Shown one piece after another: positions 1-33,433 of a stretch of DNA of 33,433 nucleotides. The stretch's first letter is position 1; each line of letters opens with the position of its first letter. The DNA comes from Candidatus Bathyarchaeia archaeon (GTDB lineage Archaea > Thermoproteota > Bathyarchaeia > Bathyarchaeales > Bathycorpusculaceae). The stretch lies in the NCBI GenBank assembly GCA_030019335.1, contig JASEET010000011.1, positions 1 through 33,433 of the forward strand. The letters run 5' to 3'. A model generated the notes under the pieces. That model had not been told where the DNA came from. It saw only the letters and a list, made by a program, of their open reading frames with translations, and ran no database searches. Position numbers and translations under genes: made by a program.

Positions 1-2
1 AC

Positions 3-266
3 CTTCTTAAAGTAATAGAATTCCGAGTCAACAAAGAGGGATTAGATGAATCGACGGTAATAAGACAGCTTCTCCACTTAGGGGTTAAGCAATATGTATC
101 TCAACTTTACAAGGAAGGCGAGCTTTCCCTACGGGAAGCCTCAGAACTTCTAGAAACACCCCTCAGGGAAACACTCGAAACACTCTGGCAAGAAGGCGTT
201 AAAGGCAACATACTCGTATCAACCCAGCTAAAGGCGTTAGAGCTCACAAGAAAAACAACCGGTTAA
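3..266 (+). CDS. UPF0175-like small antitoxin-type protein, 5' end outside window
   Basis: An open frame runs in from the left edge and stops with TAA at 264-266, giving the last 87 residues. The visible part contains VIRQLLHLGVKQYV followed by LYKEGELSLREASELL. This is the helical pattern of UPF0175 proteins, a family of small DNA-binding proteins that often act as the antitoxin beside a PIN-domain toxin. The true start is not visible, and the family is normally about 80-90 residues, so little may be missing. Its toxin partner would lie to the left, outside the window. The next gene to the right points the opposite way. Family assignment is from the repeat-like YKEGxxSLxEA pattern only. Confidence 0.6.
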   Translation, partial: LLKVIEFRVNKEGLDESTVIRQLLHLGVKQYVSQLYKEGELSLREASELLETPLRETLETLWQEGVKGNILVSTQLKALELTRKTTG

Positions 267-286
267 TAGGTTGACTTATAACAATC

Positions 287-463
287 TTATAACACCATGA
301 TTTTGTCTGCTGGGACTTTCATTACGAATAGTGTTTTTCTTGGATGTTTCCTTTTAGCTCTTCTATAAACTTCCTTTAAGTTTTGACCACTTGCTACTAT
401 GGTATTATCTAATACAACTATCCACTTTTCAACATATTTCCCAAGTTCATCACCTAAAGACAT
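287..463 (-). CDS. DUF5678-type small protein
   Basis: A 58-residue protein starts at ATG 463-461 and ends at TAA 289-287. It begins MSLGDELGKYVEKWIVVLDN, continues with TIVASGQNLKEVYRRAKRK and ends in a VMKVPADKIMVL strand. This is the layout of DUF5678 proteins: a short beta hairpin reading 'W-hydrophobic-D-x-x-VVASG', one helix and a final strand with a proline. They are very common in archaea, have no settled function, and often sit beside toxin-antitoxin or aspartic-protease-like genes. Here the start lies just 6 bases beyond the stop of the HerA-like remnant, so it was probably the last gene of that transcript. Confidence 0.6.
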   Translation of the reverse strand: MSLGDELGKYVEKWIVVLDNTIVASGQNLKEVYRRAKRKHPRKTLFVMKVPADKIMVL

Positions 464-469
464 TAAGTT

Positions 470-1008
470 TCATAAACAACCAAATCCTTTGAGAAGTTCG
501 ATGTTTTTCTTATCCAGATACCTTTTCTTTTCAAAGAATTCAGCAAGTTCTTTTTCTCTGTTTGGTACAACTATCCTTATCGGAACGTTCTTGCTTCCTG
601 TCGCAATCGTACTTACGATGTACCAATTTCCAGGTGGAAATGTAATCACTTGATCAAGAATGTCTTGAGAAACAGCGTAAGCTTCATTTATTGCATCACG
701 GTCGTACTTGCGTGGTAAAGCTCCAATGAAGTGGTGTGACAGTTCGAGATTGCAGTAGTGTTAAGATGAGCGACCCTTTGTGAAGCTATGCAGACCCCTA
801 AACCATACTTTCTACCCATTCTTGTAAGTCTTTCAATCACTCGTGAAGAAGTTCTCTCTCCTTCACTGAGCCCACTCTCTCGTGGGTTCATCACAAATTC
901 ATGTCCCTCATCAACCACAAACAAGACACTATGCTGCTTAGTTTCACGCCTCCTTTTCTCTAAAGAAATCGTCATTATTGTATTAAGAATAGTGCTTTAG
1001 CGCGAGAG
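470..1008 (-). pseudogene. HerA-like P-loop ATPase, C-terminal remnant with frameshifts
   Basis: The minus strand reads as the C-terminal third of an archaeal HerA/DUF87-type DNA-translocating ATPase. It has a Walker B strand (LFVVDEGHEF), the conserved ERLTRMGRKYGLGVCIASQR stretch, and then FIGALPRKYDRDAINEAYAVSQ up to a TGA at 470-472. The N-terminal half with Walker A is absent; the remnant begins right after the PIN gene stop. Two single-base losses are needed to read it through. One is near 984, joining SRAKALFL to NTIMTISLEK. The other is near 733, where SNCHT jumps frame into FIGALPRKYD. Truncation plus frameshifts make this a dead gene, probably once part of a mobile or DNA-processing module. 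Confidence 0.75.
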
Positions 1009-1470
1009 TTAAAGCGTGTCAGTTAGTGTTTGAATCTTGAATTTCGGATTTACCGTCGTCACAAGCCCGGCAAACTCTTTATTTCTTTTTAAGTCTTGGA
1101 CTTCGTTATCTTCTGTCAATATGGCATCGCATCGGTTTACAGCTGACGAAAGAATCAGACAATCTATAAAGTCGCTCAGCAACCTTCTAAGCTTGAAAGC
1201 CATGAGCAGAACTGAACTGTCATGCATCGGAATCACCGTTATTCTCTCATCGTAGACTATGGCTCTTATACCTCTGGTCACTCTTTCAGTTGAAAGTGTT
1301 CCTGCAGCAACATGTTTTGCTCCTTTGGCTGAAAGTTCAAAGATGCTTATGTTACTTATGGAGATTTGATGTCCTTTCTGCATCAATCTGACAAGCGTAT
1401 CTTTTGGGAGGTCTTTGATGGAAATCCCTATGGCTGGCAAAAGATACGTAGTGTCCAAGAGCAGCCTCAA
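1009..1470 (-). CDS. PIN-domain ribonuclease toxin (VapC-like)
   Basis: A 153-residue PIN-domain protein whose acidic residues lie where the fold places its metal-binding site: D6 in LLLDTTYLL, E45 in SIFELSA, D103 in FIDCLI and E120/D121 in ILTEDNE. PIN toxins of VapBC modules cut RNA, often tRNA or rRNA, when not neutralised. It begins with TTG at 1470, overlapping the stop codon of the AbrB-type gene (TTGA), so the two are translationally coupled with antitoxin first, the standard VapBC order. The remnant ATPase follows directly. The function as a toxin is inferred from family and gene order. Confidence 0.85.
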   Translation of the reverse strand: MRLLLDTTYLLPAIGISIKDLPKDTLVRLMQKGHQISISNISIFELSAKGAKHVAAGTLSTERVTRGIRAIVYDERITVIPMHDSSVLLMAFKLRRLLSDFIDCLILSSAVNRCDAILTEDNEVQDLKRNKEFAGLVTTVNPKFKIQTLTDTL

Positions 1471-1700
1471 GACTCAGCCTTCCGAGACAGTTCTTTTCTA
1501 AACCCGTGAAATTCCTCAAGAGTTATCTCAACAGAGGGTGGCTCCTTCAAGACGTCTTCAAGGTTTGGAACAGGCTCCACTATAAGCTTTCCCTCCTCAA
1601 TTTTATAGATAACTTTTACATGAGCATGAAGACCAAGTTTTTCTCTAATCTCTTTAGGAGGAAATAGCTCGCCTTTCGAACCTACTCGACTTTTAGACAT
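1467..1700 (-). CDS. AbrB/SpoVT-type antitoxin
   Basis: A 77-residue protein with an N-terminal swapped-hairpin AbrB domain: GSKGELFPPKEIREKLGLHAHVKVIYKIEEGKLIVEP. The 'K-G-(E/Q)-x-x-P-x-E-I-R-x-x-L-G-(L/I)' pattern is diagnostic. The tail (residues 46-77), rich in charged residues, would wrap the PIN toxin. It is the upstream gene of the pair and overlaps the toxin start. A TATA-like element lies about 45 bases upstream on the minus strand, with little room for a long leader. AbrB-type antitoxins normally repress their own operon, which is likely but not visible as a clear operator here. Confidence 0.85.
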   Translation of the reverse strand: MSKSRVGSKGELFPPKEIREKLGLHAHVKVIYKIEEGKLIVEPVPNLEDVLKEPPSVEITLEEFHGFRKELSRKAES

Positions 1701-1739
1701 TTACCAGATTCACCGAATAAAAACTTCTAGGCTTCAATT

Positions 1740-1752
1740 TGATAAAGGTTGC
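1740..1752 (-). promoter_or_regulatory. Putative TATA promoter of the AbrB/PIN operon
   Basis: Read on the minus strand, the sequence is GCAACCTTTATCAA. An A/C-rich BRE-like stretch precedes TTTATC about 45 bases before the antitoxin ATG at 1700. This is the expected spacing for an archaeal promoter with a leader of roughly 15-20 bases. Confidence 0.4.
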
Positions 1753-1794
1753 GACTGCCTTTTAATTATTGTCCACATTATTTTCGGAAGAGGG

Positions 1795-1802
1795 TTTAAA
1801 TA
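1795..1802 (+). promoter_or_regulatory. TATA box of the retropepsin-like gene
   Basis: TTTAAATA preceded by a G-rich AGAGGG stretch lies 34-41 bases upstream of the ATG at 1836. Transcription would begin about 10 bases before the start codon, giving a nearly leaderless mRNA, which is common in archaea and agrees with the lack of a visible ribosome binding site. Confidence 0.5.
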
Positions 1803-1835
1803 AGAGTTAACAATCTAGTCTAAAATGGATATTCT

Positions 1836-2195
1836 ATGGGATACGTACGAGTTCGTGGAACCATCGCTAATCCTCTTAATCGCAACTTGAAAGACGAGTT
1901 GGAATTTATAGCTGATGCTGGAGCAATATACACGGTAATACCAAAAAACATCGCTGACAAACTACAACTTGAAGAAACGGATAAAAGAAAATTTAAAATA
2001 GCCAGCGGAGAAATCGTCGAGTACCCAGTTTCAGAAGCATACATAACAATAGAGGGAAAAAGCGTAACATCCATAGTAGCCGTAGCAACAGAAAAAACAC
2101 CCATACTTCTCAGCGTAACAACCCTAGAGCTTTTAGGCTTACAAGTAGATCCTGTTAGCGGCAAATTGACCCCTCTTGAACTCATGATTCTTTAA
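1836..2195 (+). CDS. Retropepsin-like aspartic protease (clan AA) family protein
   Basis: A 119-residue single-domain protein matching archaeal and bacterial retropepsin-like proteins. The core reads EFIADAGAIYTVIP (around residues 23-36), where family members usually have VDTGAxxTVLP. It is followed by the flap region and by a second hydrophobic block, PILLSVTTLELLGLQVDP, equivalent to the 'LLG-x-x-x-L-x-x-LGL-x-VD' motif. The catalytic Asp is present (D27), but the Thr/Ser that normally follows it is Ala, so proteolytic activity is uncertain. Upstream frames are closed by a stop at 1821, which fixes ATG 1836 as the start. It is a single gene with its own TATA box, and the physiological substrate is unknown. 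Confidence 0.7.
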   Translation: MGYVRVRGTIANPLNRNLKDELEFIADAGAIYTVIPKNIADKLQLEETDKRKFKIASGEIVEYPVSEAYITIEGKSVTSIVAVATEKTPILLSVTTLELLGLQVDPVSGKLTPLELMIL

Positions 2196-2235
2196 TAAAA
2201 ACAGTCTAGCGAAATATTTTTATTCTGAATATAGA

Positions 2236-2243
2236 TTTATATT
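2236..2243 (+). promoter_or_regulatory. TATA box of the pilin gene
   Basis: TTTATATT in a very AT-rich stretch lies 55-63 bases before the pilin ATG at 2299. This predicts a leader of about 35 bases, which contains AAGGGATGA as a ribosome binding site just before the start. Confidence 0.5.
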
Positions 2244-2298
2244 TCATATAAGTTAAATAAGAAATCTGAAGATTTCATAGACAGCAAGGGATGAACGT

Positions 2299-2769
2299 AT
2301 GTCAACAAAAAACATGTTAAAATCTAAAAAAGCTATAACACCAATATTAGCCACATTACTATTAATCGTCATAGCAGTTGCAGCCATAGTCGTAACATAC
2401 GCATGGGTAATGACATACATGAGCAGCGCAGGACGCCACGCAGGAGTAACGCTATACAAAGAAAACGTAAGATTTTACGGAACCCCAACAGATGCAGCAA
2501 AAAACAGAACAGACATAACCATAGGAAACTCAGGGACCGAAAACACAAAAATAGTAAGAATTTACATAGGAAACACCTCAGCAAACTTAATACAGGTATA
2601 CTTAAATAAAACTGGAGAACCGCTTAACGCAGGCTCAGCAACAACAATAACCATAACATGGCCAAACGCTTTAGCACAAACTTGGGAACCAGGAAAAATT
2701 TACTACTTCACAATCATACCATCAGTAGGATCACCTCTAGAGAAGGTTTCACATCAAGCACCTCAATAA
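2299..2769 (+). CDS. Archaeal type IV pilin with class III signal peptide
   Basis: A 156-residue protein with the N-terminus of an archaeal type IV pilin (DUF1628-like): a short basic leader ending KSKK (residues 8-11), then AITPILATLLLIVIAVAAIVVTY as one long hydrophobic helix (12-37). Cleavage by a prepilin peptidase would occur just before A12 or close to it. The rest is a Thr/Asn-rich beta domain with several N-x-S/T sequons (for example NRT, NTS, NKT) that could be N-glycosylated, as expected for a surface filament. A clear ribosome binding site (AAGGGATGA) precedes ATG 2299. A prepilin peptidase gene follows on the same strand, so the two probably form one secretion/assembly unit. Confidence 0.85.
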   Translation: MSTKNMLKSKKAITPILATLLLIVIAVAAIVVTYAWVMTYMSSAGRHAGVTLYKENVRFYGTPTDAAKNRTDITIGNSGTENTKIVRIYIGNTSANLIQVYLNKTGEPLNAGSATTITITWPNALAQTWEPGKIYYFTIIPSVGSPLEKVSHQAPQ

Positions 2770-2878
2770 TGCTTAGCCATCAGATCCCTCTTTTAAAAAT
2801 TCGAAAGGACAAAACTGGAACAACTTCACTAATGGCGTTAACTCAATCATTAAATATGGGGTTAAAAGAACAACTTCA

Positions 2879-3709
2879 ATGTCACTATTGGTGTCTATGA
2901 TGCAAATCATACTTGATGTTATAAGAACAACTACGACCTTATTTTTTCTATTTTATGCTTCTTGGAGCGACTTTAAAAAGAGAGAAGTAAGCAACAGCGT
3001 TTGGATATTGTTTGCACCACTTGCCTTTACGCTAACTTTTCTCGAAATTTTTTATGTCTACGAATTTTCACAACTGCCCTCTTATGGAATATGCTTCAGC
3101 TTGACCGCAGCCTTCGCTGTAATACTTTTTTATTCTGGAGGTTTCGGGGGTGCAGACGCAAAGGCTTTAATGTGCTTAGCGCTTGCTTTGCCATTCTATC
3201 CAAGAAACTTGTTTACACCCATATTGAAAGAAATTTCACCGATTTCGCAAACTTTTTTCCCGATAACTGTTTTCAGCAACTCCGTCTTGCTTGCAGCCGC
3301 AACTGCGGTTTACATGTTTTTACGCAACATGTTTTGGCATCAAAGAACTGGTATAAAACTCTTTGAAAAAGGACATAAAAACGAGTCTTTCGGGAGAAAA
3401 ATTCTGGTTTTAATAACAGGCTATAAGGTTCACATCAATAAGTTGAAGGAAAAATGGCATTTATACCCTCTTGAAGACGTGGAAAATGTTGAGAATGAAC
3501 TTAAAAGGAAGCTTGTTGTTCTACCCAGAGACGAAGGCAGAAACGCCACAGTTGAAAGACTAGCGAGAGCTATCGAAGCTGGAAAAATTCAAGATACGGT
3601 TTGGGCAACTCCCGGCTTACCTATGCTTATCTTCATCACAGCAGGTTTAATCATGGCTTTATTCTTCGGCGACATCGTCTGGATTTGCATAAGCTTCCTG
3701 CTTGGATAA
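2879..3709 (+). CDS. Type IV prepilin peptidase (A24 family, archaeal)
   Basis: A 276-residue polytopic membrane protein with both catalytic aspartates of the A24 aspartic proteases: D31 in SWSDFKKREVSN and D93 in the GGFGGADAK motif (the GxGD site appears here as GGAD). About six hydrophobic segments can be seen, with a cytoplasmic insert around residues 160-235 rich in charged residues, as in archaeal PibD/EppA/FlaK relatives. It would cleave the class III signal peptide of the pilin encoded just upstream. The start could be ATG 2879 or ATG 2897; both leave the catalytic region intact. Its last 51 bases overlap the convergent membrane gene on the other strand. Confidence 0.85.
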   Translation: MSLLVSMMQIILDVIRTTTTLFFLFYASWSDFKKREVSNSVWILFAPLAFTLTFLEIFYVYEFSQLPSYGICFSLTAAFAVILFYSGGFGGADAKALMCLALALPFYPRNLFTPILKEISPISQTFFPITVFSNSVLLAAATAVYMFLRNMFWHQRTGIKLFEKGHKNESFGRKILVLITGYKVHINKLKEKWHLYPLEDVENVENELKRKLVVLPRDEGRNATVERLARAIEAGKIQDTVWATPGLPMLIFITAGLIMALFFGDIVWICISFLLG

Positions 3710-4183
3710 AACCAAGAAGTATTCGATAACGAAAGATAACAATGATGGAATAAACATTAAAGGAAGATAAGCCACCTGAAAACTTCTTTCTGGACCAGCC
3801 AGCATCACAGCGCCAAGCAGTGGAATCATAAGCCAGAAAAATGGAACACCCAAACTCGCTCTCTTAAAAGGAAACTCCCCAGCCAAAAATCCCCTCAAAA
3901 TCCAAGACAAGACAACGAAACCTGTAGCAAAAACGACAACACCAAGAGCAAGAGAAAGATGCTTTGTTAAGGCTCCTAACGCAATTAATTCGAGGATGTC
4001 TCCAAAGGGAGCCAAGCCGCCGATTACAAGGTATCCGGTGGAGTTGATAAGCGTCCAGAGTGCTAGCCAAAAAAGAGTAGTGAGGAAATACCATGAAGTT
4101 TTCTTTTTCAAAGTCAAGAAAACTTGGGTTAAGAACGATACGCATAAGCATGCAAGTATTCCGCCTCCATAAATCCATGCCAT
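3659..4183 (-). CDS. Multi-pass membrane protein of unknown function
   Basis: A protein of about 174 residues with four to five hydrophobic helices and a short acidic C-terminal tail (NPDDVAEE). Helices run roughly through residues 5-25, 33-57, 78-98, 118-134 and 140-160. No catalytic motif is recognised. ATG 4183 is preferred over an in-frame GTG at 4189 because AGGTG sits just before it. It abuts the stop codon of a frameshifted membrane gene upstream (TAG at 4192-4190), so the two were co-transcribed and perhaps worked together. The 3' end overlaps the convergent prepilin peptidase gene by 51 bases; the overlap is open in both frames. Confidence 0.6.
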   Translation of the reverse strand: MAWIYGGGILACLCVSFLTQVFLTLKKKTSWYFLTTLFWLALWTLINSTGYLVIGGLAPFGDILELIALGALTKHLSLALGVVVFATGFVVLSWILRGFLAGEFPFKRASLGVPFFWLMIPLLGAVMLAGPERSFQVAYLPLMFIPSLLSFVIEYFLVLSKQEAYANPDDVAEE

Positions 4184-4189
4184 CTGCAC

Positions 4190-4621
4190 CTAAGTAACAC
4201 CGCTTGGCAAAGACCAGCGTATGTAAGAAAGTTCATAAGGCCACAAAACACTGATATATACGCTCTTTATTTCCCTCCAAATAGTAGAACAAATAAGCCG
4301 TGCCCGCAAACTTCATGCACAAACTCTGCAACTGTTTCATAACAAAGCCTAGAACTATGAACGAAGCGAGAAATATTCTTTTGTCTTGCAAAGGCTTTTC
4401 CTTCCTACACTTGGCATCTATCTTCGCTTTGAATATAAAATTGCAGCAATCACTAAAAGTATCGAGGCAATAATAACAAGTGGAAGGGCATAGTCTCTAT
4501 ATGGATAGTTTATGACAGGAAGCATCCCTTTCGCCTCATAGGAATAACAAAACGCATTTAAAATGTAAAGTATAATCGCCGATAAAAGCAAGGAGATTTC
4601 AGTTTTAAACTTCAATTGCAT
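4190..4621 (-). pseudogene. Frameshifted small membrane-protein gene
   Basis: Two open pieces read as parts of one membrane protein. The 5' piece, from ATG 4621, has two hydrophobic segments (ISLLLSAIILYILNAFC and LPLVIIASILLVIAAIL) and stops at 4418. The next piece, in another frame, continues FKAKIDAKCRKEKPLQDKR and a third helix (FLASFIVLGFV). It then needs a further shift near 4254 to read SVLWPYELSYIRWSLPSGVT up to TAG 4190. The protein-like composition of all three frames is what suggests a broken gene. Alternatively the 5' piece is a real 68-residue two-helix protein and the rest is chance. Family unknown. Confidence 0.45.
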
Positions 4622-4739
4622 TCCTCGCTGGGGCAACGTTTTGTTTACAAACCAGCCCTATTGCATTAGACTTACTAAAATACTTTATGAAAAAAGTTAT
4701 TTGAGTTCGGCAACCACCTTGTTTCAGGTGAATTAGAGC

Positions 4740-5834
4740 TTGTTTGGTGACTTTCTCGGGGAATTGCAGAGGTTCCTAAAAAGCGAAATTGAAGAACTCA
4801 ACGTGGTTGTTATGCCTGACTTTTTCCTTGACAGGCTGGTAAGCCTAAACTGCGACGTAAAGGCTTTTTCTGAAAACCTCGGAAACGTGGTTAGACGAAA
4901 AGGCGGCAGCATAGACAGGATAGAACAAACAGAGCTTAGAGGAGGAAACGCAATCAACACAGCCTCTGCCCTAGCCGCCTTAGACGTGAAAACCACACCA
5001 ATAGTGTGCACAAACAAGCTCGGAGCACAACTAATCAAATTTTACCTTAAACCAGAAACAGCCAACCTTTCCCACATCAAAATCTTCGAGAAATCATCAA
5101 TAACAACCGCGATAGAATTTAAAACGGAAAACGGAAAAATCAACGTTATGCTCAGAGATGTAGGTTCACTAGCCGATTTCGGACCACACCACTTAAGTGA
5201 TGAAGACTTCGAAGCGACTGAAAATGCTGATTATGTCTGCGTTTTTAATTGGGCTGGAACAAGACGCTTTGGAACAGAACTGGCTGAGACTGTTTTTCGC
5301 CATGCAAAAATGAAGGGAAGGGGAAAAACCTATTACGATACCGCAGACCCAACCCCCAACAAAGGAAAAATTACGGAATTAGTGAAGAATGTCTTGCAGA
5401 GCAAATATGTGGATGTTTTAAGTGTGAATGAGAACGAAGCGATTTGTTATGCATCACAGCTAAGCAGCGAAATAGAAGAATTGAGAAGAAGTTTGAAGTT
5501 TGACGAGTTAGCAAAGGAATCTGCAAGAGTTTTGGCATCACATCTATCAGCAAGAGTCGACTTACACACAACAAGCTTTTCAGCGTCATTCACTAAAAAA
5601 GGTGAAACGGTCATCTCGGTGTTCCAAGTTCCAGTTTTGAGAGCAACAGGAGCCGGGGATGCTTGGAACGCTGGAAACATTTTGGGAGATGCCCATGGCC
5701 TTTCAGACGGTTGTAGACTGACGTTAGCCAACGTGGTTGCAGCCTATTATATCTCGAACCCGAATGGAATGCATCCTACACGAAAACAGTTAATAGAATT
5801 CTGTGAGAAGTTAAAGCGAAAATCAACGTTATAG
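4740..5834 (+). CDS. PfkB-family carbohydrate/nucleoside kinase
   Basis: A 364-residue ribokinase-fold kinase. The N-terminal PfkB signature appears as LRGGNAINTASALAALD (residues 66-82), and the C-terminal ATP/anion-hole signature is RATGAGDAWNAG, with the catalytic base D307. PfkB kinases phosphorylate sugars or nucleosides with ATP; the substrate cannot be read from the sequence. The start is TTG 4740, with GGTGA about 10 bases upstream and a weak TATA-like stretch (TACTTTATGAAAA) before that. A long insert of charged residues near 155-200 is typical of some archaeal members annotated as uncharacterised sugar kinases. It is separated by only 6 bases from the convergent nucleotidyltransferase gene. 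Confidence 0.8.
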   Translation: MFGDFLGELQRFLKSEIEELNVVVMPDFFLDRLVSLNCDVKAFSENLGNVVRRKGGSIDRIEQTELRGGNAINTASALAALDVKTTPIVCTNKLGAQLIKFYLKPETANLSHIKIFEKSSITTAIEFKTENGKINVMLRDVGSLADFGPHHLSDEDFEATENADYVCVFNWAGTRRFGTELAETVFRHAKMKGRGKTYYDTADPTPNKGKITELVKNVLQSKYVDVLSVNENEAICYASQLSSEIEELRRSLKFDELAKESARVLASHLSARVDLHTTSFSASFTKKGETVISVFQVPVLRATGAGDAWNAGNILGDAHGLSDGCRLTLANVVAAYYISNPNGMHPTRKQLIEFCEKLKRKSTL

Positions 5835-5840
5835 TATTCC

Positions 5841-6326
5841 TCATCTACTTTCTAAATTTGTTAATTCCTCAAGTACGGAGATTGTTTTCTCCTTCGAAGC
5901 TTTCTCCTTAAGTGCCTTAAGGTTAACTTTAGTGTATTTCAAAATTGCTTTTATGTCATCCTTATCTTTTAAGGCTCTTTCTTTGGGAACCGTTGCCTTT
6001 ATCATACGTAACTTTGCTAAGATTAACGCCTCAGGAGTTTGGTAGTAGGTGGGTATTCCAAGAATGCTGCCTTTTCTCTTCTCAAGCTTTTTGTCTGATA
6101 GGATAACGTCTATCGTGAAAGGCGTCTTCTCATCTTCTAAAGTAATTATTTTAAAACCCGATTTGAATGAAGCCTCTATTTTTCTTTCACTAACCCGCAG
6201 CCCAGCCTTCCTCAATTGTGTAGCCAGAAAATTCGTGTTCTCTAGAGCAAAATTAACCACAATGTCTATGTCCATAGTAGTTCTAGGTACACCGTAATGA
6301 CTCGCTGCCAAAGCTCCAGTGAACAT
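5841..6326 (-). CDS. Nucleotidyltransferase of the AbiEii/DUF6036-like toxin group
   Basis: The polymerase-beta-type nucleotidyltransferase motif is GALAASHYGVPRTTMDIDIVV, with the metal-binding D19-x-D21. A later VILSDKK block supplies the third acidic position, and the C-terminal half is helical. Such proteins are usually one half of a two-gene toxin-antitoxin-like unit. The listed ATG 6326 leaves the protein short at the N-terminus. Codons upstream (NSFEDLIKRIVKVLNDAKIDY) read in frame as the usual first helix back to a CTG at 6392, which has GAGGG 8 bases before it; no ATG, GTG or TTG is available there. The small gene 6396-6590 is immediately upstream, and its stop is 3 bases from that CTG. 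Confidence 0.75.
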   Translation of the reverse strand: MFTGALAASHYGVPRTTMDIDIVVNFALENTNFLATQLRKAGLRVSERKIEASFKSGFKIITLEDEKTPFTIDVILSDKKLEKRKGSILGIPTYYQTPEALILAKLRMIKATVPKERALKDKDDIKAILKYTKVNLKALKEKASKEKTISVLEELTNLESR

Positions 6327-6395
6327 ATAGTCTATTTTGGCATCATTTAAAACCTTAACAATTCGTTTAATTAAGTCTTCAAAACTGTTCAGTTT

Positions 6396-6590
6396 CTAAA
6401 CCCTCGGATGATAACGTTTACCAAATTGTATTCTAGCCCTAAGCTTTTCCAGAAGCTCCTTTTCGTTAATGGTTTTATTTTGTTCTCTAATAGCGTCGGC
6501 GCAAATGCGAGTGCATACATCTACCATGTTTATTGACAAATTAACCTTTTCTTCTGGACTCAATTTTTCAAGGTTCAAGGATTGCACCAA
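6396..6590 (-). CDS. Small partner (antitoxin-like) of the nucleotidyltransferase
   Basis: A 64-residue helical protein containing LSPEEKVNLSINMVDVCTRI and a basic tail, LRARIQFGKRYHPRV. Short proteins of this kind, ending in a basic 'LR-x-R-I-x-F-G' stretch, are regularly encoded just upstream of archaeal nucleotidyltransferase-toxin genes, which is the arrangement here. An antitoxin or substrate role is inferred from this position only. The start codon is ATG 6590, with GGTTCAAGG upstream as a weak ribosome binding site. Transcription is away from glmM, which starts 70 bases beyond on the other strand, so that AT-rich gap must hold two divergent promoters. Confidence 0.6.
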   Translation of the reverse strand: MVQSLNLEKLSPEEKVNLSINMVDVCTRICADAIREQNKTINEKELLEKLRARIQFGKRYHPRV

Positions 6591-6663
6591 ATTTTACAAG
6601 TTATGTTTAGCTAAATTAATTTAAATGTATTCACTGTTTTAACCTTGAAGAAGCCTAAATAAT

Positions 6664-8049
6664 GTGGGAAGTTGGGAAAATTTGAAGTCAAAATTATTTG
6701 GCAGTTCTGGAGTGCGCGGTTTAGTTAATGTTGATTTGACGCCGATTTTGGCGACTAAGATAGGTTTGGCTGTTTTCACATTTTCTGAAGCGAAAAAGAT
6801 ACTTGTAGCTCGGGATACAAGAGTTTCTGGTTTGATGCTTGAGAATGCGTTAGTTTCTGGTCTTTTGGCTGGAGGAGCAAATGTTAACTGCTTGGGTGTT
6901 GTGCCGACTCCTGTGTTGGCGTATTTGACGAAGAAACTGAACGCTGATGCTGGTGTGATGATTACAGCTTCGCATAACCCGCCCCAATATAATGGCATAA
7001 AAATTTTCAACAGCGACAGCATGGCTTACGGTGAAGAAAGCCGAAACAACATTGAAAGAATTATGAAGCGTGAAAATTTTAGGTTGGCGAATTGGCGGAA
7101 TGTCGGTGAAGCTCTGTTTATTGATGAAAGCCACCTCTATGTTGAAATGGTACAGAAGATTGTGAAATTGAATAAGAAATGGCATGTCATAGTAGACCCT
7201 GGATGCGGAGCAACCTACAACATTGCACCATTGATTTTTAAAAGCTTAGGATGCAAAGTAACAGCCATAAATGCACAGCCTGACGGATTCTTTCCCAGTA
7301 GAAGCCCGGAGCCAAACGCTGAAACTCTAAAGCCTCTGGCTAAAATCGTTCAAGAGTTAGGTGCGGATGTAGGAGTAGCCTACGACGGTGACGGTGACAG
7401 AGTGGCTTTCACTGGTGAGAAAGGCGATTTTGCAGACTTTGACCGTGTTTTAGCGGCGTACGCTGCTTATGTCGCAAAGAAAAAGCATGGTGGAACCGTA
7501 GTGACGAATGTTGAGGCGTCCATGTGTGTTGAAAAAATGGTGGAAAAGCATGGTGGAAAAGTCATCAGAACAAAGGTTGGTGATGTTTACGTTGCGGAAG
7601 CAATAAAACAGTTTAACGCCGTCTTCGGTGGAGAACCTTGTGGAGCATGGATACACCCGCAATTTCATTACTGTCCAGACGGAATATTTTCATCAGCGTT
7701 GCTTCTGAAAGCCTTAGAAGATGAAAATAAAAGATTGTCAGAATTCATCTCTGAAACACTGCAGTATCAGACCATCAGAGAAAATATTGTGTGTAAAAAT
7801 GAAATAAAATACGGAGTTGTGAAAAAAGTCGGGGAAGGTTTAAAATCTGTTTTTCCAGAGTATAGGCAGCTTTTAACAGTTGACGGTTTTCGCTTAACCC
7901 TTGAAGAGGGATGGATTTTAGTAAGGGCGTCTGGAACGGAACCTCTTATACGGTTAACCGTGGAGGGTGAATCATTAAAAGCAACTAAAGAGATAATGGG
8001 AAAAGCTGTGGTGCTTGTTAAAAAAGTTGTGGAGGAAATGGAGAAATGA
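6664..8049 (+). CDS. glmM: Phosphoglucosamine mutase / phosphomannomutase family
   Basis: A 461-residue alpha-D-phosphohexomutase of normal length. The phosphoserine loop is TASHNPPQYNG (S103), the metal loop is YDGDGDR (D241, D243, D245), the sugar-binding loop is GGEPCGAW and the C-terminal phosphate-binding loop is RASGTEPLIR. It interconverts glucosamine-6-P and glucosamine-1-P (or mannose/glucose equivalents). The GlmM assignment rests on the 4-base overlap (ATGA) with a GlmU-like gene, the next step to UDP-GlcNAc. The start is GTG 6664. The overlapping ATG at 6662 runs into a stop, and the conserved LFGSSGVRG begins only about ten residues in. Confidence 0.88.
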   Translation: MGSWENLKSKLFGSSGVRGLVNVDLTPILATKIGLAVFTFSEAKKILVARDTRVSGLMLENALVSGLLAGGANVNCLGVVPTPVLAYLTKKLNADAGVMITASHNPPQYNGIKIFNSDSMAYGEESRNNIERIMKRENFRLANWRNVGEALFIDESHLYVEMVQKIVKLNKKWHVIVDPGCGATYNIAPLIFKSLGCKVTAINAQPDGFFPSRSPEPNAETLKPLAKIVQELGADVGVAYDGDGDRVAFTGEKGDFADFDRVLAAYAAYVAKKKHGGTVVTNVEASMCVEKMVEKHGGKVIRTKVGDVYVAEAIKQFNAVFGGEPCGAWIHPQFHYCPDGIFSSALLLKALEDENKRLSEFISETLQYQTIRENIVCKNEIKYGVVKKVGEGLKSVFPEYRQLLTVDGFRLTLEEGWILVRASGTEPLIRLTVEGESLKATKEIMGKAVVLVKKVVEEMEK

Positions 8050-9326
8050 AGGCTGTGATTTTGGCTGCTGGAGAAGGTGTGAGACTTCAGCCAATCACGT
8101 TAACCAGACCGAAGCACTTGATTAAGGTTGGTGGAAAACCGATACTTGAACGCTGTTTAAATACGCTTAAAACTTCGGGGGTAAATGAAGCAGTAATAGT
8201 TGTTTATTATATGGCAGATGTAATCCGCGAATATTTTGATGATGGAGAAAAGTTTGGATTAAAAATTGAGTATGTGGAGCAGAAAGCAGTGCTTGGAACG
8301 GGTAACGCGGTAGGTGTTGTAGAACCGTATGTGAAGGATGATTTCTTGCTGGTTTATGGTGATTTGTTGTTCACAGCAGAGGCTTTGAAAAAAGTTATCG
8401 GTTTACATAGAAAAGAAAAACCTGCTACAACCATGGCTGTTGTCCCTGTTGAAAAGCCTGAAGATTATGGAATAGTAGAGTTTGAAGATGAGAAGCATGT
8501 AAAGCGTATAATTGAGAAACCAAGCCGTAAAGAAGCACCTACAAACTTGGCGAACGCGGGTGTATACGTTTTTTCAACAGAAATTTTCGAGAAAATAAAA
8601 GAGACGTCAGCCTCAGCCAGAGGCGAATGGGAAATTACAGATGCAATTTCGTTATTGTTAAAAGAGAAAAAGCCAGTTTTAGCAGTTAAGATTTCGACGG
8701 AAGATTGGTTTGACATTGGAAGACCTTGGGATTTGCTTGAGGCAAACCGTTGGATGCTGATGAAAATGGAACATAAAGTGTATGGGCGTGTGGAAAATGG
8801 TGCACACTTGATTGGTCCGGTAACAGTCGCGGAAACCGCATGCATACGCTCTGGAGCGTATATTGAAGGACCCACATTCATAGATGAGGAAAGCGACATA
8901 GGACCGAACTGTTATATTCGTCCATGCACAAGCATAGGCAAAAAAGTGCGGATAGGCAACGCTTGCGAAATAAAAAACAGCATAATCATGGATAACGTGC
9001 ACATTGGTCATTTATCTTACGTAGGCGACAGCGTAATAGGCGAAAACTGCAACCTAGGTGCAGGAACAATAACCGCTAACTACCGACTTGACGCGGGAAC
9101 AATAAAGATGATGGTGAAAGACAAGGTCGTAGATAGTGGAAGAACAAAGCTTGGAGCAGTCTTAGGCGATGATGTGAAGGCTGGGATAAATGCGCTTTTC
9201 ATGCCCGGTGTCAAAGTAGGAAATAGCAGCTGGATTGGACCTAATGTTGTTGTTTACCGTGATTTGCCAGCCAACACCATGGTGTCGCTAAAGCAAGACC
9301 TTGAGGAAAGAAGGCTAAATTCTTAA
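8046..9326 (+). CDS. glmU: Bifunctional sugar-1-phosphate nucleotidylyltransferase/acetyltransferase (GlmU-like)
   Basis: A 426-residue two-domain enzyme. The N-terminal nucleotidyltransferase has the LAAGEGVRLQPITLTRPKHLIKVGGKPI signature (residues 5-32) and a YGDLL metal site. The C-terminal part (about 250-410) is a left-handed beta helix with hexapeptide repeats such as IGPNCYI, IGENCNL and IGPNVVV. This is the archaeal type shown in Sulfurisphaera/Methanocaldococcus relatives to make UDP-GlcNAc by acetylating GlcN-1-P and then transferring UMP; sugar specificity is inferred. Its ATG lies inside the end of glmM, so the two are translated together. UDP-GlcNAc would feed N-glycans such as those expected on the surface pilin. 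Confidence 0.85.
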   Translation: MKAVILAAGEGVRLQPITLTRPKHLIKVGGKPILERCLNTLKTSGVNEAVIVVYYMADVIREYFDDGEKFGLKIEYVEQKAVLGTGNAVGVVEPYVKDDFLLVYGDLLFTAEALKKVIGLHRKEKPATTMAVVPVEKPEDYGIVEFEDEKHVKRIIEKPSRKEAPTNLANAGVYVFSTEIFEKIKETSASARGEWEITDAISLLLKEKKPVLAVKISTEDWFDIGRPWDLLEANRWMLMKMEHKVYGRVENGAHLIGPVTVAETACIRSGAYIEGPTFIDEESDIGPNCYIRPCTSIGKKVRIGNACEIKNSIIMDNVHIGHLSYVGDSVIGENCNLGAGTITANYRLDAGTIKMMVKDKVVDSGRTKLGAVLGDDVKAGINALFMPGVKVGNSSWIGPNVVVYRDLPANTMVSLKQDLEERRLNS

Positions 9327-9540
9327 TAGTCAAGTGCGATGATTGTGCGTGCAAGCTTTGAGACCCCCTCTATTTGGCTCCAAATATCGCTGAATCTCTA
9401 TTTCGTGGCTTTTTCCCTATGGATTGTATTTTGCTTTCCTCTTATACATTAGAATCAAAATTTTAACTTTAGGCTTTGAACCATGTTGTTCGATGAAAAT
9501 CTTGTTTAGTGGAATAAATCTTCTTTTGGCTAGTTAAAAT

Positions 9541-9569
9541 CCTAAATACATGTTTTCACATGTTTTAGG
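9541..9569 (+). promoter_or_regulatory. Inverted repeat just upstream of the Sm-like gene
   Basis: CCTAAATACATG and CATGTTTTAGG face each other across six bases (TTTTCA), forming an 11-bp stem with one bulged T. It ends 7 bases before the GGAGGT ribosome binding site at 9577-9582. It could be a hairpin in the leader or a DNA operator overlapping the promoter. Confidence 0.4.
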
Positions 9570-9589
9570 TGGTAATGGAGGTTTAGAAG

Positions 9590-10012
9590 TTGTCAATAGC
9601 GCAGAGAAAGTTTTTCACAGAAGTGGCGGCATTGGTGGATAAAAGTGTGATTGTTGCAACTACAACCGAAAAAACGTACAGTGGAATGTTAATCGGCATT
9701 AACCCTGATACTTTAAGCCTATGCCTGGCGGAGGCAAAGGATGAGAAAGGAAGAACATTGCATAGAGTTTTTCTTAACGGAAATGTTGTGGCTCAAATAT
9801 TGAGTGTGGAGAAACCGTTCGACTTGAAAGCTTTGGCAGAACGTCTTGAAAAAGTGTTTCCAACAATGGTTAGACTTTACGAGGATAAAGGGTTCATATG
9901 GGTTATGGATAGAGTTAAACTCACGGAAAAGGGCGTGGTGGAAGGTTCAGGTCCGGCTGCTGACCGTGTGCAAAAAGTTTACGACCAATTTATCAGCGAA
10001 ATAAAAGGTTAA
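9590..10012 (+). CDS. Sm-like RNA-binding protein with C-terminal domain (SmAP3-type)
   Basis: A 140-residue protein. Residues 1-75 form an Sm fold: VDKSVIVATTTEKTYSGMLIGINPDTLSLCLAEA is Sm1, and FLNGNVVAQILSVE is Sm2. The remaining 65 residues form a separate alpha/beta domain (KALAERLEKVFPTMVRLYEDKGFIWVMDRVKLTEKGVVEG). This two-domain plan matches archaeal SmAP3. Sm-like proteins form rings that bind U-rich RNA in RNA turnover or chaperoning. The start is TTG 9590 with a perfect GGAGGT 7 bases upstream; no ATG exists nearby. An inverted repeat sits between promoter and ribosome binding site. The end overlaps the convergent PAC2 gene by 4 bases. Confidence 0.82.
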   Translation: MSIAQRKFFTEVAALVDKSVIVATTTEKTYSGMLIGINPDTLSLCLAEAKDEKGRTLHRVFLNGNVVAQILSVEKPFDLKALAERLEKVFPTMVRLYEDKGFIWVMDRVKLTEKGVVEGSGPAADRVQKVYDQFISEIKG

Positions 10013-10761
10013 ATGAACCAGCGAAGCTGAGATTCCTCTTTCTTCTTTTCTTCTGTACCGCTTCTAACTAAACCGAAGGATTCCAGTATTTTCGTGGTTT
10101 TTTCAGCGGCAACATCCAACTTTGACAAATCAATTTTTAAGTTCAAAAATTTGTTTAAAGCCGATAAGGCTTGACGTGAAGCATTTGCATCCGGATATGT
10201 GCCTAGAGTCTCTACTAGAAGCGAAAATCCGTTAAACCCTCTAAGTTTGCCGAGTCCTATTAGAAGACCGGCGATGCCGAATATTTGTCCAACCATTTTT
10301 TTTGCTCCGAGATTTAGGGCTTCCTTTAATGTTTCAGGGTCTGATGCCGCGCAGTAAATTTCTGGGGTTTTCTTTCTTTCTTCTTGTTTAAACCCGCCCA
10401 ATGTAATTATGTAATGACAACCTAGCTCTTCAGCTATGTCCAAAACACGTCCACAAAGCTCATACTGTCCAAAAGTTGTTAAAGCCTGAGTGTTGCCATA
10501 CCATAAGATTAAGTCGCGACCACCATCACGGCTTTTATAATAATAAAGCTCGTTTATCGGAGAACGTGTACCTCCGGTTTCGGTTGTCACTGCTAAATCT
10601 TGAAAAGATGAAGAACATATTTGAGCGAAAAGCTTGGCTTCCAATTCATGGATTAAGTGTAAAGTTGCAATGTTGGCTACAAACCCTATGCCTGGCAACC
10701 CCTCAATCAAGACAGGATTATTTAGGCTTGGTTTCTCATGAATTTGAATCACACAAACCAT
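10009..10761 (-). CDS. PAC2-family proteasome-assembly-chaperone-like protein
   Basis: A 250-residue PAC2/COG2047 protein of usual length, recognised by PVLIEGLPGIGFVANIATLHLI at the N-terminus, LGGFKQEERKKTPEIYCAASD in the middle, and IFGIAGLLIGLGKLRGFNGFSLLVETLGTYPDANAS. Archaeal PAC2 proteins include PbaA and PbaB, which bind proteasome alpha subunits. The extreme C-terminus is LRWFI: hydrophobic-aromatic-any residue, close to the HbYX tail through which proteasome activators dock (Phe here in place of Tyr). AAGGAGGTC lies 6 bases upstream of ATG 10761, a strong ribosome binding site. It is monocistronic, with the nuclease-like gene diverging on the other strand. Confidence 0.85.
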   Translation of the reverse strand: MVCVIQIHEKPSLNNPVLIEGLPGIGFVANIATLHLIHELEAKLFAQICSSSFQDLAVTTETGGTRSPINELYYYKSRDGGRDLILWYGNTQALTTFGQYELCGRVLDIAEELGCHYIITLGGFKQEERKKTPEIYCAASDPETLKEALNLGAKKMVGQIFGIAGLLIGLGKLRGFNGFSLLVETLGTYPDANASRQALSALNKFLNLKIDLSKLDVAAEKTTKILESFGLVRSGTEEKKKEESQLRWFI

Positions 10762-10878
10762 GCTTTGACCTCCTTATGATAGACAGGTAGGTAGAAAGGA
10801 AAATAACGATATAAGCGTGCTTATTTGTGGAAGAAATAAATAGTTAGAAATCTGTCTTCAATTATTGGAGAGAACTGC

Positions 10879-11877
10879 ATGACAAAAAACATATTCTTTG
10901 TTGTACATGATGAAGAATCTTACGAGAAGCATCCAGATTTAATAGGTTTCTACGTTAAAACTGATTTAGACGGCAAACCTATGAGAAATGCGAGGGGCGA
11001 ACTAATCCCCGAACACCCAACTGTTAACGAAATTAGACCAAAAGATAGAGTGATCTGCTATACACGAGGGGATTATCTTATAAGAGGCATATTTGAGGTC
11101 ACTGAAAAATTAAAAGAGGGAGATGCTCGTAGGGCTAAGGATTGGACGCGTGGACTCGTTCAGTTTGTGATCGAACTAATCTTGAAGCCAAGAGGCGATG
11201 TTGACTTTAGAAATATAATTTTCTCTGGAAAAGATAGTCTTGAAATGTTTGGGCACCTAGATAATTTGAAGAAACAATGGGGAATGTCAATAGGCGGAAG
11301 AAATTATATAAGAAAAATTAGTTTGCATGATTTTGAAATTATAGAAAAGGCTTTACGCCATACCTTAAAACTTGAAGCCAAAGAAGAAGAGGGGGAGATG
11401 CCTAAGTTCCCACGAGTGCATCTTGCAACTCAATTTAAACTTGTAAAAATATTGAAAAGTTACAGGCTCAAGGTTCATGTGGCGAGAAACAATAAAGTAA
11501 AGATGTCAGAGAAAGGTGAGGATGTTCTTGAAAGTATTCCCGAGTTTCATAATGAGCACATTTGTGACATTGCTTCAAGAATTGATTGCGTTGCTTTTTC
11601 AGAGAGCAACGTGCCGAGAATTTTGATTGAAGTAGTTGATACTCCGGCAACTCTAACAGAATCCCTCTACAGACTGAATGAAGTCGCTCTAGTGTATCCC
11701 AGGTCAGAGGAACAGAGATTCTACATAGTTGGTCCCGAAATCTTAAGAAATAACTTCAATGAAAAAATTGAGTCTCTAACCTTCAAGTCTCTAAAAGACG
11801 TAAATTGTATGTTCAAACCATATCAAGAAGTTAACGAACTTTTCATGGAATCTCAAAAGAAAAAACCAAAGCTTTGA
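10879..11877 (+). CDS. EVE/PUA-like domain fused to PD-(D/E)XK nuclease-like domain
   Basis: A 332-residue two-part protein. Residues 1-160 look like an EVE/PUA-type reader: IRPKDRVICYTRGDYLIRGIFEVTE, then a strand and loop region and KISLHDFEIIEKAL, the usual 'GD-x-V-x-x-Y-x-x-G-(x)n-GIFEV' layout. Residues 180-310 fit a restriction-endonuclease-like fold: a helix followed by YRLKVHVARNN, IDCVAF (D236), RILIEVVDT (E251), a YRLNEV helix and FYIVGPE. The lysine of the ExK motif is not obvious (E251-V-V), so activity is uncertain. EVE domains read modified bases, so a role in restricting modified DNA is an inference. GGAGAG precedes ATG 10879, and tgtA starts about 20 bases after the stop. Confidence 0.6.
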   Translation: MTKNIFFVVHDEESYEKHPDLIGFYVKTDLDGKPMRNARGELIPEHPTVNEIRPKDRVICYTRGDYLIRGIFEVTEKLKEGDARRAKDWTRGLVQFVIELILKPRGDVDFRNIIFSGKDSLEMFGHLDNLKKQWGMSIGGRNYIRKISLHDFEIIEKALRHTLKLEAKEEEGEMPKFPRVHLATQFKLVKILKSYRLKVHVARNNKVKMSEKGEDVLESIPEFHNEHICDIASRIDCVAFSESNVPRILIEVVDTPATLTESLYRLNEVALVYPRSEEQRFYIVGPEILRNNFNEKIESLTFKSLKDVNCMFKPYQEVNELFMESQKKKPKL

Positions 11878-11897
11878 TCGTTTAATTGGGCTTAATG

Positions 11898-13523
11898 ATG
11901 ACTTTTGAAATAAAAGAGAGAGATTTGCTTGCGAGAATTGGGAGACTAAAAACTAAACGTGGGGCAATTGAGACTCCTCTTCTCTTTCCAGTTATAAACC
12001 CGTCTATACAGCCTATTTCTCCTAGAAGGATTCGTGAGGTTTTTGGTTATGAGGCTCTAATTACTAACGCATACATATTGAAGAAGCGTTTTCAGAATGA
12101 GCCAATAGAAGAGGGCTTACACAAGTTTTTGGACTTCAACGGAGTCATAATGACCGATTCAGGCGCATACCAAATCCTCGTTTATGGAGACATAGAAACA
12201 ACCCCACAAGAAATTATAGAGTATCAAGAGCAGATAGACACGGACATAGCCACAATTCTGGATTGGCCAACAGGCTGGAAAGTCACAAGAAAACACGCAG
12301 AACAAACAGTAAATGAAACATTAAAGAGAGCCAAACAACTCTTCAAGACAAAAACTCGCGAGGACATCCTCTGGGTAGGGCCAGTTCAGGGAGGCAGATA
12401 CCTAGACCTTGTAGCCAAATCCGCCACTGAAATGGGAAAACTGCCGTTTCAAATATACGCGTTGGGAAGCCCAACCGAGGTTATGCAAAGTTACCGGTTT
12501 GATGTTTTAGTTGACATGATTATGACTGCTAAAATGAATCTGCCCGTTGAAAAGCCTCTCCATCTTTTCGGAGCAGGACACCCCTTCATGTTTTCTTTGG
12601 CTGTGGCGCTTGGATGCGATATTTTCGATTCTGCAGCCTACGCCATATACGCTAGAGAAAACCGTTACATGACGGAATATGGCACGTCAAGATTGAATGA
12701 ACTTGAGTATTTCCAATGCACATGCCCAAAATGCTCAAAAACAACTCCAAAAGAAGTTTTAGAGATGCCTCAAAAAGAAAGAGAAGTCTTTCTTGCTGAA
12801 CATAACCTTTACGTGTGCATTTCCGAGTTAAGACGCATAGAACAAGCCATAAAAGACGGCAGACTATGGGAATATTTAGAATTGAGGGCACATGGGCATC
12901 CAGCTTTACTTCAAGCTCTAAAAAAGTTGAAGAAGCACGAAGATTTCGTTGAAAAACACAGTCCAGCGGTAAAAAAGAGCGGTTTGTTCTTCTTTAATTC
13001 CATTGGGCTTATTCGACCAGAAGTTGTCCGACACAGAAAGAGATTGATGGAAAGGTATTCCCCTCCAAAGGAAGCGAAAATTCTTTTGCTTATACCTCAA
13101 ACTCGAATGAAACCATTTCACAAGTCAAAGGAACTCAAAGAAACTGCGAAACTGCTTCAACACATACTTAAGGAACGTTTAAACGAGGTTCAAACATGTT
13201 TTTATGCGGCTCCGTTTGGCGTAATTCCAATAGAGCTTGACGAGGTTTATCCCCTTTCTCAACATGAAACCGTTCTCCCACTTGATAAAGAAACAGTGGA
13301 ATACGTGGCAAATCAAGCAGCGAACTACATTAACCACACGAACTACGAAGTGGTTGTGCTACTTCATAACCCAGAAAATTGGAATGAATCCGTTCTGAAA
13401 ATGTGCAGAAAAACTTGCTTGAGAAAAAACATCAAATTTAAATACCTCAACATCAAAGAAAAGCGGAGCAAAACTATGTCAACACGATTAGAGAAAATTT
13501 TCCGAGAAAAGTTGAGCGAGTAA
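11898..13523 (+). CDS. tgtA: Archaeosine tRNA-guanine transglycosylase
   Basis: A 541-residue archaeal TGT, which exchanges guanine-15 of tRNA for preQ0 in archaeosine synthesis. The catalytic domain has MTDSGAYQ (D87), GPVQGGRYLDL, ALGSPTEVMQ and CDIFDSAAY with the second aspartate. The zinc site is CTCPKC (C274, C276, C279) with a histidine about 20 residues on. A C-terminal DUF5591-like domain (about 375-500, PKEAKILLLIPQTRMKPF) follows. The PUA domain that ends many archaeal TGTs is missing, so it may be carried by another protein. ATG 11898 is chosen over ATG 11895 and TTG 11886 because the family starts at MTFEI. The PHP gene begins 2 bases after the stop. Confidence 0.88.
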   Translation: MTFEIKERDLLARIGRLKTKRGAIETPLLFPVINPSIQPISPRRIREVFGYEALITNAYILKKRFQNEPIEEGLHKFLDFNGVIMTDSGAYQILVYGDIETTPQEIIEYQEQIDTDIATILDWPTGWKVTRKHAEQTVNETLKRAKQLFKTKTREDILWVGPVQGGRYLDLVAKSATEMGKLPFQIYALGSPTEVMQSYRFDVLVDMIMTAKMNLPVEKPLHLFGAGHPFMFSLAVALGCDIFDSAAYAIYARENRYMTEYGTSRLNELEYFQCTCPKCSKTTPKEVLEMPQKEREVFLAEHNLYVCISELRRIEQAIKDGRLWEYLELRAHGHPALLQALKKLKKHEDFVEKHSPAVKKSGLFFFNSIGLIRPEVVRHRKRLMERYSPPKEAKILLLIPQTRMKPFHKSKELKETAKLLQHILKERLNEVQTCFYAAPFGVIPIELDEVYPLSQHETVLPLDKETVEYVANQAANYINHTNYEVVVLLHNPENWNESVLKMCRKTCLRKNIKFKYLNIKEKRSKTMSTRLEKIFREKLSE

Positions 13524-13525
13524 CC

Positions 13526-14131
13526 TTGATTAAAGCTGATTTGCACACCCACACAATCTATTCATTCGATGCCTCAATCCACCCAAAAACCATAGTAGAC
13601 CAGCTCTATGCACACCCCTCCATCAAAGCCGTAGCCATCACAGACCACAACACAATTGAGGGCTACTACAAAGTGCGCAAATTAGCCTCCGCATACCAAG
13701 ACATTCTAATAATTCCGGGAGTTGAAGTAAGTGCAGTTGAAGGTGACTTAACAGTCTTAGGTGTTGCAGAATTGCCACCCAAACCTTGGACTGTAGAAAA
13801 CGTAGTTGACTTTACAAAGGAAAGAGGCGGCTTAGTCGTCGTTGCCCATCCCTACAGAGCGTACGGGTTAGGTGACTTGGCGAAAAATTATGATTTTGAT
13901 GCAATAGAAGTTTTGAATGGCATTTCGGCGCCTCACGTTAATAAAATGGCGGAAAACTTAGCCAAAGCTATGGGTTTGCCGGGTGTTGCTGGTAGTGACG
14001 CCCACCGTGTGCATGAATTATGGACTGTTTATACAGAGGTTCAAGCTTCCTCAGATGCCGATGAAATCTTGAAGGCTATCAAGAAAGGGTTGGTTAGGGT
14101 TGCTTCAACAAGAAAGTCAATACATTTTTAA
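13526..14131 (+). CDS. PHP-domain metal-dependent phosphoesterase
   Basis: A 201-residue stand-alone PHP protein with all metal-binding motifs: ADLHTHT (D5, H7, H9), AITDHNTIEG (D40, H41), GVEVS, VVVAHPYRAYGLGDL and GVAGSDAHR. Small PHP enzymes of this type act on phosphoester bonds of nucleotides, nucleic acid ends or 3',5'-bisnucleotides; the substrate is not known here. It starts at TTG 13526, two bases after the tgtA stop, so translation is probably coupled. It is followed at 42 bases by an RNA-cleaving beta-CASP enzyme, which makes a role in RNA or nucleotide metabolism likely, but this is inference from neighbourhood. Confidence 0.8.
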   Translation: MIKADLHTHTIYSFDASIHPKTIVDQLYAHPSIKAVAITDHNTIEGYYKVRKLASAYQDILIIPGVEVSAVEGDLTVLGVAELPPKPWTVENVVDFTKERGGLVVVAHPYRAYGLGDLAKNYDFDAIEVLNGISAPHVNKMAENLAKAMGLPGVAGSDAHRVHELWTVYTEVQASSDADEILKAIKKGLVRVASTRKSIHF

Positions 14132-14173
14132 AAGAGCGGAAAGCATGATTACTGCATTAGCGGATGTAAAGAA

Positions 14174-15439
14174 ATGAGTTCATTACAAATCAAATTTTTA
14201 GGTGGAACCCGTGAAGTCGGTAGAAATGCAATAGCCGTAAAAACCGAAAAAACACAAGTTTTGCTAGACTATGGAGTCATGCTAAACCACGAGCCAGGAT
14301 TTCCAATGCACATACCACCAAAAGACGTGGACGCAATAATTTTAACCCACAGCCACCTCGACCACTCAGGCGCAATCCCCATATTCTATATTCACGAAAA
14401 GAAACCGCTTTACACAAACAAATTGACCTCAGAACTAAATGAATTACTAATTTCAGACTTCATCCACCTTTCCAGCTATTACCTGCCATTTGAATATCTT
14501 GAACTAAAAACCATGATGAGAAACAGCAAGCACGTAGACTTCGGCGTCGAAGAAAAAATCGGAGACATCAAATTCCAGCTCTTCAACGCTGGACACATCC
14601 CTGGAAGCGCACAAATACTAATAGAGACTGAAGGAAAAAAACTGCTTTACACAGGCGACTTCAACACCGAGGACACAAGGCTTTTGAAAGGCGCAAAAAT
14701 GGAATACAATGACTTAGACGCTGTGATAATCGAAAGCACATACGCAGATGAGGAACACACAGAACGCTCAGAACTAGAGAAACAGTTCATAGCGGACGCC
14801 GCCGACATCATAGAGATGGGAGGCACCGTTCTTGTTCCAGCATTTGGGGTTGGGAGATCCCAAGAAATCGCATGCATCCTAGCTGCTCACAATTTTGAAT
14901 ATCCAGTCGCTATTGACGGTATGGTCCGTGGAGCAAATAGCATAATGATGAGACACGGTCAATTCCTGCGAGACCCAAAACTGCTTAATGATGCTTTACA
15001 TTCCGCTCATTGGATTGAAGGCTGGAGAGACCGAAGAAAAGCAGCTAAAAAACCTGGCGTTATCATTTCGACTGCAGGCATGCTTAAGGGCGGTCCATCC
15101 GTATTTTACATATCAAAGATTGGGAAAAAAGCGCGTAATGCCGTCTTTCTAGTCAGCTATCAGATTCCAGCCACGCCTGGGAGACAGTTACTTGACAAGG
15201 GTATATGTGTTATTGACGGAAAAATGCGAAAGATTAAGGCACGGGTTGGACACTTCGATTTTTCATCTCACTGCGGAGCAAACGAGCTTAAAGAATCCGT
15301 GAAAAAACTGGGTGGAAAACCAAAAGTTTATGTAGTTCACGGCGCGGAAGGAAACTGTGAACTTTTCGCAAAATGGATAAAGAATGAATTAGGTTTAGAA
15401 GCCACTGCCCCCAAGACCGGGGACGTAGTTAAAGTTTAA
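14174..15439 (+). CDS. Beta-CASP metallo-beta-lactamase ribonuclease (aCPSF2-type)
   Basis: A 421-residue MBL/beta-CASP RNase without the N-terminal KH domains of aCPSF1, so closest to aCPSF2. Metal ligands are in LTHSHLDHSG (H59, H61, D63, H64), NAGHIPGSAQ (H141) and YTGDFN (D162). The beta-CASP insert carries IIESTYAD (motif A), VPAFGVGRSQE and VISTAGMLKGGPS, and the C-terminal histidine motifs are FDFSSHCGA and VYVVHGAEGN. These enzymes cut RNA endo- and/or exonucleolytically in mRNA 3' end processing and decay. The start is ATG 14174, 42 bases after the PHP gene. The downstream amzA gene overlaps or abuts its stop, so the run is one transcription unit. Confidence 0.86.
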   Translation: MSSLQIKFLGGTREVGRNAIAVKTEKTQVLLDYGVMLNHEPGFPMHIPPKDVDAIILTHSHLDHSGAIPIFYIHEKKPLYTNKLTSELNELLISDFIHLSSYYLPFEYLELKTMMRNSKHVDFGVEEKIGDIKFQLFNAGHIPGSAQILIETEGKKLLYTGDFNTEDTRLLKGAKMEYNDLDAVIIESTYADEEHTERSELEKQFIADAADIIEMGGTVLVPAFGVGRSQEIACILAAHNFEYPVAIDGMVRGANSIMMRHGQFLRDPKLLNDALHSAHWIEGWRDRRKAAKKPGVIISTAGMLKGGPSVFYISKIGKKARNAVFLVSYQIPATPGRQLLDKGICVIDGKMRKIKARVGHFDFSSHCGANELKESVKKLGGKPKVYVVHGAEGNCELFAKWIKNELGLEATAPKTGDVVKV

Positions 15440-15449
15440 AGTGAAATGT

Positions 15450-16010
15450 ATGAAAATTGGAGTCTTACGCATTGGACAAGTAGACTCTTATGTAATAAGC
15501 AGAATTCAAGAAAACTTGAACATGATTTTTCCCAGAACAACATGCACGTTACTTACTGAAACATTGTCGATACCAGAAGAACCGTTCAACAAGACAAGAC
15601 AGCAATACAGCTCAAACAGTTTACTAAGCAAGGTTCACAGTTACGCTGAAAAAGAGAAAGTTTTAGACCGAATTTTGGGAGTTGTGGATGCCGACATTTT
15701 CGTTCCAGAATTAAACTTTGTCTTTGGGCAAGCAGAATGCCCGGGAAAAGCAGCCTTGATATCTTTATGGAGACTTAAACCAGAATTCTACGGAAAACCT
15801 TCAAACATGGAGCTTTTTGTGGAGAGAAGCACCAAAGAGGCTATACACGAACTTGGACACGCTTTAGGCTTAAGACATTGTTCTAACCCATTCTGTGTTA
15901 TGTATTTCTCCAATTCCATATTCGAAACCGACAGAAAGCAAAGCTTATTCTGCGACAAATGCTACTTAAAAATTGAAAAAATCGTGGATAAACTAGGGCG
16001 AAAACCTTGA
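15450..16010 (+). CDS. amzA: Archaemetzincin, zinc metalloprotease
   Basis: A protein of about 186 residues. The metzincin zinc signature is HELGHALGLRHC (H133 to C144 from ATG 15450), followed by NPFCVMYFSNS with the Met-turn methionine. Further cysteines in FCDKC form, with C144, the structural zinc-finger-like site typical of archaemetzincins. The N-terminal half (IGVLRIGQVDSYVISRIQ and ILGVVDADIFVPELNFVFGQA) is also family-standard. Substrates are unknown. An in-frame GTG at 15441 abuts the upstream stop, but the family begins at MKIGVLRIG, so ATG 15450 is preferred. Its TGA overlaps the TTG start of the presenilin gene, which means tight coupling. Confidence 0.9.
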   Translation: MKIGVLRIGQVDSYVISRIQENLNMIFPRTTCTLLTETLSIPEEPFNKTRQQYSSNSLLSKVHSYAEKEKVLDRILGVVDADIFVPELNFVFGQAECPGKAALISLWRLKPEFYGKPSNMELFVERSTKEAIHELGHALGLRHCSNPFCVMYFSNSIFETDRKQSLFCDKCYLKIEKIVDKLGRKP

Positions 16011-16834
16011 ATACCAAATTTAAGGCTGGACTGATACACTTAACACCCATTCTAGCAAGCCTACTATTCGGCATGCTGTGTGCCATCCTAACTTCAACAG
16101 CTCCATCGAAAATTTACGAAGTCACCCCCTTTCCCGAGGGCATTTCCGGGTCTCTGGGTAACGCATGTTACTTTGTCATCCTCGTTGGAGTCGGCGCATC
16201 ACTGTTATACCTGCTTTTAAAACGAAAAAACCGCAAATTAGTTACCTTGATCATTGGCTTTGCTTTAACAACCGCAGTTTTTATGCTTTCCATCATCTAT
16301 TTATACGCAGCATTTTCCATGTTTGCCATCCCTCAAATCGAAGCCTTAACCCTAATCCTGATCATGTCCTTGCTCATAACCGCCACAGTTGACTTTGTAA
16401 TTTTTCGAAAACGCAACAGAACTTGTGACTTGGTAGTTCTATGTTTAGGAGGAGCCCTAGGCACATTTCTAGGAATTTCAATCCCTACCTTAAGTGCCAC
16501 ATTGATTCTAGTTTTTCTAGCAATCTATGACGTATTCGCTGTTTACCATGGACCTGTGGGAAAAATAGCTCACAGCGGGCTTGAGCAACTTCGCGGTTTA
16601 AGCTTCTCTTTTAAGGATATTCAAATGGGGTTAGGTGATTTAACATTTTATTCTATGCTTTCAGGGCATATGCTCCTCTATTTCGGCTTTATTCCATGCC
16701 TAGCCTCTATAATTGGTATTTTGTTTGGATGTCTATTAGCTTTTAAAATGCTGGAAAGGAAGGGAATGTTCCCTGGATTGCCCTTTCCGATACTCTTTGG
16801 TTTAACGGCAGGTCTTCTTGTTTCACTGATATGA
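16007..16834 (+). CDS. Presenilin/signal-peptide-peptidase family intramembrane protease
   Basis: A 275-residue polytopic protein with nine hydrophobic segments. The two catalytic aspartates of GxGD intramembrane proteases are in LAIYDVFAVYHGP (Y174-D175) and MGLGDLTFYS (GLGD, D211). The third motif, the PAL site, appears as PGLPFP (256-261). These match archaeal presenilin homologues (A22 family) that cleave transmembrane helices. The start is TTG 16007 inside the amzA stop (TTGA); no other start is near. The last gene of the plus-strand run, it ends 2 bases before the convergent CooT-like gene. Regulated intramembrane proteolysis together with the metalloprotease is a reasonable but unproven idea. 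Confidence 0.88.
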   Translation: MNTKFKAGLIHLTPILASLLFGMLCAILTSTAPSKIYEVTPFPEGISGSLGNACYFVILVGVGASLLYLLLKRKNRKLVTLIIGFALTTAVFMLSIIYLYAAFSMFAIPQIEALTLILIMSLLITATVDFVIFRKRNRTCDLVVLCLGGALGTFLGISIPTLSATLILVFLAIYDVFAVYHGPVGKIAHSGLEQLRGLSFSFKDIQMGLGDLTFYSMLSGHMLLYFGFIPCLASIIGILFGCLLAFKMLERKGMFPGLPFPILFGLTAGLLVSLI

Positions 16835-16836
16835 TT

Positions 16837-17022
16837 CTAAACTCTTAGGCTTGAAAGGACTAGACGGGTGGAGTTTACATCAACCTCTATGATTTTGCAG
16901 TTTCTGAGTTCCTTAGATTCTCCAAGCACATCCTTAACAATCACATTATTGCTTTCCATCTTTGCGTAAACCGCGTCTTTGAATACTGTTTTTCCGTCAA
17001 GGATTACGGTGAATTCGCACAT
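16837..17022 (-). CDS. CooT-family small (nickel-binding-like) protein
   Basis: A 61-residue all-beta protein: MCEFTVILDGKTVFKDAVYAKM, then VIVKDVLGESKELRNCKIIEVDVNSTRLVL. This is the CooT family, in which the invariant second-residue cysteine helps bind nickel; bacterial CooT assists maturation of CO dehydrogenase. A TTG at 17034 would add four residues, but the family requires Met-Cys at the N-terminus, so ATG 17022 is chosen. Nickel binding here is inferred from C2 only. A ferredoxin-like gene diverges from it across a 160-base gap, and no CO dehydrogenase gene is in the window. Confidence 0.75.
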   Translation of the reverse strand: MCEFTVILDGKTVFKDAVYAKMESNNVIVKDVLGESKELRNCKIIEVDVNSTRLVLSSLRV

Positions 17023-17185
17023 TCTCCATTCCAACCGATAACCATAGAAAGCATAAGCTTAATTATAAACTTCCCCCTTAAAGCCGTGAAAGGATGAGTT
17101 ATGCGTATGTATATTTTGGATAAATAGTTATAATTCATGAGCATTATAGACTTCAAATCTAATAGTTTGTTAAAAGATGAAGTGA

Positions 17186-17655
17186 ATGCCCAAGGAAAGC
17201 GAGAAACCCTCAAGCGTTGACATATTCCAACTTTTAACGGAAACTGTGGAAAAGGAGAGAAAGAAGCGAAGAGAGGAGCTTCTTGCACCGCTGGGCGTAA
17301 AGGAATTCTTTGCTGAAGGAAGTATAAACATTAACAAAAGAACATGCCAGGCGTCGAGTGCAAGCTCTGCATAGAGGCGTGTCCAACCAACGCTTTGTAT
17401 TGGAAGGCTGGAGATGTTGGAATGATAGAAGAACTTTGTGTATACTGCGGGGCATGCGTCTTAAGCTGCATAGTGGATGACTGCATAAAAATTGTAAGGA
17501 AAAGGTTAAACGGCGAAGTTGAAAGCTTCAGCAAGCCAAGAGACTTCATGACCCTTCAACATAGCATTAACGCCAAAAAGCGTTTTGAGAGAATTCAAGA
17601 TGTCTTTCCAAAAGCTGAAGACTACCTTAAACGGTATGGTAAGCCGAAAAAATAG
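17186..17655 (+). pseudogene. 2x[4Fe-4S] ferredoxin-like protein split by one missing base
   Basis: Two overlapping frames make one archaeal ferredoxin-type protein of 156 residues. The first part (17186-about 17350) is a helical N-terminus ending FFAEGSININKRTCQ. The second reads GVECKLCIEACPTNALYW and LCVYCGACVLSCIVDDCIKI, two CxxCxxCxxxC-type cluster sites. Restoring one G at 17350-17351 (CAGGCG to CAGGGCG) joins them in frame as NKRTCQGVECKLC, with the first cluster's leading cysteine in the upstream frame. Everything else is intact, so this is either a recent inactivation or a sequencing/assembly error in a G run. It would carry electrons to an unknown partner. Confidence 0.8.
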
Positions 17656-17686
17656 AACCTATCTGTGTGCCGTGTGACTATACCTC

Positions 17687-17722
17687 CCTTATATATAGAT
17701 TGAACTTCTAGTACCTCGGTAC
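17687..17722 (+). promoter_or_regulatory. Strong TATA box with operator-like inverted repeat
   Basis: CCCTTATATATAG (TATA around 17690-17698) is followed about 15 bases later by GTACCTCGGTAC at 17711-17722, a perfect 5-bp inverted repeat across TC near the expected start of transcription. This probably drives the DUF4258/DUF2283 pair, whose first codon is about 150 bases further, or a short ORF in between. Repression by the pair's antitoxin-like member at this repeat is a guess. Confidence 0.4.
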
Positions 17723-17748
17723 GAAGAACGTGTTTTGGAGGTTTTCGA

Positions 17749-17856
17749 TTGCAATGTTCCCTGCCGTTTTTCGGCAAACACAGTAGTCACTTACCAACAG
17801 ATCTTTTTGGGATTGAAAATTTTATTTGCTGTTTATTCTATAATGCTGGGGTGTGA
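17749..17856 (+). CDS. Possible 35-residue leader ORF
   Basis: TTG 17749 stands 7 bases after GGAGG and opens a 35-codon frame (MQCSLPFFGK...YNAGV) that ends with TGA 17854-17856, 12 bases before the TTG start of the DUF4258 gene. The well-spaced ribosome binding site and the strong promoter upstream argue for translation; the lack of any recognisable family argues against. Treat as a candidate only. Confidence 0.25.
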   Translation: MQCSLPFFGKHSSHLPTDLFGIENFICCLFYNAGV

Positions 17857-17868
17857 GGAAAGAAATCT

Positions 17869-18144
17869 TTGGTTGAGGCTTCGAGGGTCAAGTTTACTAG
17901 GCATGCTGTTGCGAAGTTCGAAGTGGTGAAGCATTATGGTTTTGAAATCAGCGAGAAACAAGTAGTTGAAACGGTTCTTAATCCAGAACGTTTAGACAGA
18001 AGAGATGATCAATATTTTGCGATTAAAACCATAAATTCAAGGTATGCTCTAAGGGTTGTTTACGAAGAGAGGAAAGGCTATTTAGTTGTGATAACCTTTT
18101 ATCCTGTTAGGCGGAAGCGCTATGGCGTACAAAATCAAGTATGA
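17869..18144 (+). CDS. DUF4258 protein, RelE/BrnT-like toxin candidate
   Basis: A 91-residue protein with the DUF4258 pattern: VKFTRHAVAKFEVVKHYGFEISEKQVVETVLNPERL, a helical first half, then YALRVVYEERKGYLVVITFYPVRRKRY, a beta sheet ending in basic residues. DUF4258 proteins resemble RelE/BrnT ribonuclease toxins and are very often paired with a DUF2283 protein, as here. The start is TTG 17869, with GTGAGG about 10 bases upstream; the first residue of the family core follows within ten residues. Its 3' end overlaps the next gene by 23 bases. A toxin role is an inference from pairing and fold resemblance. Confidence 0.7.
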   Translation: MVEASRVKFTRHAVAKFEVVKHYGFEISEKQVVETVLNPERLDRRDDQYFAIKTINSRYALRVVYEERKGYLVVITFYPVRRKRYGVQNQV

Positions 18145-18334
18145 CGAGGATGCTGATGTCCTTACGGTTATTCTTAGAGAGAAAGGCAGGCTTTCCTATG
18201 CGGAGGAGGTAGGGGACGTTATAGTGCATTTTGACGAGGATGGAAAACCGCTTTTCATGGAGATACTCAGAGCCAGCAAAATAGTTCCACTAATGGTCGA
18301 AGGCTTGGCCAAGAAAGAAGTAACAGTGACTTAA
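18122..18334 (+). CDS. DUF2283 small protein, partner of DUF4258
   Basis: A 70-residue protein: MAYKIKYDEDADVLTVILREKG, then YAEEVGDVIVHFDEDGKPLFMEILRASKIV. The 'YD-x-x-AD-x-L-x-I' opening followed by 'E-x-x-x-x-V-I-x-x-x-(D/N)-x-x-G-x-x-x-x-(I/M)-E-I-L-x-A-S' is the DUF2283 signature. It begins inside the end of the DUF4258 gene in another frame (23-base overlap), so the two are co-translated. DUF2283 is considered the antitoxin-like half of such pairs, but this is not experimentally general. Confidence 0.75.
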   Translation: MAYKIKYDEDADVLTVILREKGRLSYAEEVGDVIVHFDEDGKPLFMEILRASKIVPLMVEGLAKKEVTVT

Positions 18335-18678
18335 ACGATACAAGTCAAAACCATAGAAAATGTGGGTTTAATACTTCGCAACAGCTTTTTGCAGTTTTTC
18401 CGGGCAAGGTTTGTAGAATAGACCCTATAGGTTCTTACAATGAATCTTCTTAAACTCCAAATAGACATGTTTACTATTGAAAAAACAGGCTACAACATCG
18501 CCCATATATATCGACAAGAAAAAGGAGTTTCTGAAAATACTCTAAACCTTTTTGGACTTATTTGCTGATCTAACCTAGTCTACTTTTCCTGTGCAAACCA
18601 CCCAAAATCCTTCATCTTTAATGTTTAACATACGACATGTCAAAAGGTTTTATTTGCAGTTTCACATAAAGCAAATTT
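18335..18678 (+). other. Intergenic gap, one doubtful 42-codon ORF
   Basis: No recognisable gene lies in these 344 bases. One ATG-started frame at 18440-18568 encodes 42 residues (MNLLKLQIDMFTIEKTGYNI...) with no clear ribosome binding site and no family I recognise. The stretch just before 18679 is AT-rich and could hold the old promoter of the broken gene that follows. Confidence 0.3.
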
Positions 18679-19545
18679 ATGTTACCTTTGGAAGCGGTTT
18701 TAAAACCACTCCTAAAGAAACGTTTGATTTTCCTATGGCGTAACGCACTACACACTACTCAAAATTTGGACGAAACACTATCAAAGCCTCATAAGGCCTA
18801 TTTTACGAGCAAAGGCAGCTTCTTTTTATCTTCCGAAGGAGCAAAGACGTTTAGCCAGATCATTGACGAAATGAAAGAAGTTGAAGAAGTGAAACTCAAG
18901 TTTTCAGGTAAATACCTTGAAAGGATACTTAACGACGCTATAGTCGAGCTAATGCATGTCGGCGAAAAGGACATTCAGGTTGCAGCTCAGAAGCAGGTCG
19001 ACGATATATTTAAAGTCTTGGCGACACCAACGGTCAATTGGACCATAATAGTGCCAATAGTAAACTTGAAAATGGAATTAGATGAATTACGAATCGGAAA
19101 AGTTCGATTATTCACGTTCAAAGCCGATGATAAGAAAAGGTTGCAATCTGAAATTGTGAAAATATATGAGGAGTTGCAGTCAAAAAGTACGAACCTCCCG
19201 AAAGACATTCCAAGCTCGCTAATATCAGTACTTGAAAAAGATTTGGAAAAGAATTTTGGAATTTTGTTGGTGTGGTCTGTGCCCAAGCAATTGTATCTGC
19301 TGTTGACAATGAACGGGCACAAGACATTGGAATGCAAGAGATAAGCATGGCTTTGGATGCCTTACGCTTCTACAGATTGGGTCCTAATTTCAGGCATCCT
19401 TTCTTTACTAAAGACCGCTTTGATGTTCAGGGCAATATTCATTCCGACATACAAACTGTAATTCTCTATGCCCTCAACAGAGATTTCGTTTCCTCACGAA
19501 ATAAAAGGATTCCTAATGCCTTTCGAGATTACTAAGACCGCTTTG
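18679..19545 (+). pseudogene. N-terminal part of a HEPN (Apea-like) associated protein, frameshifted
   Basis: The first frame (from ATG 18679) has PIVNLKMELDELRIGKVRLFTF, a long helical stretch and EKDLEK, which resembles the region that precedes the HEPN domain in archaeal Apea-like proteins. The reading must then shift near 19258 into FVGVVCAQAIVSAVDNERAQDIGMQEISMALDALRFYRLG, the next conserved block of that family. Another shift near 19480 leads to the MPFEI segment. The catalytic HEPN part is absent; instead the sequence passes into an oxidoreductase fragment. At least two frameshifts plus truncation mark it as decayed. Family assignment is from memory of the motif pattern. Confidence 0.6.
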
Positions 19546-20058
19546 ATGGCCAGTCGGATCATGGGCGTGGGACATCGAAAAAGCGGAGGATATCCTGACT
19601 TTACTCTTTCCGTATGGTCTCTCGATATGTTTAGATGGATGTTTGAGAGCGAAGTAAAAGACGTCGAATGGATGATGAATTATCCTAGGATTGAGAAATA
19701 TGGTGGAATCTTAGGCTACAACACAATGGGTTTAATAAAATTCGCAAATGGTATTGTTGGCTCGCTGCATTGCGCCGCTTCAGTGACCACATCAGCAAGC
19801 ACCAGCAGACTGGAGGTTTACGGAGACAACACAAATGTTCTACATGCCATCTGGGTCGACAAGATAATCCTTTACGGACCTGAAGAGAAACCGCAAGAAT
19901 GGAGCCTAGACGTAAAAGGCACGAGAGTTTGGGGTCATCGACAGCTAGATGAGCATTTCATAGAATGCATTCTCCGGAATAAGCAACCAGCGGTGAGCGT
20001 GGAAGACGCGATAAAAGCACAGGAAATTGCACAAAAAATTGTAAAGCGCATAAAATAA
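19546..20058 (+). pseudogene. Gfo/Idh/MocA oxidoreductase, C-terminal fragment
   Basis: The open frame ending at TAA 20058 encodes the C-terminal sheet domain of a Gfo/Idh/MocA sugar dehydrogenase: SVWSLDMFRWMFESEVKDVEW, then GLIKFANGIVGSLHCAASV, RLEVYGDNTNVL and the closing helix SVEDAIKAQEIAQKIVKRIK. The N-terminal Rossmann domain, with the NAD(P)-binding glycine loop and the EKP motif, is wholly missing. The same frame can be read back to an ATG at 19468, but those first residues belong to the upstream remnant. This is a fusion scar between two dead genes, not a working enzyme. Confidence 0.75.
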
Positions 20059-20160
20059 CTGAGGACTACGTCTTAAAGTCAAACGCTATACGCGTACTCC
20101 TCCTAATTAATCAAAGAAATAGCAGGCATCTAAAATTCAGTGGATTAAGATTACAAGCAA

Positions 20161-20355
20161 TTATATTTCGCGGATTTCGCATTGAAGTTTTTTTATGATT
20201 TCTTCAGCCTTTGTTGGTTCAGCTTTTAAAGTGTAGAGTCTTTTTGGCGTGCGAAGCTTCAATTTCACAATGTCTTTTAATCTTTTCACTGCACAGTATT
20301 CTGCACGTTCGCTTATTTCAACGAACTTGTCAGGGTCAAAGATTTCTGAGGGCAT
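20161..20355 (-). CDS. Ribosomal protein eL38
   Basis: A 64-residue protein matching eL38 over its whole length: MPSEIFDPDKFVEISERAEYC, then VKRLKDIVKLKLRTPKRLYTLKA and AEEIIKKLQCEIREI. The 'RLKD-(I/V)-(V/L)-K-(L/F)-K-(V/L)-R-(T/C)-x-x-x-LYTL' core is diagnostic. It is a small protein of the large ribosomal subunit shared by eukaryotes and some TACK archaea, so its presence is a useful lineage marker. It lies 54 bases downstream of tRNA-Val on the same strand and could be co-transcribed with it; no strong separate TATA box is evident. Confidence 0.88.
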   Translation of the reverse strand: MPSEIFDPDKFVEISERAEYCAVKRLKDIVKLKLRTPKRLYTLKAEPTKAEEIIKKLQCEIREI

Positions 20356-20409
20356 ATGACTACCACGGTTCAGTGCTTTCTTACAGAATCATGTTTTTAT
20401 CTGTTTTGG

Positions 20410-20484
20410 TGGGCCGGGCCGGATTTGAACCGGCGACCTTCTGCACGTCAAGCAGATGTCCTAACCGAGCTAGACTACCGGCCC
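20410..20484 (-). tRNA. tRNA-Val (GAC anticodon)
   Basis: A 75-base cloverleaf on the minus strand: acceptor GGGCCGG paired with CCGGCCC, D arm GTCT/GGAC, anticodon stem TCTGC/GCAGA around loop TTGACGT (anticodon GAC), a 5-base variable loop, and T arm GCCGG-TTCAAAT-CCGGC. The discriminator is A. The bases after it on the minus strand (20409-20407) spell CCA, so the 3' CCA is encoded in the gene. No intron. Confidence 0.95.
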
Positions 20485-20606
20485 TCGCATGTTTTATGAA
20501 GAGTACATTTCAAAATAGTTTTCGGTTCAATGCCAATTTATTTCTTTCTCAGCTTTACACCTTGGATAAAGATTTAAGACATAGAGAGTTAGAAATAGCT
20601 GGATGT

Positions 20607-20691
20607 GCCGGGATGGCAGAGCGGATAATGCGCAGGCCTTGAGAGCCTGTGGTCCTGTGGGACCGCATGGGTTCGAATCCCATTCCCGGCG
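20607..20691 (+). tRNA. tRNA-Ser (TGA anticodon)
   Basis: An 85-base class II tRNA: acceptor GCCGGGA paired with TCCCGGC, anticodon stem CAGGC/GCCTG around loop CTTGAGA (anticodon TGA), a long variable arm GGTCC-TGT-GGGACC, and T arm ATGGG-TTCGAAT-CCCAT. The discriminator is G, as expected for serine. The 3' CCA is not encoded (CCT follows). A TATA-like ATTTAAGA lies about 35-40 bases upstream. Confidence 0.95.
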
Positions 20692-20705
20692 CCTTTCTCT
20701 TTTCC
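20692..20705 (+). terminator. Pyrimidine-rich terminator after tRNA-Ser
   Basis: The sequence directly after the tRNA is CCTTTCTCTTTTCC, a T-rich tract on the non-template strand as used for archaeal termination. It is short, so the call is tentative. Confidence 0.35.
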
Positions 20706-20779
20706 AATCCTTCTTCGTGAAAAAATTCTTTCTATATTCACAAAAAGGAATAGACTCTTTGACAGAAATAATGAACTAT

Positions 20780-22810
20780 CTAGAGCCCTATTAAGGCGTA
20801 GGCAATAATCAACGGTGCAAACAATGACGCTATCAGAGATATTACTGTTACCAAAGTGTTTAACGATGGACCAGCTGTATCTTTGAATGGGTCACCCAGA
20901 GTGTCTCCAATGACTGCTGCCTTATGAGCATCTGAACCTTTACCGCCAAAATGCCCATCTTCTATAAACTTTTTCGCGTTGTCCCACATTCCACCCGAAT
21001 TAGCCATCAGTATCGCAAGCATGAACCCGCTGAATATGCTTCCAGCTAGGTACCCAGCAAGAGCGCGAATACCACAGATGAAGCCAACGGCTAAAGTAGC
21101 CGTAATTGACATTACAATTAGAGGAACCAATGCCTTTAGAGCCGCTTTTGTTGCGATGTCTACGCAAGACGCATAATCGGGTCTTACTCCTTCTTTACCC
21201 TCCTTCAGACCTGGAATTTCTCTGAATTGTCTTCTGATTTCTTCAATCATCACGGAAGAGTTCTTCGAAACGGCAAGCATGCACATAGCTGAAAATAAAC
21301 ATGGAATAGTAATACCGACGAAAACTCCAAGCATAACTAACGGGTTCATTAAATCAAAACCAATCAGTTCGCCTGTTAGATCATTAACTATTGTCTGATA
21401 TGTCGCAAGCAACGCAAGCGCTGTCAATCCTGCAGCCCCTATTGCAAATCCTTTCGATATAGCTTTGGTGGTGTTACCGGCTGCATCAAGTTTATCCGTT
21501 ATATCAATTACTTCCTCCCCTAATCCGGACTGTTCAGCGATTCCCTTTGCATTATCACCTATAGGCCCGTATGCATCGCCGGCGACTATTGTTCCAACGA
21601 TGGATAACATTCCAAGAGCGCTCATACCAACCCCGTATACTCCGGCTAAAAAGTACGCAAGTGCAGACGCTATAGCTATTCCGAGAAGCGGTGGAAACAC
21701 GCTTATCAAACCGTAGGAGAAGCCTGTCACTATATTTATGGCTGCCCCTGTCTTCGATGCCTCGGCGGTCGTTCTGGCTGGAGGCCTATTTATAGACGTG
21801 TAATAATCTGATGTAATGCCGATGACAACCCCTGCTATTAATCCAACCACAGTTGCTTCCCATATTTTGTAGTCAATTTGGAGATAAATGGTTGCAACGA
21901 GTGTTAAGCCACCGAAGAGAAAGCAGGTTATGTACGTCCCTAAGTTAAGGGCTTTTCCTAGGTCTCCTCTTTTTCCAACTCTTACAACAGTTACGCCGAG
22001 AACGGAAGCAATAATTCCTAATCCAGCAAATATGAGGGGCATATTCATTTCCATTAATCCCAAAGAACTGCCTAATATCATTGCTGCCATTACACAAGCA
22101 ACGTAAGAATCGAACAAGTCTGCTCCCATCCCTGCGACGTCACCAACGTTATCTCCGACGTTGTCAGCTATGACGGCTGGATTTCTTGGATCATCCTCTG
22201 ATATACTAAGCTCTACTTTACCAACGAGATCAGCACTTACATCAGCCGTTTTGGTGTAGATGCCGCCACCGGCCTTTACAAACAAACTTAATGTGCTTGC
22301 TCCAATGCTATAGCCAAGGACTATCTCTGGGTCGCCTGTAATACCATAAACAATGCTTATTCCTAACAATGCTAATCCTACAACTGATAAACCCATCACG
22401 GCGCCGCCGCGGAATGCTATTGGAAATGCTCTGGTTAAGCCCTTTCTAGCCGCGTTAGCCGTTCTGACATTTGCTCTAAGTGCAACGTCCATGCCGAAAT
22501 AACCAGCCAAAGCGGAAGAAAATGAACCAAACACGTATGCTAATGCCAAACTAATATTCTTAATCTTGGTTTCAGTAATCCAAACAGGTTCTGGGACAAA
22601 AATCCCTAACAGTGCAGCAACGATTACGACGAAGATTGCAAGAGTGGTGTATTCCCTCTTCAGAAAAGCGTTCGCACCCTCTTTTATTGCGCTAGAAATT
22701 TCTTGCATTCTTTTGGTTCCGGCGTCCTGTTTTTTTACACAATGATATAGGTATAACGCAACCAAAAGTGAGATTAACGCTGAGATTGGAGCTATCAACC
22801 ATTCTTCCAT
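20780..22810 (-). CDS. hppA: Membrane-bound proton-pumping pyrophosphatase
   Basis: A 676-residue H+-PPase of normal length with about 16 transmembrane helices. The PPi-binding signatures are present: DVSADLVGKVE (190-200), EDDPRNPAVIADNVGDNVGD, FDSY, and GDNAKGIAE in the second half; near the C-terminus GDTLGDPFKDTAGPSLN is intact. The position that separates subfamilies reads GNTTKA (K449), the lysine form found in potassium-independent enzymes. The pump hydrolyses PPi and exports protons. PPi from acetyl-CoA synthetase and AsnRS, both encoded nearby, are obvious sources. It is monocistronic on the minus strand, with the P-type ATPase diverging across 185 bases. Confidence 0.95.
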   Translation of the reverse strand: MEEWLIAPISALISLLVALYLYHCVKKQDAGTKRMQEISSAIKEGANAFLKREYTTLAIFVVIVAALLGIFVPEPVWITETKIKNISLALAYVFGSFSSALAGYFGMDVALRANVRTANAARKGLTRAFPIAFRGGAVMGLSVVGLALLGISIVYGITGDPEIVLGYSIGASTLSLFVKAGGGIYTKTADVSADLVGKVELSISEDDPRNPAVIADNVGDNVGDVAGMGADLFDSYVACVMAAMILGSSLGLMEMNMPLIFAGLGIIASVLGVTVVRVGKRGDLGKALNLGTYITCFLFGGLTLVATIYLQIDYKIWEATVVGLIAGVVIGITSDYYTSINRPPARTTAEASKTGAAINIVTGFSYGLISVFPPLLGIAIASALAYFLAGVYGVGMSALGMLSIVGTIVAGDAYGPIGDNAKGIAEQSGLGEEVIDITDKLDAAGNTTKAISKGFAIGAAGLTALALLATYQTIVNDLTGELIGFDLMNPLVMLGVFVGITIPCLFSAMCMLAVSKNSSVMIEEIRRQFREIPGLKEGKEGVRPDYASCVDIATKAALKALVPLIVMSITATLAVGFICGIRALAGYLAGSIFSGFMLAILMANSGGMWDNAKKFIEDGHFGGKGSDAHKAAVIGDTLGDPFKDTAGPSLNTLVTVISLIASLFAPLIIAYALIGL

Positions 22811-22995
22811 ATTTCGTCACTCCCGTAATTTTAAAGTTTAAACATCTAAATTTTAAGCTGTTTGCGAGCTGTAGACTGTTTCATAAACTATTTTATAACT
22901 TTAATGGTAAAACAATTCCTTGTGAAATGGAAAAGGATAAAAGAAATGCTTTAGCAAAGAGTTTTCTACATCAAGAGAAAAAGGGGTGAGGGCAG

Positions 22996-25707
22996 ATGCA
23001 GAAACCATGGCACAGCATGAAAGTCAACGAAGTTTTACAAGCTCTTAACGCTAAGATAGAGGGCTTAAGCCAAGAAGAGGCTCAAAAACGGTTACAAGAG
23101 TTTGGACCAAACGAGTTAAAGAAGGAAAAGCGAAAGTCACCGGTTAAGCTTTTCTTTGAACAGTTCACAGACATATTGATTACAATATTGTTAATTGCCA
23201 CAGTGCTTTCATTTGCTGTGGGAGAAGTTTACGATGGAATAGTTATAATAGCGATAGTCATGGCATGTGCGGTTTTAGGCTTTACCCAAGAGTACAAGGC
23301 GGAAAAAGCCTTAGAAGCTCTAAAAAAGATGACTGCTCCAACAGCCACGGTTTTACGTGACGGAAAAGAAGTGGAAATTCAAACGCGTGATGTTGTGCCG
23401 GGTGACATTCTTTTGCTGTACACGGGTGATAAGGTATCTGCGGACGCTAGGCTTATTGAAGCTATAAACATGAAAACGGATGAGGCTCCATTAACAGGCG
23501 AATCCACCCCTGTGAATAAGGATGTTAAACCTTTACCTGAAGAAACTCCCGTTTCTGATAGACGCAACATAGTATTTACTGGCACAGTTGTTGTTTATGG
23601 ACGCGGCAAAGCACTTGTCACGTCAACAGGCATGAATACCGAATTTGGAAAAATCGCCAAAATGGTTCAAGTAACCGAAGAGGAAGAAACTCCACTTGAG
23701 AAAAGAATGAGTCATGTTGGAAAATGGCTTGGAATACTCTGCGTTGCAGTCTGCCTTTTCGTAGGAGTTTTCGGTATAATAAGAGGACGCGGACCTCTAG
23801 AAATGATTCTGTGGAGTATAAGCCTTGCAGTAGCCGCTGTTCCAGAAGCCCTGCCAGCAGTTGTGACCGGCGCACTTGCCGTTGGCATGTACCGTATGGC
23901 TAGAGAAAACTCCATAGTTCGAAGGCTTCCAGCAGTTGAAACTCTGGGTTGCACAAGCGTCATATGCTCAGACAAAACCGGAACAATGACCAAAGGAGAA
24001 ATGACCGTGCAGAGAATCTACGTAAACGACAAGACTTTGAAAGTTACGGGCGTCGGCTACGAACCCCAAGGAGAATTCCTTTTTGAAGATAAGAAACTTA
24101 ACCCAACCAAAGAAAAAGAGCTTTACACCCTCTTGAAAGGCGCAACTTTATGCAACGACGCGAAACTGGAGAAGGAAGAGGGAAAATGGGTTGTGAAAGG
24201 CGACCCAACAGAAGGAGCATTAGTGGTTGCTGCTGCCAAGGCAGGTTTATGGAAGGAAGAAATTGAAAAAGAAGAACCACGCATAAACGAAATTCCGTTT
24301 TCTTCTGAAAGAAAAAGCATGACCACAATTCACGAAGCACATGGCAAAAGCAAGATAGCTTACATGAAAGGCGCTCCCGAAATCGTTTTAGAAAAGTGCA
24401 AGAAAGTTTACACGAACGGAAAAGTACGTAAATTAACTGATGAAATACGCAGAGAGATATTGGCAGTAAATGAAGCCATGGCAATCCAAGCGTTAAGAAA
24501 CCTAGGCTTCGCATACCAGGAACTGCCAGAATCTACAACTTCATTAAATGAAGAAGACGAAAAGGACTTTGTTTTCCTCGGAATAATGGGAATGATTGAT
24601 CCTCCACGAGAAGAGGTTAAAGAAGCAATCTATATGTGTAGAAAAGCCGGAATCAAAGTTGTTATGGTTACTGGCGACCACAAATTAACAGCCGTAGCAG
24701 TAGCAAAAGAACTAAACTTGGTAGGTGAAAATGAAAAAGAAGAAGGCAGAGTATTAACCGGAGCAGAATTGGATAAACTCAGCGATGAAGAATTTGAGAA
24801 AAACGTTGAAAACGTTGTGATTTACGCAAGAGTTTCGCCGGAACACAAAGTCCGAATAGTGAAGGCTCTGAGGAAAAAGGGTTACATATGTGCCATGACA
24901 GGCGACGGAGTAAATGATGCACCGGCTTTAAAGATGGCTGACATAGGCGTGGCAATGGGAATAACTGGAACGGAAGTTACAAAGGAAGCTTCAGACATGG
25001 TTTTGGCGGATGATAACTTTGCAACGATTGTAAGAGCAGTTAAGGAAGGACGCGAAATCTACGACAACATCAAGAAGTACCTAACATATCTGCTTCGTTG
25101 CAACATAATGGAAATTCTCGTGTTATTCATTGCTATGATGCTAAGCCCGGAACCAGAATCAGCCATAGCTTTGACGACAATACAGATTCTTTGGGTGAAC
25201 CTGACAACAGACGGCTTACCAGCCCTAGCCTTGGGTGTAGACCCAGGTGACCCAGACTTAATGGATAGAAAACCAAGAGATCCAAAGGAAAGTGTTTTCA
25301 CACGGGATGTGAAAGTTTACTTATCTGCGGTTCCAGTATTGATGACGGTGCTTCTCTTGGGCGGATATCTCTTTTATCAGCCTTGGATAAGCAAACATAA
25401 CTTGGTGGAAGCACGTACGCAACTCTTTACAGCGATAGTTTTAATGGAGCTGGCTAACGCTGTAAATGCGCGTTCACTTAAATACACAGTCTTTAAGGTG
25501 GGCGTGTTTAAGAATAAGCTCCTTTGGATTGCAATACTTTCCTCGTTAGGCTTGCAGTTGATGGTGCTTTACACACCAGCGCTTCAAGGTCTATTTGACG
25601 TGATATATCCAGAGCTGTTCGACTGGGCCGTAGCGATTGCTTTTACTTTAATAGTGTTCTTCAGCATAGAGGTCGGCAAATACATAGCCAGCAGAAGAAG
25701 AGCATAG
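22996..25707 (+). CDS. P-type ATPase, Ca2+-transporting (P2A-like)
   Basis: A 903-residue cation P-ATPase. In order: the N-terminal cation-ATPase helix region; the actuator loop LTGESTPV (around 167-174); the TM4 ion-site motif PEALP (283-287; usually PEGLP in calcium pumps); the phosphorylation site CSDKTGTMTKGE (D326); the nucleotide-binding KGAPEIVLEKC; GDGVNDAPAL (from about 636); and the TM6 motif WVNLTTDGLPALALG with the N and D of P2A calcium sites. It would pump calcium or another divalent cation out of the cell. ATG 22996 follows GGGGTGAGGG by 4-5 bases. Substrate is inferred from the TM4 and TM6 motifs. Confidence 0.88.
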   Translation: MQKPWHSMKVNEVLQALNAKIEGLSQEEAQKRLQEFGPNELKKEKRKSPVKLFFEQFTDILITILLIATVLSFAVGEVYDGIVIIAIVMACAVLGFTQEYKAEKALEALKKMTAPTATVLRDGKEVEIQTRDVVPGDILLLYTGDKVSADARLIEAINMKTDEAPLTGESTPVNKDVKPLPEETPVSDRRNIVFTGTVVVYGRGKALVTSTGMNTEFGKIAKMVQVTEEEETPLEKRMSHVGKWLGILCVAVCLFVGVFGIIRGRGPLEMILWSISLAVAAVPEALPAVVTGALAVGMYRMARENSIVRRLPAVETLGCTSVICSDKTGTMTKGEMTVQRIYVNDKTLKVTGVGYEPQGEFLFEDKKLNPTKEKELYTLLKGATLCNDAKLEKEEGKWVVKGDPTEGALVVAAAKAGLWKEEIEKEEPRINEIPFSSERKSMTTIHEAHGKSKIAYMKGAPEIVLEKCKKVYTNGKVRKLTDEIRREILAVNEAMAIQALRNLGFAYQELPESTTSLNEEDEKDFVFLGIMGMIDPPREEVKEAIYMCRKAGIKVVMVTGDHKLTAVAVAKELNLVGENEKEEGRVLTGAELDKLSDEEFEKNVENVVIYARVSPEHKVRIVKALRKKGYICAMTGDGVNDAPALKMADIGVAMGITGTEVTKEASDMVLADDNFATIVRAVKEGREIYDNIKKYLTYLLRCNIMEILVLFIAMMLSPEPESAIALTTIQILWVNLTTDGLPALALGVDPGDPDLMDRKPRDPKESVFTRDVKVYLSAVPVLMTVLLLGGYLFYQPWISKHNLVEARTQLFTAIVLMELANAVNARSLKYTVFKVGVFKNKLLWIAILSSLGLQLMVLYTPALQGLFDVIYPELFDWAVAIAFTLIVFFSIEVGKYIASRRRA

Positions 25708-25719
25708 TTTTCGCGGAAA

Positions 25720-25730
25720 AACTTATATCC
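25720..25730 (+). promoter_or_regulatory. TATA box of the satP gene
   Basis: AAAAACTTATATCC, a BRE-like A-run followed by CTTATATC, lies about 50 bases before ATG 25776. It predicts a start of transcription near 25750 and a leader that carries the AAAGGAAG ribosome binding site. Confidence 0.5.
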
Positions 25731-25775
25731 TATACGTTACGAAGAAAGCCTTTCACATAAACAAAAGGAAGTTAT

Positions 25776-26353
25776 ATGAGTGAAAAGTTAGCGAATCCAG
25801 CACCTCTCGGACTCATGGGTTTTGGAATGACAACAGTGCTATTAAACTTGCATAATGCTGGCTTCTATCCCCTTGGCAGCATGATATTAGCAATGGGCTT
25901 AGTTTACGGTGGACTCGCTCAAGTGATTCCGGTATAATGGAGTATAAGAAAGGCAACATATTTGGCACAGTTGCATTTAGCTCTTACGGATTATTCTGGT
26001 GGTCTCTCGTTATTTTGCTTATTCTCCCTAATTCAACCATGTATGATCCTCAAATTCCAAAAGCTACAAAAGAAGCCATGGCAGCCTACTTCTTCATGTG
26101 GGGACTATTCACTTTCGTAATGTTCTTTGGCACATTGAAAACAAACCGTGCATCACAGTTTGTCTTCCTAAGCTTAGCGATACTGTTCTTCCTATTAACT
26201 GCAAGAGATTTAACCGGAAGTACAGAAATAGGCTTAATCGCTGGATATGAAGGTATAATCTGCGGGTTAAGCGCAGTGTATACAGCGTTAGCAGAAGTCT
26301 TAAACGAAGTTTACGGAAAGACCGTTTTACCCTTATTCCCAACGAGCAAGTAA
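25776..26353 (+). pseudogene. Acetate transporter SatP (GPR1/FUN34/YaaH family), split by one missing base
   Basis: A 192-residue six-helix transporter if read across two frames. The first part from ATG 25776 has the family signature [14 protein letters not shown] and runs to GGLAQVIPV with a stop at 25937. The second starts at the overlapping ATG 25937 and continues [25 protein letters not shown] to TAA 26353. Adding one base at about 25929 (ATTCCGG to ATTGCCGG) gives the standard [17 protein letters not shown] junction. All helices are otherwise intact, so an error or very recent mutation is likely. It lies directly upstream of acetyl-CoA synthetase, fitting acetate uptake. GGAAG precedes the start codon. 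Confidence 0.85.
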
Positions 26354-26502
26354 TGGCAATAGCACGCCACAACATACTTTTTTCTTTCAAAATGGCAGAC
26401 GACGCTTACATGGTAGGTTTCACATGTTCTGAAGGGAAAGCTTATATGCAAAATTTCGTATTTTCCAGTAAAATCCAAACAAAAATATCTAGAGTGATTA
26501 AT

Positions 26503-28467
26503 ATGCTGTTTAAACCAATTGTGTGGGTTAAGAAAGACCCAGGAAAAAATAACGTGTTCTGGCCATCTGACGAACTTAAGAAGAAGGCTTGGGTGACCAA
26601 TGAATCAATCTATGCCGAGGCAACGAAAGACCCGGTGGCTTTTTGGGCAAAACTTGCCCGCGAAGGAATTGAATGGTTCAAAGAATGGGATGAAACATAC
26701 CGATGGGAGCCACCCTATTACAAATGGTTTGTTAATGGAAAACTGAACATTGCCTACAATGCTTTAGACAGACACGTGAAAAATTGGAGAAGAAATAAAG
26801 CAGCAATAATATGGGTGCCCGAACTGCCAGATGAGAAAGAAAGAGTGCTCACATACTTTGACTTATACCGTGAAGTCAACAAATTCGCTAATGTACTGAA
26901 GAGCCTCGGCGTGAAAAAAGGCGACAGAGTCGGAATATACTTGCCAATGATTCCAGAAGTACAAATAGCCATGCTGGCATGCGCCCGCATTGGAGTCATA
27001 CACAGCGTAGTCTTCTCCGCCTTCAGCGGCAAATCCCTACAAGAAAGAATGATAGATGCAGAAGCCAAAGTTCTCGTAACAGTGGACGGATACTACAGAC
27101 GAGGAAAACAAATAAACTTGAAAGCTGAAGCAGACAAAGGAGTTGAAGGAACCCCAATACAAAAAGTTGTGGTTGTAAAACGAACAGGCATGGACGTAAA
27201 CATGGTTGAAGACAGAGACTACTGGTGGCATGAACTAATGAAAAACGCAGACAATTACTGCAAACCAGAAATCATGGACAGCGAAGATATATTATATATT
27301 CTTTACACGAGCGGCACAACAGGCAAACCAAAAGGGGTTGAACATCACACAGGCGGATACGCTGTACAAGCATATTGGACAACAAAATGGGACTTCGACC
27401 TTCACGATGAAGATGTTTTCTGGTGCACCGCCGATATCGGCTGGGTTACAGGCCACACCTACGGCTGCTACGGTCCACTCTTATGCGGTGTCACCATGCT
27501 GGAATATGAAGGCGCCCCAGACTATCCCCAACTAGACAGATGGTGGAGCATAGTAGAAAAGTGTGGTGTAACGGTCATTTACACGGCTCCAACAGCGATA
27601 AGAATGTTCATGCAATGGGGTGAAGAATGGCCTAAAAAGCATAACCTAAACAGTCTTCGAATACTTGGCACAGTAGGCGAACCCATAAACGAAGAAGCAT
27701 GGCTATGGTATTTCCACAATATCGGCGGTGGAAGATGCCCAGTAATTGACACTTGGTGGCAAACAGAAACCGGCGGAACCTTAATCAACTCATTACCAGG
27801 CATAGGCCCATTTATCCCAACAGTTGCTGGCAGAAGCTTCCCAGGCACACTCCATGATGCCCTTGACGAAACTGGAAAACCCGTGACAATCGGCGAAGGC
27901 GGATACTTGGTGCAGAAAAGCCCGTTCGCGCCAGGTATGATTAGAGACATATGGAGAGACCCGGCGAGATATAAGGAATACTTCAGCGTTTACGGCGAAA
28001 AATACTACTACACAAGTGATGGAGCAAGAAGATGGGATGAGCTTGGGAACATTCGGTTAACTGGCAGGGTTGACGACGTCATGAAAGTTGCAGGTCACAG
28101 ATTGTCAACGGCAGAGTTAGAAAACGCCATAACAAGCCATGAAGCAGTGGTGGAATGTGCAGTTGTAGCCTGCCCGCATGCCATAAAAGGTGAAGTGCCC
28201 GTAGCCTTTGTAACTCTAAGACCTAATGTAGAGTCTTCAGATCAACTCAGAAAAGAGTTGGTAAAACACGTTGATGCTACGATAGGACCCACGGCCAGAC
28301 CTGACAGAATAATATTTACTTATGAACTTCCAAAAACACGAAGCGGCAAAATCATGCGTAGAATCCTAAAGTCTCTGGTTAGAAACGAACCCATCGGCGA
28401 CACTACAACGCTTATGAATCCGGAGTCTGTTGAGCAACTCAAAGGAAAAGTTGGCTACAAAGGATAA
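26503..28467 (+). CDS. acs: Acetyl-CoA synthetase (AMP-forming)
   Basis: A 654-residue AMP-forming acyl-CoA synthetase. The adenylate P-loop is YTSGTTGKPKG (from residue 268), followed by WWQTETGG, the YTSDGARRWDELG hinge region with LTGRVDDVMKVAGHR, and the C-terminal catalytic lysine in TRSGKIMRR (K616). VWVKKDPGKNN and WEPPYYKWFVNGKLNIAYNALDRH are typical Acs N-terminus. It converts acetate, ATP and CoA to acetyl-CoA, AMP and PPi. The frame is open back to 26353, but ATG 26503, with GAGTGA upstream and a TATA-like CTTATATG about 60 bases before, fits family length; the extra 50 residues have no Acs homology. It lies next to SatP and near the H+-PPase. Confidence 0.93.
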   Translation: MLFKPIVWVKKDPGKNNVFWPSDELKKKAWVTNESIYAEATKDPVAFWAKLAREGIEWFKEWDETYRWEPPYYKWFVNGKLNIAYNALDRHVKNWRRNKAAIIWVPELPDEKERVLTYFDLYREVNKFANVLKSLGVKKGDRVGIYLPMIPEVQIAMLACARIGVIHSVVFSAFSGKSLQERMIDAEAKVLVTVDGYYRRGKQINLKAEADKGVEGTPIQKVVVVKRTGMDVNMVEDRDYWWHELMKNADNYCKPEIMDSEDILYILYTSGTTGKPKGVEHHTGGYAVQAYWTTKWDFDLHDEDVFWCTADIGWVTGHTYGCYGPLLCGVTMLEYEGAPDYPQLDRWWSIVEKCGVTVIYTAPTAIRMFMQWGEEWPKKHNLNSLRILGTVGEPINEEAWLWYFHNIGGGRCPVIDTWWQTETGGTLINSLPGIGPFIPTVAGRSFPGTLHDALDETGKPVTIGEGGYLVQKSPFAPGMIRDIWRDPARYKEYFSVYGEKYYYTSDGARRWDELGNIRLTGRVDDVMKVAGHRLSTAELENAITSHEAVVECAVVACPHAIKGEVPVAFVTLRPNVESSDQLRKELVKHVDATIGPTARPDRIIFTYELPKTRSGKIMRRILKSLVRNEPIGDTTTLMNPESVEQLKGKVGYKG

Positions 28468-28482
28468 ATTTCTCTTTTTATC
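28468..28482 (+). terminator. T-rich terminator after acs
   Basis: TTTCTCTTTTTATCC follows 3 bases after the acs stop codon, a typical archaeal oligo-T termination signal. It lies between two convergent units. Confidence 0.35.
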
Positions 28483-28491
28483 CATTTTAAC

Positions 28492-28625
28492 TTTATGGAT
28501 AGAATCTCCTTATTGTTCCGTGGAAATGGTATAGCATCAATTATGTTTTCAAGGTCAAGCATACACGTTAAAAGCCTTTCTAAGCCTTATTCCGAAACCA
28601 AACAATCGACCCTTGATTCTCTTCC
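28492..28625 (-). pseudogene. Decayed C-terminal tail of a second AsnRS-like gene
   Basis: On the minus strand this gap reads as motif 3 of a class II synthetase: GGT TTC GGA ATA (GFGI), one extra A, then LERLLTCMLDLENIIDAIPFPRN. The live AsnRS next door has [25 protein letters not shown] at the equivalent place, so the two are homologous but far from identical. Upstream of GFGI the coding sense fades. It lies directly after the asnS stop on the same strand, so it looks like the tail of an old tandem copy, or of the related asparagine-synthetase-like (AS-AR) paralogue, mostly deleted. Confidence 0.6.
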
Positions 28626-28645
28626 ACATCATGTTTTAAATGAAC

Positions 28646-29938
28646 TTATGGATAGACCCTCTTCATCGTTCTCGGGAATGGGATTGTCTCACGTATATGC
28701 TTTAGCTTACAGATCCACATCACAGTTCTTTCGATTCCCAACCCAAAACCTGAGTGTGGCACTGAACCATATCTTCTTAAATCCAAGTACCACTCGTAAG
28801 CTTCCTTTGGCAAGCCGAACTCTTCGATCCTTTGCTCAAGTAATTTCAAGTCATGAATTCTCTCACTCCCGCCTATTATTTCACCGTATCCTTCGGGAGC
28901 CATCAAGTCAGCACAAAGCACAAGTTTAGGATCATCTGGATCTGGTTGCATGTAGAACGCTCTGACTTTTGTCGGATACCTATGGACAAAAACAGGCTTC
29001 TCAAACTTTAGGGAGACGAACTTCTCGTGCGGCGCCCCCAAGTCTTCCCCCCACTCTATTCTGTACCCAGCTTTCTGCAGCATCTCTATCGCTTCGGTAT
29101 AACTTATTCTATCGAACGGAGGTTCGGCTTTTTTCAAAGGTCTTACATCTCTCTTTAAGACCTCTAGCTCTCTTTTTCTTTTTTCCAAAGTTCTTTTCAC
29201 AATGTAAGTTACCATTTCTTCTTGGAGCTTCAAGTTATCCTCGAAAGTAAAGAAAGCCATCTCCGGCTCGACCATCCAAAATTCTGTCAAGTGACGCGAA
29301 GTCTTCGATCTTTCTGCTCGAAAAGTTGGGCCGAAGCAGTAAACTTTGCCGAAAGCGGCAATCGCAGCTTCGACGTAAAGCTGACCGCTTTGAGTTAAAA
29401 AAGCCTTGTCGCCAAAATAAGGAACCTCGAACAGAGTCGCTACTCCCTCGACAGCGGATGGGGTAAGAATCGGGGAATCTGTCAAAGTAAAACCTCTTTC
29501 GTCGAGAAAATCTTTGCATGCTTTTATGACTTCAGCTCTTACTTTCAGTATCGCGATCTGTCTTGGACTTCTTATCCACAATTGCCTAACGCCCATTAGG
29601 AAATCGACGCCGTGCTCTTTCTTGCCTATAGGATATTCCTGTGCTGCTAAATGAACAAGCTGCAGATCCTTAACCCTTACTTCGTAACCGCCTGGCGCTC
29701 TTTTGTCTTCCTTGACTATGCCTTCAATTATGATGGAAGATTCTTGCGTTAGCTTATCTGCATCCTGAAAGATTTTTTCAGCAACCTCATCTTTATGGAT
29801 GGTAGACTGTATCGTTCCAGTTCCATCCCTTATAACCAAGAATTGAACTCCGCCGCTCGAGCGTTTTGTGACTATCCAGCCCTTTATTTCAACTTCTTTT
29901 TCGGTCAGCTTTCCGTCTAGGATATCGCTAATGCTCAT
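28646..29938 (-). CDS. asnS: Asparaginyl-tRNA synthetase
   Basis: A 430-residue class IIb synthetase of archaeal length. The N-terminal OB-fold anticodon domain begins [26 protein letters not shown] (about 16-41). The catalytic core has [28 protein letters not shown] and motif 2 [25 protein letters not shown], where the TEFWMVEPE form marks AsnRS rather than AspRS. It ends with motif 3 [14 protein letters not shown] and [12 protein letters not shown]. It charges tRNA-Asn. ATG 29938 is the start; a small ORF overlaps it by 11 bases. The related AS-AR enzymes lack the OB domain, which is present here, so tRNA charging is the better call. Confidence 0.92.
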
Positions 29939-30056
29939 CAGCGAACACCTTCTTCAAAACTTTTATGAGATAGAAGCCTATAAACCCAAAAGGAAACTCA
30001 AAGGGCTCGGAAGAAGTTAAAGCAGTCACCTTGCACTCTTGGCACCTAAATATCAT
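29928..30056 (-). CDS. Possible 42-residue protein overlapping the asnS start
   Basis: ATG 30056 opens a 42-codon frame: [15 protein letters not shown], then [24 protein letters not shown]. It ends with TAG 29930-29928, overlapping the asnS ATG at 29938 by 11 bases. It has one CxxC knuckle near the N-terminus, a hydrophobic middle and a charged end. AAAGTGAC lies a few bases before the ATG. The short overlap with asnS is typical of coupled genes, and composition looks protein-like, but no family is recognised. Confidence 0.4.
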
Positions 30057-30443
30057 ATGTCACTTTCATTTTAAATGTTTTGTTTTTATTCGGAGTACTC
30101 TTTCTTCAAGATCGACGCATATTACCGGGAAAGTTCAGCTAGACCGAGTATTGGGATTTTTCTTTTACGCAAATCCATCTAATAGTGGCTGCACGTTGAC
30201 TTTCGTATTTTCATCTAAAATATCTTGGGTGGCTATAGTGGGCATAGACATCATCTCAGTATTTAACTTCTAAACCTAAATTTTTAGTTATCCCAACTAT
30301 CGTACTACAAATCTTACATGTAAACAACCGCCACATAATTCTTAAATCCACGGTCTTCGGCAGTATACTTGAAGAATAATGCATATTGCAGAAAAAAGCG
30401 GCTACAAGCTGAAAACTCTAAAAATCTCAGCAGAACAAATATT
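30057..30443. other. Intergenic region without a recognised gene
   Basis: This AT-rich stretch has one plus-strand frame of 80 codons (30031-30273), with no ribosome binding site and Cys/Phe/Ser-rich, shadow-like content, and a 29-codon minus-strand frame. Neither looks real. It probably holds promoters for the minus-strand asnS unit and for the hairpin RNA that follows. Confidence 0.4.
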
Positions 30444-30533
30444 TGAGGGTGTCGAGGGGTAGTCCGAGAAATCGATTCAAACCGAGTTATCACCTCCATT
30501 AGAGGTTGTTTCAACTATCCCTTGACGCCCTCA
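30444..30533 (+). ncRNA. Long hairpin, candidate structured RNA
   Basis: GAGGGTGTCGAGGGGTAGT at 30445-30463 pairs with ACTATCCCTTGACGCCCTC at 30514-30532; a flanking T-A adds one more pair. As plus-strand RNA all 19 positions pair, three of them as G-U wobbles; as minus-strand RNA the same three become A-C mismatches. This points to a plus-strand transcript. The 50-base loop has a small internal hairpin (ACCTC-CATTA-GAGGT at 30492-30506). No known family (tRNA, SRP, RNase P, 5S) fits. Confidence 0.5.
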
Positions 30534-30594
30534 CCTCTATAAACCTAACTAATCCAATAACAACCTTCTTTCAGGAAAAAGAGCCTAAAAACGA

Positions 30595-30981
30595 TTAATG
30601 AACACTTATGCGCGCGCGAGCGTAGAAGGCACGCGTGAAGCTTTGCATCAGCACTAAAAGGTAAACTATATAGAAGGTTGTGGAGAAAACCGCGTAAAAG
30701 AAGTATCTTGGAAACAGAAGTCTTCCCAACTTGACGAAGTGCCGTAGCACTCCGATTTTAACTTGGCTGACTAGGAAATAATGACCGCCTATATTTTGCT
30801 TCTGCACCAAGCCTAACTCACGCAACTGTTCAAGATGATGCTGTGCCACGCTTGGACTGCTAAAATGCAAGGCTCTCTGAACTTCACGAACACTCATTGG
30901 ACGACCACTTTTCAAAAGAAGCCAATAAACTTTCCAAGCCTTCCCACGAAGCGCATAATCAAGCTTAGTTTCATCTTCCAC
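30595..30981 (-). CDS. Winged-helix regulator with C-terminal membrane helix
   Basis: A 128-residue protein from GTG 30981 (TTG 30987 is also possible). Residues 5-65 form an ArsR-like winged helix: LDYALRGKAWKVYWLLLKSGRPMSVREVQRALHFSSPSVAQHHLEQLRELGLV, with the SPSVAQHHLEQL recognition helix. Residues about 93-113 are one transmembrane helix, so this is a membrane-tethered DNA-binding protein, a type common in TACK archaea. A longer frame reaches 31095 but would run into the divergent cupin gene. The two genes share an 86-base gap with a palindromic TATA element, so self- and cupin-regulation is likely but inferred. Confidence 0.72.
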   Translation of the reverse strand: MEDETKLDYALRGKAWKVYWLLLKSGRPMSVREVQRALHFSSPSVAQHHLEQLRELGLVQKQNIGGHYFLVSQVKIGVLRHFVKLGRLLFPRYFFYAVFSTTFYIVYLLVLMQSFTRAFYARARISVH

Positions 30982-31024
30982 ATTCAACGAATAACACTTC
31001 TCTAATAGAGTTCTTAAAATAAGA

Positions 31025-31036
31025 GACTTATAAGTC
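31025..31036. promoter_or_regulatory. Palindromic TATA/operator between divergent genes
   Basis: GACTTATAAGTC is a perfect 12-base palindrome centred on TTATAA. It lies 32 bases before the cupin ATG (31068) and 44 bases before the regulator GTG (30981), so it can act as a TATA box in both directions and as a dyad for a winged-helix dimer. Confidence 0.45.
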
Positions 31037-31067
31037 CAGTTTTTAGAACAAGATAGTGTGAAGACAA

Positions 31068-31424
31068 ATGAAAATTGTAAATTTACAGGAAGCAATCTCA
31101 GAAGCCAAAAAAGTTGCGGAAAAGAAGTTGGCTATAGGAGAGAATGCTGATGACTTTGTAGAGATAGGTGAAGCTGACGGATTCAAACTCTATGTCACAG
31201 CTGGAAAAACCATTAAAGATGAGTTCCCAATTTCTTTTCATGAGAATCCAAGAGACGTTTTCATGTTGGTGCTTGAAGGGGAAATAGAATTCACATTTGA
31301 AAGAGGAGAAAAAACAATAGTAAAAGGCGGGGAATGTTTTGTTCTACCAAAGCACTTGAAGCATCATTGTGTTTTCAAGAAGATGACGATTGCGATTGAA
31401 GGAGTATATGAGAAAGGACTTTAA
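31068..31424 (+). CDS. Small cupin-domain protein
   Basis: A 118-residue single cupin: residues 48-110 carry FPISFHENPRDVFMLVLEGEIEFTFERGEKTIVKGGECFVLPKHLKHHCVF. The 'G(x)5HxH(x)3E' motif is degenerate: H58 is present, but the usual second His/Glu are replaced around N60-D63, while the second motif G-(x)5-P-(x)4-H is intact (ECFVLPKHLKHH). A metal may bind weakly or not at all. Ligand unknown. The leader is about 10 bases, with GTGAAG as ribosome binding site. Divergent to the winged-helix regulator, which probably controls it. Confidence 0.75.
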   Translation: MKIVNLQEAISEAKKVAEKKLAIGENADDFVEIGEADGFKLYVTAGKTIKDEFPISFHENPRDVFMLVLEGEIEFTFERGEKTIVKGGECFVLPKHLKHHCVFKKMTIAIEGVYEKGL

Positions 31425-31480
31425 CGTTGCTGAAAAGCCAAAAAGTTGGGCATTACATGATACGAAACAAAATTCTTCGG

Positions 31481-32040
31481 CTACAGTGATTTTCTAATTT
31501 CTTTTTCAACGCCTTTTACAGGTTTGTTTGCATCTATAATTGTCCATTTGTCTATTGAAGCTGAGGAAAGTGCTTTACGTCTAATTCTTTTCAATTCTTC
31601 CAAGCTTTCAAACATTTCCCGTCATTTGCGCTCTTGCCGTATTCTCTTGTAGGCTTCTTCTGGGTTAACGTCGAGAAAAAACATGAGATTGATGCTGGTA
31701 CAACGGAAGCGAAGAAGTGATAGGCAATCCTATGCAATGGCGACGGAAGATAAGCTGTTCCCATCAAGTAACGAATAAAAACCACGTAATCATATTTTCG
31801 CCATGAATAAAGCAGAATTGAACGGATAACGTCAAGCATGTAAAAGAAGGCAGCCGCAAAATGTGGGCCTTTCCCTTGCAAATAGAGAAACTGTTTAGCT
31901 TTAACTCCGAAAAAATTGTCATTTGATGGATGAAAACGCAGATAAACAGTTATCCCGTTATTCTTAAGGAAATTGTAAAGCTTAAACGCTTGAGTGCTTT
32001 TTCCAGAGGCGTCCAGTCCATCTATAACTATGAAAACCAA
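31481..32040 (-). pseudogene. Thymidylate-kinase-like protein, frameshift plus nonsense
   Basis: From ATG 32040 the frame has FIVIDGLDASGKST (Walker A), YLRFHPSNDNFFG, YDYVVFIRYLMGTAYLPSPL and VVPAS, a dTMP-kinase-like P-loop protein. Near 31690 one base is missing: the rest, MFFLDVNPEEAYKRIRQERK, lies in the next frame. That frame has a TGA at 31624-31622, probably from CGA, before REMFESLEELKRIRRKALSS and ends at TAG 31481. Two independent lesions make a real pseudogene likely. It begins 5 bases after the end of the broken kinase gene. If dTMP kinase is essential, another copy must exist elsewhere. Confidence 0.8.
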
Positions 32041-32045
32041 TTGTT

Positions 32046-32723
32046 TCAGACGCCTCCATCCAACAATAGGAAGGTTAAGGCGCTGAAGGCAGGCACGGTT
32101 AAATTGTCGAAACCCATGGGTGAAAAACTTTCAACCAATGTTGCTACGGCAGCGACTGCGAGAGCTGGAATAAATTTTTCGAAAACTGAAAATGAATGTA
32201 ACGTAGAAAAGAAAATTAGGCTAACTGTAAAACTGAAAAACTGGCAAAAAACAATGCTGCCGAACCTTCTAAACTTTTGTCTGCAACAAACTCGTATTTT
32301 CTTCTGCCGTATCTTTCACCCACCATTGAAGCTGCACTGTCACCATAAGCCATAGGCAAAATGCCAGCAGCAACAACACATGGCTTAGAAGCAAAAAACA
32401 ATGCTAAAAAAGCGTAGGAAACAGCGTAAAAACAAGTCCTAAATGATACCCTTCCTCAGTTATATATATCTGCAAGTCCCTTCAACCTTTTGCTAATGTT
32501 CTTAAACGGGGAGTAAGGCGAAGCAAAAAAACGTTACCAATATGAAAGGGGTAGCAACCAGAACTGGATAAATGTTCGATGTGAAAAATGGGATAATGAA
32601 AGGGAAGTTTCCAATCATTATATGCAAGAACTTACGAGAAGCCTTTCGCGAGATATGCAAAATTTTATCCATTTTACTTGAAACAAAAATTATGAACAAA
32701 ATGTAAACGTAACAGAGAAGCAT
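32046..32723 (-). pseudogene. Dolichol/phytol kinase-like membrane protein, multiple frameshifts
   Basis: Fragments in several frames line up as one CTP-dependent polyprenol kinase-like protein: ISRKASRKFLHIMIGNFPFII at the start, SPFKNISKRLKGLADI, EEGYHLGLVF, then VVAAGILPMAYGDSAASMVGERYGRRK with KSLEGSAALFFASF. The end is ALAVAAVATLVESFSPMGFDNLTVP and a TGA at 32048-32046. The AYGD-x-x-A-S-x-x-G and (D/K)SLEGS motifs are diagnostic. At least four shifts are needed, near 32515, 32465, 32420 and 32235. It is flanked by UbiA upstream and the broken thymidylate-kinase-like gene downstream, all on the minus strand. Confidence 0.8.
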
Positions 32724-32763
32724 TTAAAGAGCATTCGTGAAAACTTCTTCGTTAAACATGGGC

Positions 32764-33433
32764 TCACCTTACGGCGACACCAATAACAAATGCTAGTAAA
32801 CCAGTGATAAACCATAAGAGAACAGTATTCTTGATTTTTCTGGCATTTTCCCTCGAATAATCCTTAAGAAGCAAAAATGATGATGCTACAAGTCCAAAAT
32901 CAGTTATAGCCACTAAAGGAATGAACCAGAAAGAAACAATGTTTAGAAGCCAAGGTATAGGACTTAACAAAACTGCAAGTAAATAGAAGATTGTTGCTGC
33001 AATTGCCGCGTTTTTCTCTCCGTAACGAACAGCCAATGTTTTCACGTTTTGCATTTTATCGCCTTTAACGTCTACAATTCCCTTAGTTATTTCTCTGCCA
33101 GTGTTTGAAAGAAAAGCCATGAAAGCAAAAATCAAAACGTTCAATTTAACCTCATTAACTATTACTACACTTCCGTAAACGAACGGTATTGCTACACATG
33201 TGCTGACGAGGAAATTGCCGGGTAGCCCACTGCGTTTTCCAACAGTAGTGTAAGTTACAAAGACTATCCATGCAATTATGGCTGCTACAAAACAAGAAAC
33301 GTTTTTTAATAAATAGGTGTTTGCAAATGCAGTTGCGAAACCTATAACCGTGAGAACAAACGCAAAAGTTAGGGCTTCTTTTGGTCTGATTAAGCCGCTT
33401 GGAATTGGGCGGTTTGGCTCATTTACGGCGTCT
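32764..33433 (-). CDS. UbiA prenyltransferase (DGGGP synthase-like), N-terminus outside window
   Basis: The frame is open from the right edge to TGA 32764, giving the last 222 residues. It starts within the first Asp-rich region (DAVNEPNRPIPSGLI) and has the second motif NTGREITKGIVDVKGDK, where the D-x-x-x-D bind Mg-diphosphate. About six hydrophobic helices follow in the usual spacing. The NxPNRPIPSG form resembles digeranylgeranylglyceryl phosphate synthase, which adds the second isoprenoid chain in archaeal ether lipids, but other UbiA roles are possible. The first helices and start codon are missing from the window. Downstream are two broken kinase genes. Confidence 0.85.
   Translation of the reverse strand, partial: DAVNEPNRPIPSGLIRPKEALTFAFVLTVIGFATAFANTYLLKNVSCFVAAIIAWIVFVTYTTVGKRSGLPGNFLVSTCVAIPFVYGSVVIVNEVKLNVLIFAFMAFLSNTGREITKGIVDVKGDKMQNVKTLAVRYGEKNAAIAATIFYLLAVLLSPIPWLLNIVSFWFIPLVAITDFGLVASSFLLLKDYSRENARKIKNTVLLWFITGLLAFVIGVAVR

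What the first reader, a model, noticed from the sequence alone, without database searches (positions are those of the whole stretch)
10879..11877. EVE-like reader fused to a restriction-nuclease-like domain next to tgtA
The N-terminal 160 residues look like an EVE/PUA-type base reader, and the C-terminal part has a PD-(D/E)XK-like core (VHVARNN, D236, E251) with an unusual E-V-V in place of E-x-K. Such a plan is known for enzymes that cut modified DNA. It lies about 20 bases upstream of an archaeosine TGT, an enzyme that handles 7-deazaguanine bases, which also occur as DNA modifications in some viruses. It may be a stand-alone type IV-like restriction factor.
Basis: partly seen in the sequence, partly recalled or inferred. 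Interest (0 to 1): 0.62.

Follow-up and report, generated by a model that had tools for sequence, protein, structure and literature searches.

The report
Archaeal modified-base reader fused to nuclease
This archaeal gene joins a domain that recognises chemically modified DNA or RNA bases to a restriction-nuclease-like domain, so it is probably a stand-alone defence enzyme of an already described type, and its position beside a tRNA-modification gene looks accidental.

Summary
The ORF is real (10879-11877, 332 aa) and so are both claimed folds. Profiles built without the window protein score aa 4-162 as an EVE domain at 63 bits (best of 1000 shuffles 9) and aa 180-327 as a restriction-endonuclease-like domain at 56 bits (best shuffle 6). 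Structure prediction plus Foldseek points to EVE/YTH/VcaM4I and, more weakly, to EcoT38I/XPF. D236 and E251 are conserved in all 24 aligned relatives. The next catalytic position (V253) is usually Glu (FEVE) and elsewhere Gln or His; one relative shares the Val. The window's active site is therefore unusual and may be weakened. The same EVE+nuclease order recurs in other archaea and in IMG/VR contigs, and published work already lists EVE-PD-(D/E)XK fusions as putative type IV restriction enzymes. The tgtA link is not supported: tgtA is in 85 of 91 family genomes, the fusion protein only in this one, and relatives carry nothing or unrelated genes between PAC2 and tgtA. No dpdA match was found in the genome. 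Verdict: a divergent, probably acquired EVE-nuclease fusion of a known kind, most likely cutting foreign DNA with modified bases. Substrate and activity are untested.

The parts
10879..11877 (+). Two-domain gene: EVE-like reader (N) + PD-(D/E)XK-like nuclease domain (C), 332 aa
10879..11373 (+). EVE/PUA-like N-terminal domain, aa ~1-165 (profile match aa 4-162)
   Evidence: profile without the window 63.1 bits vs 9.2 best shuffle; A3 profile to PDB 1wmm UPF0310 PH1033 E=3.2e-11 and 2p5d E=5.5e-9; Foldseek 2gbs (EVE), 6yex (VcaM4I), YTH domains
11407..11859 (+). Restriction-endonuclease-like C-terminal domain, aa ~177-327
   Evidence: profile without the window 55.7 bits vs 5.8 best shuffle; AF2 of the domain pLDDT 84, pTM 0.80; Foldseek best EcoT38I prob 0.99, E 8.5e-3, then XPF, FANCM-FAAP24, MUS81, Cap4
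11419..11433 (+). H181 and Q185 of the first helix; H in most relatives (S in three), Q or E at the second position
11584..11586 (+). D236, invariant Asp of the nuclease core
   Evidence: D in all 24 aligned relatives
11629..11640 (+). E251-V252-V253-D254; E251 invariant, V253 in place of the usual E (FEVE); V also in L033
11886..13523 (+). tgtA (archaeosine tRNA-guanine transglycosylase), ordinary downstream neighbour, not part of the system
   Evidence: TIGR00432, 570.6 bits
10009..10761 (-). PAC2-family gene, the other edge of the insertion spot
   Evidence: PF09754, E 6e-41

Best explanation
The gene encodes a stand-alone, modification-dependent (type IV-like) nuclease. The EVE domain is thought to bind DNA and flip a modified base into its pocket (inferred from VcaM4I). 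This places or licenses the C-terminal PD-(D/E)XK-like domain, which would cut nearby DNA, probably as a dimer and with metal held by D236 and E251 (inferred). Because the target itself carries the mark, no partner methyltransferase is needed. Shown here by computation: ORF, two domains, order, conserved D and E, recurrence of the architecture, presence in one of 91 family genomes at a variable site. Inferred: DNA as target, base flipping, cleavage, antiviral role.
For: Both domains are recognised by profiles that exclude the window. AF2 gives both folds, and Foldseek links the N-half to EVE/YTH and to VcaM4I, an EVE-HNH restriction enzyme, and the C-half to EcoT38I and XPF-type nucleases. D and E are invariant in 24 relatives. 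The same N-EVE/C-nuclease order occurs in L032 and in L078-L080 with intact FEVE, and related EVE+nuclease fusions in L017, L023, L036 and L037. Close EVE relatives sit in defence settings: L071 between hsdR and mrr, L021 fused to a GmrSD-like (DUF262) protein and L019 to a PLD-like nuclease (by reading). The gene is sporadic and sits where relatives carry other genes. Bell et al. 2020 describe EVE-PD(D/E)XK fusions as putative type IV enzymes. VcaM4I shows EVE base flipping for 5mC/5hmC.
Against: Position 253 is Val where most relatives have Glu, and the conserved NDR motif reads NNK, so the active site may be impaired. Foldseek E-values for the nuclease fold are only 8.5e-3 at best. No nearby defence gene or methyltransferase was seen in the ORFs listed for the 33-kb contig. 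The modified base is unknown. The archaeal UPF0310-type EVE proteins with solved structures have no proven ligand known to me.
Confidence: 0.6

Rival explanations
1. A reader with a dead or non-cleaving nuclease fold. The EVE domain binds a modified base and the degenerate C-domain only binds DNA or dimerises, so the protein acts as a decoy, regulator or partner of another nuclease.
For: E-V-V instead of E-V-E and NNK instead of NDR; Foldseek also returns the FANCM-FAAP24 complex, a non-cleaving use of this fold (that it is non-cleaving is from general knowledge).
Against: D236, E251, H181, Q185 and R265 are all kept; the E-V-V motif recurs in L033 with a D/E core; the third position also varies to Q and H in relatives, so it may not be essential.
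Confidence: 0.2
2. An RNA-directed factor: the EVE domain reads modified RNA (for instance modified tRNA) and the nuclease domain cuts it in an abortive-infection response.
For: EVE/YTH domains also bind RNA; Foldseek hits include many YTH-RNA complexes; other EVE-like relatives are fused to membrane segments (L016, L020, by reading), as in cell-death effectors.
Against: The C-domain resembles DNA nucleases (EcoT38I, XPF), and its family members are mostly annotated as restriction enzymes or hypothetical proteins on plasmids.
Confidence: 0.1
3. A partner of tgtA in archaeosine or 7-deazaguanine metabolism, for example a nuclease that checks 7-deazaguanine in DNA.
For: Adjacency in the same direction with a gap of about 10-20 bases.
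Against: tgtA in 85/91 family genomes, this gene in 1/91; the closest tgtA relative (L040, 82%) has a short unrelated ORF there, and others have an MFS transporter, an exported protein or nothing; no dpdA match in the genome; TgtA has the same length in relatives, so it is not missing a domain supplied by this gene.
Confidence: 0.04
4. An ordinary type II-like enzyme that cuts an unmodified site, with a methyltransferase elsewhere in the genome giving protection.
For: The C-domain family is annotated 'type II restriction endonuclease'; the genome has N4/N6 methyltransferase-like genes; L078 lies beside a large protein with an NPPYG motif that reads like a DNA methyltransferase.
Against: No methyltransferase next to the window gene; an EVE reader suggests dependence on modification.
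Confidence: 0.06

Closest known systems
EVE-PD(D/E)XK putative type IV restriction proteins (Bell, Wolf and Koonin 2020, PMC7641849)
   Same: Same domain combination; EVE with pronounced sequence divergence; putative modification-dependent restriction
   Different: The text read here gives no sequence that could be compared with this protein; the window protein has E-V-V at the active site and no neighbouring defence genes
VcaM4I, EVE-HNH endonuclease (PMC7897488; PDB 6yex)
   Same: N-terminal EVE reader, helical linker, C-terminal nuclease, similar size (309 vs 332 aa); second best Foldseek hit
   Different: Catalytic domain is HNH, not PD-(D/E)XK-like
UPF0310 proteins PH1033 (1wmm) and MJECL36 (2p5d)
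   Same: EVE domain of the archaeal type, profile E 3e-11 and 5e-9
   Different: Stand-alone, no nuclease domain
PADLOC REase_II family PDLC03534 / solitary plasmid 'type II restriction endonucleases' (e.g. Deinococcus L004, L005)
   Same: Homologous C-terminal domain with H..Q, ID and FE core
   Different: Different N-terminal region; FEVE instead of IEVV; the window itself matches the model only at E 0.0011
EcoT38I (PDB 7edb)
   Same: Best structural match of the C-domain, prob 0.99
   Different: 11% identity; whole-enzyme architecture differs

Membership tests
EVE domain (PUA superfamily) | Sequence similarity to known EVE/UPF0310 proteins | tested here: met
   63.1 bits with a profile that excludes the window; profile to PDB 1wmm E 3.2e-11
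EVE domain (PUA superfamily) | PUA-like beta-barrel fold | tested here: met
   AF2 model; Foldseek top hit 2gbs (EVE protein) prob 1.0, E 1.4e-3, then VcaM4I and YTH domains; parts of the N-domain have pLDDT 50-65
EVE domain (PUA superfamily) | Base-binding pocket with bound modified base | not testable with these tools
   W89 is invariant among the window and its three closest relatives but was not superposed on the VcaM4I pocket
PD-(D/E)XK nuclease | Core alpha-beta-beta-alpha-beta fold | tested here: met
   AF2 C-domain pTM 0.80; best Foldseek hits are PD-(D/E)XK-fold proteins, E 8.5e-3; moderate strength
PD-(D/E)XK nuclease | Conserved Asp and Glu of the active site | tested here: met
   D236 and E251 invariant in 24 aligned relatives
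PD-(D/E)XK nuclease | Third catalytic residue (K, or E/Q in variants) | tested here: not met
   V253; V also in L033, otherwise E, Q or H
Type IV (modification-dependent) restriction enzyme | Reader fused to nuclease without a partner methyltransferase | tested here: met
   Domain architecture; no methyltransferase among the ORFs read in the 33-kb contig
Type IV (modification-dependent) restriction enzyme | Cuts modified but not unmodified DNA | not testable with these tools
   needs biochemistry
tgtA / 7-deazaguanine associated system (Dpd-like) | Conserved linkage to tgtA or presence of dpdA | tested here: not met
   1/91 vs 85/91 genomes; no dpdA match

The most novel reading that the evidence does not exclude
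A modification-dependent nuclease that works with a hydrophobic residue (E-x-V, possibly helped by D254 or R265) in place of the third catalytic residue, found in at least two archaeal lineages (window and L033), with a reader for a base modification used by viruses of Bathyarchaeia that nobody has identified.
Probability: 0.15. Interest if true: 0.5.

Novelty: new member of a known kind. Interest (0 to 1): 0.27.

Why it matters
It adds a divergent archaeal example to the EVE-nuclease restriction proteins and shows that the third catalytic position of this nuclease family varies (E, Q, H, V) while D and E stay fixed. If active, it would imply that viruses of these uncultured archaea carry modified bases. 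The tgtA neighbourhood, which looked like a clue to the substrate, should not be used as one.

Tried and rejected
Pfam, NCBIfam and PHROGs gave nothing for the protein. phmmer against PDB gave nothing, and a C-domain profile against PDB gave nothing. A peptide-pattern scan of genome contigs with the single protein found no relative, likewise viral contigs with A3, L003, L032 and a DNA pattern for FEVExTTSxYSG. The EVE-PUA-supply idea (this gene provides a PUA domain missing from TgtA) was rejected because TgtA has the same length in relatives that lack this gene. The 7-deazaguanine DNA idea was dropped. A literature search for EcoT38I returned only irrelevant papers.

Full report
What is there. 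The window is contig C2 of an assembled genome of 1.64 Mb in 73 contigs. Two relatives in the same class (G179 and G216) correspond to named Bathyarchaeota records, so the genome belongs to that class of archaea (inference). ORF 10879-11877 (+) encodes 332 aa and is followed by tgtA after about 10-20 bases. Upstream and on the other strand lies a PAC2-family gene.

N-terminal domain. In the genomes searched, N-terminal relatives are a 270-aa protein (L006/L069), a 157-aa protein (L010/L070) and a 220-aa protein (L011/L072), at 27-29% identity. A profile of these and the window finds the archaeal EVE structures PH1033 (1wmm, E 3.2e-11) and MJECL36 (2p5d, E 5.5e-9). A wider profile that includes stand-alone archaeal EVE proteins finds them at E 6e-37. 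With a profile that excludes the window, the window protein scores 63.1 bits over aa 4-162; the best of 1000 shuffles scores 9.2. Foldseek with the AF2 model gives an EVE protein (2gbs), VcaM4I (6yex) and YTH domains.

C-terminal domain. Relatives were found in the same family (L002, L003), the same class (L007-L009), the phylum (L032-L038), on Deinococcus and many other plasmids (L004, L005, L073-L077) and on IMG/VR contigs (L078-L083). A profile that excludes the window gives it 55.7 bits over aa 180-327 against 5.8 for the best shuffle. AF2 of this part alone has pLDDT 84 and pTM 0.80. Foldseek ranks EcoT38I first (prob 0.99, E 8.5e-3), followed among others by XPF, FANCM-FAAP24, MUS81-EME1 and Cap4; Rab-type GTPases also appear at similar or weaker E-values, so the structural support is moderate.

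Active site. Across 24 aligned relatives D236 and E251 are invariant. The position two after E251 is E in most (FEVE), Q in L036 and L038, H in L037, and V in L033 and in the window. H181, Q185 and R265 are kept; the conserved NDR reads NNK.

Architecture elsewhere. N-EVE/C-nuclease proteins also occur in L032, L078, L079 and L080 with the FEVE motif, and in L017, L023, L036 and L037 with related cores. The EVE match is weak for some of these (L036: 10 bits). L033 has a matching nuclease domain, but its N-half was not recognised by the EVE profile (0.5 bits). The window's closest EVE relatives carry a different short C-domain (L006, L011, L071); the L071 copy lies between an hsdR-like and an mrr-like gene (identified by reading). 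Bell et al. 2020 describe EVE-PD(D/E)XK fusions as putative type IV restriction enzymes and propose base flipping; VcaM4I shows this for EVE-HNH.

Relation to tgtA. tgtA is found in 85 of 91 genomes of the family. The fusion protein, searched by sequence in 151 genomes (relatives) and 257 genomes (class), had no full-length match outside its own genome; matches elsewhere were to one domain or part of the protein. In relatives PAC2 and tgtA face away from each other with either nothing or unrelated genes between: a short ORF in L040 and L053, MFS-like transporters in L047, L059 and L068, a nuclease-like ORF in L046 (identities by reading). The GC content dips to 0.37-0.38 across the gene against about 0.40-0.45 around it. 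I read this as an insertion-prone site. No dpdA match was found.

Mechanism. Most likely the EVE domain captures a modified base and the nuclease domain cuts nearby DNA. Domains and conservation are shown by computation; substrate, cleavage and defence role are inferred. The main doubt is whether E-V-V still supports catalysis.

Noticed in passing
window 10762-11885; L040, L046, L047, L053, L059, L068: The gap between PAC2 and tgtA is a variable spot: short ORFs, MFS-like transporters or a nuclease-like ORF occur there in relatives; L046 also has a 35-residue tgtA 5' fragment.
   Followed up: partly
L069 5001-5813; L072 4992-5654; L071 5001-5816: EVE domains fused to a different short C-domain with the pattern FE..S..F..H....CD.(I/V)VCWE, possibly another nuclease type; one copy lies between hsdR-like and mrr-like genes.
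   Followed up: no
L002 1426-2547; L003 964-2028; L014 765-1830: EVE-like N-region plus FEVE nuclease domain; L002 and L003 lie next to a DUF488-like gene; the L014 copy is split into two ORFs (DUF488 by reading).
   Followed up: no
L004, L005, L073-L077: Solitary proteins with the FEVE nuclease domain are widespread on bacterial plasmids (176 records), several beside metal-resistance genes.
   Followed up: no
L016, L020: EVE-like N-domains fused to segments that read like membrane helices, suggesting cell-death effectors.
   Followed up: no
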